From the NCBI RefSeq assembly GCF_026241135.1, contig NZ_JAPFGA010000023.1:1-54668 (forward strand): a DNA stretch of 54,668 nucleotides, read 5' to 3'. The notes below the pieces were generated by a model, which worked only from the letters and a program-made list of their open reading frames with translations, was not told the origin of the DNA and searched no databases. This stretch comes from Galbibacter kalidii (GTDB taxonomy: Bacteria; Bacteroidota; Bacteroidia; Flavobacteriales; Flavobacteriaceae). Position numbers and translations under genes: made by a program. Shown in pieces: positions 1-54,668 of the stretch (position 1 is the first letter of the stretch; every line of letters begins with the position of its first letter).

Positions 1-84
1 AGCAAGGAAACAATATTTAATAACCTTATTACCAAAATGGTCAATAGTGATGTTGTATATCAATCGAAATTGATAAGTAACTAA
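1..84 (+). CDS. C-terminal end of an unidentified protein, cut by the window edge
   Basis: Frame 1 is open from the first base to TAA at 82-84 and gives 27 residues ending in KLISN. It is too short to assign to a family. I read it as the tail of an upstream gene because the codons look ordinary and the DsbD-like reading frame opens only a few bases later. It could be chance coding. Confidence 0.4.
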   Translation, partial: SKETIFNNLITKMVNSDVVYQSKLISN

Positions 85-157
85 CTACTGACCTCTAGCA
101 TTTTTTTTAATAATAGCCTGTAAAGCAGACAAGAACAAAACAAACGACATTCATTTT

Positions 158-538
158 GTGAATTTCAACAAAAATGAAGTGACTGTTGTATCCTTAGCTT
201 CCAGTGATTTACAGTTGACGCTTCCTTTTTTCATCGAAGAAGGCTATCATATCCAGACCGATGATCAGGATAAAACGTCATATTTGTTTACTACTTTCAC
301 CCTCGACAAAGAGATTGAACCTCTGTCACAGGAATTTCAGTTTACACCCCACCAATGGTCTTTTGAAGATGGGGAATCCTTTCAAGTTATATCAGAACAT
401 TTCAAGGTCAGTCTTCAACTCCCAAGACAGATAGTTAAAGACAAAACTATATTGAAAGGCTACTTGTTTTATCAGGCCTGTGATTCGGTGAAATGCTATT
501 TCCCAAGGACATTACCCGTTCAGGTACGGTTGAAATAA
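158..538 (+). CDS. DsbD N-terminal-like (thiol-disulfide interchange) domain protein
   Basis: The C-terminal part has the pattern Y-Q-A-C-D-S-V-K-C-Y. This resembles the redox Cys pair of the periplasmic N-terminal domain of DsbD (PF11412 type), which passes electrons to periplasmic partners. The only usual start codon is GTG at 158. The same frame stays open upstream to a TGA at 89-91 and encodes a lipobox-like string, F-L-I-I-A-C-K, just before it, but there is no ATG, GTG or TTG ahead of that string. The natural product was therefore probably a lipoprotein whose start has been lost or uses a non-standard codon. An 8-T run at 101-108 is an obvious slip site. The domain assignment is fairly good; intactness is doubtful. 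Confidence 0.6.
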   Translation: MNFNKNEVTVVSLASSDLQLTLPFFIEEGYHIQTDDQDKTSYLFTTFTLDKEIEPLSQEFQFTPHQWSFEDGESFQVISEHFKVSLQLPRQIVKDKTILKGYLFYQACDSVKCYFPRTLPVQVRLK

Positions 539-664
539 GTCTTTATTTTACTCCTAAAAAGGGGACATGGTATAGCGTGACGGAATCGATTGCACAACCA
601 CTAAAAATTAATATCTTTATTCCTGAATACCACTAATTGTATCTTTCTAAAACCAACCACACTC

Positions 665-1992
665 ATGAAAACCACAACGCTTTTTATCGGTCTATTGGCT
701 GTTGTTAATTGCTATGGACAATTTAACCAGGCATATTGGGACAGCATCAATAAACTGAATAGGGAAGACCATCAACATATGATGAAACAGCTTGGAATCA
801 CTGAAATGCGTCCGGGCCCCTCTGGAGATCCTGAGGCTCCTAATGCTGCCAATACCGACGAGTCTAAAGCCAAGCAATATGACAGCTTGCCCAATCCGCT
901 TGTGTTTAATGATGGTACATTCGTAAAAACCCCGGACGATTGGGAAAATAGGAGAGCAGAGTTGTTTGAACTGTTCGACCGCGAGGTTTATGGAAGACTT
1001 CCGGAGAATCTCCCTGAGGTCACATGGGAAGTGGTAAGCGAAAAAGATACAGTAGAGGGGGAGGCGTCCATGAAACTCCGTGAACTTGTGGGCAGGGTAG
1101 ACAACAGTGCTTATCCTGATATTGAAGTAAACATACAGGTAGTTCTGGGGATCCCTCTAAATATCGAGACACCAATCCCGGCGGTGATGGAATTTGGCTG
1201 GGATTGGAGAAAGTTTAAAGGTTTTGGTCCGCAGCCCGATGGTCCCAGCTGGAGGGAACAACTCTTAAAAAAAGGCTGGGGATTTGCCATTATCATCCCC
1301 AACAGCTTTCAAGCGGATAACGGAGCCGGACTAACACAAGGAATAATTGGACTCACAAACAAAGGACAACGCCGTAAACCGGATAATTGGGGCACCTTGC
1401 GTGCCTGGGCATGGGGCGCAGGAAAGTTGATGGATTATTTTAAAACCAACCTGGAAATAGACGAAACCAAAGTGGCCATAGAAGGACTTTCCCGTTATGG
1501 AAAGGCTGCGATAGTGACCATGGCCTACGATTCGCGTTTTGCAGTAGGATTTATAGGATCGTCCGGTGCCGGAGGAACAAAGATTTTACGACACATCTTC
1601 GGCGAACAGGTAGAGAATTTAGCATCATCCGCAGAATATCATTGGTTTGCCGGGAATTTTATCAAATATGCCAGTGCGCTAACGGTAAACGATCTCCCTG
1701 TAGATGCCCATGAACTGGTAGCCTTATGTGCCCCAAGACCGGTCTTTATCAGTTCCGGTTCGGCAGCAGTAGAAGGACAGTGGGTCGATGCCAAAGGAAT
1801 GTTTTTGGCGGTGCTTATGCAAGTCCGGTGTATGAATTACTGGGTAAAAAAGGACTTCAGACTTCAGAATTCCCGCCACAGGAAACCAACCTGTCAGACG
1901 GTGATATCGCCTTTAGACAACATGAGGGCGGACATACCACCGGGCCTAACTGGCCTTATTTTATAGCTTTTGCTTTCAGGTATTTTGAGTAA
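665..1992 (+). pseudogene. Glucuronoyl esterase-like (CE15) secreted hydrolase, frameshifted
   Basis: The N-terminus is a signal peptide (MKTTTLFIGLLAVVNCYGQ). The body matches bacterial CE15 esterases, which cleave ester links between lignin and glucuronoxylan. The serine motif G-L-S-R-Y-G-K (Ser276) is followed by G-S-S-G-A-G-G, E-Y-H-W-F-A and D-A-H-E-L-V-A-L-C-A-P-R. From about 1800 the homologous sequence moves to another frame, ending at 1992 with R-Q-H-E-G-G-H and P-N-W-P. The +1 product ends wrongly at 1966 and lacks the His motif. The break lies in ATGTTTTTGGCGG near 1800, where one T seems to be missing. The gene is therefore inactivated, or the consensus has an error there. The upstream DsbD-like gene is not obviously related. 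Confidence 0.75.
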
Positions 1993-2026
1993 GACCCCAG
2001 TGGAAAATATGTGATGGAAGACCAGA

Positions 2027-3292
2027 TCACTTCCGTTCCCGTGGTTTAATAATCATCCTAAAGGACTGGTCTTTATAGATATAATACCCGATCCAGTTGT
2101 ACAGGGTTCTTAGTTTGTTCTTAAAGTTGATCAATCCCATGATATGCACTAAAATCCAGATCAGCCAAGCAAGGAAGCCTTTGACAAAGTATTTGTGCTT
2201 TGGAGCGTCCATAACCGCTTTGTTTCTCCCGATAATAGCCAAAGCGCCCAAATCTTTATACTTGAACGATTTCCAATTTTCGCTGTCTGAACCTAAATTA
2301 TCCGCTAAATTCTTTGCTTGCTGTAAAGCTGCTTGTGCCAACTGCGGATGGCCGTGGGGATAGTTTTCATCACCGCTGACCAAGGCGCAATCACCGAGCG
2401 CATAGATGTTTTCATACCCGTCAACTAAATTGTAGGCATTGGTTTTCAATCTTTTTCCTTGTCCGAGACTTTCTTCCGAAAATCCATCAAAAGTCTTTGC
2501 AGAAACCCCGGCTGCCCATATTAAATTCTTGGTTTGGATTTCGGTGTCATCAGACAAATACACGGTTTCGTCCTTAAAATCATTTACTAAGGTGTTCAGT
2601 TTTATTTTTACTCCTAATTCACGTAGCTTTTTATGGGTATATTTTTGTGAGTTTTCAGACATGGCGTTCAGCACAGTGGACTGTCCGTCAATCAAAAAGA
2701 TATCCCCTAAGTCCTCATCCCTTAATTCAGGGTAATCCTGTCTTAAGATATTAGCTCTCATTTCCGCAAAAATACCCGATAGCTCCACACCGGTAGGGCC
2801 TGCTCCGGCAATGACAAAGGTGAGTAGCCTTTTGCGTTGTTGTGTGTCATTAAAGCGGGTCGCGCGGTCCAGTCGGGTGAAAATAACATTTCTTAACGAC
2901 AAGGCATCGCTTATGGTTTTCATGGGCAAGCTTTTCTCCTCGATATTTTTATTGCCGAAGAAATTGGTTTCGGTCCCTGTTGCCATGACCAGTATATCGT
3001 AGCTTAATTCACCATTGTTCAAAATGATCTTGTTTTGGGAAGGCACCACTTTTTCCAATGCACCGAGCCTGAAACCGACATTCTTTTTGGTTTTTAATAT
3101 TTTACGAAACGGATAGCTTATCGCAGAAGGTTCCATAAATCCCGTAGCCACTTGATATATCAGTGGTGGGAAGAAATTGTAATTATTGATGTCCACCAAA
3201 ATCAATTTGTATTGATCAGCTTTGTTTAATCTTTTAATGAATTCCAAACCGGCAAAACCACCGCCCACAACGACTATTGTTTTCTTTTCCAT
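2027..3292 (-). CDS. ndh: Type II NADH dehydrogenase (NADH:quinone oxidoreductase)
   Basis: This 421-residue flavoprotein belongs to the NDH-2 family, which oxidises NADH and reduces the quinone pool without pumping protons. It has an N-terminal FAD-binding Rossmann motif V-G-G-G-F-A-G-L-E (residues 9-17), a second dinucleotide motif V-I-A-G-A-G-P-T-G-V-E-L at about 160-171, and a Y-A-L-G-D-C-A motif before the C-terminal third. The C-terminus has a hydrophobic stretch (FLAWLIWILVHIMG) typical of the membrane-anchoring end of NDH-2. Length and motif order are normal. It is a single gene transcribed convergently with the esterase-like pseudogene. Together with cydAB further along, it fits a flexible aerobic respiratory chain. 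Confidence 0.9.
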   Translation of the reverse strand: MEKKTIVVVGGGFAGLEFIKRLNKADQYKLILVDINNYNFFPPLIYQVATGFMEPSAISYPFRKILKTKKNVGFRLGALEKVVPSQNKIILNNGELSYDILVMATGTETNFFGNKNIEEKSLPMKTISDALSLRNVIFTRLDRATRFNDTQQRKRLLTFVIAGAGPTGVELSGIFAEMRANILRQDYPELRDEDLGDIFLIDGQSTVLNAMSENSQKYTHKKLRELGVKIKLNTLVNDFKDETVYLSDDTEIQTKNLIWAAGVSAKTFDGFSEESLGQGKRLKTNAYNLVDGYENIYALGDCALVSGDENYPHGHPQLAQAALQQAKNLADNLGSDSENWKSFKYKDLGALAIIGRNKAVMDAPKHKYFVKGFLAWLIWILVHIMGLINFKNKLRTLYNWIGYYIYKDQSFRMIIKPRERK

Positions 3293-3508
3293 TTATCAAA
3301 ATTATTTATAGCTATACAAAGATAAAGCCTTTATGGAAGTTATTTCTTAAACTGTATTAAGAAATATGGGCTATTTAATATTAATCAACTACCTCGGGAA
3401 AGCCTACGAGGTAATCAAATGAACGAACCTTAACCCATTTCGATGCAGAGCATCGGGGAAACTTGCCTGACGGCAGTCAGGTTAAACCCACTTAGTGGGA
3501 TTAAAATG

Positions 3509-3549
3509 AAAAAACCGTTATCCCGAATAAACTTTCTGATAACGGCTTT
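3509..3549 (-). terminator. Rho-independent terminator of the alpha/beta hydrolase gene
   Basis: A stem pairs 3511-3522 with 3538-3549 (CCGTTATC against GATAACGG plus flanking A/T pairs). Read on the minus strand it is followed by a run of T. It lies about 20 bases beyond the stop codon of the minus-strand hydrolase at 3570. Just upstream on the plus strand, about 3465-3482, is a small CTGAC/GTCAG hairpin of the dispersed intergenic type. Confidence 0.7.
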
Positions 3550-3569
3550 ATTCCCTAACCACAGTTTTG

Positions 3570-4382
3570 CTATCCTTTATATGCAATTTTCAAAAGAATA
3601 TCTACAAGTTCTTGTGGTTTGCTAAAGAAAGGGGAGTGACTGGTCGCTATTTTATACACTTCTTTACACGGCATATCCCTATACATTTTTTGTTGCAAAA
3701 CAGGAGTAATGGCACGATCTTCTGTACACTCAATATAATATCGGGGGACGCTTCCGTAATTTTTATCTGTTATGGAAATTTTAGTCGTTGCGGTTTGTCG
3801 AGGCTCATGGCTTAATATTATTTTTGCCATTTCAGTAATTTCGTCATCGCAGTCATGATACAGTCCTTTTTTATATATCTCCGGACTTAAAGTGGACGAG
3901 TTGCTTTTGGGATGATAAGTAATATAAGGTCCTAAAACTTCCTCTTTGTCCAATTTAAACAAGTCCAAAGCCGATTTTCCATTAGGAACCAATACCGCAG
4001 CCAGATAAACCAGTTTTTCTATTTTTTCAGGGCGGTATTCTGCTATTTGGGAAATTAACACTCCATTTTTACTGTGTCCCACCAAAATCACCTTTCCGGG
4101 AACAGTATCGATCAAATCGCATATTTTTTGGACTGTCTTTTCAAACCTTACTTCTTTAACCGGGGTCTTATCCCTTCCCATTCCAGGTAAATCGGGTGCT
4201 ATCACACGATGACCTTGTTTTTCCAACAAGGGTGTTACCCTAAACCAGTTCCAAGCACTGTGCCATGATCCGTGTATGAGTACAAAGGTCTTTTTCTCGT
4301 TCATTATATCATTGTTTTCATAACCTAGTGCTGATGACATAGATGTAGTGAGCAAAAGGAAGACTATTATTAAATTTCTCAT
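3570..4382 (-). CDS. Secreted alpha/beta hydrolase, esterase-like
   Basis: The protein has 270 residues. A cleavable signal peptide (about 1-20) is followed by an alpha/beta-hydrolase fold: oxyanion-hole motif L-I-H-G-S-W (35-40), nucleophile elbow G-H-S-K-N-G (Ser104), and a C-terminal S-H-S-P-F-F that supplies the catalytic His near residue 249. The overall pattern is closest to the small plant-methylesterase/EstC-like branch (H-G-S-W-H-S-A-W, P-D-L-P-G-M-G). The substrate cannot be told. It is divergent from a HxlR regulator across a 123-bp gap, the usual arrangement of a HxlR regulator and its target, so induction through that regulator is likely. Confidence 0.85.
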   Translation of the reverse strand: MRNLIIVFLLLTTSMSSALGYENNDIMNEKKTFVLIHGSWHSAWNWFRVTPLLEKQGHRVIAPDLPGMGRDKTPVKEVRFEKTVQKICDLIDTVPGKVILVGHSKNGVLISQIAEYRPEKIEKLVYLAAVLVPNGKSALDLFKLDKEEVLGPYITYHPKSNSSTLSPEIYKKGLYHDCDDEITEMAKIILSHEPRQTATTKISITDKNYGSVPRYYIECTEDRAITPVLQQKMYRDMPCKEVYKIATSHSPFFSKPQELVDILLKIAYKG

Positions 4383-4480
4383 GATTTCTGTATTTAAAAT
4401 ATATCAGCAAAGATGGAAATGATAGCGGGCGAAGAAAACCCGAAACTTGCTTTTTATTTTTTTAATTGCTACACTTTATG

Positions 4481-4488
4481 TAGTTTTG
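4481..4488 (+). promoter_or_regulatory. Candidate -7 promoter element TAGTTTTG for the HxlR gene
   Basis: The sequence fits the Bacteroidota -7 consensus TAnnTTTG. If used, transcription would start near 4495 and the ATG at 4506 would be the first usable start, which argues against the longer reading from 4413. The -33 element is weak. Confidence 0.4.
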
Positions 4489-4506
4489 CTATAAATATGA
4501 TAGCAA
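4486..4506. promoter_or_regulatory. Perfect 7-bp inverted repeat, likely HxlR operator
   Basis: TTGCTAT and ATAGCAA are perfect inverted arms separated by seven bases. The element overlaps the candidate -7 box and touches the ATG of the HxlR-type gene. This position is expected for autoregulation and for control of the divergent hydrolase. The link to this regulator is inferred from position alone. Confidence 0.55.
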
Positions 4507-4832
4507 TGAAATTTCCAACACCGGGACAACCTGTCAGAGGTTCCAAATCAGGACAACCCATTATGGCGCTTTTCGACTTATTGGGAAGGAGCTGGGCTAT
4601 GGGCGTTATTTGGCATCTTAGTGCAGGGCCAAGTACATTCAGAAAACTACAGGAATATTGTGAGACTATTTCTCCAACAACCCTCAACAAACGGCTTAAG
4701 GAACTCACCAAAGCGGGTTTTATCGAACGAACAATTGAAGGCTATGCACTTACTGCACAAGGGGAGGAGCTTTATAATATGCTAAATCCTTTGGGATTAT
4801 GGGCCAGGGAATGGGCCAAAAATTTTAAGTGA
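4506..4832 (+). CDS. HxlR-family winged-helix transcriptional regulator
   Basis: A 108-residue protein with the HxlR/DUF24 core: L-L-G-R-S-W-A-M-G-V-I-W-H-L, then a recognition helix region I-S-P-T-T-L-N-K-R-L-K-E-L and a beta-wing ending in Y-A-L-T-A-Q-G. These are small dimeric DNA-binding proteins that respond to aldehydes, quinones, oxidants or similar signals. The frame is open back to 4413, but the added residues are unlike the family and a promoter and palindrome lie inside that stretch, so I start at ATG 4506 (4497 is an alternative). The family's usual redox Cys is not evident in this version. It is divergent from the secreted hydrolase. Confidence 0.88.
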   Translation: MKFPTPGQPVRGSKSGQPIMALFDLLGRSWAMGVIWHLSAGPSTFRKLQEYCETISPTTLNKRLKELTKAGFIERTIEGYALTAQGEELYNMLNPLGLWAREWAKNFK

Positions 4833-4862
4833 AAACTGAAGGAAAACCAATAAACATTTATT

Positions 4863-5423
4863 ATGCAAGAAAACCGGCTAACAATCCAATTCAGGAAAAT
4901 TAATAGACCCCAAAAGGAAGAATACCCCGCTTATTCCCAGCATTATTTCGATTTGATAAAAACAGACACGGATATATTGCAAGAATTACACGACAATTTT
5001 TTTAAGCTGAAAGAATTGATATACTCCCTACCGGAAGATAAACTGACTTACAGGTATGCAGAAGGGAAGTGGACCATTAAGGAAATTCTAGTTCACAATA
5101 TCGATGACGAAAGGATATTTGCATACCGTGCATTGCGCAATGCAAGAAACGACAGTACACCTGTGCATGGTTTTGAACAAGATGATTATGCGACCTATTC
5201 AAATGCCAATGAGCGAAGCCTGGACAATATTTTTGAAGAATACTGGAGTGTTCGCTTATCCACCCTGTTGTTATTCCAAAACCTCCCCGAAGAATCCCTT
5301 ATGAGGAGTGGAAGCGGAGTTGATATAGACGGCACAGCCCTCAAAAGAACAGTTCGCGCTTTGGCTTACCATATCGCTGGACACGAATTAAACCATACCA
5401 AGGTGATAAAAGAAAAGTACTAA
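4863..5423 (+). CDS. DinB/YfiT-like putative metal-dependent hydrolase or transferase
   Basis: This 186-residue protein fits the DinB_2 four-helix-bundle superfamily (YfiT, bacillithiol-S-transferase-like). The three metal-binding histidines are visible: one in the first long helix (E-I-L-V-H-N-I-D-D-E-R) and two at the C-terminus (A-Y-H-I-A-G-H-E-L-N-H). K-W-T-I-K-E-I-L before the first His is typical. It starts 30 bp after the HxlR gene in the same direction and may be co-transcribed, which suggests a small stress or detoxification unit. The substrate is unknown. It meets the next gene tail to tail with one base between the stop codons. Confidence 0.82.
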   Translation: MQENRLTIQFRKINRPQKEEYPAYSQHYFDLIKTDTDILQELHDNFFKLKELIYSLPEDKLTYRYAEGKWTIKEILVHNIDDERIFAYRALRNARNDSTPVHGFEQDDYATYSNANERSLDNIFEEYWSVRLSTLLLFQNLPEESLMRSGSGVDIDGTALKRTVRALAYHIAGHELNHTKVIKEKY

Positions 5424-5424
5424 G

Positions 5425-6498
5425 CTAGTCCCATTGCTTTTTTATCTGTTCGGTATCTTCCAAATAGATGATTCTTGCAGTTTCTTGAATCTTTTCTTTT
5501 GGAATTTTCTGCCAGCGTGAAAAATCATCTACATAATCCTCATCAAATATTTTTTTGGACAAGATTTTGATCAGGTTGTAATTCGCATATGGATGTGCAT
5601 TGGAAGGGTCGTTTTTAGCAGCTTGTATAAATTTTTCCAATCTTGGGAAAAGCATTTTGTCACCATAATGCAACTCCATTAGTTTTGATCTGAATTCCAA
5701 TTTGTGCGCAGGAGGAGGCATTTTTTTAAATCTCACCCTGTCAGCATAATGTTGCGCTTCGTGTTTTAAAAAAATAACCCGGAATTTTTCTGAGCTTAAA
5801 TCATAACCTTTAGTTACACAAAAGAGGCCTTCATCTTCGGTTGCCCAACCGCCCGGATAGTAATTGCCCATCCTCACATACTCCAGCCAGCCCAGGGAAA
5901 CAAAGTCGTCCATATAGTGGACAGGCACAGTTACTGTGGTGTCAATCAATTGAACAGAAGTTTCTTCAAGTTCTTCCGTTTTCCAAACCAACAAATCATA
6001 AAATTTACCTGTTTTACCAAAATCGACAACATGCAAACCTTTGTTTTCAAAAAAGGTTTTATAAACACGGTCCAAATTTTTATCGGTTATTGAATCTTTG
6101 GATAAATGATGGTTTTTATTTAAAAAAGAAAAATACTTTATGATTCTCTTTTTAAAGATGCTGTCGTAGTTTTTTTCAGGGTTCAGCATTCCGTCCGTCC
6201 AATAATTTTGAAATATTTCATACAATAAAACAGTCTCGGCATCTATTCCTTCCGACAAGGATATCCCTTCTGTTTTATATTTAAAACGAGCTAAAAAATC
6301 GTTTTTAAACCTAATGTCTTTATCTGAAACAGGGTTTAGTGTATCAAGATAGGTTATTATTGGGTTTATATCTGCTTTTAACCCCATGGCATTGACCATT
6401 TTATAGTCTATGCTGTCAACCTGAGATGTTTGCGAGTAAGAAATACTCGCTGATCCTAACAAAATTGTAATCAAAAATAATATTGTCCGCTTTTTCAT
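5425..6498 (-). CDS. Secreted protein with zincin-type HEAQH motif, putative metallopeptidase
   Basis: The 357-residue protein begins with a signal peptide ending near Y-S-Q (about residue 23). I do not recognise a named family. Residues 246-250 read H-E-A-Q-H, an HExxH zinc motif set in a helix (F-L-K-H-E-A-Q-H-Y-A-D). Glu268 in K-L-E-F-R-S-K-L lies 18 residues after the second His, a plausible third ligand of the gluzincin type. The first 180 residues are helical and polar without a clear domain. It is probably periplasmic or outer-membrane facing. The only neighbour in the same direction is distant, so it is probably transcribed alone. Confidence 0.65.
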   Translation of the reverse strand: MKKRTILFLITILLGSASISYSQTSQVDSIDYKMVNAMGLKADINPIITYLDTLNPVSDKDIRFKNDFLARFKYKTEGISLSEGIDAETVLLYEIFQNYWTDGMLNPEKNYDSIFKKRIIKYFSFLNKNHHLSKDSITDKNLDRVYKTFFENKGLHVVDFGKTGKFYDLLVWKTEELEETSVQLIDTTVTVPVHYMDDFVSLGWLEYVRMGNYYPGGWATEDEGLFCVTKGYDLSSEKFRVIFLKHEAQHYADRVRFKKMPPPAHKLEFRSKLMELHYGDKMLFPRLEKFIQAAKNDPSNAHPYANYNLIKILSKKIFDEDYVDDFSRWQKIPKEKIQETARIIYLEDTEQIKKQWD

Positions 6499-6944
6499 TA
6501 TTTAAATAAATACCGTTTTTAAAATGTTATTAACCAGAGTTCGGTTATTACTTATATAAAAGGACATTTATTATTTAGCGATGTTACACATTTTAAAAAT
6601 TTTACGCTATGATTTTTTATTTCTGAATACATAGAAGTGTTGCCTAATGTTTATACAGGTTTCCAGAACTACGGATTTTTTTTGCATAAAAAAACACTGT
6701 TTTAGTACATGTATAGGCTTATCTATGGCTTAACCTTGGGGTTGATAAGGGGAAACATACTCTTAAATACAAAAATAAACAGGATTTACTCTTAGTTTTT
6801 TATAAGAAAATTCTGTCAAAAATAAGACTTGGATTTTTTACGGTATTAGAAACACTTATTTGTATTTAGCGGTAAAAAGGGCAAATTCCTGCAATTTGTC
6901 CAAAAGGTTAATACGAGAATCCCGTATTTAAAATTTTTTCCGGT
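6499..6944. other. AT-rich intergenic stretch without recognised genes
   Basis: I see no coding frame, RNA gene or clear hairpin terminator here. It separates the zincin-motif gene from the GIY-YIG remnant and probably contains the promoter of the former near 6510-6560. Confidence 0.4.
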
Positions 6945-7106
6945 TCATTTCAAAATATATTTTGAATCTCGATAATGCTCGAGGTGACAGTAGTAGTGTT
7001 TAGTTTTATATTGATGTATCCGCTTGACAATATCTGAAGTCATTCCTGTGTATAAGGCTGTGTTGTTTTTATTTGTTGTTATGTATGAAAAAGTATTTAC
7101 ATACAT
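6945..7106 (-). pseudogene. GIY-YIG endonuclease-like remnant
   Basis: From ATG at 7106 the minus strand reads M-Y-V-N-T-F-S-Y-I-T-T-N-K-N, then A-L-Y-T-G-M-T-S-D-I-V-K-R-I-H-Q-Y-K. This is the N-terminal half of the short GIY-YIG nucleases (about 90-100 residues) common in Flavobacteriia. After 38 residues the similarity stops and the frame runs through a CACCTCGAGC-type repeat into TGA at 6945-6947. The product has 53 residues and lacks the downstream part with the catalytic Glu. The gene appears broken by insertion of, or recombination with, an intergenic repeat. Confidence 0.6.
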
Positions 7107-7443
7107 AACAACCTGCTTAATGAATGCCCCTCAAAGGATTATATTTTAGACCAATAATGTCCAAAATATTTTTTTGACGTAGGACTGTAGGACTTAAGAC
7201 TTAAGACTTATGATCTTCAACATCTAACACGTTGATATAATAATAAATATAAATCGTATGTCATACGTCTTGAAGTCATATGTCAGCGGTCTAAAAATTA
7301 AACCCATGCCATCTTGATATGCTGGAAGTATTTATAAAATATGGGGTTGAGTGGTTTTTTCCAAAAGCGTTTAGGACGCTATTAATTTTAGAGTTAAAAA
7401 ATGTACTTTTGGCTATAGAACTGATTTAAACTTTTTCTAATTT
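7107..7443. other. Non-coding stretch with short direct repeats
   Basis: Around 7183-7212 the string GACTTAA occurs repeatedly in direct orientation, and 7255-7290 holds related ATACGTC/CATATGTC words. The rest is AT-rich. No NrtR-type palindrome was found before the next gene, so that gene may be regulated differently from the rest of the NAD cassette. Confidence 0.4.
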
Positions 7444-9027
7444 ATGTACATTTTATTTCCGGGACGCCATCACTTACTCACTGCGTTTCAATTTGAATAC
7501 ATTAAAAATCTAATCAACACAGGTTTTAAAAATATAAAGAATGTAGAAGGCAATATTATTTCTGATAAACAGCCTATAGACGGAATTATTTTTGCTGTGA
7601 CTTCGGCTAATCATAGTGGCACTAAAAGAAACCCCATTCCATTTTACTTAAGGGCCATGATGGTACATGAATTTTGTAGTGAATTTGATGTGCCGTCATA
7701 TGTATACGGTATAGATGATGTGGGAATTTTGAACGATTTTGCATCTTATACTTTAAAACAGATCAAGCATCAAAGCGAATACAATATTAACCTGACTCCG
7801 GACAATACCTTTGTAGTCTGCTCAACTCCTGTTCTCCATATGTACCAAAAACTGGGGTTTACAATTTTACCCGCAGAGTTAATTGATATTAAGACATGGG
7901 AATATCAAACTAATTTACCTTGGGAAGTTGTAGATCAAATCGTTAATAATGACAACGGTTTGGATGATAAAAACCTTTCAGGAACAATACACCATTCCAG
8001 TCGTAAAATATGGACGACCTACTCATTATACCAAAAGGTAAGGAATATACTTTCCGATCCGATAATAGGGGATGATGGCGACATTACAGCATCCAGGGAT
8101 TACAACACGTATGTTAGGCAGATGGATGAAATTGCCGAAATTAAATACAAAGAAACCAGTCCCTACATTATTCCCGGAAGGGTAGGGGATATTGGTTGTG
8201 CGGTAGGGTCGTGGATCAAACAGGCCAGCGAGAACCCAAAACTCAGGGAAAGCGATTTTTATGGTATTGAAGTAGCCCGGCAATTATTCGATATATGTAA
8301 CCAACGAAAACACAATGGTGAATTTAGTAACCCTAACGTTTTCTTCTCACAAAAAAATGCGGTAAGCGATTTGGTTTTTGAAAAAGAATCCATGCATACT
8401 ATTCATACCTCTTCATTAACCCATGAAATAGAATCGTATGGGGATCGGGAGGATCTTTTAAGATTTATCAAAAACAGATGTGAAGAGCTTATATCTGGTG
8501 GTGTATGGATCAACAGGGATGTTATTGGACCGGAAAACGGGGAACGGGAAGTTCTTATGCTGTTAAATAAAGAAGATGGGGAAAATGAAGACCCCTACAA
8601 AAAGTGCACAACAAAAGAAGCTTTCAAAGATTATCTGGACAGGATGTCCACTTTTACACGCTTTCTGCGGTTTGCTTCCGATTTTCGTAAAGAAGAACAT
8701 GACACGATATCTTATAGCATTAAAACATTCAATGATAAGGATTACATCAGTATAAAACTTAAGGATGCTACCGAGTTTATGCTTACAAAAGATTATACGG
8801 ATAATTGGTTGAGCGAAATGCATGAACGGTTTTGCTTTTGGAGTCTTGAAGATTGGAAAAAAGAATTGGATAAAGCAGGGTTTCAAGTTGATGAAAATAC
8901 CCGGGCATATACCAACCCATGGATTGAAGAGAATCGCTTTAAGAATAAGGTGCAATTATTTGATACTACATTAAGGCCCTTGGAATCCCCTTATACTAAT
9001 GCTTTGATTATAGCCAGAAAAGTTTAA
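7444..9027 (+). CDS. Nucleotidyltransferase-like / SAM-dependent methyltransferase fusion protein
   Basis: A 527-residue cytoplasmic protein of two parts. Residues 1-150 look like a cytidylyl/NMN-adenylyltransferase fold: L-F-P-G-R-H-H-L-L-T-A at residue 4 sits where G-R-F-x-P-x-H is usual, and N-P-I-P-F-Y-L-R-A-M-M-V resembles the N-P-x-x-x-x-x-R segment of NMNAT-type enzymes. The normal HxGH motif is altered. Residues 235-370 form a class I methyltransferase domain with motif I G-D-I-G-C-A-V-G-S-W (about 247-256) and an acidic motif II (Y-G-I-E-V-A). It precedes nrtR, nadV and a PRPP-synthetase homologue, so a role in making or modifying NAD+ or its precursors is inferred. What it methylates is unknown. 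Confidence 0.65.
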   Translation: MYILFPGRHHLLTAFQFEYIKNLINTGFKNIKNVEGNIISDKQPIDGIIFAVTSANHSGTKRNPIPFYLRAMMVHEFCSEFDVPSYVYGIDDVGILNDFASYTLKQIKHQSEYNINLTPDNTFVVCSTPVLHMYQKLGFTILPAELIDIKTWEYQTNLPWEVVDQIVNNDNGLDDKNLSGTIHHSSRKIWTTYSLYQKVRNILSDPIIGDDGDITASRDYNTYVRQMDEIAEIKYKETSPYIIPGRVGDIGCAVGSWIKQASENPKLRESDFYGIEVARQLFDICNQRKHNGEFSNPNVFFSQKNAVSDLVFEKESMHTIHTSSLTHEIESYGDREDLLRFIKNRCEELISGGVWINRDVIGPENGEREVLMLLNKEDGENEDPYKKCTTKEAFKDYLDRMSTFTRFLRFASDFRKEEHDTISYSIKTFNDKDYISIKLKDATEFMLTKDYTDNWLSEMHERFCFWSLEDWKKELDKAGFQVDENTRAYTNPWIEENRFKNKVQLFDTTLRPLESPYTNALIIARKV

Positions 9028-9050
9028 TCTAAAGAATGACACTATGCAAT

Positions 9051-9148
9051 GTCATGCTGAGCCTGCCTACCGTCAGGCAGGCCTGTCAAAGCACAGTCGA
9101 AGTGTAATGTAATGAAAATCAAATTGTCAGTCTGAGCCTGTCGAAGAC
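9051..9148. repeat. Dispersed intergenic repeat, two degenerate copies
   Basis: GTCAtGCTGAGCCTG and, 75 bp later, GTCAGTCTGAGCCTGTCGAAGA are copies of a repeat word common between genes of marine Flavobacteriia. The first copy is split by a CCTGCCTaccGTCAGGCAGG hairpin. They lie between two genes of the NAD cassette and suggest separate transcription units. Confidence 0.5.
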
Positions 9149-9202
9149 AATTTGTGTAAAAACAGTCTTTTTAGACACCCTCTAGTCGGTTTCAAGAATT
9201 TT

Positions 9203-9223
9203 TTTGTGTATAAAATACATAAA
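9203..9223. promoter_or_regulatory. NrtR-type operator 1 (autoregulatory)
   Basis: TTTGTGT, seven bases, ACATAAA: a 21-bp palindrome of the same design as two copies before nadV. It ends 16 bp before the ATG of the Nudix regulator, where a bound protein would block transcription of its own gene. Confidence 0.7.
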
Positions 9224-9239
9224 TCACTATTTTTACAAA

Positions 9240-9923
9240 ATGGGAGCAATTCAAAATATAAAAGTATCTGTAGATGCCGTGGTTTTTGGTTATACTCCTG
9301 ATGAAGGACTATCTGTATTACTCATAAAACGAAAAAGCACACCATTTAAAAACTCATGGGCCTTACCCGGTGGGTTGGTGAAAGATAATGAAAACCTGGA
9401 GGAAGCGGTGCAGCGTGAACTTAAGGAAGAAACCAATGTTTCTATTAATTATTTAGAGCAATTGTACACTTTTGGAGATGTGGCAAGGGATCCCCGAAAC
9501 AGGGTTGTATCCGTAGCTTATTACGGGCTTGTAAAACCAGATGCTTTTGAGATCAATGCCAGTACAGATGCTTCTGACGTTGCTTGGTATAATGTAAAAG
9601 AAATACCAGATATCGCCTTTGACCATCACAAAATCTTAAACACTGCCATTAATCGATTAAAAGGTAAAATAACATATGAGCCCATTGGTTTTGAATTGCT
9701 TGATAAAAAATTTCCTTTTTCAGATTTAGAAAAACTATACACTACACTTTTAGGAAGGGAAATTGATAGACGAAACTTCAGAAAGAAAATTGTTAGATTA
9801 AATGTATTAGATGAGCTGGATGAAAAAGTATCAAAAGGCTCCGGCAGACCAGCAAATCTCTTTCAATTTAATCAAAAACGATACTTCCAGCTTAAGAAAG
9901 AGGGTATCGTTTTTGAAATATAA
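9240..9923 (+). CDS. nrtR: NrtR-type Nudix transcriptional regulator of NAD metabolism
   Basis: Starting at ATG 9240 this is 227 residues. The TTG start further upstream lies inside an operator and is rejected. Residues 45-67 are a Nudix box (G-x5-E-x7-R-E-L-K-E-E-T) whose late Gly is replaced by Asn. The C-terminal third is a winged-helix domain (R-R-N-F-R-K-K-I through S-G-R-P-A-N-L-F-Q). This architecture defines NrtR and related Nudix regulators, which sense ADP-ribose or a similar ligand and repress NAD salvage genes. Three matching palindromes flank this gene and precede nadV, which supports the role directly. Catalytic hydrolysis may be lost, as in many NrtR proteins. Confidence 0.88.
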   Translation: MGAIQNIKVSVDAVVFGYTPDEGLSVLLIKRKSTPFKNSWALPGGLVKDNENLEEAVQRELKEETNVSINYLEQLYTFGDVARDPRNRVVSVAYYGLVKPDAFEINASTDASDVAWYNVKEIPDIAFDHHKILNTAINRLKGKITYEPIGFELLDKKFPFSDLEKLYTTLLGREIDRRNFRKKIVRLNVLDELDEKVSKGSGRPANLFQFNQKRYFQLKKEGIVFEI

Positions 9924-9940
9924 TCCCATTAATTTTATTT

Positions 9941-9961
9941 TTTGCGTAAAAATAACACAAA
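9941..9961. promoter_or_regulatory. NrtR-type operator 2, upstream of nadV
   Basis: TTTGCGT, seven bases, ACACAAA. It is identical in both arms to operator 3, and its centre is 52 bp from that of operator 3, close to five helical turns. Confidence 0.75.
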
Positions 9962-9965
9962 AACC

Positions 9966-9996
9966 TTGTTCGGTATTAAATTGCTACATATATTTG
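9966..9996 (+). promoter_or_regulatory. Candidate promoter of the nadV operon
   Basis: TATATTTG at 9989-9996 matches the Bacteroidota -7 box TAnnTTTG, and TTG at 9966-9968 lies 20 bp upstream as a -33 element. Operator 3 overlaps the -7 box and operator 2 ends just before the -33, so a regulator bound at both would cover the promoter. Confidence 0.6.
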
Positions 9997-10013
9997 CGTT
10001 ATAATTACACAAA
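9993..10013. promoter_or_regulatory. NrtR-type operator 3, overlapping the nadV promoter
   Basis: TTTGCGT, seven bases, ACACAAA. It shares the TTTG of the -7 box and ends 17 bp before the nadV ATG, which predicts repression. Confidence 0.75.
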
Positions 10014-10030
10014 TTAAAACTACCATTATT

Positions 10031-11485
10031 ATGAACGGATTATTATTAACAGACGGATATAAAACCGGACACCAACAGCAGTATCCAAAGAACACAGAAG
10101 AAGTATATTCTAATTGGACTCCCAGAAGTAATAAATATGCACCTAAAGGATGTGATAAAGTTGTTTCTTTTGGTCAGCAATATGTGATTAAATGGCTGGA
10201 TGACTATTTTAAAGAGCATTTCTTTTCAAAAAATAAAGAACAAGTCTGTAAAGAAATCAAAGAAGAGCTTTCCCTATATCTTGGAGGAGAATACAATGTT
10301 TCACATTATGAACAATTACATGATTTACAATACCTCCCGATAAAAGTTAAATCATTACCGGAAGGAGTAGAGGTGCCGATCAGAACGCCAATGGTCACCG
10401 TTGTAAATACCCATAAAGATTTTTATTGGGTTACAAATTTTTTGGAGACCATATTGTCTACCATGTTATGGCAACCTATGACATCTGCTACAATAGCAAT
10501 GCTGTATAAGCGTATATTTAAAAAATGGGCACTGTTAACCGATAGCGAAAATGTAGGCTTTATTGATTTTCAAGGACACGATTTTTCAATGCGGGGGATG
10601 GGAGGCCTACAGAGCGCTTTATCTTCTGGAATGGGACACGCAAGCGTTTTTTTAGGTTCAGATACACTTCCCGTTATTAGTGGGTTGCGTAAATATTATA
10701 ATGCTAAAGAATTTGTAGTGGGTTCTGTAAACGCAACAGAACACTCTGTAATGTGTGCAGGAACTAAAGATGATGAAATTGGTACGTTTAGGGAACTGAT
10801 GAAAATGTATCCAACAGGAATATTATCAGTTGTAAGTGATACTTGGGATTTATGGAAAGTACTTACGGTTTACCTGCCAAAATTAAAAGAAGAAGTTTTA
10901 TCCAGGGATGGGAAGCTGGTCATCCGCCCGGATAGTGGAGACCCTGTAGATATTATCTGTGGGGAAACCAGAACCCTTGGCGGTAAAACACCTAAAGATA
11001 AAGGAGTAGTGGAGCTACTTTGGGATATTTTCGGAGGAACTATAAATGAACAAGGATATAAAGTTTTAGACACTCATATTGGCGCCATTTATGGCGATAG
11101 TATAACTACTGAAAGAGCGGAAAATATTTGTCAACGTTTAAGCGATAAAGGCTTTGCAACTACCAATGTGGTTCTGGGTATAGGTTCGTATACATATCAA
11201 TTCAACACAAGGGATACTTTTGGGTTTGCAATGAAAGCAACTTCAGTTGTAGTAAATGGAGAACGAAGGGAAATTTTTAAAGATCCGATTACAGATAATG
11301 GTGTAAAAAAATCTGCTAAGGGATTAATAAAAGTAGATTTAATTGGCGATGAATATGTTCTTATAGACCAAGTAAGTCCTGAACAAGAAAATGAAGGGGC
11401 TTTACAAGTGATTTATGAAAACGGTCAATTTGTTAACCAGGTTAGCTTACAAGAAATAAGAAATAGAATCAATGGATGTATTTAA
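10031..11485 (+). CDS. nadV: Nicotinamide phosphoribosyltransferase (NAMPT/NadV family)
   Basis: The 484-residue protein has the full NAMPT length and signature. It converts nicotinamide and PRPP to NMN, the first step of one-step NAD+ salvage. Visible landmarks are the N-terminal D-G-Y-K-T-G-H-x-x-Q-Y-P, R-G-M-G-G-L-Q-S-A after residue 185, the catalytic histidine in A-T-E-H-S-V-M (His238), and the phosphate-binding I-R-P-D-S-G-D-P near residue 298. It heads a translationally coupled operon, overlapping the HAD gene by 14 bp. Two NrtR-type palindromes precede it. Close homologues (Namat) in phage NAD+ reconstitution systems use an ADP-ribose pyrophosphate donor instead of PRPP. The sequence alone does not settle which donor this one uses. 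Confidence 0.92.
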   Translation: MNGLLLTDGYKTGHQQQYPKNTEEVYSNWTPRSNKYAPKGCDKVVSFGQQYVIKWLDDYFKEHFFSKNKEQVCKEIKEELSLYLGGEYNVSHYEQLHDLQYLPIKVKSLPEGVEVPIRTPMVTVVNTHKDFYWVTNFLETILSTMLWQPMTSATIAMLYKRIFKKWALLTDSENVGFIDFQGHDFSMRGMGGLQSALSSGMGHASVFLGSDTLPVISGLRKYYNAKEFVVGSVNATEHSVMCAGTKDDEIGTFRELMKMYPTGILSVVSDTWDLWKVLTVYLPKLKEEVLSRDGKLVIRPDSGDPVDIICGETRTLGGKTPKDKGVVELLWDIFGGTINEQGYKVLDTHIGAIYGDSITTERAENICQRLSDKGFATTNVVLGIGSYTYQFNTRDTFGFAMKATSVVVNGERREIFKDPITDNGVKKSAKGLIKVDLIGDEYVLIDQVSPEQENEGALQVIYENGQFVNQVSLQEIRNRINGCI

Positions 11486-11861
11486 TTTTGATTTTTACAA
11501 AAGATTAAAAGAAGACTATCAAGAGCACAAAAGTCTTTTTGTGGCTTATGATTATGATAATACAGTTTTTGATTATCATAATCGAGGGATTAACTATGAC
11601 AGGATAATTGATTTATTACGCGTTTGCAAATCTCTCAATTTCACTTTAATACTATTTACTGGTAATGAAGGAGAAAAATTAGAAATTATAAAAGAAGATT
11701 TAAAAAGGCGGGGGATTCCTTTTGATTTAATCAATGAGAACCCCTTAATGAAGACAAGAAAGCCATATTATAATATACTATTAGATGATAGGGCAGGCCT
11801 AAAAGAATCGTATCAAAATTTAAAAAAACTTACAGATGAAATATCAAATAAAGAAATTTAA
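11472..11861 (+). CDS. Small HAD-superfamily phosphatase-like protein
   Basis: A 129-residue protein with a compact HAD core and no large cap domain. Motif I is D-Y-D-N-T (Asp27 and Asp29), motif II is the Thr in L-F-T-G-N-E, and the Lys and acidic motifs are in R-K-P-Y-Y-N-I-L-L-D-D-R-A-G. It lies between nadV and the PRPP-synthetase homologue and overlaps both, so the three products should be made together. A role in removing a phosphate from a nucleotide or sugar phosphate in NAD salvage is likely, but the substrate is not visible. Confidence 0.78.
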   Translation: MDVFNFDFYKRLKEDYQEHKSLFVAYDYDNTVFDYHNRGINYDRIIDLLRVCKSLNFTLILFTGNEGEKLEIIKEDLKRRGIPFDLINENPLMKTRKPYYNILLDDRAGLKESYQNLKKLTDEISNKEI

Positions 11862-12594
11862 AGACGGACAAGTTTCTGCAAAAATAACAGAACCGGGAGA
11901 TTTACATATTAAGATTAGAGGGAATACTTATGAAGATTTATTTAGAATAGCAGCAGTAAAAGAAGCCTGGGATGCAGAAAACTCCACAAAAAAGAATACC
12001 GTTGCTATTTTAACCATCTATTGTTTAATCGGGCAACGTTCTGATAGACGTTTTAATGCTCAAGAATCATTTGACTTAAAAGTAATAGCGAATTTTATCA
12101 ACTCCTTAAATTTTGATAAAGTAGAAATATTACATCCGCATAGTCCAATAACTTTAGCTTTAATCAATAATGCTGTTGAATTAAAGAATTTTGAATATGT
12201 AAAAAAAGCCTATAACGAAATTGGCACCCCGACTTTAATAAGTCCAGATGCAGGAGCTTATAAAACGACACACGAAATTGCAGAAAAATTAGATGCGGAT
12301 TTAGTACCATCAAATAAAATAAGGGTAAACGGAGCTCCGCTTATCAAAATACAAGGTGATGTAAAAAATAAAAAGTGTTTAATTGTAGACGATTTAGCAG
12401 ATGGTGGTAGAACTTTTAAATTTCTTGCTGAAGAATTAAAAAAGCAAGGAGCTGAAAAAGTGTTTTTATATGTGACGCATGCACAATTTAATTATGGTTT
12501 TGATGAATTAAAAGAAACCATCAACCATATATACTGTACAAACAGTTATAAAAATATTGATGACGATTACGTTACACAATATGAGGTGGTATAA
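11836..12594 (+). CDS. Ribose-phosphate pyrophosphokinase (PRPP synthetase) homologue, short
   Basis: At 252 residues it is shorter than the usual 310-320 of PRPP synthetases, but family features are present: an R-S-D-R-R-F segment near the ATP-binding flexible region, S-P-D-A-G-A-Y-K-T, and a PRTase-type loop L-I-V-D-D-L-A-D-G-G-R-T (Asp185-Asp186). The canonical D-D-x-x-D-T-G-G-T is altered to D-D-L-A-D-G-G-R-T. It overlaps the HAD gene by 26 bp. The simple reading is local PRPP supply for NadV. The alternative is an Adps-like enzyme that pyrophosphorylates ADP-ribose, as in phage NARS1 systems, whose two genes have this same pairing. Confidence 0.78.
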   Translation: MKYQIKKFKDGQVSAKITEPGDLHIKIRGNTYEDLFRIAAVKEAWDAENSTKKNTVAILTIYCLIGQRSDRRFNAQESFDLKVIANFINSLNFDKVEILHPHSPITLALINNAVELKNFEYVKKAYNEIGTPTLISPDAGAYKTTHEIAEKLDADLVPSNKIRVNGAPLIKIQGDVKNKKCLIVDDLADGGRTFKFLAEELKKQGAEKVFLYVTHAQFNYGFDELKETINHIYCTNSYKNIDDDYVTQYEVV

Positions 12595-12635
12595 AACAGG
12601 CATAAAAAGCTTGAACAGGAATCTGCTTCATCAAT

Positions 12636-12786
12636 GACGTTATGCTGAGGAGCGCAGCGACGTGAGCATCCGTCACAAATTATCTAACTGCCAAAATCAA
12701 CAGGTCCCTAATTAAAATTTGAACAATGTTTAAACGGATGCTTACGTCGTCCCGGCTATGCCGGTGACTCCTCAGCATGACGTTTA
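12636..12786. repeat. Long imperfect inverted repeat of intergenic-repeat words
   Basis: The left arm (12636-12673) and right arm (12734-12786) are inverted copies: ACGTyATGCTGAGGAG on the outside and GACGTrAGCATCCGT on the inside, about 15 of 16 bases matching in each block. The right arm has an extra CCGGC/GCCGG hairpin. The 60-bp centre is AT-rich with no gene. It could fold as a large cruciform or RNA hairpin downstream of the NAD operon, or be a small non-autonomous element. Confidence 0.65.
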
Positions 12787-12789
12787 CAA

Positions 12790-13080
12790 ACCCGACAGAT
12801 ACGTTCCATAACGTATCGGGAGACGTTCCGAACCCCGACGGATACGTCTACTAACGTATCCGGATAGGTTCAGAACCCCGATAGATACGTCCAATAGCGT
12901 ATCTGGACACGTTGATAACCCCGACGGATACGTCTACTAACGTATCTGGATAGGTTCAGAACCCCGATAGATACGTTCAATAGCGTATCTGGATACGTTA
13001 ATAACCACGGCAGATACGTCCTATAACGTATCCGGATAGGTCCCCCAACGTATCTGGATACGTCTCATAACGTATCGGGA
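12790..13080. repeat. Tandem array of 43-bp palindromic units
   Basis: Units begin CCCCGA or similar at 12790, 12833, 12876, 12919, 12962 and 13005, spaced exactly 43 bp, followed by one irregular unit. Each contains GATACGT, six bases, ACGTATC, a 7-bp perfect or near-perfect hairpin; where one arm changes, a G-T pair often remains. Units alternate between two subtypes (TCTACTA and TYCAATA loops), which suggests growth by duplication of pairs. There is no spacer diversity and no cas gene, so it is not CRISPR. Confidence 0.85.
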
Positions 13081-13083
13081 CAT

Positions 13084-13116
13084 AAAAAAAGCCTTGAAAC
13101 CGAAGGAATCAAGGCT
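13084..13116 (-). terminator. Rho-independent terminator of the 156-residue protein gene
   Basis: AGCCTTGA (13090-13097) pairs with TCAAGGCT (13109-13116) and is followed on the minus strand by seven T. It lies 26 bp beyond the minus-strand stop codon. Confidence 0.8.
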
Positions 13117-13141
13117 GATGAATGCGGAAATCCATTCTGAC

Positions 13142-13612
13142 TTATGACGCTCGTTTGATTTCTTTGCTGGATTTGCCAAAGAATTGCTTTAATTCCGCAG
13201 CTTTTTTGGTAAAACCACTTTCCTTAGCATTCTTTTTATACTGCGTGTATCCATAATCCACCAAAGCATCTTGGTAATTGTCATAGTCGTGCAGGGTCTT
13301 TGTGCTCTCCAACTGATAAACGATGTTGCCGAGCGATTGTATTTGCTTCTCCAAAAACAGACGTGTTTCAAAATCCTTCTCAAAATCCTCCCAATCAATA
13401 TCAGGAGCACTTAGATCCGGGTTTTCTGAATGGAAATCATGCACTTTGTTGACAAAGAGTTTATTGATTTCGTTGATAGACCCATATTTTTGTCGGTCTT
13501 CTTCGTTAAGCGCCGTGACTTTGCTTTTTATAATAGACTCTATATTCTTAATAGCGTCTACTAATTCCTTCTTGTCGGCTTCAGTGAATTTGCTTGTAAT
13601 CAAGTTTTTCAT
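13142..13612 (-). CDS. Hypothetical helical protein, function unknown
   Basis: This 156-residue protein has no signal peptide or membrane segment. It is rich in charged residues and predicted mostly helical, with E-A-D-K-K-E-L-V-D-A-I-K-N-I-E near the start and a basic tail (K-K-A-A-E-L-K-Q-F-F-G-K-S-S-K-E-I-K-R). I do not recognise the family. It has its own terminator, and its AT-rich upstream region is shared with the divergent methyltransferase gene. It may be an ordinary chromosomal gene marking the left edge of the AT-rich island. Confidence 0.75.
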   Translation of the reverse strand: MKNLITSKFTEADKKELVDAIKNIESIIKSKVTALNEEDRQKYGSINEINKLFVNKVHDFHSENPDLSAPDIDWEDFEKDFETRLFLEKQIQSLGNIVYQLESTKTLHDYDNYQDALVDYGYTQYKKNAKESGFTKKAAELKQFFGKSSKEIKRAS

Positions 13613-13961
13613 ACTATAAAGTTTTATTTAAAGCCATTAATTTATAGGTTATAATGGTTTTATCATAGTTTTAAAGCAATTTTTAACAAAACATTATAGA
13701 AATTAAAATTTTATAGTGGTTTTTTACTGTATGTTTTTTGTGTAAAACAATGTAGAAGATATGTGTGTATAAGGGGTGATGGTAGGAGGGGAGGGGGATG
13801 AAAATAAAACTAAATTATTGGTTTAAAAATTATTAATAAATTTATAACTTACGAACTAATGTTCTTATAAGCTATTATTACATTTGAAAACTGGTATTCA
13901 CACTTCTTGAATGCTATTTAACATGTTTAGTAGAAAATAAATTATTTTGTAAAATTAGTTA
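13613..13961. other. AT-rich divergent promoter region with a G-rich tract
   Basis: This 349-bp gap lies between divergent genes. It is very AT-rich except for a purine G-run around 13777-13800. TACATTTG near 13878-13886 fits the -7 consensus, but no good -33 partner was seen. No RNA gene was recognised. Confidence 0.4.
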
Positions 13962-15188
13962 ATGAATACAATTATAAAACAAAAAATAGCCAAACAGAAT
14001 TTTTTAGATTTAAAAACTGAAATCCCACATATTATAAAATATATGGGTTCAAAAAGAGAGTTAATTGAGTTTTTATCAAATTCAATTAATGAAATATATG
14101 AAGGAGAAGAAATATGTGATTTATTTGCTGGTACATCTGTTTTAAGTGGAGCTTTAGGGCATAATGTTAATATGTATTCAAATGATATCCAGGAATATTC
14201 AGCTGTTTTTGCTCATACCTACCTTGGAAATTATAACTGGAATGATTTTCCAAACCTCATAGATGATATCATAGAAATTGCTCAAAATCATGTGGACAAT
14301 GTTAAAGAATTATATCCTAGATTAGTTTTTGAATATTATGAAGATATCACTTTAAATGAATTTAATGCTTTAGAGCTGCTTCAGCAAGAATTAATATCTC
14401 AAAATTTTGAGGACATTGAGCATCATTTATTTATAAAAAATTATTCAGGGACTTATTGGTCATTTGAGCAATGTCTTTGGATAGATGCATTGAGAATTGC
14501 TGCTGAAGAATATCTAAATACACCTGTTTATTATCCTATATTATCTAGTATAATGTTTGCAATGGCATATAGTGCTCAAAGTACAGGGCATTATGCTCAA
14601 TATAGAGATGCAAATAATATTGCCTCTATGGATGATATTATTGTTTATCGTAATAAAAACATATTGCCTTATTTCCAAAAGAAACTAAATGAATTAATTG
14701 AATCTACAGGAAAAAATACATTTAGTCATCAAGTAACATCACTTGATTATATTGATTGTTTAGATAGTATTCCAAATGGTACCCTAGTATATGCAGATCC
14801 TCCATATACTTTTGTGCATTATTCAAGATTTTACCATGCATTGGAAACTCTTGTAAGATACGATTATCCTGAAGTTTTATTTAAAGGCAGATATCGTACA
14901 GATAGACATCAATCTCCCTTTTGTAAAAAAACAACTGTAGTCAATGCATTTGGAGAAATGTTTAAAAAGATAAGAGAAAAGAGATCAAAATTACTTTTGA
15001 GTTATAGTAATACTGGCATGATAAGTTTAGATGATATTTTATCTATTGCAAACAACGCTTTGGGAAATGATTATAATATATATACTAAAGAAGTAGATTA
15101 CAAACATAGTACTATGGGAAGATCAGAAGATAAATCTCGGGAAGTTAAAGAATATTTAATAATTGCAACACCACCAATAAATGAGTAA
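13962..15188 (+). CDS. D12-class DNA N6-adenine methyltransferase
   Basis: A 408-residue Dam-like enzyme. The N-terminal I-K-Y-M-G-S-K-R-E-L is the SAM-binding entry typical of D12-class enzymes, D-L-F-A-G-T-S-V-L (from residue 53) is motif I, and D-P-P-Y (279-282) is the catalytic motif IV. It should transfer methyl from SAM to N6 of adenine in a specific site; the target sequence cannot be read. It is longer than Dam (about 280), with an inserted helical part at 100-200 that may hold the target-recognition domain. It overlaps the DGQHR gene by 8 bp, so the two are translationally coupled. The DNA is clearly more AT-rich than the surrounding core genes. No restriction endonuclease is recognisable nearby. 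Confidence 0.88.
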   Translation: MNTIIKQKIAKQNFLDLKTEIPHIIKYMGSKRELIEFLSNSINEIYEGEEICDLFAGTSVLSGALGHNVNMYSNDIQEYSAVFAHTYLGNYNWNDFPNLIDDIIEIAQNHVDNVKELYPRLVFEYYEDITLNEFNALELLQQELISQNFEDIEHHLFIKNYSGTYWSFEQCLWIDALRIAAEEYLNTPVYYPILSSIMFAMAYSAQSTGHYAQYRDANNIASMDDIIVYRNKNILPYFQKKLNELIESTGKNTFSHQVTSLDYIDCLDSIPNGTLVYADPPYTFVHYSRFYHALETLVRYDYPEVLFKGRYRTDRHQSPFCKKTTVVNAFGEMFKKIREKRSKLLLSYSNTGMISLDDILSIANNALGNDYNIYTKEVDYKHSTMGRSEDKSREVKEYLIIATPPINE

Positions 15189-17367
15189 AACTTTAAACTT
15201 AGAAAAGTTAAAAACTTCTTGGACTAAATATGATGCAGTAAAAGTTATCAATATTATTGGTAATGACGAATTAGAATCCTATTTAAAGGGAGAACAATCT
15301 ATAAATGATTCTGTATTAAAGTCTTATCTTGGAATTAAAAATTTAAGTGATGACTTACCCAATTATTGGATAGAGGTATTGAGAAATTATCCTAATCACA
15401 GAAAGCTATTCACCTTATTAGCTGGTATATTCACACATCATAAAAACATTGCCGATTTTGCAAATAAGTACTCTGGTGAGAATATGGAAGGCATATTTTT
15501 AATAGAAGAAAATGATAAACATCAAACTAATCTTAGAAGTGCTTTAGTAGAAGGAGGAGCTTCTTCAAATAGCTTTAGACGTAAGCCAGAAGTACCATAT
15601 AGATTTGACAGGATATTTGCAGTTGAAAATATCGGAGCTCATTTCAAATCTTTATTAGAAGAGAGACTTAAGCGAATAGGTCATAAGGAAAAAGAAATTC
15701 AAGATAACTTTTTTAAACTTGCATATTCATATGATTTTCACAAAGCGCTTAGCTTAAATAAATCTCAGTTTAAAAAATGGCTTGAAGGAAAATCTATTAC
15801 TCAAATAAAAAAAATTAATTATAGCTTAAAAAATTTCATAGAAGAATATTCAAAAGTTGATTTAATAAAGATTAATCAATGGTTAGCAAATTGGGATTCG
15901 GTTAATTATGATGAACCAATGAGAAGTAAACCAGAGAAGTATTTTTATTTCTTCAAAATGGATATTAGGTTATTAAAAAGATTATCTGATGTACATAGAC
16001 GAAAATCATCTAAGTCAAAATCTAAAAACACTAATATTCAAAGAGAATTAAAGGAAGATAGAACTCAAGAAATTCATCGTTATGTAGAAAGTGGTTTTCC
16101 TTTGTCAACCTTAAGCAAAAAAGATAGAGAGTTAGAAAGCAATGATGTTCTAAAGATGCCAGGATTTCTTCCAACAGCAATACTCATAAATATTCTAGGT
16201 CCAAACGAAAAAAGAGGAAATTCAGAAATACAGTCTGAAGACTTAATTTCAATAAAAGAAGAAGGTAAAAAAAACTTCCTGGATCTTCCTCAGACAGTTT
16301 TTGATGAAAATTGGGATCCTGAATTAAAACCTATAGAAGTAATAGATGGACAACATCGCTTATGGGCTTTTGATGAAACTGAGGAAATAGAAGGAGATTA
16401 TGAAGTCCCAGTAATAGCATATTATAATTTAGATAGAGCATGGCAGGCTTATCTTTTTTATGTGATAAATATTAAGCCAAAAAAAATTAATACTAGTTTA
16501 GGTTATGATTTATATCCATTGCTTCGTACACAAGAATGGCTAGAGAATTCCAAAGATGGATTGTCCGTTTATCGAGAAACAAGAGCTCAAGAATTAGTTG
16601 AAGCACTTTGGTCTTATAATGAAAGCCCATGGCATAGAAGAATAAGCATGCTCGGTAATGACACAAGTAATATATCGCAAAATGCTTTTGTACGTGCGCT
16701 TTCAAGTACATATTTAAAGAAATCTATTAGAAAGAAGGTTAGTGGCTTATTTGCAGATGTCTTATATAATAAAAATCATGAGGAGATCAAATGGGTTCGC
16801 CCACAGCAAGCTGCGTTTTTAATTTTAATATGGGATGAAATATCAAGAGCAGTTGACAATGCAGATAATATAGAGTGGATTAAAAACCTTGAGAAAGAAC
16901 CTTATCAATTAACATTATTTGAACGAGAATTAAAACTAAGTAAAGCTTTTGTTACAAAGAATTCTAATTTATCTCGAGATCAAGGAGTTACGGGTATTTC
17001 TATGTTTTCTAATGATTTTTTCTATGTCCTAGCTAATGAGTCGGATATTAATTTTAATGATTTAGAATGGAATGAAGAAATTGATGAAAGACAAATTGAA
17101 ACAGAAAGTATTGATTTAGCAATATCTGAATTCAAAAACCATTCGTTATATACATACATACAATATTTTGCGCAAGAAATTGTTCGGTTTGATTGGAGAA
17201 CTTCAAATGCTCCATTTGATGACGAAAATAAAAGAGAAATACAAAAAAAATATCGTGGCAGTGGTGGATATCGCGATGTATGGAGGGATCTTTTAAAGCA
17301 ATTTGTATCCTCTAATAATGAGAAAATTAAAAAATATGCAATAATCCTTAATGAAATTTCAAAATAA
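15181..17367 (+). CDS. Large DGQHR-domain protein (DndB-like fold)
   Basis: A 728-residue protein whose central V-I-D-G-Q-H-R-L-W-A-F (389-393 for DGQHR) defines the DGQHR family. This ParB/sulfiredoxin-like fold is seen in DndB, the regulator of DNA phosphorothioation, and in other proteins of DNA-modification loci. Residues 1-300 are a long charged helical region; the part after 430 is also helical and unassigned. It starts inside the end of the methyltransferase gene and ends 8 bp before the next gene, making a tight three-gene operon. No dndA, C, D or E is present, so this is not a Dnd locus. It may recognise modified DNA or a nucleotide ligand; that is inference. Confidence 0.78.
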   Translation: MSKTLNLEKLKTSWTKYDAVKVINIIGNDELESYLKGEQSINDSVLKSYLGIKNLSDDLPNYWIEVLRNYPNHRKLFTLLAGIFTHHKNIADFANKYSGENMEGIFLIEENDKHQTNLRSALVEGGASSNSFRRKPEVPYRFDRIFAVENIGAHFKSLLEERLKRIGHKEKEIQDNFFKLAYSYDFHKALSLNKSQFKKWLEGKSITQIKKINYSLKNFIEEYSKVDLIKINQWLANWDSVNYDEPMRSKPEKYFYFFKMDIRLLKRLSDVHRRKSSKSKSKNTNIQRELKEDRTQEIHRYVESGFPLSTLSKKDRELESNDVLKMPGFLPTAILINILGPNEKRGNSEIQSEDLISIKEEGKKNFLDLPQTVFDENWDPELKPIEVIDGQHRLWAFDETEEIEGDYEVPVIAYYNLDRAWQAYLFYVINIKPKKINTSLGYDLYPLLRTQEWLENSKDGLSVYRETRAQELVEALWSYNESPWHRRISMLGNDTSNISQNAFVRALSSTYLKKSIRKKVSGLFADVLYNKNHEEIKWVRPQQAAFLILIWDEISRAVDNADNIEWIKNLEKEPYQLTLFERELKLSKAFVTKNSNLSRDQGVTGISMFSNDFFYVLANESDINFNDLEWNEEIDERQIETESIDLAISEFKNHSLYTYIQYFAQEIVRFDWRTSNAPFDDENKREIQKKYRGSGGYRDVWRDLLKQFVSSNNEKIKKYAIILNEISK

Positions 17368-17375
17368 CCATCTGA

Positions 17376-18734
17376 ATGAAGCTAAGTATATTTATACGAA
17401 ACTCGTCTAGAGATATGGTTGTTGAAGGAGCAAAGCATATTAAGAGATATTATTTGCCACAAGAAAAATTAATTTCTAAAAACAATCCTCTAGAAAAAAA
17501 CATTAAATCGGTTAAGAAACATGCCGATGCTACAAATTCGTATTCCATCAAACAAAATGATATAAATTCATTTATGGCTGCTTCATCAATGTCACATATG
17601 ATGGATGGATGGAGTTATTTGTCTTGTTCATTAGACGCACTCTTAAGAGGAGATCAAGCCGCAAGTATTCATTTAGCTTATTATGCAGAATTAAGAAGTG
17701 CAATGTCAATCTTAGCATCAGAAGGAATAGGAGTATTCAATAATAAACATATTGGTGTTTTTCCACGAAATACAAATAAAGAATTTCCTACAAATTATTA
17801 CAAGGGAAATCCACCGAACATTAAATATGTGCAACCTCCAAGTGCTACACACAAATTTGTATGGGAAGCAATGCAAAAGTGGACAGATTCTGCTTTTAGA
17901 CCTCATACTAATATTCTTGAAATTTTTAAAGTAAGAGGCCACAACTTTAAGCAATTAACAGAATTTTTCCATCCTCAGGCTACAATAATTTTAAATAATA
18001 AGATAATTAAAACTTGGCTTAAAGATTGGTGTTTTGATATTAAAGCTTATAAGGATGATCGTGAAAACAGAAATACTTCAAGTTATAGACCACAGAGAAT
18101 CAAGAATTTTAACGATCAATTAGATTATGAAGAAATTATTAGTAATATCAGTGACTTCTGGAATGTATTAAGCCCTTCACAGGGAAATAATTTTGATCTA
18201 TTAGACATATATTTACTACGAAAATTATATGAAAAATTATACGAATATATAAATCCAAGTGAGCCCATTAGAGAATTAATTGAAAATGCATTTGATGGTT
18301 TAGGTCTTCACGATACTCCATTAATATCATTCCTAAGTGGAGAAGCACCTTATGAAGATGATCATTTAATTTTTAATAAAGCATCTGAATTTGAAATTTC
18401 GCCAATATCAATAATTGCTAGGTCAATTTTATTACTTAGAATATCTTCCGGTAATACTTCTCAAATATTTAAAAATGCAGATATAAGCCATTCAGAATTA
18501 AGCTTTGTTTGGGAAAATTATGGAGTTGATAACGGATTCTGGCAAGCAGGTTCAATGCCAATAAATTTTGAAGATTTGTGGAGCGATGTTGAAGCTCATA
18601 TTAATGATATTAAAGATAGGATTGATTTAGTACCTAAACAAAACGATTTAGCATCTATATTAAAAGATAATGCATATGATATTTTGTTTTTTAAGCAAAT
18701 AAATCGGGCTTGTTTATGGGGAGTTGCAATTTGA
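17376..18734 (+). CDS. Unrecognised third protein of the methyltransferase-DGQHR cassette
   Basis: A 452-residue protein without signal peptide or membrane helix. The most family-like stretch is M-M-D-G-W-S-Y-L-S-C-S-L-D-A, G-D-Q-A-A-S-I-H-L-A-Y-Y-A-E-L-R-S-A-M, then E-G-I-G-V-F at about 70-130. This is a helical segment with conserved-looking His, Tyr, Glu and Arg that resembles HEPN-type helical bundles only in a general way. No nuclease motif (PD-ExK, HNH, GIY-YIG) was found. It is the last gene of the operon, 8 bp after the DGQHR gene, and equally AT-rich. By position it is the candidate effector or target-recognition partner. Function is unknown. Confidence 0.7.
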   Translation: MKLSIFIRNSSRDMVVEGAKHIKRYYLPQEKLISKNNPLEKNIKSVKKHADATNSYSIKQNDINSFMAASSMSHMMDGWSYLSCSLDALLRGDQAASIHLAYYAELRSAMSILASEGIGVFNNKHIGVFPRNTNKEFPTNYYKGNPPNIKYVQPPSATHKFVWEAMQKWTDSAFRPHTNILEIFKVRGHNFKQLTEFFHPQATIILNNKIIKTWLKDWCFDIKAYKDDRENRNTSSYRPQRIKNFNDQLDYEEIISNISDFWNVLSPSQGNNFDLLDIYLLRKLYEKLYEYINPSEPIRELIENAFDGLGLHDTPLISFLSGEAPYEDDHLIFNKASEFEISPISIIARSILLLRISSGNTSQIFKNADISHSELSFVWENYGVDNGFWQAGSMPINFEDLWSDVEAHINDIKDRIDLVPKQNDLASILKDNAYDILFFKQINRACLWGVAI

Positions 18735-18813
18735 TTTTATAAAAACAATCGAGCGCTTGGTAGCGGCTATTTTTATATATCGACAAATTATACTTACGAA
18801 TATATAACAACCA

Positions 18814-18869
18814 AGTCGTAAAACGGCTGTTACATAAATACTGTCGATATAGACCTAAAGGCGCCATAT
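18814..18869. repeat. 56-bp direct repeat, left copy
   Basis: It matches 26314-26369 at 54 of 56 positions, exactly 7,500 bp away. It starts with a small hairpin (AGTCGT-AAA-ACGGCT) and ends with the palindrome GGCGCC followed by ATAT. It lies just downstream of the three-gene cassette in a 214-bp gap. Confidence 0.85.
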
Positions 18870-18948
18870 CTATATATTATGGGACATTAAATTAAAGCTA
18901 TTTCATAGCAACAAAAGTTTTGTTTCTGAAGATTGTATCAAAAGTATT

Positions 18949-19647
18949 TTAAAACCACTTCGCTTTGATGTCTTTGTATTTCGTTCTTCCAATAGGGATA
19001 CGTTCTCCATTTTTTAGCTCGGCTATATATTTGCTTCCGGATTCTACTATAATTTCCTTTATCTCAGACACCTTCACTAAGTATGATTTATGGATGCGTT
19101 CAAAAGAAAACGATAATAATTGTTCCAGTTTTTCGAGTGACTTATCATGTAGTTCTTTTTTTCCATTTGATAAAAAGAGTTCAGTATAAGCACCAGCTCC
19201 TTTTATGTAAAGTAAATCTTCAATTGGTATTAGCTGTACTTTGTGTCTCTTTTTTACAGCTAAAATTTTAACTGTATTTGTTTCTATTTTTTCTTTTGTG
19301 ATAGCTCGATGTAAGGCTTGCTCCAACCGGTCTCTGTTAAAAGGTTTAGGGACAAAATCTAAAACTCCATATTCAAAAGCGGTAATTGCCTGATCTTTAT
19401 AGGCGGAAATAATTATCGTATGAAACGATTTAGAAACTGCGGTGGTAAGCAGGTCAAAGCCACTGTCACCGTTAAGGTTTAAATCCAGGAGGACAAGATC
19501 CAATGAGTTATTTTCAATAAACCTCAATGCTTCATGAAATGTATTAGCATACTTTAACGATTGTAAGCTATCGCCAAAAATATCACGGGTCATTCGTTCG
19601 ATTCTTTTGGCGATTCTTGATTCATCTTCAACAATTAAAATGTTCAT
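18949..19647 (-). CDS. LytTR-type response regulator
   Basis: A 232-residue protein with an N-terminal receiver domain (phospho-acceptor Asp55 in L-V-L-L-D-L-N-L-N-G, Lys in V-P-K-P-F) and a C-terminal LytTR DNA-binding domain from about residue 130 (L-L-Y-I-K-G-A-G-A-Y-T-E-L, R-I-H-K-S-Y-L-V). These beta-strand DNA-binding regulators act downstream of LytS-type kinases. The start codon is four bases after the stop of the kinase gene, so the two form one operon. Targets probably include nearby surface proteins, but no repeated binding site was identified. Confidence 0.92.
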   Translation of the reverse strand: MNILIVEDESRIAKRIERMTRDIFGDSLQSLKYANTFHEALRFIENNSLDLVLLDLNLNGDSGFDLLTTAVSKSFHTIIISAYKDQAITAFEYGVLDFVPKPFNRDRLEQALHRAITKEKIETNTVKILAVKKRHKVQLIPIEDLLYIKGAGAYTELFLSNGKKELHDKSLEKLEQLLSFSFERIHKSYLVKVSEIKEIIVESGSKYIAELKNGERIPIGRTKYKDIKAKWF

Positions 19648-19651
19648 CTCC

Positions 19652-21337
19652 TTAAGAATATATTTTTATGGTATTTTTCCAACCGTGATTTACGGGTTCT
19701 GAAGTAAAATCCCATTGCTCATGATAACTCTCTGTTAGTCGAGCCTTTACGTATTTTAGTCCCGTACCATCTTCTCTATTAGTTGTTGCTTGTCTTCCAC
19801 GAGTCGCAAACGTTAAAAATGTATAGCACTTGTAATTGCTATTCGATTCAAAAATAAGCTTAAATTTAATACTGTTATCCTCCAGAGGCAAGCTGTGCGT
19901 AATTCCGTTTTCCAATAACGTATGAAGAATTCCAGGCGGTATTTTTTGCTCAATATCTATACCTTCTTCTTGCCAAGAATAGTTGATCTCTTTCCGGTAC
20001 TCCATAATCTCAAGATGTGTACGGCAAAGTGCTATTTCCTGAGCAATAGGGATCAATGTTTTATTTTCTATCTGATTAAAAAGATCGAATTCTCTAGCTA
20101 AAGCCTCTATAAACAAAACACCTTTTTTAGGAGTTTCTTCTATCCAATCTATTAATGAAGTCAGGGTATTCATTAGAAAATGGGGCTGAATATTTTTCTT
20201 CAATAATTCAAGGCGTAGGCGAGTGGATTGGACCAGGGAGTTTTCGTATGCCAAGCGCTGAGCTTTGATGTTAAGTGATAACAGATACAACATGCCTAAC
20301 AGAATAAGCCCTAAACCAGTATACAAACTAATGACAAAACCAGAGGCGAGAAAAATCACCATTGACAAAAGTAACGTCACAAGAACGAGCCGCGCACCCC
20401 TTACATTTTTATAAGCCCCGTACGATACTACGCCAAAGGAAAAACACCACATACTCAATACCATACTGACCGCTTTGAAATCGAAAGCATGATGTTTTAC
20501 AAGGAAAATAAAAATAAGTACTCCTGCGTATAGAATTAGTAACAATCCCCGCCTTGAATATGGAAACTGCATGGAGAAGTAGAAAGGAATCAAAAATGAA
20601 ATGCCCAACAAAAGCGAGCTAATAATTTGTAATCTTATGACATGTAGACTGTAATGTATGGGTAAGTAATCTTTGCTAAATACTGTCAATACAAGAGCAA
20701 AAACGAGAAAACAGCAAACACTAAAAATGAGCGTGGGATATTCGTTCTTGTTATTTAGAAATAGAAAAAGAAAATAAAATGAGATGATAAGAAAAGCTCC
20801 GGCAAAAATGTGCATATAGGAAGTTTCGATGAGCCGGTCGGTTAATAGATCGTCATAATAATCTACGTCTAAGCTCCATATTCCTGTATGATCCGGGAAA
20901 TAATAAAGACTCGATCGTATGGCCAATAGATGTTCCCCCTCTTCCGTCAGATGAGTAGGAATGCTAAAAGTAGCCCACAATTTACCTTCAGGAGGAAGCA
21001 TTGCTTCTTGTCCCGGGTTTCCATTTTTTCCAATCAAAACCCCATCCCAATAAACCTCGTACTCTCCATAGACTTCTAACCGAAGACCATATAACTTTAA
21101 GGGGTCTGGGGTCTTTAGAATATCGACCTTCGTTCTAGACCAAAAAATCTGCCCATCAGGAACTAATTTTATCCTTTCTTTCCAATTCTTATCATTCCAG
21201 TTTTTTGTGGCCCATTCTTGTTGATCACCTATTTGGAATAGGGTCTTATATTCTTTGAAAACAGGCTTTTGTGAGCAGGAGGTTACTGAGAATATCAAGC
21301 ATATTAAGAAGAAATTGTACAAAGATCTCAAGTTCAT
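19652..21337 (-). CDS. LytS/YehU-like sensor histidine kinase, lipoprotein N-terminus
   Basis: From ATG 21337 the product is 561 residues and begins with a lipoprotein signal (F-S-V-T-S-C, Cys21). Earlier in-frame starts at 21402 and 21559 would bury that signal, so I prefer this one. Residues 30-165 form a beta-rich sensor similar to the galactose-binding-like domains of 7TMR-DISM proteins. About seven membrane helices follow (175-355), then a His_kinase domain with I-Q-P-H-F-L-M-N-T-L (His386) and a HATPase with L-L-E-N-G-I-T-H and G-T-G-L-K-Y-V. The usual N-P-H-F-L-F-N is altered at two positions. It senses an extracytoplasmic signal and should phosphorylate the adjacent LytTR regulator. 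Confidence 0.85.
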   Translation of the reverse strand: MNLRSLYNFFLICLIFSVTSCSQKPVFKEYKTLFQIGDQQEWATKNWNDKNWKERIKLVPDGQIFWSRTKVDILKTPDPLKLYGLRLEVYGEYEVYWDGVLIGKNGNPGQEAMLPPEGKLWATFSIPTHLTEEGEHLLAIRSSLYYFPDHTGIWSLDVDYYDDLLTDRLIETSYMHIFAGAFLIISFYFLFLFLNNKNEYPTLIFSVCCFLVFALVLTVFSKDYLPIHYSLHVIRLQIISSLLLGISFLIPFYFSMQFPYSRRGLLLILYAGVLIFIFLVKHHAFDFKAVSMVLSMWCFSFGVVSYGAYKNVRGARLVLVTLLLSMVIFLASGFVISLYTGLGLILLGMLYLLSLNIKAQRLAYENSLVQSTRLRLELLKKNIQPHFLMNTLTSLIDWIEETPKKGVLFIEALAREFDLFNQIENKTLIPIAQEIALCRTHLEIMEYRKEINYSWQEEGIDIEQKIPPGILHTLLENGITHSLPLEDNSIKFKLIFESNSNYKCYTFLTFATRGRQATTNREDGTGLKYVKARLTESYHEQWDFTSEPVNHGWKNTIKIYS

Positions 21338-21593
21338 ATTTTGATGAGGGATTACTGAAGCAAGATAATCATTATAATATGTCTTCTTAGAGTCGTTCAT
21401 TAAAGTATAGAGCAGTTGGTAAAATTTAGATTGAATAAATGACAGAAAAATATATCTTTTGCAAGATACAAAGCCATAAATATGGTTGCAAAAGAATGGT
21501 TGGCAACCTGCGTGGTTAAAAATAATTAAATAAAAAGCAACTAAAAGTTGATCAATCAATCACGAGCAGCCACACTAACAAAAAAGTAAAAAA

Positions 21594-22487
21594 ATGAAAA
21601 CAACGAAATTATTAATATTGATAAGCTTGATATCGCTAAACACTGTCTTTGCCCAGAAAAATATTGACTCAGAGTTTCCATTGTTAGAGGGCCCTTACAT
21701 GGGACAAAAGCCACCGGGCATGGTGGCGAAACCATTTGCGCCGGGTATTATCTCCAAAGAAGGTTGGGAGCTTGGCGGCGTGTTTGCGCCCGGCATGAAA
21801 GAATTTTACTTCACCCGGGATCGCGGCGAATACACAAGCTACAACGCTAACAACTTCCGCCCAACCGTTATCGGATTTCGGCGGAAAAACAATATCTGGA
21901 CTAAGTATCTGGAATTCCCGCGTCAAGGTGAAATCGTGTTCTCGCCTGACGGCAAACGCATGCATATGGCGAAAGGCTACAAAGATCGTATTGGTGATGG
22001 CTGGTCAGAACGCAAAAGCCTTGGCCCCATGTTTGACCGGGAAGACTGGGGTATTATGCGCCTGTCGGCTTCCGCCAAAGGCACTTATGTTTTTGACGAT
22101 TTTAAAAGCAAGAACGCAATCCGCATCTCAACAATCAAGGACGGCAAGCGCCGGGAACCCACTAAAATGGGTCCGATAGTCAACTCCGGAAAATTGACAG
22201 CGCACCCATTCATCGCGCCGGACGAAAGCTATCTTATTTGGGACAGCGAGCGTGAAGGCGGCTACGGGGCCTCTGATCTTTATATTAGTTTCAGGCAAAA
22301 GGATGGCTCATGGGGTCCTGCCATCAATATGGGTGACAAGGTCAATTCCGGAAAGGGGGATACCGGTGCGAGCGTTACCCCTGATGGCAAGTATATACTC
22401 TTCAACAGAAAAATAGATGACAATGGTGATAATCTGGACATCTACTGGGTGGATGCACAAATTATTGAGACCCTTAAACCTCAGTAA
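21594..22487 (+). CDS. Secreted PD40/TolB-like beta-propeller protein with GC-rich core
   Basis: A 297-residue secreted protein: signal peptide ending F-A-Q, then PD40-type repeats (F-S-P-D-G-K, A-P-D-E-S-Y-L-I-W-D, T-P-D-G-K-Y-I-L-F). These small beta-propeller proteins bind sugars or peptides on the cell surface. It is homologous to each half of the next gene and shares the first 28 bases with it. About 21700-22250 is far richer in GC than its surroundings (roughly 57% in one 60-bp sample) with GCG, GGC and CGC codons, while the two ends look like the host. It is therefore probably a recombinant with a foreign homologue. It is divergent from the kinase operon and may be its target. Confidence 0.78.
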   Translation: MKTTKLLILISLISLNTVFAQKNIDSEFPLLEGPYMGQKPPGMVAKPFAPGIISKEGWELGGVFAPGMKEFYFTRDRGEYTSYNANNFRPTVIGFRRKNNIWTKYLEFPRQGEIVFSPDGKRMHMAKGYKDRIGDGWSERKSLGPMFDREDWGIMRLSASAKGTYVFDDFKSKNAIRISTIKDGKRREPTKMGPIVNSGKLTAHPFIAPDESYLIWDSEREGGYGASDLYISFRQKDGSWGPAINMGDKVNSGKGDTGASVTPDGKYILFNRKIDDNGDNLDIYWVDAQIIETLKPQ

Positions 22488-22649
22488 AGTATAAATAAAC
22501 CACTTAAGATAAATAAATCTTTTATGAAAAGAGTAAAATGAGAGAACATGAAATCGACATTAAAAATTCAGGCCCGAATTTTACACCAACCGAGGATGAA
22601 TTTTTAATCAAAGATTCCGTGTGACCACTGAAAATATAACACTATACAC

Positions 22650-24332
22650 ATGAAAACAACGAAATTATTAATATTGACATTTGCTGTATCGCTCAATACT
22701 GTCCTTGCCCAGGAAAAAACTGGAAATGATACTGGATTTCCACCTTTAGAAGATCGCTATCTTGGCCAAAAACCGCCAGGATTAACCCCTGAATTGTTTG
22801 CTCCCGGAATTATTGCAACAGAAGAGTATGTAGAAGGCCACTGTGTGTTTACACCAGAGATGAGAGAATTCTATTTCAGCAGGCAGGGCGGAAAGTATAA
22901 AGAACGCACCCTTTTTGTATCCCTATACAAAAACAATAGTTGGAGCGAGGCGACTGTTCTATCAACAGATATAAAGAAATATAGGGAACGATTCACTCTT
23001 GGTTTATCGGGGATAGAAAACCTTGAACCCTTCAAAGACCTACCCATCATGGGGTTCTCGGTCTCATCCAGTGGGACTTACTATGTTTATTTCTTAGAAA
23101 GTGACGGCAATGGCTATCTCAGTTATTCACGCCTTATCGATGGAAAATATGAACCCCTTCAAAAAATGAACAAGGAGATTAACGCAGGAATGTATAAAGC
23201 TCACCCCTTCATTGCTCCTGACGAATCCTATTTAATGTGGGATGTTGAGAAAGAAGGCGTATCTACTCCCGACATCTATATTAGTTTTCGACAGAAAGAT
23301 GGTTCATGGGGAGCAGCAATTAACATGGGAGCTCAAATAAACACAGCAGCCTATGAACAGCGCCCAAGGGTAACACCTGATGGAAAGTATTTATTTTTTT
23401 GGAGGGGAGATAAAAAGGTTAGAGAAGATGGAAGTAGTTATTGGGTAGGAAGTCCTTATTGGGTGGATGCTCAGGTTATCGAGTCACTTAGGCCCAAATA
23501 CAGTGTAAACGATCCTGATTTTCCGCCCATAGAAGATCGCTATTTTGGAGAAAAGTCACCGGGCTTAATTCCTGTAGAGTTTGCTCCTGACATTGTTTCT
23601 CCAGAAGGGCTTTTTGAAGGTGGTAATTTTTCACCAGATATGAAGACCTTCTATTTCTCCAGGAAAAATGGAAAATATGAAAAACGCACATTTTTTGTTA
23701 TTCGATATGAAAATAATAAATGGGGGAATGAATCTGAGACCGATATACAATGGCCAAAGTACTCTAAGGATGGTAATATTATGTACAAGGGAAATAAATA
23801 TAGGGAACGAACCGAGTCTGGATGGTCGGAACTCAAAAGTATGGGACCACCTTTTACAGACATGCATATCATGGGGATATCGGTTTCAGACAAAGGAACT
23901 TTTTTCTTTGATCAATTTGAAAGACCTGATACAATTGGAGCTATAAGTTTTTCACGCCTTATAAACGGCAAATATGAACCCCGTCAAAAAATGGGCAAGG
24001 AGATTAACACCGGAACATGGATTGCCCACCCCAAGATTGCTCCGGATGAATCCTATTTGATATGGGATGTTGTAAGAGACGATGGACATGGCGGTTCTGA
24101 CATCTATATTAGTTTTCGACAGAAAGATGGTTCTTGGCTACCAGCAATTAACATGGGAGATAAGATAAACACAGCATACCATGAAAGTGGTGCGGGGCTG
24201 ACACCTGATGGAAAATATCTATTTTTTTCGAGGGGAGAGTGGGAGGTTAGAGAAGATGGAAGTACTAATTGGGTAGGAAAACCTTATTGGGTGGATGCTC
24301 AGGTTATTGAGAACCTCAGACCCAAACAATAG
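22650..24332 (+). CDS. Secreted double PD40/TolB-like protein with internal duplication
   Basis: A 560-residue secreted protein (signal peptide ending L-A-Q) made of two homologous halves of about 276 residues. Each half begins F-P-P-x-E-D-R-Y and ends Y-W-V-D-A-Q-V-I-E. Within each are PD40-like blades (A-P-D-E-S-Y-L, T-P-D-G-K-Y-L-F-F). A 35-base identical segment at 23271 and 24099, 828 bp apart, shows that the duplication is recent or kept similar by conversion. It follows the single-unit paralogue by 162 bp. The ligand is unknown; the placement beside a LytS/LytTR pair suggests regulated surface binding. Confidence 0.8.
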   Translation: MKTTKLLILTFAVSLNTVLAQEKTGNDTGFPPLEDRYLGQKPPGLTPELFAPGIIATEEYVEGHCVFTPEMREFYFSRQGGKYKERTLFVSLYKNNSWSEATVLSTDIKKYRERFTLGLSGIENLEPFKDLPIMGFSVSSSGTYYVYFLESDGNGYLSYSRLIDGKYEPLQKMNKEINAGMYKAHPFIAPDESYLMWDVEKEGVSTPDIYISFRQKDGSWGAAINMGAQINTAAYEQRPRVTPDGKYLFFWRGDKKVREDGSSYWVGSPYWVDAQVIESLRPKYSVNDPDFPPIEDRYFGEKSPGLIPVEFAPDIVSPEGLFEGGNFSPDMKTFYFSRKNGKYEKRTFFVIRYENNKWGNESETDIQWPKYSKDGNIMYKGNKYRERTESGWSELKSMGPPFTDMHIMGISVSDKGTFFFDQFERPDTIGAISFSRLINGKYEPRQKMGKEINTGTWIAHPKIAPDESYLIWDVVRDDGHGGSDIYISFRQKDGSWLPAINMGDKINTAYHESGAGLTPDGKYLFFSRGEWEVREDGSTNWVGKPYWVDAQVIENLRPKQ

Positions 24333-24560
24333 CCGTCATAGGCGTGTCAAAGGTTTCAAAATAAACGAGATGGAGTGAATATACAAAACAATATAGCAAT
24401 CTGATTCATCAATGATCGTCTAATAAAATGGAGAAGGCTATAACTTTTATGTTATGAATACAGATTTAAAATCTATTTATTCATTTAATTTTTTAATTAA
24501 TCAACTATTTCAATTATATTCACGGACAACAAATTATAAATATCTTTCAACCAATCAAAC

Positions 24561-26249
24561 ATGAATAAAATTTACTACCTGCTATTTTTTTTAATGGTTT
24601 TTATTTCTTGTAGTAAGGACAAGGACAGTGAGGAAATTAACACCCCTGAAATAACTCCAAAAGTAGAGGGGAGGCAAGCATTTCAAATTGATTTTGCAGC
24701 TAACAACTCAAAAAGTCAATCCAACAAAACATCCGACAATCCCAAATCTGGGTTTGCATTAATTAGTATTATTGATACTAATGGTGACGCAGTTCTTACC
24801 AGGGAAAAAGTTGAAGTTTTTAAGCAAGATGATAAATATATAACGGATGAAATAATACTTACAGCAGGAACTTATAGCTTAACGGAGTTTATTTTAACTG
24901 ATGCTAATAATGTAGTGGTTGCTATGGTTCCCAAGGCTAATGCTCCTTTATCTAAGTTAACCCAAAATACATTACCATTTAGTTTTAATGTAAAAGAGGA
25001 AGAACTAGCTATTACATCTACAGAAAACATCAGTGCAGATGGTTATACTGCGGTAGATTTTGGGTATAAAAGTTTAGATTTAAGTTTCCCTGACACTACA
25101 GATTTCTTTAGCTTAATTGTTGATGAATCGACCTTAATTACCACAAAAACTATTGTTATTGAATCGATTACAAACTCAAGCTATGAAATTGATTGGGGAG
25201 ATGGAACTACGGATGAATATTTTTCTGATTTAAGTAATACTTTAGAAGAAAGTGAACAAAATCATACCTATGAAACAAAAGGTGTCTACACTATAAATAT
25301 AAGCGGTCCACTGGAAACCATTCAAGAATTAAATTTTTATAGTAATGATCAGGAAAATGATTATCAGAGTAATTTAATTTCCGCAGACATAAGTAAGTTA
25401 AGTTTACTCAATTCCTGTCTATTTTATGCTGGTAAACTCACAACATTAAACACCTCGAAGAATACTGCTTTAGAGCAATTAACATTAGGGTACAATCAAA
25501 TAACAAATTTAAATTTTGAAAATAATCTTGAATTAAAAAATGTAATCCTAAGATATAATCAGTTATCTAATGTTGATATTTCAAAAAATTCAAAGTTAGA
25601 ACTTTTATGGTTGACTGGAAATCAAATTTCGGGTATAAATCTTTTTAATAATACCAATTTGGAAGTATTGTCGATTCGAGAAAATCAACTCAACAATTTA
25701 GATCTGTCAAAAAATTTAAGTCTAAAAAGGGTTGACTTATCTGATAACAAATTAAAACAGATAGATGTTTCAAACAATACAAATTTAAAAGAAATAAACG
25801 TTGGAAGAAATTTACTTACAAACATTGATCTTTCAAAGAACACTAATCTCATACGTGTTGATTTATATGGAAATCAAATAGCAAACATTGATTTCTCTTT
25901 AAATACTAAATTAAAGAATATCTATATAGATGATAACCTATTGGAGGATATAGATTTGTCTAAAAACCCAGAAATTGATCGTTTAATTATTGAGAATAAT
26001 AATCTTACTGCATTAGATATTACAAATAATCCTAAAATATTTGATCTTGAGATTGGTGGAAACCAATTTAATAGCACCCAAATAGATGAGTTAATATCTC
26101 TTGTTTATGATCGAGCAGTTTTGAATTCAATTTTTGATGGTTATATCAACTTTAAAAACAATCCAGGTTCTGATGACATAGATGTCACTACTACTGAAAA
26201 AATAAATGATTTAATGACTACATATAATTGGTCTTTCAATAATAACTAA
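24561..26249 (+). CDS. Leucine-rich-repeat lipoprotein (internalin-like)
   Basis: A 562-residue lipoprotein (F-I-S-C, lipobox Cys near residue 18). Residues 20-180 are a beta-rich region resembling domains that precede PKD folds; about 195-255 includes Y-E-I-D-W-G-D-G-T-T and H-T-Y-E-T-K-G-V-Y, a PKD-like signature. From about 270 to 520 there are roughly a dozen leucine-rich repeats of 20-21 residues with L-x-x-N-Q-L/I-x-N-L/I-D-L-S-K-N. Such proteins mediate adhesion or ligand binding at the cell surface. It is the last gene before the right copy of the 56-bp repeat, and is AT-rich compared with the PD40 genes. Confidence 0.88.
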   Translation: MNKIYYLLFFLMVFISCSKDKDSEEINTPEITPKVEGRQAFQIDFAANNSKSQSNKTSDNPKSGFALISIIDTNGDAVLTREKVEVFKQDDKYITDEIILTAGTYSLTEFILTDANNVVVAMVPKANAPLSKLTQNTLPFSFNVKEEELAITSTENISADGYTAVDFGYKSLDLSFPDTTDFFSLIVDESTLITTKTIVIESITNSSYEIDWGDGTTDEYFSDLSNTLEESEQNHTYETKGVYTINISGPLETIQELNFYSNDQENDYQSNLISADISKLSLLNSCLFYAGKLTTLNTSKNTALEQLTLGYNQITNLNFENNLELKNVILRYNQLSNVDISKNSKLELLWLTGNQISGINLFNNTNLEVLSIRENQLNNLDLSKNLSLKRVDLSDNKLKQIDVSNNTNLKEINVGRNLLTNIDLSKNTNLIRVDLYGNQIANIDFSLNTKLKNIYIDDNLLEDIDLSKNPEIDRLIIENNNLTALDITNNPKIFDLEIGGNQFNSTQIDELISLVYDRAVLNSIFDGYINFKNNPGSDDIDVTTTEKINDLMTTYNWSFNNN

Positions 26250-26603
26250 TTGTTTAATTCATTATTTTAAAATGTTAGCAACAGAATGATGTTGACATTG
26301 ATAAACAGGCAATAGTCGTAAAACGGCTGTTACATAAATACTGTCGATATGGATCTAAAGGCGCCATATTGTACTTGCGTTATGTAACTTTGCTTTGGGA
26401 AAAAAAGCGTCTTTTTATCTTTAACTTCTGAAAAGTTTTCCCTCCCTAACTTTCTTTAAAATGTAATGGAACACTCTTTGCATGGAGTGGCAGTAGGAGT
26501 GGAAGGCAATGTTTGTGGAATGGGGTGTTTCGCTTAACTTTTGATATTATTTGCCATAATTATGACTGTTGGAATCCTTCCTTTCAATATATACTTCAAG
26601 TAG
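26250..26603. other. Intergenic stretch holding the right 56-bp repeat
   Basis: Apart from the repeat at 26314-26369 there is a TGTTAGCAACA palindrome at about 26274 and a pyrimidine-rich stretch at 26400-26460. No gene or RNA was recognised. Confidence 0.4.
26314..26369. repeat. 56-bp direct repeat, right copy
   Basis: It matches the copy at 18814-18869 with two substitutions (A/G and C/T), in the same orientation and exactly 7,500 bp away. Flanking bases differ immediately outside, so the repeat boundaries are sharp. Confidence 0.85.
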
Positions 26604-27167
26604 ATGAAAAATAAAAAGTTCAAAATATTGTTTCTAAGTCTTGCAATTGTGCTTGGTTGTGAACAAAGAATTATGCCTGAAAAATCTGGATTTAGAATAG
26701 CAAAAGATTATACCGATTTTGCTCATGAAATGGAAAACAATGACACTTTGAATATTGGAGTAAATTTATCAATGTGTATGTGGGAAGAATTTGATCGAAT
26801 TGAAATTACAAAGATGAATGATAGTGTATATCTACAAATTAAGGAAAAACTTGTGATGAATGATGCGCCTACTCGTTTTCCAAAAGTTCTCTATGAATTG
26901 AAAAACGATACATTGAATTTGGAAAGAATGATGTCTGATTTTGACATTAATTATACAGAAAAAATAAGTAGCCCATTTTTTATCATTACTAATCCGAAAG
27001 AGAAAGACACAATTTTATTAAGATCAATCGGACTTGGTACTCTTGGGGTGAAGATAGACCGCTATTTAAGATTAATGTCTGAATTGTATCCCAAAGAAAT
27101 GGAGAAACGCAGAATAAAATATTTTGGCCCTCCAGAATTGATTGAAGAAATTATGGAAACAGAATAG
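26604..27167 (+). CDS. Hypothetical lipoprotein
   Basis: A 187-residue protein with a lipoprotein signal (I-V-L-G-C, Cys at about 19). The mature part is a mix of beta and helix with no family that I recognise; it has M-C-M-W-E-E-F-D-R and a Tyr/Lys-rich C-terminus. It ends three bases before the stop of the RadC-like pseudogene on the other strand. It is probably anchored to the outer or inner membrane facing the periplasm. Confidence 0.7.
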   Translation: MKNKKFKILFLSLAIVLGCEQRIMPEKSGFRIAKDYTDFAHEMENNDTLNIGVNLSMCMWEEFDRIEITKMNDSVYLQIKEKLVMNDAPTRFPKVLYELKNDTLNLERMMSDFDINYTEKISSPFFIITNPKEKDTILLRSIGLGTLGVKIDRYLRLMSELYPKEMEKRRIKYFGPPELIEEIMETE

Positions 27168-27170
27168 AAT

Positions 27171-27738
27171 TTATAATTTCCTAATATCCCATTTAGTCAG
27201 CCCTGTAAGTTCCTTTATAGCATCAGTATCATACCCCTTATCCTTCATTTTTTTTGCAATTTCGATACTATTGTTTTTAACAGCCTGTTCCTTTTCAAAT
27301 TCGGTCTTCCATTTTCTTGCTTCGGCTTTTTCCTTGTCAAGGATTTCATATTTCCCTGTCTTTTTCAGTTGGCTCATAATGCCTGCATTAGCAAAACTGT
27401 AATATTTATCCTCGGAAATGACCAGGTGATCGACAACTTCAATTTTAATCAGTTCCCCGGTTTTCATCATCCGGTCGGTTAAGTCCAGATCTGCTTGGGA
27501 AGGCTCGGTTTTGCCTCTTGGATGATTGTGTACCAGGATCATTTTTATAGCCATTTTATAGATAGCCATTCTGAATATCTCCGGCGGGTTGACCATAACA
27601 CGGTTGACCGCCCCCAAGACTGACCAATTCTATAAAAAGGATTTTATTCTTGTTATCTAACCCGGCTACCCAAAAATGCTCCTTTTCGCCTGATCTTGTT
27701 CCCACGCTTACTTGTTTGGGGTTATAGTGGTTTCTCGA
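27171..27738 (-). pseudogene. RadC-family JAB/MPN+ domain gene, frameshifted and 5'-truncated
   Basis: The last 148 residues (from 27617) hold the JAMM motif H-N-H-P-R-G-x-x-x-P-S-x-x-D and a helical tail. The missing start of the domain is upstream in another frame: E-H-F-W-V-A-G-L-D-N, then I-L-F-I-E-L-V-S-L-G, with the JAMM glutamate in K-E-H-F-W. The frames join at a GGGGGC run near 27610, where one G too many breaks the gene. Upstream the frame stops at 27739-27741, before the expected N-terminus. RadC-type JAB proteins of this form are common in integrated elements, so this is likely a relic of one. Confidence 0.78.
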
Positions 27739-27810
27739 TTAAATAAGCCTGCCATTCCTAACTATTGACAATAAATATTCAGATTCTTTTAAAGTAGGAG
27801 CATTAATTGA

Positions 27811-28223
27811 TCATATACAATTCAAAAAGGCCAAAGAGGAGCCATTGCTCAAGCATTTATTGATAGTTTTCCAATTGCGATGTTCTTTTTATTGCCAATT
27901 TTTGCCTTGTTGCTCAAATTGTTTTTCTACAAAGGGCGACCATACGTTTGGCATTTGGTGTTTAGCTTCTACTTTTTCTGCTTCGGATTTGCACTATTAT
28001 CTATTGATTACCTGCTAAGCTTTGTAATCAATATCCCGTCGTGGATTGATTTCCTTCTGTTTTTAGCCTTCTTTGTGTATTTGATTTTGCAGTAAAGCGA
28101 TTCTACAAACAAAGCTACTTGGTGAGTGGGATGAAAAGTGGTGCGGTCAGTATCCTGTTTTTATTAGTAGTGCTACCCGTTACTTTGGCTATAATGGGGA
28201 TTACCGCCTTTTTCTTTTATTAA
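27811..28223 (+). pseudogene. DUF3667-like membrane protein remnant, frameshifted
   Basis: The frame at 27880-28095 gives hydrophobic segments (F-F-L-L-P-I-F-A-L-L-L-K-L, H-L-V-F-S-F-Y-F) in the pattern of the DUF3667 C-terminal membrane half. The homologous sequence continues after a one-base slip near 28088 in another frame (A-V-K-R-F-Y-K-Q-S-Y-L, then F-L-L-V-V-L-P-V-T-L-A) to TAA at 28221-28223. The cytoplasmic zinc-ribbon N-terminus is missing. Two breaks make this a dead gene, next to the dead RadC gene. Confidence 0.6.
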
Positions 28224-28280
28224 ACTCATTTAGCCTTTGGAGTTTGGTTGCTTGGAATTTGTGATTTGAAGATTGAAACT

Positions 28281-30761
28281 TTACCTCAGCAAACTAAAAT
28301 GCCCCTTGACCACCCGTAAACTACCGTTGAGCCTTACCAAATCCGCTTTAAACCAATAATCGGTGGCGGGGAGGGGCGTACCGTTAAGTGTGCCGTCCCA
28401 ACCGGGGTCTTCGGGACTAAAGCTTTTAAGGAGTTTCCCATAGCGGTCAAAAACATGGACAACAGATTGCCGGGTGTAAACACTGCCAAAGCCTTCCAGG
28501 TTCCAGAGATCGTTATAAGAATCGTTATTCGGACTAAAAAACTTCGGATAGCCGAGTACGGAAACTGGAAGTGATGATATCCCACAGCCGTTTTTATCCC
28601 TTACAAACAAAATGTGTTCGCCAACAGCAACATTGCTAAAAACAGGATCATCTTTATAAGGACCGAATTGAGAATCCAGAGCAAATTCATAATCACCACT
28701 GCCCAGATTACTGGGGTCTATGGAAATGCTGTTGTTGTTTGAAGCATCTACAACCGTAATATCATCTATGGTTAGTTCAGCTACTGATGATGCTGTAACC
28801 GTTATACTTTGTGATCGCGAACAACCCTCATCAGAAGTAGCTTCAACCGTATAAACTCCGGCAGCTTCTACTAAAACAGTGCTTTGTGTGCCGATAACCA
28901 CACCGTTGGGATTTGTCCATTCATAAGTGTAATTTCCATCGGGATTCAATACTGCTATGGTCACGGGCGGTCCATTCAGGCAATAGATTACCGGTTCGGT
29001 TACATCAAACTCCGGCAATGGGTGAACCGTTAAGGTCAAATGCTCTCCAATCCCATAACAATCCCCGTTGTCTTCACTTTCCACGCGAACAACCAAGGTT
29101 TCAGTAAAAGGAGTTTCGTTGGTATAACTTTGGGTATTACTGATTTCGTCCTGTTCCAAATGGGCATCATTCAGAGTGTGGTAATAATGCACACTGAGGT
29201 TTTGTCCGCCGGGAAATTGATCTAAAATCTCCTGCGAAGCTTCAGTCAGGTCAAAAACATTCCTTCCATCGGCATCGTCATCACAAGTTGGTAATGGCAC
29301 CATAAAACCAGCCAGAAATGAAGTGGTAGACACTTCCAATTGAATTTCGCCTACTTCATAACAACCCATATCAGTTTCCACCCTAGCGTAAACTGTACCG
29401 GCCGTAGCATTGTTAAAAATGGGATCAAGGGCATTTTCAGCCTGATTGGCGTCCGCTTGTGAAAGGTAATAGGTAAAGGCAAAGTCTTCAGGGGTATCTG
29501 TGATATAGGCATTGGCTTCCGCGAGGTTAAAATCAGTAAAACCATCTGCCGTCCCGTCTTCATCACAATTCCTAAAGACAATGGAAGTATCGATAACAGG
29601 CAGGGGATAAATGGTTGCCGTTACCTGTACTTTTTCACCATCCGCACAGCCGTTGTATGACGCCATGGCATAATAAGTAGTTGTTTCGGTAATAACAGGA
29701 GTAGTAAAAGTTATTCCGCTAGCTATGGGTGTGCCATTTTCATCATCAAACCACCACACCTCACCCATCGAAGCTTCGGCTTCCAGGGTTACGCTACCAT
29801 TTCCGCAGTAAAATGCTTCTGTAGTATTTTCAATTTGTGGCGTGAGTATGGTCGTATTCGCTGAAAGGTCTACTTGAGGATCCCCGGGCATTCCGCCGTA
29901 TTCCACGATATAGCCTTTAGGATGGTAAGGCCCCGGTGGATCGCCTGCAACCCTCAAATCGTTCCATGCACCTCTTATCCCAATTGAAGGGTCTGTAATA
30001 TGCGCATAATCTTCACCACCATTAGCATCATTAGGTTCGTTATGGTTCCATTTGGCATAATTAGGCGAAGTACCATTGGATGTACCATTCCAAAAAACAG
30101 TACCAGCTTCTGGGCCGGTAACCCATTCCCAAACCCCTTCGGTTGCGGCATCACTACCGCCAATCCATCCAGCACCTGCTGCTTGTTCGCCCGAAAGCTG
30201 GGCTTCTTCCTCAGACATAATAGTGGCCAAATAGCCCTGCAAACCGAAATAGTCAAGATTTTCGGCAGCAGCTCTGGCTTCCGTCCAGCTAATGCCCAGA
30301 TCGGGGATGTATTGATAATAATGCCCGGTAGAAGGCAAATAGTTGGCATCACCAATGGTAAAAGACAGTGATTTTTCAGGAGTAACACTTAAAGTACTAC
30401 TTTCAAAAACCACATCATGTACAGCGTCAATTAAATCACTATAACTTATATTGGCTCCTCCAACACCTCTTAGTGTAAGTTTACCTTGAACGGCATCCCA
30501 ATCTGGGTTAACATTAGGGTGGTTTCCGGTTAGTGAGAGTGTATCAAAACCATTTTGGTAACCGGTTGAGATTTGTATATGAAGAGCGTCGATACTGTTT
30601 TCGTCGGGATGATTGATGCTGAAAGAGTCCACTATAGACATTTGGGTCAACGGACAATAAATTGAATTGTTTTCAGCCTCTATCACAGGTGGTGTGTCTT
30701 GTGTAAAGCCTTTTAGTATGAATAAAAAAACGGTGGTGTAGGTAAAGCAAGTTTTCAGCAT
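28281..30761 (-). CDS. Type IX-secreted C-type lectin / Ig-like surface protein
   Basis: An 826-residue exported protein with a short signal peptide. After a cadherin-like start, residues about 120-290 form a C-type lectin domain (W-T-E-A-R-A-A-A-E, W-I-G-G-S-D, W-N-H-N-E-P-N-D, E-D-Y-A-H-I). Several Ig-like or PKD-like beta domains follow. The C-terminal 85 residues are a gliding-type sorting domain (F-F-S-P-N-N-D-S-Y-N-D, V-F-D-R-Y-G-K-L, W-D-G-T-L-N-G), which directs export by the type IX system. E-P-N-D in the lectin suggests mannose-type calcium-dependent sugar binding. It is likely a cell-surface carbohydrate adhesin. Confidence 0.88.
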   Translation of the reverse strand: MLKTCFTYTTVFLFILKGFTQDTPPVIEAENNSIYCPLTQMSIVDSFSINHPDENSIDALHIQISTGYQNGFDTLSLTGNHPNVNPDWDAVQGKLTLRGVGGANISYSDLIDAVHDVVFESSTLSVTPEKSLSFTIGDANYLPSTGHYYQYIPDLGISWTEARAAAENLDYFGLQGYLATIMSEEEAQLSGEQAAGAGWIGGSDAATEGVWEWVTGPEAGTVFWNGTSNGTSPNYAKWNHNEPNDANGGEDYAHITDPSIGIRGAWNDLRVAGDPPGPYHPKGYIVEYGGMPGDPQVDLSANTTILTPQIENTTEAFYCGNGSVTLEAEASMGEVWWFDDENGTPIASGITFTTPVITETTTYYAMASYNGCADGEKVQVTATIYPLPVIDTSIVFRNCDEDGTADGFTDFNLAEANAYITDTPEDFAFTYYLSQADANQAENALDPIFNNATAGTVYARVETDMGCYEVGEIQLEVSTTSFLAGFMVPLPTCDDDADGRNVFDLTEASQEILDQFPGGQNLSVHYYHTLNDAHLEQDEISNTQSYTNETPFTETLVVRVESEDNGDCYGIGEHLTLTVHPLPEFDVTEPVIYCLNGPPVTIAVLNPDGNYTYEWTNPNGVVIGTQSTVLVEAAGVYTVEATSDEGCSRSQSITVTASSVAELTIDDITVVDASNNNSISIDPSNLGSGDYEFALDSQFGPYKDDPVFSNVAVGEHILFVRDKNGCGISSLPVSVLGYPKFFSPNNDSYNDLWNLEGFGSVYTRQSVVHVFDRYGKLLKSFSPEDPGWDGTLNGTPLPATDYWFKADLVRLNGSLRVVKGHFSLLR

Positions 30762-30929
30762 AAAATTTTAAAAAGATTAAATATAAGTCATAAAATTGAG
30801 AATTTTGATGTTTTTAATAGTTAACCTATTATCAGGAAGCATACACTGAATCAACCCCAAAAACCTTAAACTTTAAATTTCAACTTTTGATTTTTCTCTG
30901 CCAACTGCTTACTGAGGCTCCCAACGGAA

Positions 30930-31388
30930 TCACCTAAACGACTTCTTAATCCTGTCGAGGTTGCGTTTGTTGTCACGATCTTTGATGGTTTCACGTTTGT
31001 CGTATAGTTTTTTACCCTTGGCAAGGGCGATCTGCATTTTTGCCAATCCTTTGTCGTTAACAAACAACCGTAGCGGAACAATGGTAAAACCGGTGGATTT
31101 TACCTTTTTGTGAAGTTTTCTCAGTTCCTGTTTGTTAAGGAGGAGTTTACGTTCGCTTTTTGGTTTGTGGTTAAAATGTGTGGCATGCGTATATTCTTCA
31201 ACGGTCATATTGATCACAAAGAGTTCTCCTTTTTCGTTGAATTCACAAAAACTTTCAGCAATGGAAGCCCTGCCTTGCCTAATGGACTTTATTTCCGTCC
31301 CCGCCAAAACGATTCCCGCAACATAGGTATCTATGATCTCATATTCAAAGCGAGCCTTCTTATTCTTTATGTTGATGTTTTTTTGCAT
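30930..31388 (-). CDS. smpB: SsrA-binding protein SmpB
   Basis: At 152 residues from ATG 31388 (M-Q-K-N) this has the normal SmpB length; the seven extra residues of the longer frame are dropped. It binds tmRNA and delivers it to stalled ribosomes for trans-translation. Visible features are [22 protein letters not shown], the R-K-L-L-L segment and the basic tail [15 protein letters not shown]. It is a core gene and anchors this part of the window as chromosomal. The tmRNA gene itself was not found here. Confidence 0.96.
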
Positions 31389-31493
31389 AGAGGACAAAAT
31401 TAACAACATTTATCGAATTGGCATCTTCAAGCCCACTATTTTATATTGGCCTAAAACAATATCTTTGTAATAAATAGTTAAGCTGTCTTTAAA

Positions 31494-32273
31494 ATGAAAC
31501 GAACTCTGATCTTCTGCAAGCATATTTGTGTACTTACGATGTTAGCCTGTTTGTTTGTAACTTCCTGTCAAAAAACTGAAAATTCGACTACTATAATAAA
31601 TAAGACCATTGAAGTTTCAGGTGGGAATAATTTCAACAAAAAAGAGATATCTTTTGATTTTAGGGATAGGAGCTACCGTTCGGTAAGAGAAGATGGACGG
31701 TTTGAACTGGCTCGAATCACTAAAGATTCTGTTACTACGGCTGATATTGTTACAAACGATAGCTTTTTAAGGACGGTAAATGGTAAAAAAATAAAAGTGG
31801 CCGATTCTATGACGGTTAAATATAGAAACAGTGTGAATGCTGTGCATTATTTTGCTTATTTACCATATGGTTTGGATGGAAATGCTGTTAACAAAGAGTT
31901 ATTGGATATTATCACTATTAATAATAAGGAGTATTTCAAGATTAAGGTCTGGTTTGATCAACAGGGTGGAGGTGAAGACTATGAGGATATTTATGTGTAT
32001 TGGGTGAATACAGATTCTTATCAAGTAGATTATCTTGCTTATAAATATTATAGTGATGGCGGTGGACTCCGTTTCAGGGAGGCATATAATCATAGGACGA
32101 TCAATGGGATCGATTTTGTAGATTATAACAATTTTAAACCGAAAGATAGATCTACACCATTATTTCAATTGGATAACCTGTTTGAAATTGGAGAACTTCA
32201 ACAGGTTTCTGTCATCGAACTTAAAAACATAGAAGTAAAAGACTGCTCTGGTTGCGATTTTTGGGCTGACTAA
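31494..32273 (+). CDS. DUF6503-like lipoprotein
   Basis: A 259-residue lipoprotein (L-F-V-T-S-C near residue 25). The mature part is a LolA/LppX-like beta sheet protein: F-D-F-R-D-R-S-Y-R-S, Y-F-A-Y-L-P-Y-G-L-D-G, Y-F-K-I-K-V-W-F. The family (DUF6503) is widespread in Flavobacteriia and has no established function. It is divergent from smpB with about 105 bp between. It ends C-S-G-C-D-F-W-A-D; the two Cys near the C-terminus are unusual for a lipoprotein and could form a disulfide. Confidence 0.72.
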   Translation: MKRTLIFCKHICVLTMLACLFVTSCQKTENSTTIINKTIEVSGGNNFNKKEISFDFRDRSYRSVREDGRFELARITKDSVTTADIVTNDSFLRTVNGKKIKVADSMTVKYRNSVNAVHYFAYLPYGLDGNAVNKELLDIITINNKEYFKIKVWFDQQGGGEDYEDIYVYWVNTDSYQVDYLAYKYYSDGGGLRFREAYNHRTINGIDFVDYNNFKPKDRSTPLFQLDNLFEIGELQQVSVIELKNIEVKDCSGCDFWAD

Positions 32274-32302
32274 TTCTTATGGTAGGTATGATTTTTTAAA
32301 TT

Positions 32303-32337
32303 TCAACCCTTGAGGGTTCTAAACCCTCAAGGGTTGA
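32303..32337. repeat. Perfect 16-bp-arm inverted repeat
   Basis: TCAACCCTTGAGGGTT and its exact reverse complement are separated by three bases. There is no T-run on either side, so it is not a classic terminator, although it sits 30 bp after a stop codon. Each arm itself contains the palindrome-like AACCCTTGAGGGTT. It looks like a mobile intergenic hairpin (REP-like). Confidence 0.8.
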
Positions 32338-32543
32338 TCTAATCTTCCAGTTTTTTCCTTAATCCCCTCATTTTCTTGATTTTTTCTCATTTTACATGCT
32401 TTTTTACAGTTAATAGTCACTAAATCAATTATTTAAGCTCATTTTTTATTCATTTTAAAATAAAAAACAAAGAATCTTCTTTAAAAAAATTGTGCATTTC
32501 ATCGAAAAAATAGGGTTTTTAACGATTATTATTTTTTGTTTGA

Positions 32544-32551
32544 TATATTTG
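32544..32551 (+). promoter_or_regulatory. Candidate -7 element TATATTTG for the adhesin-porP/sprF operon
   Basis: It fits TAnnTTTG and lies 96 bp upstream of the adhesin start. The -33 element is unclear. The rest of the 374-bp gap 32274-32647 is AT-rich and holds only the hairpin at 32303. Confidence 0.4.
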
Positions 32552-32647
32552 TTATAAGCGAAATTCAAAAAAAAGACATGATATGAATTTTGAAGTTCGT
32601 TTAAAATAGGTTTAAAACAAGTACCCAAATTTTAAAACCGACTACCT

Positions 32648-34801
32648 ATGAAAAAAATAGCTACTACTCTCGGAATTATTTTTTCACTGTTTGCTTTAAA
32701 CAGTTATGGTCAGAACATCAATGCTCCTCAACTTAAGTTTGAGTATGCTTGTCTAAACGAATCTTTCAATTCGTATGAAGCCAATTTTTCATTTACGGAT
32801 GCTCTTTTTAACTCCGACAATACTTTTTATATAGAATTGTCTGATAAAAATGGAAACTTTGACAATCCAACGGTACTTAAATCTGTTACTACAGAAAACT
32901 ATTCCTATGAATTTACAGAAGAATTTTCCTTCCCTGAATCTGTTGCCGGGGAAAATTATAAGATAAGATTGCGATCCACTTCTCCTGCGATGGTAGGTGA
33001 GTCAACCGCTGCTTTTGATGCCTTCTTTGTTCCTAATGTGGCCCTGGTGCTTAATAATTATGATGATGTGAGCTTGTGTGGTAATTCTAGTGCAATATTG
33101 AAGTTGAACGATGATGTCGCAGCAGAATATGTGTGGTATAAAGACGGAGCCCTGCATACTGTTACCACTGAAAATCAGCTTGAAGTGACTGAGCCGGGCG
33201 ATTATTATGCAGAGCCTTATTATGGAAACTGTACCGGACAAATTTATTCCAACTTGGTGATCGTGACAGAAGGGGAGAGTTTTGATATTTCAATCCTTGG
33301 AAACAAAAGTATAGAAGCGTGTTCTGATACCTCAGTGGTTTTAGAAGCTTCAATCGACAATGAAAACTATGTATACACTTGGTATAAAGATGATGTGAAA
33401 ATAGAAGGTTTGTCCGGCTATGCTCCACAATTGACATTGGATGCTGAAACCAATAACTACGGAAGCTATATGTTGGAAGTGACCAACGAAAACGGATGTA
33501 CTTCAGCTTCAAGTCCGGTAAGTATAGAACAAAACAAATCTACTGTAGTTGAAGCAGCTTCGCCATTAAATGCTGTTATTATTGGTGATAACACAGCAAC
33601 GTTAGCTATAGAAACCAATGACACGACAGCTGATATCAATTGGTATAAAGACGGAATCTTGATTGAAGAAGCATATAATGAGTTGAGCATAGTTGTAAAC
33701 GACGAAGGAACATATTATGCTGAAGTAGCTTCAGCTTCGACTTGTGATGGTGTTGTAGAATCATCGACTTTCAATGTTTATGAACCTGTATCTTTTACTG
33801 CGGAAATCAATACTCAAAATCAATACAAATCTTGTGATTCCCAATCCGTTGTTATCGAGTTGTCTGCTTTAAAAGGAACACTTTCCAATGATGATGTGAT
33901 CACTATAGACGAAGGGTTTTTCCATAATTTTGATATGAAATGGATAAAAGACGGTAAGTTTACAGCCATGACTGATGCATCGTTATCACTTGATTATACC
34001 GATAACGGAACATACCAGTTGGAACTTACTTATGAAGATCAAACCTTTACTTCAAATGAATATGAGGTGGTATTGGGACTTCCACAAATGAGTGTAAACA
34101 TCAGCGAACCAATGTCTTGTGTTGACGCTCAGGCACAATTGTCTGCCACCAAGATCGAAGGTGCTGTATATACATGGTACCACAACGGGGAAATGGTAGC
34201 TTCAGGTAGCGGAAATACTTTTACAGCGAGTGAAACAGGTTCGTATGAGGTAGAAGTAAGCTATGGCGGATGCTCTACAATTTCTGAAGCGGTTACTATT
34301 GAACAAGACACAGAAGGACTTATCTCAGTATATCCGGGAGAAGAAATAACCATAACACAGGACAGGACAGTAGAAGCCAACGCCACAGGTGGTGACCGTT
34401 ATGAGTGGATCGACGCCAGCGGAACTGTGGTAAGCACTACTTCACTAATGTCATTTACTGATGAAGGTACTTATTCCTTGATTGCTTATATTGGTGAATG
34501 TACTGTTGAAAAAACCATTGAAGTGGTTTCCAATAATGTGGTAGCCGTTCCAAACATTATCAGTCCGAATAACGATTCCATCAACGATAAATGGACCTTG
34601 CCTGCAAAATATGTCAACGATCCGGATACCGAAGTTGTTATTCGTGATTCTTATGGGTCAACTATTTTAAAAACAAACAAATACGACAACAATTGGCCTA
34701 ATGCTTCAACGAAAACGAGTGCAGAAACAGCCGTTTACTATTACTTTATCAACAAAAAAGGTGAGGATATTAAAAAAGGTTCTATTACCTTAGTTAACTA
34801 A
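32648..34801 (+). CDS. Type IX-secreted Ig-like repeat adhesin (SprB-like partner)
   Basis: A 717-residue exported protein with a signal peptide (Y-G-Q near 22). The middle has five or six Ig-like beta domains that repeat the pattern Y-x-W-Y-K-D-G ... G-x-Y-x-x-E-V (about residues 140-600). The C-terminal 85 residues are a gliding-type sorting domain (I-I-S-P-N-N-D-S-I-N-D-K-W-T-L-P). It is followed 58 bp later by a PorP/SprF gene, the usual arrangement in which the SprF-like protein helps place its cognate adhesin on the surface. It probably acts in adhesion or gliding. Confidence 0.9.
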   Translation: MKKIATTLGIIFSLFALNSYGQNINAPQLKFEYACLNESFNSYEANFSFTDALFNSDNTFYIELSDKNGNFDNPTVLKSVTTENYSYEFTEEFSFPESVAGENYKIRLRSTSPAMVGESTAAFDAFFVPNVALVLNNYDDVSLCGNSSAILKLNDDVAAEYVWYKDGALHTVTTENQLEVTEPGDYYAEPYYGNCTGQIYSNLVIVTEGESFDISILGNKSIEACSDTSVVLEASIDNENYVYTWYKDDVKIEGLSGYAPQLTLDAETNNYGSYMLEVTNENGCTSASSPVSIEQNKSTVVEAASPLNAVIIGDNTATLAIETNDTTADINWYKDGILIEEAYNELSIVVNDEGTYYAEVASASTCDGVVESSTFNVYEPVSFTAEINTQNQYKSCDSQSVVIELSALKGTLSNDDVITIDEGFFHNFDMKWIKDGKFTAMTDASLSLDYTDNGTYQLELTYEDQTFTSNEYEVVLGLPQMSVNISEPMSCVDAQAQLSATKIEGAVYTWYHNGEMVASGSGNTFTASETGSYEVEVSYGGCSTISEAVTIEQDTEGLISVYPGEEITITQDRTVEANATGGDRYEWIDASGTVVSTTSLMSFTDEGTYSLIAYIGECTVEKTIEVVSNNVVAVPNIISPNNDSINDKWTLPAKYVNDPDTEVVIRDSYGSTILKTNKYDNNWPNASTKTSAETAVYYYFINKKGEDIKKGSITLVN

Positions 34802-34859
34802 AATCTATTATCTTAGTGCGCTAAAACTTAAACTAACCCCAAATCCAGTTTAGTTAACT

Positions 34860-36560
34860 ATGCCTAAAAAACACCTACTTACTGTTGGCTTACTACTCGT
34901 GTTTTACATGTCGTTTTCTCAAGTAGAAAACTCCAATCCTGTTGTGATAGACTGGAGACAGCACAACCTGACCAAATACAATAAATTCTTGGTCAATCCC
35001 ACCTATAGTTATGTCAAAAACGATTCCAAAGCCGTTAGTTTTTGGAGTCGTGTGCAATGGACAGGCGTTGAGAATTCCCCACAGACCTATTTGTTGAGTT
35101 ATTCGGGAAAAGTAGGGGAGAACAGCGGAGCTGGTTTGGGACTTTATCAGCAAAACCTAGGATTGCTGGTCGATTCCGGTTTGTTGCTGAACTACGCTTA
35201 CGGGGTAAATTTTACAGAAGATGTAGTGTTAACGGTAGGAATAAACACCACACTTTTCAGACGTGGGTTGAACAAAAATGCAGTTAATTCAGCTGAATCA
35301 GATCCTGCGATCCTGGAAAACCAAGACGATTTTCTGTTCCTCGCCATGCCCGGGATCAATCTTTCCATTGGAAGTGTAGATATGGGGATTTATGCTGAAA
35401 ACATCTTCGATTATAACTTTAACGATGCCAATACAGTGACCGATTTTTCAGATAAGATCTTTTCGGGGCAATTGGGATATACCAAAGCCTTTGATCGTTC
35501 CATAGGTTTTATGGAGGATGCCCGATGGCGAACCCTCGTATATGGAAAGACCCTGCCCAACGAAGATTTTCAATACGGATTCAATTCCTTGATCGATCTT
35601 CCGTACACCGGGTGGTTTCAGGCAGGATACAACAATATTTTTGGAATTTCAGGTGGATTGGGAGTGAGAATAGGAGAGGGAATCAGTATTGGGATCAATT
35701 ATGAAATGGGTACCAGTAAGACGAACAGAGCCTTTGGTAGCACCTACGAAGCGATTGCTTCCATTGAGTTAGGTCCGAGAAAAATGCGTAAAAACAAAAA
35801 TCTGTTAGATCAAGGAGGGAATGTAAAACCGAGCAGGAATGTTGATGACGAAGATTTTGTTTCTTCCGAAGATATAAAACGTAAAAGGGAAGAGGCTGCC
35901 AATAGAATGCTGAATGAAAAACCCGGCAAAAATGATGAAGACGACGCGACTTCCAAATATGCTGTTTATGGTGGAGACAAGGAAACAGAAAGTAAATCAC
36001 CTAATGAAATAAATAAAAATACTACGGTTGAAGAAGGTCAAGAAGAAGTGACAGGAGATGAAGAAGCAGTAGCTGAAAATACTGAAAAAGCTAATGCATC
36101 AGAAGAAAACGATGATGTACAGGAAAACATTCTCACAAAGATGGATAGTACCGCAATCACAGAAGCTGAAGCGTCAAAAATTGAAGACCAATACCAACAA
36201 TACCTCAAGAAAGCCGATTCTGTTGCCAAGGTGATGACAGAAAAAGGGATAGACACTACGGCAGTAACAACGAATGTTTTTGGAGCAAATACCAGCTATA
36301 GGACCATGAATAGCATGCCGGGAGTTGAAAAAGGCTTCTATTTGGTGGTCAATGTGTTTGCTGAAAAAGGATATTTCAACGCTTTTGTAGACGATCTAAG
36401 GTCACGCGGATTCGAACCTAAGTTCTTCCTAAATCCGGAAAATAACTATTACTACGTCTACTTACACAAAACAGATCGGTACGCACCTATAAAAAATTTA
36501 CAGCGAAATAATGTAAACAACACCTATTTTGCTGATAAGTGGGTGTTGTGGGTGAAATAA
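34860..36560 (+). CDS. PorP/SprF-family outer-membrane protein with acidic linker and SPOR-like tail
   Basis: A 566-residue protein. Residues 1-300 form the PorP/SprF beta-barrel (signal peptide, then F-L-V-N-P-T-Y-S-Y-V, L-L-L-N-Y-A-Y-G-V-N). About 330-460 is a highly acidic, disordered linker rich in Glu and Asp. The last 80 residues (G-F-Y-L-V-V-N-V-F-A, F-L-N-P-E-N-N-Y-Y-Y-V-Y-L) look like a SPOR-type domain, which often binds denuded peptidoglycan. Usual SprF proteins are about 310-350 residues, so the tail is an extra that may anchor the barrel to the cell wall. It is in one operon with the upstream adhesin. Confidence 0.88.
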   Translation: MPKKHLLTVGLLLVFYMSFSQVENSNPVVIDWRQHNLTKYNKFLVNPTYSYVKNDSKAVSFWSRVQWTGVENSPQTYLLSYSGKVGENSGAGLGLYQQNLGLLVDSGLLLNYAYGVNFTEDVVLTVGINTTLFRRGLNKNAVNSAESDPAILENQDDFLFLAMPGINLSIGSVDMGIYAENIFDYNFNDANTVTDFSDKIFSGQLGYTKAFDRSIGFMEDARWRTLVYGKTLPNEDFQYGFNSLIDLPYTGWFQAGYNNIFGISGGLGVRIGEGISIGINYEMGTSKTNRAFGSTYEAIASIELGPRKMRKNKNLLDQGGNVKPSRNVDDEDFVSSEDIKRKREEAANRMLNEKPGKNDEDDATSKYAVYGGDKETESKSPNEINKNTTVEEGQEEVTGDEEAVAENTEKANASEENDDVQENILTKMDSTAITEAEASKIEDQYQQYLKKADSVAKVMTEKGIDTTAVTTNVFGANTSYRTMNSMPGVEKGFYLVVNVFAEKGYFNAFVDDLRSRGFEPKFFLNPENNYYYVYLHKTDRYAPIKNLQRNNVNNTYFADKWVLWVK

Positions 36561-36582
36561 AAAAAGGGGCTCCTCGTGAGCC
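36558..36582 (-). terminator. Rho-independent terminator of cydAB
   Basis: GGCTC (36568-36572) pairs with GAGCC (36578-36582). On the minus strand the stem is followed by GGGG read as CCCC and a run of T. It lies about 60 bp after the cydB stop. A CTGCC/GGCAG intergenic hairpin adjoins it at 36583-36597. Confidence 0.6.
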
Positions 36583-36640
36583 TGCCTTTGTCGGCAGACA
36601 AGCTTGCCCAGAAGTAGTTGATTCAAAATCCCGGATTTTT

Positions 36641-37690
36641 TTATTTGGATTTGTTAGTAGGCTTCATATTGGAACCCTCTAAAACTTTAATCATTTTAAA
36701 CGATTTTAAAAGATGGAACAATCCTGGTAAAATAATAACTCCTCCAATTATCAATGAAATTCCCAACACATCAATTACCTTATCCGGTGCTACATTTTCT
36801 AAAAGGCTTATTTCGTTTGTTTTGGTAATAAGAACATAGGGAAAATGAGCCACCATTGCCGCAGCGATAATTAAAATAACTTGCAATCCTGCAAAAAACC
36901 TGCTTAGTATTTTACGACCATTTTTGATATTGATTCGAAGCGGGATGAGTAAAAGTCCAGAAATTATTATTAAAGTTATGCTGTATGGATTTTGAATAAA
37001 GTCTATTATAAAAATATGCTCGTTAAAATAGCCATAAAGGATAAGGAAGAAGCCTGATAGAACAACTACAGAAGTTGCAATACGTGATTTTCTTATGTAA
37101 ATTTTTTCGTGTTCTTCATCAGCTTCACCTATTAACAAGGTTGCGGAGAGGAAAGCGCATAAGGCAGTAAAGAAAATCCCGGTAAGCAACGAGAAGATAG
37201 TAAGCCATGAGTCGATGTATACTTCAGCAAAAGAGAATTGTTCTATATTTTCAGGAGCGATGATGTTACCACTGATTACCGCTCCGAAGGTCATTCCCAA
37301 AAGTAAAGGGGTAAACACACTCGAAAACCGGAATAAACCATTGTAAAGCTTCTGTGATTGGTCTATAACGGCGTCATAGTGCCTGAATATAAAAGAAACA
37401 CCTCTTAAGGTAATACCAACAAGAATTAATGTAAGAGGTATATGTAGACTTATCACAATAATATTAAAATATACCGGAAAGGCTACCCACAATACTACCA
37501 AGACAATAATGATCCAGATATGATTGGCTTCCCAAATGGGACCCATAACCCTGTAAATTGTTTTTTTGGTGATGTTTTGATTTTCTTTAGATGAAAACAA
37601 TTCTACGATACCTGCACCATAATCTGCACCACCAAGCAAAACATAGAGAAAAAGTGAAAATGCTAAAAAGAACAGTACTACATATATCAT
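36641..37690 (-). CDS. cydB: Cytochrome bd ubiquinol oxidase subunit II
   Basis: A 349-residue protein with about nine membrane helices and the typical CydB start (L-G-G-A-D-Y-G-A-G-I-V-E-L) and G-P-I-W-E-A-N-H-I-W motif. With CydA it forms the high-affinity bd oxidase, which reduces oxygen with menaquinol. It overlaps cydA by 4 bp (ATGA). No cydX was recognised, as usual for this phylum. Its own terminator follows. Confidence 0.95.
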   Translation of the reverse strand: MIYVVLFFLAFSLFLYVLLGGADYGAGIVELFSSKENQNITKKTIYRVMGPIWEANHIWIIIVLVVLWVAFPVYFNIIVISLHIPLTLILVGITLRGVSFIFRHYDAVIDQSQKLYNGLFRFSSVFTPLLLGMTFGAVISGNIIAPENIEQFSFAEVYIDSWLTIFSLLTGIFFTALCAFLSATLLIGEADEEHEKIYIRKSRIATSVVVLSGFFLILYGYFNEHIFIIDFIQNPYSITLIIISGLLLIPLRINIKNGRKILSRFFAGLQVILIIAAAMVAHFPYVLITKTNEISLLENVAPDKVIDVLGISLIIGGVIILPGLFHLLKSFKMIKVLEGSNMKPTNKSK

Positions 37691-38994
37691 GACGATGTGT
37701 TTGTTTTGTTAAGAACTCTTATTTGTCGTTGCATTAACCAGGTTACTACCAAAGCCAATACAGAATAAAGGATGAGGTACATATAAAAGCTATAGATCAT
37801 ACCCGGCATGGGGGTAACGGCATCCTTTGTTCTCATGATATTGTATATAATCCAGGGTTGCCTCCCGACTTCGGTAACTACCCATCCGGCTTCGAGTGCC
37901 ATAAACCCAACGGGAGCCATAAGCACAAAAAGCAACCAGAATTTTTGTTTACTGAGCCAGTTCTTCTTCTTGTAACTTAAAAAGAATAGTAATCCAGCCA
38001 ATACCAATAACATGCCAAGGCCTACCATAATTTGAAACGCATAATGGGTAATGGCTACCGGGGGGTGGTTTTCCTTTGGAAAATCGTTTAAACCTTTAAC
38101 TTCAGCATTAAAATCGCCAAAGGATAAAAAGGACAGGGCTTTTGGTATTGAAATTTTGTATTTTACCTCTTGGGTGTCTTCGTTTACAATACCACCTATG
38201 TAAAGCGGCGCCCCTTTTTCGGTATGGTAATGGGCTTCCATGGCAGCTAGTTTAACTGGTTGTCTTTTGGCGATATCTTTGGCAGAAATATCACCGCTTA
38301 CAGGTTGTAACAAAGCTGCAATAGCACCAAAAGTTACGGCAATCTTAAAGGCTTTTTTATGGAGCTCTACATTCCTTTTTTTATAGATCTGATAGGCATG
38401 TATGCCACCAACAGCAAAACCGGTAGCCGTAAAAGCTGCTAAAGTCATATGCAATGCCTGCGAAAACCAGGCAGGATTGAACAAAGCTGCTATGGGATCA
38501 ATATTTAAAAATTCACCATTAACATAATCGAACCCTGATGGAGCATTCATCCAACCGTTGGCTGAGAGTACCAAAATACCTGATGCCACTCCTGATAAAC
38601 CTATGATAATCCCCGTAATCCAGTGAAAACGCTCATTAAGTTTGTTCCATCCATAAAGATAGAATCCCAGTGCGATTGCTTCAACAAAAAAAGCTGTTCC
38701 TTCTAACGAAAAGGGCATTCCGATAATAGGACCGGCATGTTTCATGAATTCGGGCCACAACAACCCCAATTCAAAAGAGAGCGCAGTACCTGAAACAGCC
38801 CCGGTTACAAAAAAGATAGCGACCCCTTTTTGCCAGGACTTTGTTAAGGTTAAATAAATTTTATTACGGGTTTTAAGCCATTTATAGTGAGAGACCACCA
38901 TAAAAAAAGGCATCACCATCCCAATACAAGCAAAAATAATGTGAAAGGCTAGGGTAAAGGCCATTTGGAGTCTCGCAGCGTCAAGATTTTCCAT
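37687..38994 (-). CDS. cydA: Cytochrome bd ubiquinol oxidase subunit I
   Basis: From ATG 38994 (M-E-N-L-D-A-A-R-L-Q-M-A-F) it has 435 residues; ten more in the longer frame are not family-like. It carries haems b558, b595 and d. The Q-loop is the short type. Visible signatures are G-F-x-L-Y-G-W-N, G-W-x-x-x-E-x-G-R-Q-P-W and several membrane histidines. It is the first gene of cydAB. A palindrome at 39050-39067, 56 bp before the start, probably controls it by redox or oxygen state. Confidence 0.95.
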   Translation of the reverse strand: MENLDAARLQMAFTLAFHIIFACIGMVMPFFMVVSHYKWLKTRNKIYLTLTKSWQKGVAIFFVTGAVSGTALSFELGLLWPEFMKHAGPIIGMPFSLEGTAFFVEAIALGFYLYGWNKLNERFHWITGIIIGLSGVASGILVLSANGWMNAPSGFDYVNGEFLNIDPIAALFNPAWFSQALHMTLAAFTATGFAVGGIHAYQIYKKRNVELHKKAFKIAVTFGAIAALLQPVSGDISAKDIAKRQPVKLAAMEAHYHTEKGAPLYIGGIVNEDTQEVKYKISIPKALSFLSFGDFNAEVKGLNDFPKENHPPVAITHYAFQIMVGLGMLLVLAGLLFFLSYKKKNWLSKQKFWLLFVLMAPVGFMALEAGWVVTEVGRQPWIIYNIMRTKDAVTPMPGMIYSFYMYLILYSVLALVVTWLMQRQIRVLNKTNTSS

Positions 38995-39049
38995 AGTAAA
39001 TATTGAAGTAGTTGTGCCTAACAAAGATACTGAAAGCCTAAGTTTTTAA

Positions 39050-39067
39050 TTGTAATTTTCATTACAA
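39050..39067. promoter_or_regulatory. Rex-like palindrome upstream of cydA
   Basis: TTGTAAT, four bases, ATTACAA: perfect 7-bp arms. The geometry is that of Rex sites (TTGTxxx-N4-xxxACAA), and Rex, an NADH/NAD+ sensor, controls cyd genes in several phyla. A CRP/FNR-family protein is an alternative. No rex gene lies in the window. Confidence 0.6.
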
Positions 39068-39096
39068 AAAAGCTCATTTTAACATCTTGTTTCGGA

Positions 39097-41283
39097 TTAA
39101 TAGCAATCCATTTTTAACTGTTGCTTCTTTTGAAAATAATCTAGTGGTTTTTGAATTTGTGTTTCACAGATATCTTCTAATGTTTTAAGTACGTCATCTT
39201 GCATGCTAAGTGAACCGCAGATCATAATAACCCCTCCATTTTGCATGACTTGGGCAATATGATTGGCATCTTTTTTCAAAAGATGTTGTACATATAGCTG
39301 TTCCTTTTCTTTTGATAGTGCCAGATGAAATTTATTTAACTTTTGATTGTTCAGAAAACTATCGATTTGATCCCGGTACAGGTCGAACGACTTTTCGGTA
39401 CGTAAGCCGAGATAAAGATAGGTTTCTATGTCCTTTTTGTTTTCTTCGATCATGCCTAGAAAAGGTGCAATTCCGGTTCCGTTTGCAATTAGGATTACCT
39501 GTGGTGCTTTTTTAGGAAAATGGAAAGCGGTGTTGTTTACCACACGGGCTTTAAGGGAATCGTTTGGATTTAATCCGTTTAAAAATCCGGAGCCCAAACC
39601 GTTGTTGTGGTGTTTTACACTCAATTGAATCGTCCTTCCTTTTTTACCGATGGAATACAGCCGCTCAATATGGTCGTTTTTAGGGTAAACAGCCAACAGG
39701 TCTCCCGAGTTGATCTTCTGGAACCTTTTGGGTTTTAATTTGATTATAAAGGTGTCGTCGGGATTTTTCCGGACATTTGTTTTTTGTAATACCTTAAACA
39801 GCTTGATGTTTTTGGGTTTTATCTTGATGTCTTTCGGAAGTACAACAGCGCTACCTGTATTGTTATTCCACGAAGCAACCCATTCTATAAATGAAGCATA
39901 CGATTTATCGTTTATTTTGCAAACAGGCATCAGACGGTTACCCAATACTTCAAGTTTTTGGTCAACATCAATAGCAAACTGACAGAAATTGGGGTATGCT
40001 AACGACCCAAAACCTATAACGGAATACGAAAATGGTTGTTTCAGTTTTTGATCAGCGACATTCAAAAATTTAGAGGCATTGGTAGGGGCTTCACCTTCAC
40101 CATAGGTTGCTGTGAATACGATAAGATGTTCTAGGTTTTTAAAAGTATCAACATTGTTAAGCTGGGTTATGAATGCTTTTTTTCCGGCTTTCAGTAATGC
40201 TTTGTGAAATAGAATAGCAAAAATCAGGGTATTTCCATTTTCTGAACCAACCAGAATCACATAATCACATTCGTCTTTTTTGTATTTGTTTTTGATTTTT
40301 GATGCCGTACGCTTAAACGTCATCTTAAATCCGGAGTAGATAAAAAACAGGATGTTGACCGTAGCAATGGCCAGAATGACAGACCAAAGGATGCTTCCCT
40401 GCCCCGTATGCCATTCCATACTCAAGTCAGAAAAAATAGTGACCATAGGCGATTTTAATTCGCTTAAAACCTCTCCGGTAAATTGATTCACGACGAGCTC
40501 CCTGCTATTTAGTTTTAAAGTAAAATAATCTTCAACATCGGGAGAAAAAGGAAATTCAATTGATTTGACTTCGGAAAGCATGGTGTTTTTAAAGACGGGA
40601 AATTCTGCCGGATCAATCTTAGGTGATTCATTTATTGCGTCGAAATCTATTTGATGCGTTGTTTCAACTTTAGGAAGTAGGTCAAACTTCTCCAGCGATA
40701 AATATGTTCCTGTAAGGGTAATGATAATGATGGGGATCAAGGACAACCTTCCCAAGACTATGTGATAATACTGTGAAAAATCTTCCTTTACGATCTTGGT
40801 AAAGAATTTTTTTACGCCTCGTTGCCGTTTAATCACTAAGATAGCTCCGCTAATGGCAATCAAGAAGAGGAGGAAGGAGCAAAGCCCGACAAAAAACCGT
40901 CCGACACCTTTTAAAAAAAGGGAACGGTGAAAGTTGGTTATGGTTTGGAAGAATCTGGAAGGCTCTGCCTTTTCACCGAGAAACTCACCGGTTTCAGGAT
41001 TGAAATAACCATTCAAATTATCGCCCTCTTCAGTAAAAACAGAAGCAATAAAAAAATCATTGGCATCTATTTCCATTTCCAAAACCTCGGGATATTTCTC
41101 CTGAAAGGCCTGTGTGGTTTCGGCAAGGCTAATTTTGTCGAGTCCGTCAACCTTATACGGTTTTATCCGGTTGGAAATAGGTTCGAATGCTAAAATAACC
41201 CCTGTAACAGCGGCTAAAACAATAAAAACAAAAGAAGATACAGCCAAGGCCAAGTGACTGTATCTCCAAATTGAAATGGTCAT
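39097..41283 (-). CDS. PepSY-membrane / flavodoxin / FAD-NAD(P) reductase fusion
   Basis: A 728-residue membrane protein. Residues 1-330 are a PepSY-associated four-helix membrane unit (W-R-Y-S-H-L-A-L-A at the start, F-H-R-S-L-F-L at about 113, the last helix near 320) with His residues suited to haem. Residues 345-490 are a flavodoxin domain (V-G-S-E-N-G-N-T, T-A-T-Y-G-E-G-E-A-P), and 500-728 a FAD/NAD(P)-binding reductase like CysJ (A-N-G-T-G-I-A-P-F-L, C-G-S-L-S-M-Q-D-D-V). It should carry electrons from cytoplasmic NAD(P)H across the membrane. It neighbours DUF2271 and the haem-uptake genes, so reduction of ferric iron or haem, or of the flavinylated partner, is likely. Confidence 0.85.
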   Translation of the reverse strand: MTISIWRYSHLALAVSSFVFIVLAAVTGVILAFEPISNRIKPYKVDGLDKISLAETTQAFQEKYPEVLEMEIDANDFFIASVFTEEGDNLNGYFNPETGEFLGEKAEPSRFFQTITNFHRSLFLKGVGRFFVGLCSFLLFLIAISGAILVIKRQRGVKKFFTKIVKEDFSQYYHIVLGRLSLIPIIIITLTGTYLSLEKFDLLPKVETTHQIDFDAINESPKIDPAEFPVFKNTMLSEVKSIEFPFSPDVEDYFTLKLNSRELVVNQFTGEVLSELKSPMVTIFSDLSMEWHTGQGSILWSVILAIATVNILFFIYSGFKMTFKRTASKIKNKYKKDECDYVILVGSENGNTLIFAILFHKALLKAGKKAFITQLNNVDTFKNLEHLIVFTATYGEGEAPTNASKFLNVADQKLKQPFSYSVIGFGSLAYPNFCQFAIDVDQKLEVLGNRLMPVCKINDKSYASFIEWVASWNNNTGSAVVLPKDIKIKPKNIKLFKVLQKTNVRKNPDDTFIIKLKPKRFQKINSGDLLAVYPKNDHIERLYSIGKKGRTIQLSVKHHNNGLGSGFLNGLNPNDSLKARVVNNTAFHFPKKAPQVILIANGTGIAPFLGMIEENKKDIETYLYLGLRTEKSFDLYRDQIDSFLNNQKLNKFHLALSKEKEQLYVQHLLKKDANHIAQVMQNGGVIMICGSLSMQDDVLKTLEDICETQIQKPLDYFQKKQQLKMDCY

Positions 41284-41319
41284 CCGATATTTTTGTTATT
41301 TGTTAACTGTTCCCTTCCC

Positions 41320-41363
41320 GTCTCAGGCGGGAGGGCTACCTGTCTGCCGGTGAGGCAGGGGGA
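41320..41363. repeat. Dispersed CTGCC/GGCAGG intergenic repeat
   Basis: CCCGTCTCAGGCGGGAG followed by CCTGTCTGCCGGTGAGGCAGG forms two adjacent hairpins. Related words occur at 3465, 9062 and 36583 in this window. Confidence 0.5.
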
Positions 41364-41370
41364 GGGGCTT

Positions 41371-41853
41371 TTAATTAGGCAACATACGGATGTAGCGTAT
41401 ATAGCCTTTTCCTTCATGCTTTCCTTTTATATTTTCTCTTGTTAACGGGAACTGTATGTCTTTAACATAGTATTCCTTGTCTTCTACAGCAGTTTCAAAA
41501 CGGATGCTGTAACCAGCGTCTATCTTATCATTTTCAATCTCTATTACATTGATAGCACGTGCACCGCCGGCAATGGTTGCTCCGGTAATGGCATCGATGT
41601 CATTGCGTTTCTTTCCATAGAAATTCCACCATTGGGTAATATCGTGGTACCATTCGGTATCGTCCCCCTGAACGTACAATGTTTTTTCGTATTCACCTTC
41701 AGGATTAATGAGGGAAATAACCACATAGGCAGCTTCACCTGTATAATTCGTCATTTGTATCATACACTTATACTTTGAAGCCGGGGCAGTGGTAAAAGAA
41801 TAAATACCCAAAACGGCAATACTGAAAATGATTAGGTACTTTAATTTTTTCAT
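41371..41853 (-). CDS. DUF2271 protein with a flavinylation-type motif
   Basis: A 160-residue exported protein with an N-terminal signal or anchor helix (5-22). The DUF2271 fold is beta-rich (M-I-Q-M-T-N-Y-T-G-E-A-A-Y-V, D-I-T-Q-W-W). Residues 87-93 read D-A-I-T-G-A-T, which matches the D-x-x-T-G-A-T motif that ApbE flavin transferase uses to attach FMN to the last Thr in FMN-binding domains and reported flavinylated families. It lies one gene downstream of ankyrin and upstream of the PepSY reductase in one direction, so it may be the extracytoplasmic electron acceptor of that reductase. No apbE gene is in the window. Confidence 0.82.
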   Translation of the reverse strand: MKKLKYLIIFSIAVLGIYSFTTAPASKYKCMIQMTNYTGEAAYVVISLINPEGEYEKTLYVQGDDTEWYHDITQWWNFYGKKRNDIDAITGATIAGGARAINVIEIENDKIDAGYSIRFETAVEDKEYYVKDIQFPLTRENIKGKHEGKGYIRYIRMLPN

Positions 41854-41873
41854 TGATCTAATTATATTGAGTT

Positions 41874-43358
41874 CTACTTCAAAAATTCTATTCCAGTCTT
41901 GTTATTGATTAGAATTTCGTTTTCCGATGCAAGGTCAAATGCAGTTTCCTCAAAATCGGTAATAGCTTTTTTATCGGCGCCTAATTTAATAAGATATTTT
42001 AAAACTTCATCGTTTTTGGCAATCATAGCAGCTAAATGCAACGGAGTGTAACCTTCTGAATTTTTGGTATTTATATCGCCGTAGTAATTGTTTGCCCACT
42101 CTAAAAGCGTAAGGCTGTTCTTTTCTGCTGCAAGGTGATATAAGTTGTTGCCATTCCCTTGTGTTTTGGTGAGGTCAATACCTTTGTGGGCCAACAACTT
42201 AGCTTTGTTTTGAAAAGCCTTTGGACTTTGCTGGTTATATGACTGAACCAAATAATAAGCAATATTGTTTCCTTTACTGTCTTTAGCGTTAAGGCGGTCA
42301 GCTCCGTTATTATGGATCAAGAATTCCACCACGTCTTCAGAGTTTGAAGCAACTGCTAAAAGAAGGGCAGTTTCACCATTTTTGTTAGCAAGACTGATGT
42401 CTTTATTGTACTTGCTCAATAAAGTAAGCACTTCAATGTTGTTAGATCTGGCTGCGTTTATAAAAGGGGTATTTCCCTCGTTATCCTTGGCATTTACATC
42501 TAAGCCTTTATCTATAAAATATTGTAGCGTAGTAAGGTCTTTGTTCCTTGCAGCTAAAATATGCAACGGAGTTACCTTATTGTTATCGGCAGTTTTAGGA
42601 GAAAGTCCGATTGACTCCAAATATTGATAATATTTTAAAGATGTTGTGCCACCTCTCATTCCCCTGGCAGCAAAGAGAAAAGCATTGTCATCGCCTTTAA
42701 TGCCCTTTGTCAAGGCTTTTTTAGACAGTTCAATATTCCCAGCTTTTGCAATATAGTTGAAAAGACTATTTCCTTCAGCATCAGTACTGTTGATGTCCAA
42801 TCCCTTGCTTACAAAATAGTCAACAACCTTAAAATCCTTATTGTGAGGAGCGGTCAGTAAAAGGGCGTTAGCTCCATCGTGATTCAGGTCTTTTTTAAGA
42901 TTTGCGCCATTGGCCAAGCAAATATCAAAAACTTTGGTGTTTTGTTGTCCTGTGGTGGCTGCAAAATTCAGGATTGTGCTTCCATGATCATCTACAATAT
43001 CGGTTTTGGCTCCTTGTGTTATCAATTGGATCATTAATTCATTGTTACCTTTGTAAGCTGCCCAAAAAATATATGTCCTGCCGTCGTGGGTAAGTTTGTT
43101 AACACCGTTACCATCCAAAGAAATTAAATATTGTATGGTTTCATTAGGGGTGTCTTCTAAAATTGCGTACACTACCGGATCAAAATTATAAGCATTTAAT
43201 TGATCCGGATCGTTTCCTTCGGTTATTTTAGCCTTTACGGTGGCTACATCTGGTTTGGTTTTCCAAAAATCACGCTCCAATAAAATATTATCTTGAGCAT
43301 AGGTTGTCATCCCAACAAAAAGGACAGCTAAAAGAAGGATGTTTTTAATCTTCATCAT
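41874..43358 (-). CDS. Exported ankyrin-repeat protein
   Basis: A 494-residue protein with a signal peptide (M-T-T-Y-A-Q near 21) and about twelve ankyrin repeats of 33 residues filling the rest: D-x-x-G-x-T-x-L-x-x-A-A, N-N-K-V-T-P-L-H-I-L-A-A-R, G-Y-T-P-L-H-L-A-A. It starts 3 bp after the DUF6607 gene in the same direction and is clearly in one operon with it and DUF2271. Exported ankyrin proteins often protect or scaffold partners in the periplasm (for example AnkB with catalase); here the partner is probably part of the iron or haem system. Confidence 0.88.
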   Translation of the reverse strand: MMKIKNILLLAVLFVGMTTYAQDNILLERDFWKTKPDVATVKAKITEGNDPDQLNAYNFDPVVYAILEDTPNETIQYLISLDGNGVNKLTHDGRTYIFWAAYKGNNELMIQLITQGAKTDIVDDHGSTILNFAATTGQQNTKVFDICLANGANLKKDLNHDGANALLLTAPHNKDFKVVDYFVSKGLDINSTDAEGNSLFNYIAKAGNIELSKKALTKGIKGDDNAFLFAARGMRGGTTSLKYYQYLESIGLSPKTADNNKVTPLHILAARNKDLTTLQYFIDKGLDVNAKDNEGNTPFINAARSNNIEVLTLLSKYNKDISLANKNGETALLLAVASNSEDVVEFLIHNNGADRLNAKDSKGNNIAYYLVQSYNQQSPKAFQNKAKLLAHKGIDLTKTQGNGNNLYHLAAEKNSLTLLEWANNYYGDINTKNSEGYTPLHLAAMIAKNDEVLKYLIKLGADKKAITDFEETAFDLASENEILINNKTGIEFLK

Positions 43359-43361
43359 GAT

Positions 43362-44270
43362 TTATTCTTTTACAAATTTGTCAATTATTACATTTATTTC
43401 AGCTTGATCTTGATAAGCTTCCTCGTCGAAAAGGTATTTATAAAGTTCCTTATTGTCAACTTTGTGTTCCAATTTTAGGTCTTTGTTTTTGGAGAAAACC
43501 TCGTCCCATTTGGTACGTACCAATGCCCATTTATCTTTGTTCTTCTCCCAGTACTCCTGAGCAGATTTACATTTGCTATCATCTACTTTAACATAAGTGT
43601 TGTATCCTTTTTCCTGCGCAAGGATGATATCTTCTTTGTTGTCTTCGCGTATTACTTTGTCGTTATCCTGAATATGTAGCCAGCCCTTATCGGTAATTTC
43701 GTGCCTGTTTCTTCTGGTGGTCACATTGTAATCGCTGCGTTGTGTATATTCCCTGCGTGGAAGGGGAGCAGAAGTGGTGTTTTCCCAATAGCTTTTTCCG
43801 TCAACATGCACCCAAGAGGCACTTCCCGCATAGCGCGGACTGTCGTCTACCTGAAATACTATTTGGCTCCACTGTCCTTTTACTTCACTTTTTGGAAGAC
43901 TGGTGTAAGTCCATTTATTATCATGATCATATACATACAGATCGGTGTTTTCATATTCCCAATCTTGTCTCCAGTGTTTTACGATATGTGGATGTTCTTT
44001 AGGCCCTACAATGAGAAGGTGTTGCATCGATATTTTATCTTTCGAATCGTTAACCAGCTGCACCCATTCCAAAGCTTTGGCATGTTTTACTTTTGAAGGT
44101 ACATAGGTAGAATCTTCTGAATACTCAAAGGTCTCGGCAAAGTTAAACCCCACCTCATAGCAGCCACACATATCCTTAATGGCTTGTTGGTCTTGTTTTT
44201 TCTTGTTTTGTGCCTTAACACCTATGGCAAGTATAATTGATAAGCTGGTTAGTAAAATTGATTTTTTCAT
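43362..44270 (-). CDS. DUF6607 family exported protein
   Basis: A 302-residue protein with a cleavable signal peptide (V-K-A-Q near 21). Recognisable segments are M-C-G-C-Y-E-V-x-F-x-F-A-E-T-F, H-I-V-K-H-W-R-Q-D-W-x-Y-E-N and W-T-K-W-E-type endings, characteristic of DUF6607. It is a family of unknown function found in Bacteroidota beside TonB-dependent receptors. It is the first gene of the minus-strand iron block and shares its 74-bp promoter region with hmuR. Many Trp and His residues could bind haem or metal; that is inference. Confidence 0.78.
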   Translation of the reverse strand: MKKSILLTSLSIILAIGVKAQNKKKQDQQAIKDMCGCYEVGFNFAETFEYSEDSTYVPSKVKHAKALEWVQLVNDSKDKISMQHLLIVGPKEHPHIVKHWRQDWEYENTDLYVYDHDNKWTYTSLPKSEVKGQWSQIVFQVDDSPRYAGSASWVHVDGKSYWENTTSAPLPRREYTQRSDYNVTTRRNRHEITDKGWLHIQDNDKVIREDNKEDIILAQEKGYNTYVKVDDSKCKSAQEYWEKNKDKWALVRTKWDEVFSKNKDLKLEHKVDNKELYKYLFDEEAYQDQAEINVIIDKFVKE

Positions 44271-44288
44271 ATGAGTTAAATTTTATTC

Positions 44289-44311
44289 TTATTTAGACTT
44301 AGTTTAAATAA
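44289..44311. promoter_or_regulatory. Iron-regulator-type palindrome 1 in the hmuR promoter
   Basis: A 23-bp palindrome centred on 44300, with 10 of 11 pairs matching; the core is TTTAGACTTAGTTTAAA. It lies over the expected -33 region of hmuR and 18 bp from the DUF6607 start on the other strand, so it could control both directions. The type (Fur or DtxR-like) is inferred from gene content. Confidence 0.65.
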
Positions 44312-44317
44312 ATATTT

Positions 44318-44325
44318 TATATTTG
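44318..44325 (+). promoter_or_regulatory. -7 promoter element TATATTTG of hmuR
   Basis: It matches the TAnnTTTG consensus exactly, placed between the two palindromes. Transcription would begin near 44332, leaving a leader of only about 13 bases. Confidence 0.6.
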
Positions 44326-44336
44326 TTCAACAAAAA

Positions 44337-44357
44337 TAATTAGAATGAGTCTAAATA
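44337..44357. promoter_or_regulatory. Iron-regulator-type palindrome 2, over the hmuR start codon
   Basis: TTAGA (44340-44344) and TCTAA (44350-44354) flank a five-base centre, with further outer pairs. It shares GAGTCTAAAT with the consensus of palindrome 1 on the reverse strand. The ATG of hmuR (44345) lies inside it; the two centres are 47 bp apart. Confidence 0.55.
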
Positions 44358-46417
44358 AAAATAAATATGGCGTATTTTTTTTCATTGTGTTATGTACTTC
44401 AGTTTGTGCTCAAAGAAAAGAACAGCGATTAGACTCGGTTGAATCGGAGCAATTAGAAGAGGTAATAATCACCGCTACACGTACCAAAAGACAACTTTCT
44501 TCATTACCCTTACCGGTCAAGTTAGTCACAAAAAAGGAAATAGAACGTATCAATTCAATGCGTTTGGGTGAGGTATTGAATCAACAAACCGGTTTGATCA
44601 CTATCCCTGATTTCGGAGGAGGGGAAGGGATACAAATGCAGGGGATGGATTCAGAATATACCTTGATCCTTATAGATGGAATGCCATTAATAGGACGTTC
44701 AGCAGGGACCCTGGATGTAAATAGGATTACGGTTGATAATATTCAGCAGATAGAAATAGTGAAAGGGGCATCGTCCGGTTTATACGGAAGCGAAGCTTTG
44801 GGCGGGGTGATTAATATTATTACAGAAAACCCGAAAAACGGATTCAACGGAAAGCTGAGCTCGCAATACGGTACTTTCAATACCAATGATACAGGGGTTT
44901 CCCTGGGGTATAACAATGCAAAAGTATCCGCGAGTATTTTTGTGAACCGATATAGTAGCGACGGATATGATCTAAATGAAGATGATGAGCTGAACACAGT
45001 AGATCCTTTTGTAAATTATACCTTCAGTTCAAAGATGAAGTATAACTTTAACGACAATACTTCCTTAATGGTATCGGGCAGGTATTATACCCAAACCCAA
45101 GATTATATCGCTTCGGAAGATTTAAATGGGGAGAGTGCTATCGATGAATACAATTCCCACCTGAAGCTCGACCACGGTTTTAACGCTAAATGGAAAGGCT
45201 ATTTTGAATTTTACACCACCAATTACAACGCAAAGGAATCCCTAAACAACCCCGATGGAACAAACTACAGCGATGGGTATTTTGACCAAAGGTTTTTAAG
45301 ACCTGAGGCCAGACTGTCGTTCACGCCAAACCAAAAGAATAATTTTATTTTTGGTGCGGGGATGAATAATGAAACCCTGGACCGTACCGATTTCTCTGCG
45401 GAACCCAAATTCACTTCGCCATACATTTATACACAATACGACGCCAATCCGACTGAAAAACTAAACCTGATTCTTGGGGCACGTTTTGACAGCCATAGTG
45501 AATACAGTTCACAGTTTAGTCCAAAAGCTGCTTTTCGATACAAATTCAACAACAAAATAGCGGTAAAAGCATCGGTTGGGTATGGTTTTAAGGCTCCTGA
45601 TTTCAGGCAGCTGTATTTTGATTTCACCAATTCGTCGGTGGGGTATACGGTATTGGGCCATAATGCTGTAACGACAGCCATTCCTAGAATGGAGGAAGAT
45701 GGGCAAATAGAAAATATAGTGGTACCGATTTCTGAATTTGAAAACGATCTGCGACCTGAAAATTCTGTCGCATACAATCTAGGTTTTGATTTTAAGCCAA
45801 TATCAGGTATCAAATTGAATGTAAATCTCTTCAGAAATAATATTGAAGACCTGATCGATACCCGAGTGATAGCCAATAAGACCAACGGACAAAATGTGTT
45901 TAGTTATTACAATGTGCACAAGGTATATACCCAAGGGCTCGAATTCAATACTACATGGATGCCCAACAACAAGCTGACACTTTCAGGTGGATACCAATTG
46001 TTGTATGCCAAGGACAAGGAAGCTGAAGATGTTTTCGAAAATGGAGAAGTGTATGCGCGAAATGAAAACGGTTCTTTTAGGCTGGATAAAGAAGATTACT
46101 TCGGATTATACAACCGTTCACGCCACATGGCAAATTTAAAACTGTTCTACATGCTCCCGGAATGGAAAGCAAATATGAACATCCGCGGGACTTACCGAAG
46201 CAAATACGGACTCTACGACAGCAACGGAAATAGCTATCTCGATGCCTACGATGATTTTGTAGACGGATATTCGGTTTGGGATATAGCTGTCAACAAAACC
46301 TTTGGTAAAAACTATACGGTAGGGGTAGGAGCGAACAATATTTTCGGATTTACTGATGGACAGATCACTAATATTTCCGGAAGAATTATTTATGGAAAAC
46401 TCAATATTAAATTTTAA
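44345..46417 (+). CDS. hmuR: TonB-dependent haem receptor, HmuR-like
   Basis: A 690-residue outer-membrane receptor with signal peptide (S-V-C-A-Q), TonB-box region (E-V-I-I-T-A-T-R-T), plug domain (60-180; G-L-I-T-I-P-D-F-G, L-I-D-G-M-P-L-I-G, I-V-K-G-A-S-S-G-L-Y-G-S-E-A-L-G-G-V-I) and 22-strand barrel ending in K-L-N-I-K-F. It lacks the CarboxypepD-like N-terminal extension of SusC-type receptors. The adjacent HmuY gene marks it as the haem receptor HmuR. The closest alternative is a cobalamin or siderophore receptor. Two palindromes in its promoter suggest iron control. Confidence 0.88.
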   Translation: MSLNKNKYGVFFFIVLCTSVCAQRKEQRLDSVESEQLEEVIITATRTKRQLSSLPLPVKLVTKKEIERINSMRLGEVLNQQTGLITIPDFGGGEGIQMQGMDSEYTLILIDGMPLIGRSAGTLDVNRITVDNIQQIEIVKGASSGLYGSEALGGVINIITENPKNGFNGKLSSQYGTFNTNDTGVSLGYNNAKVSASIFVNRYSSDGYDLNEDDELNTVDPFVNYTFSSKMKYNFNDNTSLMVSGRYYTQTQDYIASEDLNGESAIDEYNSHLKLDHGFNAKWKGYFEFYTTNYNAKESLNNPDGTNYSDGYFDQRFLRPEARLSFTPNQKNNFIFGAGMNNETLDRTDFSAEPKFTSPYIYTQYDANPTEKLNLILGARFDSHSEYSSQFSPKAAFRYKFNNKIAVKASVGYGFKAPDFRQLYFDFTNSSVGYTVLGHNAVTTAIPRMEEDGQIENIVVPISEFENDLRPENSVAYNLGFDFKPISGIKLNVNLFRNNIEDLIDTRVIANKTNGQNVFSYYNVHKVYTQGLEFNTTWMPNNKLTLSGGYQLLYAKDKEAEDVFENGEVYARNENGSFRLDKEDYFGLYNRSRHMANLKLFYMLPEWKANMNIRGTYRSKYGLYDSNGNSYLDAYDDFVDGYSVWDIAVNKTFGKNYTVGVGANNIFGFTDGQITNISGRIIYGKLNIKF

Positions 46418-46430
46418 ATACAATAATCAA

Positions 46431-47054
46431 ATGAAATCAATTAAATTATTATCACTGGCCATAGCCTTTTTAGGAATCGTATCATGCAGTAGCGATGATG
46501 ACAATTCCCCAGAACTTATACAAGTTGAATCAAGCTCGTATGAAAACCTAAAAGCAACCCAAAGTGCTGATTATTCAACAAATCCGCCTACAATAACAGG
46601 GGATTATATCAAATTCTCGTTTGAAGCCGGAGCTACTGTAAGCGGGGACAACTGGGATATTGCTTTTAGGGGAACCACCATTTTGGTAAACGGAGGCGAA
46701 GCTGCTTTTGAAGACGAGCCAGATAGAACAGCAACAGCAGGAGCCTATATTGCCACAGGAACCTTGGCAGATGTAAAAACGGTAGATACATCAAAATTAG
46801 CTCAGGATAGTGCCGAAGGATTGGCCATTCCAACAGGATCGGGCAATGGTTGGTACAATTACGATTCCACAACACATGTTGTATCACCTATTGCCGGGAA
46901 GGTAATTGTTGTAAGAACCCATGATGGGAGATATGCAAAAGTTGAAATTTTAAGCTATTACGAAAACGGAGAGCCTAATGAAGACCTAAGCAACTCACAG
47001 TATTACAGCTTCAATTATGTTTACCAACCCAATGTTGGTGAGACAAGCTTTTAA
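46431..47054 (+). CDS. hmuY: HmuY-family haem-binding lipoprotein
   Basis: From ATG 46431 it has 207 residues, a lipoprotein signal (G-I-V-S-C, Cys at about 19) and the HmuY fold: W-D-I-A-F-R-G-T-T-I, N-G-W-Y-N-Y-D, G-K-V-I-V-V-R-T-H-D-G-R-Y-A-K-V. HmuY proteins capture haem at the surface and hand it to HmuR. The longer frame from 46356 would overlap hmuR and hide the signal, so it is rejected. It starts 13 bp after hmuR. A strong terminator follows. Confidence 0.9.
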   Translation: MKSIKLLSLAIAFLGIVSCSSDDDNSPELIQVESSSYENLKATQSADYSTNPPTITGDYIKFSFEAGATVSGDNWDIAFRGTTILVNGGEAAFEDEPDRTATAGAYIATGTLADVKTVDTSKLAQDSAEGLAIPTGSGNGWYNYDSTTHVVSPIAGKVIVVRTHDGRYAKVEILSYYENGEPNEDLSNSQYYSFNYVYQPNVGETSF

Positions 47055-47075
47055 GAGAAGACTTCATAGCAATAC

Positions 47076-47109
47076 AAAAAACCATTCGTTTTATACGGAT
47101 GGTTTTTTA
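47076..47109 (+). terminator. Rho-independent terminator of hmuRY
   Basis: ACCATTCG (47081-47088) pairs with CGGATGGT (47096-47103, one G-T pair) with A-run before and T-run after, so it can work in both directions. It lies 22 bp after hmuY. Confidence 0.85.
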
Positions 47110-47243
47110 TATTTAATGAAAAAGGTTCCTATTTGGAGGTTAATGTTTTAAGTTTTTCTATAAAAAATGGATGTTAATCGACTTGTTTTTAGTATGTTAA
47201 ATAAATATGATTATATTTAGGCAACTATGATTGGTCTGTAAAA

Positions 47244-48110
47244 ATGGACACCAACACAACCACACCAACCTTATCTCCGCATTTAACCCTAAATACGCGT
47301 ATGCAATCTTATAATGACTATCGCTTGCATTACACCCAAATGGATTTTGGTTTTGAAGATGAATTTGTCAATGTTTTTCCAAGGACAGGCTATCTGGTAG
47401 CTACTTTGTTTGTTGGAGCGTCGGTGCATTGCAAATTCATGAATTATTCCAAACAAGAATTTCTACAAAACCGACTGTATCTTACAGGCTTGTTTTCCCA
47501 AAGTTCGTTATTTATGTCTATGAATGGTTACTGGAAATGTTACTTTTTTATGGTACATCCTGTAATAGGTTATCACATCCTGAAAACTCCTATGACTGAG
47601 TTGGTAGATAGACGGGTAGCCGTAAGTGATGTATTGAATGTCAACAACAATATATTGAGAAAGCTGGAAGAGAATGAATTGATAGATTCCTTAGATAGTG
47701 AATATTTCGATCAGTTTTTTCAAAATACCTTACCGGATAAAGATGTTTTCTTAAAAGATCCTATCTATTATGCCATAAACCAAATTATAAAAAACGACGG
47801 AAAGGTGTGTGTAGAAGAATTGGCCAAGCAATATTGTATGAGTCAGCGTACCCTACAACGTCAGTTTCTTTTAAAAGTCGGACTTTGTCCGCAAGCCTAT
47901 GCCAGGATATGGAAGATCAAGCATGCAATGGAACTAATACAAGGTAACCCCAAAATGAGTCTCTCCGAAGTAGCTTTTAAGGCTGGGTATTACGATGTAG
48001 CACACTTGTCCCATGACTTTAAGAACCGAGTAGCGTTACCACCTTCACAACTGAATAATGCTATGAATCCACTTACGAAACGATACCTGAATATTAAACC
48101 TTTGGCATAA
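47244..48110 (+). CDS. AraC-family transcriptional regulator
   Basis: A 288-residue protein with a C-terminal double helix-turn-helix (about 190-285; V-E-E-L-A-K-Q-Y-C-M-S-Q-R-T-L-Q-R-Q-F, then L-S-E-V-A-F-K-A-G-Y-Y-D-V-A-H-L-S-H-D-F-K). The N-terminal 170 residues resemble the DUF6597-type sensing domain of Bacteroidota AraC proteins (F-P-R-T-G-Y-L-V-A-T-L-F). It is followed 74 bp later by the MddA-like methyltransferase gene in the same direction and may activate it. The ligand is unknown. Confidence 0.9.
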   Translation: MDTNTTTPTLSPHLTLNTRMQSYNDYRLHYTQMDFGFEDEFVNVFPRTGYLVATLFVGASVHCKFMNYSKQEFLQNRLYLTGLFSQSSLFMSMNGYWKCYFFMVHPVIGYHILKTPMTELVDRRVAVSDVLNVNNNILRKLEENELIDSLDSEYFDQFFQNTLPDKDVFLKDPIYYAINQIIKNDGKVCVEELAKQYCMSQRTLQRQFLLKVGLCPQAYARIWKIKHAMELIQGNPKMSLSEVAFKAGYYDVAHLSHDFKNRVALPPSQLNNAMNPLTKRYLNIKPLA

Positions 48111-48184
48111 GTTTGTCGCATATTTACAGTAATTATTTTTTGGTTTATGCATAGATTATGTCATCTAACCAAACCTAATTAACA

Positions 48185-48919
48185 ATGAAAGCATTAGCGT
48201 TTTTATACGGTATTGTATCTTATCTATTATTTTTTGTGACCTTTCTGTATGCCATCGCCTTTGTAGGCGACTTCGGGGTTTCTAAAACCATCGACACGGG
48301 TGAAGAAACATTCTTCGGCACAGCCATTATCATCAATATTGTTGTCCTTAGTGTTTTTGCACTTCAACACAGCATCATGGCCCGACAGGAATTTAAGAGG
48401 TGGTGGACTAAAATCATTCCGCCAGCCATTGAGCGAAGCACCTATGTGCTGCTATCTACCTTAGCACTTATCCTTATTTTTTGGCAGTGGCGACCTATGC
48501 CCGAAGTGGTATGGGAAGTAACCAATCCTTTTTGGGTAGGTGTGCTGTGGGGATTGTTTGCCTTGGGTTGGCTTACTGTGCTTTTATCCACTTTTATGAT
48601 CAATCATTTTGACCTCTTCGGACTAAAACAGGTTTATGAAAACCTAAAAAAAATTCCTCCTAAACCCGTGCAGTTTACTACAAGATGGTTTTATAACATT
48701 GTTCGTCATCCCATCATGCTTGGATTCGTAATAGCCTTTTGGACGACTCCGGTAATGACACAAGGCCATTTGCTTTTTGCCGTGGTAACCACAGTTTACA
48801 TTTTAGTTGCTGTAAAACTTCTGGAAGAACGGGATTTACGCAAACAGTTTGGAGATATTTATAAAGAGTATCAAAAAAAGACCCCCATGCTTATTCCATT
48901 TACAAAGTGGAAGAAATAA
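48185..48919 (+). CDS. mddA: Methanethiol S-methyltransferase-like membrane enzyme (NnrU/ICMT family)
   Basis: A 244-residue protein with about six membrane helices. F-A-L-Q-H-S-I-M-A-R near 60, R-H-P-I-M-L-G-F near 178 and the C-terminal E-E-R-D-L are the isoprenylcysteine-methyltransferase-type SAM and catalytic motifs. The combination matches MddA, which methylates methanethiol to dimethyl sulfide. The length (about 250) agrees. The alternative is a general NnrU-family protein. The assignment to MddA rests on similarity of these motifs, not on a search. Confidence 0.75.
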   Translation: MKALAFLYGIVSYLLFFVTFLYAIAFVGDFGVSKTIDTGEETFFGTAIIINIVVLSVFALQHSIMARQEFKRWWTKIIPPAIERSTYVLLSTLALILIFWQWRPMPEVVWEVTNPFWVGVLWGLFALGWLTVLLSTFMINHFDLFGLKQVYENLKKIPPKPVQFTTRWFYNIVRHPIMLGFVIAFWTTPVMTQGHLLFAVVTTVYILVAVKLLEERDLRKQFGDIYKEYQKKTPMLIPFTKWKK

Positions 48920-49221
48920 AACTGTTGAATCTACCATGAACGTACATATCTGCTATATATCCCTCTAATAATAAGTGTTTTTTAATTAATATTGTCGCTT
49001 TTTTACAGTAAATACAATTCAAATGTAGTTTAATTTTACAAATAGGCTATTAATTAATTTTGATATTCCCTTTACCTGCTTAACATCACCTTGTGCTTCC
49101 TCCAAGCTTATATTAAATATAATTGTTTATTACAACGTAATTGTTGGTAGTTAAAGGAAAGCAAGGGGTTGATTAGGTTGAACATAAGCATAGATATTCA
49201 AAACAACTAATTGTATAAGTC
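48920..49221. other. AT-rich intergenic stretch
   Basis: 302 bp with no recognised gene, RNA or terminator. It separates the mddA unit from the accessory cluster downstream. Confidence 0.4.
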
Positions 49222-50160
49222 ATGGCATTCTCATACATTGGAAATTACCCGAAAAACCGTGAAACAAATTGGAGCGATAGCTTACAGGGTGTTACACACG
49301 ATGAAGAGCACTGGTATTTCACTCAAAAAACAAAAATAATAAAGTTCCACGTCTCCACACGTCTTTCTCACAATACCGATGCATCAGTGGAAGTGGCACA
49401 CATGCCAAAATCACTTGAGAGGTATGGCGGGGATCATTTCGGTGATCCAGATTTTATTCGATTTAATCGAAAGGGATACTTGTTTATACCTGTTGAGAAT
49501 GAAGAAGGCGTGAATAGAATCGGGAATGCACCACGGATTGCCGTATTCTCGACTGATGGTGGCCTTAAATTCATTGGGTTCTATCCTCTTCCCCAGCAAA
49601 ACAAAAGACAAAAAACTGCCAGAGCGGGTTGGTGTGCAATACATCCTCAAACACGTATTCTCTACTCCTCACATAACCGAATAGATAGCAGGTATCCAGT
49701 GTACATGTACAAAGTTGATTATAGGAGAATCGGTCAAGAGCGAAACAGAGATATTTTGACTACTGCTGGTCGGTTTGAGTTAAAGGATTCTCGTGGTAAT
49801 CCCTATATAGTTTCACGGTATTTACAAGGCGGGACATTTTCCCCTGACGGAAGACTCATACTATTGAATGGACGGGCTAGCAACGATACTCCTGCTCGAG
49901 AAGGGGGAATCCACATTTTTGACAAGAATGGGAGGATAGTTGAACGATCAATACTTGGACGCTCAAGGAGAATCAAATTTCGATATCAATACGAACCCGG
50001 ATTTCCAAACTATCAAGAGCCTGAGGGAATAACGTATTGGAATCTTGCAAGACGTCAAAGCTTGCCTTCAAAAAAACTTAAGGGTCAATTGCATGCCATT
50101 TTGCTTAATAAACAAGCAGGAAAAGACAACTACTGGTTTAAGCATTATAGTGAACATTGA
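49222..50160 (+). CDS. Hypothetical beta-propeller-like protein
   Basis: A 312-residue protein without signal peptide or membrane helix. It shows propeller-like strand patterns (F-T-Q-K-T-K-I-I-K-F-H-V, I-A-V-F-S-T-D-G-G-L-K-F-I-G-F-Y, G-G-T-F-S-P-D-G-R-L-I-L-L) of the SMP-30/YncE style, and W-C-A-I-H-P in the middle. I do not recognise a named family. It is followed 66 bp later by the LGFP-metallophosphoesterase gene in the same direction and probably belongs to one functional cluster with it. Because it lacks an export signal while propellers of this kind are often exported, its location is open. Confidence 0.7.
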   Translation: MAFSYIGNYPKNRETNWSDSLQGVTHDEEHWYFTQKTKIIKFHVSTRLSHNTDASVEVAHMPKSLERYGGDHFGDPDFIRFNRKGYLFIPVENEEGVNRIGNAPRIAVFSTDGGLKFIGFYPLPQQNKRQKTARAGWCAIHPQTRILYSSHNRIDSRYPVYMYKVDYRRIGQERNRDILTTAGRFELKDSRGNPYIVSRYLQGGTFSPDGRLILLNGRASNDTPAREGGIHIFDKNGRIVERSILGRSRRIKFRYQYEPGFPNYQEPEGITYWNLARRQSLPSKKLKGQLHAILLNKQAGKDNYWFKHYSEH

Positions 50161-50226
50161 TAATTAAGAATAAAACAATAGCAATCAGAAAAACGGTATT
50201 ATTTACTTTAATTACAATTAATTATT

Positions 50227-52911
50227 ATGGCTGATTCATTACAAATAGCTTCTCGGAAAATCACAAAAAAAAGAAATCAGTTAAAGACTAAAGGTTTTCA
50301 TATTGGGAATAGAGTTTCTCAGGTAGAAAAGGTGAAATTTGGCGGTTATGTTCAAAGATTTAAAAATGGAAACATTTATTCACATCACACAGTAGGAACT
50401 TTTGAGGTCCACGGGGGAATTTTAAAGAAATATATATCAAGAGGTGAGTTTGATTCCAGTAGTCACACTTTGAGGAGGGAGCTTGGCTTCCCAAAATCGG
50501 ATGAACAAAGAACCGATGAAGGTTACCCTTTTAGCTTATTTGAATGGGGTGAAATCATTTATATGCCCGGTACAAGAGGAGGTGTAGCTATAAGCGGTCC
50601 AATTTATCAGGAATGGAAAGCATCAAATAAAGATGAGTTTGGATATCCCATATCAAGCAATATTTGGCAAGGTAAAATGGAAATAGTTTGCTTTGAGAGA
50701 GGATTGTGTGTGTTTAACAAATCCATATATAATCATCCCATCTGGTTAAAATTACGATTTCCCTTGTTAGGAAGCCCAAAAATAACCGATTTATCCCTCA
50801 AAGACCTTTCCGTTCATTTTTATTTGGACAGTAAACATGCCAGAAAAATTACAAATAAAGACGAATTTAATAAAATCCTGAATGAAAGGTTTTCCCTTAG
50901 AAAAGTTGGAAAGAAATCCAAAAAAATTCAATTGGTCTATGATAAATCCAAGGACATAGGAATTCCATTATTACCTGACCAAACAAGAGTTGATCTTGAA
51001 CCCAAAAAAGTTCCCCTTAGGGTTGATGACAAATCTCCGGAATTATATGATTTGGTGTTTAAAAATGAAAATAATGCCTATTATAATATCGCTCCACATT
51101 GTATCTACTCCCGTAAGGACTGGACAGATTTTGGGCTGTTACATGCTACTGATATCCATGTGGCGAAGAGAATAGATGCTTTTAAAAAGACACTTGAAAA
51201 GGCAAGAACAAAATATCCTGATTTTTCAAATGAAATTTCAAATGGAATAGATAACCTCAACAATTGGAATAATGGTTTCAGGGACCTGATAAGGTATGCT
51301 AACAGCATGTATAAGAAAGGGGTTGTTGATGGAATTATGGCCACAGGGGATCTGGTAGATTATCTGTACGAGAAGGGAGACAATTATGAATCAGGAGGGA
51401 ATTTTAAATTCTTCAAAGATTTAATATTAGGGAAGTCCCCTTATCCGGAAAAAGATCACCCACAGGAAGAGTTGTTGGTTCCCATCTTTACAACCTTAGG
51501 CAATCATGATTATCGTGTCTTACCCTATGAAATTTATGGCCGTTTGGATATTCCCGTGCATTCAGATAAAGACCTTCCTCAATATTCAGGCTATAATTTA
51601 TCAAAATTTGAAGCACGGGTATTACAAGGGGGAAATCCAAATAGGTTTAATAACGATGATAAGGGTAGGATAAAAATAAGCACAGACACAGCGACAAAGC
51701 AAGTGATTCCAGCTACCAAATTGAGCTTTTGGAAGAAAGATTATTTAACGTATTACAAATTAAACTTTAACAGTTTGGCAAATAATAAAATTCAATTAGG
51801 TAAACATACTATCTTAATGTTAGATACCGGTCCCGATAAAGATGCTCCGGATGGCAAATGGGATACTTGGGACGCAATAACTACTTCTTTTGGCTTCGGA
51901 TCCGAAGATGAAGAAGCATTTCAGGTTCACCATGCTCCTAATTGTATTGGCCCTAATAAACGGGTATATACCTTGCTAGCGAATACATTAAAAAAAGAAG
52001 AGGGATTAGTATTTGTTGGAATGCACGCCCCTCCGGTTAATATTTGGAAAAACGAATATCCCCATTATTTCAGGGAAACAGAGCATGCAAAAACGGATGA
52101 ACTGGAAATAGTTAATTTCTTACGTAGAAGTAAATTTGCAGCATTTGGTGTAATGAATAATAATGAAATGTCTAAAAGGGTAGTGATTCAGCATTTTAAA
52201 GACTGGCCGCTTTCGACAGATGCATTTAAAACCCATTCAGCCAAGAACCTTGTCGATTTTGGTGTTTCTCGTGGAGATATTGATGAATTTTTAAGGCTGC
52301 TTACAGGTGATGATGGTGCAGTAACACCAATTGATTTATTGCTTACAGGACATGACCATACACTCTCCGAGATACGCTTAAAATGGAATTCTAACCATAT
52401 CAAATATTATACAGATTTTTATACAGAAAACCCGAAACGGTATTATAATTCTAAAAAATACAAAGGGGAATTTGGCATATATGATAAGGTGAAAATTTCA
52501 GTAGTTGAAGGTGCTACCATTAACAAACAGCCAACTTTAATTTCTGAAGGCAATTCAAGGGTTAAGCATCTTGAAATTCCGCCATATGCCACGCCGTTAA
52601 ACGAAGCTCCTGATAAAGGAGGATGGTGGAGAGAGCACAAGCCATTACTTATTCAAGGAGCCCCTTTAGGGCCAAAAGATGTTACCAATCGTACCAGAAA
52701 TTCCTCCACTCCCCACCAGCCTTCATTTGAAGGGTGTAAATTAATTATAGTCAGAAAAAATCTAATTGATAAAATTATGCAAATTTCAAGAGGAGAACTT
52801 TCAAAACCGAAATACGATATTCCATTTGGTGTAAAAGGAGTTTCATATGGCAGGCGTTCAATAATAAATCAACCAAATGGATTTACACGCGCAAGATTAA
52901 GAAATAGTTAA
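50227..52911 (+). CDS. LGFP-repeat / calcineurin-like metallophosphoesterase
   Basis: An 894-residue protein. Residues 30-175 carry LGFP-type repeats (R-E-L-G-F-P-K-S-D-E near 95, F-G-Y-P-I-S near 139), a cell-wall-associated module mainly known in Actinobacteria. From 305 on is a metallophosphoesterase core with all metal motifs: D309-x-H311, G-D-L-V-D (Asp375), G-N-H-D (425-428), G-M-H-A near 598 and G-H-D-H (708-711). A long insertion lies between motifs three and four. No signal peptide is visible, which is odd for an LGFP protein. It overlaps nothing, but the next small gene starts two bases after it. The substrate (phosphodiester or nucleotide) is unknown. Confidence 0.82.
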   Translation: MADSLQIASRKITKKRNQLKTKGFHIGNRVSQVEKVKFGGYVQRFKNGNIYSHHTVGTFEVHGGILKKYISRGEFDSSSHTLRRELGFPKSDEQRTDEGYPFSLFEWGEIIYMPGTRGGVAISGPIYQEWKASNKDEFGYPISSNIWQGKMEIVCFERGLCVFNKSIYNHPIWLKLRFPLLGSPKITDLSLKDLSVHFYLDSKHARKITNKDEFNKILNERFSLRKVGKKSKKIQLVYDKSKDIGIPLLPDQTRVDLEPKKVPLRVDDKSPELYDLVFKNENNAYYNIAPHCIYSRKDWTDFGLLHATDIHVAKRIDAFKKTLEKARTKYPDFSNEISNGIDNLNNWNNGFRDLIRYANSMYKKGVVDGIMATGDLVDYLYEKGDNYESGGNFKFFKDLILGKSPYPEKDHPQEELLVPIFTTLGNHDYRVLPYEIYGRLDIPVHSDKDLPQYSGYNLSKFEARVLQGGNPNRFNNDDKGRIKISTDTATKQVIPATKLSFWKKDYLTYYKLNFNSLANNKIQLGKHTILMLDTGPDKDAPDGKWDTWDAITTSFGFGSEDEEAFQVHHAPNCIGPNKRVYTLLANTLKKEEGLVFVGMHAPPVNIWKNEYPHYFRETEHAKTDELEIVNFLRRSKFAAFGVMNNNEMSKRVVIQHFKDWPLSTDAFKTHSAKNLVDFGVSRGDIDEFLRLLTGDDGAVTPIDLLLTGHDHTLSEIRLKWNSNHIKYYTDFYTENPKRYYNSKKYKGEFGIYDKVKISVVEGATINKQPTLISEGNSRVKHLEIPPYATPLNEAPDKGGWWREHKPLLIQGAPLGPKDVTNRTRNSSTPHQPSFEGCKLIIVRKNLIDKIMQISRGELSKPKYDIPFGVKGVSYGRRSIINQPNGFTRARLRNS

Positions 52912-52913
52912 GG

Positions 52914-53221
52914 ATGAGTTATATCAGATATAAAAATGCTAAGAAGAATAAATGGACGACCCTTGAATGGTTCTTCAATGCTAAAGGAGTTGCTTTTTTT
53001 AGAGAGCCTGTAGGCGCTACTATAAAAGTCCGTTATGGAATAGGTTGGTTAGGCAAGGACAGGCAGAAACAAAAACTGGACGGTAATTATAAAAATTACA
53101 GGTAGGCAAGTGGTCTTTAGTTAGAGCCAGAATACAGATTAAGGTGAAAGAGTCTACCCTTGTAACCTATTATTACGATGGCCAAGGTGTGGGGGAAAAT
53201 TTTCCAAAAGTCGAATTTTAA
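52914..53221 (+). pseudogene. Small beta-rich protein gene, frameshifted
   Basis: The first frame gives 63 residues from ATG 52914 (W-T-T-L-E-W-F-F, V-G-A-T-I-K-V-R-Y-G-I-G-W-L-G) and stops at 53105. Coding continues in another frame as G-K-W-S-L-V-R-A-R-I-Q-I-K-V, T-L-V-T-Y-Y-Y-D-G-Q-G, ending at TAA 53219-53221, 12 bases before the next gene. One missing base near 53100 explains it. The intact product would be about 102 residues, cytoplasmic by appearance. Whether the break is real or a sequence error cannot be told. The family is unknown. Confidence 0.6.
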
Positions 53222-53233
53222 AAAGGATACAAA

Positions 53234-53755
53234 ATGAAAAAATCAGTGTTAATGCAAATATTACTTGTAACAAGCTTGATAGTATTGATTTCTTGTTCTA
53301 ATAATAAGAAAGAAGAAAAACAGGAAAGTGCTATAGAGGAAGTAGATGAGAATAGTACTGATCAGGGAACCAACAAGCCACCAGTTGTTGAGGCCAGGGA
53401 TTTAAAAATCACAAATGTAAAAATCATTAAATTAAACGATCCCATAGATTCATGGATAACACATCAGATAAAAGTTACCATTAGGAATACAGGTAACGCA
53501 CAGGCTAAAGGATTTTCTTGTGGTGTGAACTACAAATGCCCAGGGGGAACAACAATCTCCGGGGGGAATACAATTGTTCAGGGAGGGGTTTTAGGTTCTA
53601 ATCGACAATTTGAATATTTACGGAAAGTCCATATCCACTGTGAACCTATTCCTGCATTTCTCGATATGGAATTTAATGTGGATATTAATAATGATGTTGA
53701 AGAAACAAATGAGAATAATAATATCTACTCACGTAGAATGTCAATTCCTTTTTAA
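53234..53755 (+). CDS. CARDB-like domain lipoprotein
   Basis: A 173-residue lipoprotein (V-L-I-S-C, Cys near 22), then an acidic, low-complexity linker (23-55) and one CARDB-type beta-sandwich: D-L-K-I-T-N-V-K-I, K-V-T-I-R-N-T-G-N-A-Q-A, ending D-V-E-E-T-N-E-N-N-N-I-Y-S. Four cysteines in the domain (F-S-C, Y-K-C-P, H-C-E) are uncommon for CARDB. It is the last gene of the cluster that starts with the propeller-like protein and probably anchors or binds an extracellular partner. Confidence 0.82.
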   Translation: MKKSVLMQILLVTSLIVLISCSNNKKEEKQESAIEEVDENSTDQGTNKPPVVEARDLKITNVKIIKLNDPIDSWITHQIKVTIRNTGNAQAKGFSCGVNYKCPGGTTISGGNTIVQGGVLGSNRQFEYLRKVHIHCEPIPAFLDMEFNVDINNDVEETNENNNIYSRRMSIPF

Positions 53756-53954
53756 ATATCTACGGTTTTAACATCACAAACTCATTTTAGTTTCTATAAA
53801 CTTCATTAGCGATAATCCTTTAGGTGCTAAAGGAATCAGATCTATTCGTGTTAAATATGGGTTTTCATAATCCATTGTGAATTACATGACGAACAATTTG
53901 TATTATAGATAGTTAACCTCGACCACTTGGAAACGAGACCTCAAATCGAATCGA
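53756..53954. other. Intergenic stretch with a possible paralogous gene scrap
   Basis: Around 53797-53871 one frame reads I-S-D-N-P-L-G-A-K-G-I-R-S-I-R-V-K-Y-G-F-S and stops. This resembles R-E-P-V-G-A-T-I-K-V-R-Y-G-I-G in the frameshifted gene at 52914, so it may be a remnant of a second copy. It has no start codon. Nothing else was recognised. Confidence 0.35.
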
Positions 53955-54101
53955 ATGTTTAAAGAGTTAAATGTAATCAGAAAAAGAGCCGAGATAAAGA
54001 AAGTTATTAAAGGGCATAATCGTAGGATTAATTATTTGATGTATAATCAAGAATCGCTTAAAGACAGACTACTAAAAAAAACAGATAAAAATGACAAATA
54101 A
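53955..54101 (+). CDS. Small basic protein (48 aa), possible
   Basis: ATG 53955 to TAA 54101 encodes a Lys/Arg-rich helical peptide (V-I-R-K-R-A-E-I-K-K-V-I-K-G-H). Its end overlaps the next small ORF by 11 bases, an arrangement seen in real co-translated pairs. No family is known. It may be a remnant of a mobile element. Confidence 0.4.
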   Translation: MFKELNVIRKRAEIKKVIKGHNRRINYLMYNQESLKDRLLKKTDKNDK

Positions 54102-54180
54102 AAAATTAGACAGAATAATGTTTTATATAATGATAGTCATTATTTTAGGTGGCTTATTTTTCCTTATTTTGGGAAATTAA
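54091..54180 (+). CDS. Tiny single-helix membrane protein (29 aa), possible
   Basis: ATG 54091 to TAA 54180: a short basic start (M-T-N-K-K-L-D-R) and one strongly hydrophobic helix (M-I-V-I-I-L-G-G-L-F-F-L-I-L). This has the charge and hydrophobicity layout of a genuine small membrane peptide and overlaps the 48-aa ORF. It could be a toxin-type or regulatory peptide, or chance. Confidence 0.4.
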   Translation: MTNKKLDRIMFYIMIVIILGGLFFLILGN

Positions 54181-54404
54181 AAGCACGCAAAAATGACAGT
54201 AAAAGATTTAAAATAAAATTGGCAGAGGATTGAAAAATTTAAACATTCGATGTTCTTCAGTTTTTAGAAGGTAAACGATTGGATGTTGGCTTTCACCAAA
54301 TGTAATCTGAAAAAGGGATGGGAATTAGATACACAAATATTAAATATAAAGGATATGTTTTTTTCAGCGGAACAAGTTAAATATGGAGATTCCGATAAAA
54401 ACAA

Positions 54405-54668
54405 GATGTGTGGGGAAGGTTGTATAGAGGAATAGGGTCATGCCCCTAAACCACCTTATATGCGAGCCGTCACTGTGCCTCACAGGACCTTTATTTTTAT
54501 GGGTATAAGCTACATGCGGTCTGCTCTGTGGGTGGGGTGTTCCAAAGCTTTGACCTGAGTCCGGCATCTGTCATGATATTAATTATCTCGATGATATCAA
54601 GGCCCAGTTGTCTGATTGTGTCCTGCTCGGGGACAAGGGGTATCTTTCGTCAGAAGTCCAGTTGAACC
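54405..54668 (+). mobile_element. IS982-type transposase remnant, running off the window
   Basis: One plus-strand frame reads R-L-Y-R-G-I-G, then Y-A-S-R-H-C-A-S-Q-D-L-Y-F-Y-G-Y-K-L-H-A-V-C-S. After a one-base slip at 54572 it reads H-D-I-N-Y-L-D-D-I-K, L-L-G-D-K-G-Y-L-S-S-E-V-Q-L-N. This is the central to C-terminal DDE region of IS982-family transposases (Y-G-Y-K-L-H and G-D-K-G-Y motifs). An in-frame TAA at 54447 and the slip show decay. The upstream half of the transposase and the left inverted repeat are missing. The region is clearly richer in GC than the sequence just before it. Confidence 0.75.

Follow-up and report, generated by a model that had tools for sequence, protein, structure and literature searches.

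Described proteins comparable to one at the locus reported here include SspE and DndI, the phosphorothioate-sensing DUF262–HNH proteins of the SspABCD–SspE and IscS–DndBCDE–DndI systems. According to statements in two papers (PMC11662687, PMC13251355), NTP hydrolysis by both proteins is stimulated by marked DNA and depends on the arginine of their DGQQR motif; in DndI, full defence requires this arginine as well. Two other proteins with a DGQHR domain have been assigned different roles, DndB being claimed as a negative transcriptional regulator of phosphorothioation and DpdB as an ATPase aiding base insertion. The nearest statement to our locus that we found in the literature is one line in Table 1 of a 2013 survey of HEPN proteins, which places the MAE_28990 family 'in operon with a ParB nuclease and DNA methylase genes' (PMC3710099).

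Here we describe a trio of genes in a 54,668-nt stretch of Galbibacter kalidii DNA (the window), coding for a D12-class DNA methyltransferase, a DGQHR protein and a protein that we call X. The three-gene unit is apparently unnamed. A first-pass annotation of the window had taken it for a candidate undescribed defence or DNA-modification system, in line with which none of the libraries used names it, and a full-text search of the main text of journal papers found none on it. In PADLOC-DB 2.0.0 (2023; later names may be missed) X had no match and the DGQHR protein matched only DpdB, so that no named defence system was called.

The three genes and their surroundings

The ORF listing, which covered about 8–25 kb of the window, agreed with the first-pass annotation on the position of the three genes and their close spacing, the first two overlapping by 8 bp and the third following after a gap of 8 bp (Table 1). 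The first product matched PF02086 (E 8.8e-19; 68.7 bits against a cut-off of 22), as expected of the D12-class methylase that had been annotated, and carries the corresponding motifs I (DLFAGT) and IV (DPPY); its best match among the PADLOC MTase_II models had an E value of 8.7e-34. The DGQHR pentapeptide of the second product was found where it had been located, at residues 389–393, and D389–R393 were invariant in 21 alignment rows, window included. This protein belongs to NCBIfam family TIGR03187 (89.7 bits, cut-off 58.85) and stayed below the cut-offs of the equivalogs DpdB (35.4 of 300 bits) and DGQHR_dnd_1 (TIGR04172, 66.7 of 450 bits). Its PADLOC match to DpdB (E 3.9e-8) covered residues 380–510, and PF14072 (DndB) just passed its cut-off in the protein of the relative G241 (32.6 vs 29.1 bits). 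The DGQHR protein had no HNH match in Pfam, and its profile matched no PDB sequence. The N-terminal extension was 50% identical in locus L034 and 52% in L045; it had no other blastp match at E ≤ 1 among the ORFs of loci L001–L031 and the window, and no Pfam match.

Table 1. Positions of the trio and of neighbouring features in the window
Feature	Position	Strand	Remarks
D12-class N6-adenine DNA methyltransferase, 408 aa	13962..15188	+	First gene of the trio; Bacteroidota-type variant
DGQHR (DndB/ParB-Srx-like) protein, 728 aa	15181..17367	+	Conserved part, residues ~226–728
N-terminal extension (~225 aa) of the DGQHR protein	15181..15855	+	Bacteroidota form
Protein X, 452 aa	17376..18734	+	No known family; core partner of DGQHR, candidate effector
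Row of Nudix-like, nicotinamide/nicotinate phosphoribosyltransferase-like (both by eye) and phosphoribosyltransferase (PF00156) genes	9204–12594		Resembles an NAD salvage cluster
Palindromic-looking intergenic element (by eye)	~12635–12790		Adjoins the 43-nt repeat array
43-nt tandem repeat array	~12780–13080		Just 5' of the trio; five registered copies of a 129-nt stretch in 43-nt steps
156-aa ORF	13142–13612	−	Between repeats and trio; no family above cut-off in Pfam, PADLOC, NCBIfam or PHROGs
Response regulator	18949–19647		Flanking gene

Protein X had been reported to lack a recognised domain, and nothing above cut-off was found for it in Pfam, PADLOC, NCBIfam or PHROGs; sub-threshold matches occurred in Pfam only (best E 0.012). 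A profile of X matched no PDB sequence, and two different queries found no match to X in phage GenBank records. In a 22-row alignment, the invariant residues were H74, D77-G-W79, H99, Y102-Y103, R107, T158-H159, D221, R232-N233, S236-Y237 and R349, most of which were kept in the most divergent copies, while D77 and G78 were lost there. An AlphaFold model made with 20 sequences (pLDDT 80.8, pTM 0.87) consisted largely of helices and had a small beta insert, the RNxxSY motif ending helix 222–237. Comparison of this model with the PDB gave no clear match and was uninformative, with HEPN folds absent among the 50 rows listed.

Two of the surrounding features in the first-pass annotation were confirmed, namely the repeats near the block (Table 1) and its higher AT content (29.4% G+C vs 37.4% in the rest of the window), although the gene at 24561–26249 is equally AT-rich (28.8% G+C). 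A third, a broken GIY-YIG gene, was not seen by a crude motif scan of 8–30 kb. An empty-site comparison made with the flanking response regulator only found no close orthologue of it in six congeners (best identity 37%). The statement that a dnd partner is lacking held for the whole G. kalidii genome, which had no match to DndD (TIGR03185) at E ≤ 1e-3; none was over cut-off in the G241, G486 and G866 genomes.

Conservation of the DGQHR–X pair and exchange of its methylase

The trio is a real conserved unit. Counting contigs once, we found 34 distinct X-bearing loci, of which one is the window and the others are 15 genome loci, 13 viral contigs, 2 plasmids and 3 further genomes. At least seven phyla are represented, and some copies are carried by plasmids or prophages. 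The first searches with X gave the 15 genome loci and 4 viral-collection loci, and later searches added more; the plasmid copies were on one Rhizobium plasmid and on four plasmid records from Zymomonas, which enter the count as a single plasmid. By record, the hosts were Bacteroidetes, KSB1, Planctomycetota, Chloroflexi and Binatia MAGs, together with one cyanobacterial, one actinobacterial and several proteobacterial hosts. Since the same trio recurs in such distant genomes, the arrangement is far from chance; the first-pass annotation had proposed to check whether the three genes are conserved together, and they are. We rejected chance neighbours as an explanation in view of the overlapping genes of the trio and its recurrence in different phyla. 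An oddity of the window alone was rejected as well, as 3/3 Bacteroidota-type copies have the methylase–DGQHR–X order and the DGQHR extension.

The gene immediately before X was DGQHR in 32 of the 34 loci; in L015 only its end is on the contig. In L031 (5992–11737) DGQHR is broken into two ORFs and is separated from X by two IS66-like ORFs (by eye); the 3.4-kb contig of L062 has an incomplete X, and DGQHR was not seen on it. Searches that start from X may be biased towards loci that have it, so the fair test is one that starts from DGQHR alone. In the viral collection this search gave at least nine loci, two of which were contigs known from the searches with X, and 9/9 of those listed had both X and a D12 methylase. 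Among plasmids, DGQHR and X picked out the same five records. DGQHR and X are thus paired wherever the contig lets one see. The usual order was DGQHR–X–methylase, with the methylase on the other strand in L025 and L030. The methylase–DGQHR–X order occurred in the window, in the G241 genome (L034) and in the G486 genome (L045 and L004, on two contigs), and the X proteins of this layout form one clade with 100/100 support. The unit is rare: X was present in 3 of 1437 sampled genomes (four draws, their four centre genomes left out). With the centre genome counted each time, it was present in 1/99 genomes of the relatives draw, this being the G. kalidii genome itself, in 2/395 of the phylum draw, and in 1/292, 2/385 and 2/369 of three other groups.

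The marking module was a D12 enzyme in 32 of the 34 loci, encoded in the same stretch as X in 31 and on a partner contig in L004. These 32 enzymes comprised 21 of a long type with a GHTAQ motif, 3 of the Bacteroidota type and 8 short Dam-like ones. Four of the last (L023, L024, L025, L030) were tested and scored above the Dam cut-off, one (L003) was annotated as Dam, and three (L021, L031, L052) were called by length and sequence. DPPY was present in all of the D12 enzymes compared from complete trios (28/28). At locus L049, an MT-A70 methylase (PF05063, E 8.9e-28) faces DGQHR–X, with no D12 match within the 9-kb stretch. On a cyanobacterial plasmid from Pseudanabaena (L007, 1170–19313) the gene order is PbeA, PbeC, a Uma2-type nuclease, DGQHR–X and, directly downstream, dndC, dndD and dndE, followed by another DGQHR gene on the opposite strand; that genome had no D12 match better than E 7e-4. 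As PbeA, PbeC and this second DGQHR gene share the stretch, the link of L007 to dndCDE is positional.

Distance matrices of the 28 complete trios gave a correlation of 0.92 between DGQHR and X (0/1000 permutations as high), while those of DGQHR and X with the methylase were 0.325 (1/1000) and 0.339 (0/1000), respectively. On a 33-row tree of X, the module label changes at least 8 times, the minimum possible being 4 and the shuffled mean 12.1 (as low in 0/200), and, on well-supported branches alone, the Dam label must change at least 4 times. With at least 8 changes, below the shuffled mean, swapping is real, yet the methylase types still cluster. The difference between 0.92 and about 0.33, together with the swaps, indicates that DGQHR–X is a stable core with an exchangeable marking module. 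Taken together, these analyses show that DGQHR and X co-evolve, while the methylase has been swapped among types.

Phage genes lay beside the trio in 7/7 viral-collection contigs scanned, the flanks having been chosen by eye: an integrase in L052, L058, L059 and L060, tail genes in L054 and L056, and in L057 a P2-type portal gene adjoining the trio, with the major head gene further on. In P2-like phages, a validated defence hotspot is described that is bounded by the replication gene on one side and the portal gene gpQ on the other (PMC9122126); L057 matches it on the portal side. The chromosomal copy L034 has ordinary-looking neighbours, and inspection of a 19-kb ORF list by eye revealed no mobile genes. 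A neighbour scan covered 134 ORFs at 21 loci, up to four on each side; it had no control regions, and no enrichment is claimed. Among the matches listed, for the commonest 25 families, defence-type neighbours were mad8 (3 members), PbeC/DndD (2), ResIII (3), EcoR124_C (1), AIPR (1) and RhuM (1); L007 itself has one PbeC and one DndD. Besides the trio, no neighbour protein cluster spanned more than 3 of 22 loci. Both the location in prophages and the presence of some defence genes nearby agree with a role in defence. On the Zymomonas plasmid, the trio is followed by a DUF4433 protein and a macro-domain protein (L003, 18848–20571), a pair that we take to be DarT/DarG-like, and type I restriction genes are present on the same plasmid.

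Possible roles of the unit

The reading that we prefer, to which we give an even chance, is that the trio is a self/non-self DNA-marking defence unit in which the methylase marks, DGQHR reads and X is the effector. As inferred from its family, the methylase would mark the host's own DNA with N6-methyladenine at a specific site. By analogy with SspE and DndI, the DGQHR protein, of the ParB/Srx superfamily and the DndB kind, would bind DNA and might test for the mark through a nucleotide-hydrolysis cycle at its DGQHR motif. On DNA that lacks the mark, it would signal to its partner X, the candidate effector, which might then attack nucleic acid, being either a divergent HEPN-like nuclease or one that is new in some other way; that X is a nuclease at all is a guess. 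The first-pass annotation had proposed modification-dependent defence without a classical nuclease. That picture fits and the prophage position is in keeping with it, with the refinement that DGQHR–X is the core and the methylase is exchangeable. More tentatively, DGQHR–X may be a general reader–effector pair run by different marks, N6-methyladenine from various D12 or MT-A70 enzymes and possibly the phosphorothioate of DndCDE. X would then be a new effector class with a fold not yet seen, and discrimination would lie in a small exchangeable marking module served by the same two-protein sensor across phyla.

The strongest alternative, which we hold to be rather unlikely, is that DGQHR and X assist DNA modification, as regulators or loaders in the manner of DndB and DpdB, and that the unit is an epigenetic modification cassette, itself non-restricting. 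The roles claimed for those two proteins agree with this, as does L007, where DGQHR–X lies just upstream of dndC, the place that dndB occupies in dnd operons; the same locus has another DGQHR gene nearby, however, which could be its DndB. Moreover, methylases of the D12, Dam and MT-A70 kinds work on their own elsewhere and are not known to require an NTPase helper, and DGQHR–X remains constant while the methylase is swapped, the opposite of what a methylase-specific helper would do. The invariant polar residues of X also look enzyme-like, which points away from a purely accessory role.

Less probable still, in our judgement, is an arrangement resembling abortive infection or a toxin–antitoxin pair, in which X would be a HEPN-like RNase toxin held in check by DGQHR on methylated DNA and freed when a phage destroys or dilutes the mark. 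The MAE_28990 HEPN operons, said in the survey table to include a ParB nuclease and a DNA methylase (PMC3710099), would be a precedent, and R-N-x-x-S-Y at the end of helix 222–237 in the model of X recalls the Rx4-6H that ends HEPN helix 3. In X, however, this motif reads R232-N-x-x-S-Y237, with Tyr in place of the catalytic His in 22/22 and 16/16 rows. Some HEPN families are reported to use an alternative His (PMC3710099), and X has other invariant His residues (74, 99 and 159). Against these points, a comparison of profiles revealed no similarity of X to MAE_28990, comparison of the model with the PDB was uninformative, and D12 matches were found in 0/8 MAE_28990 neighbourhoods. Given the Tyr for the catalytic His and the lack of profile similarity to the MAE_28990 HEPN, we do not regard X as shown to be a HEPN protein.

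A selfish role in addiction or anti-restriction, with the methylase protecting a mobile element that DGQHR–X stabilises and with no action against phages, is highly improbable for the unit: many copies are on prophages and plasmids, and D12 and Dam methylases are common anti-restriction genes of phages, but the chromosomal L034 copy sits among ordinary-looking genes with no recognised mobile genes, an anti-restriction methylase requires no two conserved partners, and the dndCDE-linked copy does not fit.

If the self/non-self marking reading is right, the trio adds an unnamed, widespread though rare mark-dependent immune unit whose effector family is in no library used. The role of DndB-like DGQHR proteins would become testable in a simple two-protein setting, apart from the dnd machinery, and the natural methylase swaps are ready-made pairs for asking how one sensor reads different DNA marks.

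Comparison with described systems

The MAE_28990 operons resemble the trio in having, according to the survey table (PMC3710099), three parts: a DNA methylase and a member of the ParB superfamily stand together with one more protein, which is helical in both. They differ in that X has no profile similarity to the MAE_28990 HEPN and that the adjacent ParB-like protein carries DG-x-QR there and DGQHR in the trio. MAE_28990 was over cut-off in 23/117 genomes of the cyanobacterial-phylum draw, and in 7 of the 8 neighbourhoods compared (L077–L083) it had an adjacent ORF of 362–377 aa with a DG-x-QR motif; a profile of such ORFs shared that stretch with the DGQHR profile at a low probability (5.1%). 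Given this slight likeness and the lack of a D12 match in all eight neighbourhoods, we regard the MAE_28990 pairs as a parallel and not as the same system.

SspABCD–SspE and IscS–DndBCDE–DndI share with the trio a ParB-superfamily DGQ(Q/H)R protein working with a DNA mark; NTP hydrolysis by SspE and DndI is stated to respond to that mark (PMC11662687, PMC13251355). In contrast to these systems, the mark expected of the trio is N6-methyladenine, and its DGQHR protein has no HNH match and has X as a separate partner. DndB, DpdB and TIGR04172 have the DGQHR domain in common with the window protein, which matches DpdB and TIGR04172 weakly, far below the equivalog cut-offs; DndB and DpdB differ further in their setting, as the adjacent partners in the trio are X and a methylase instead of dnd or dpd genes, L007 excepted. 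Type II restriction–modification likewise has a D12 methylase beside candidate restriction genes. Unlike such systems, the trio has no recognised endonuclease family in its three genes (Pfam, PADLOC, NCBIfam, PHROGs), and its two partner proteins are conserved while the type of methylase changes.
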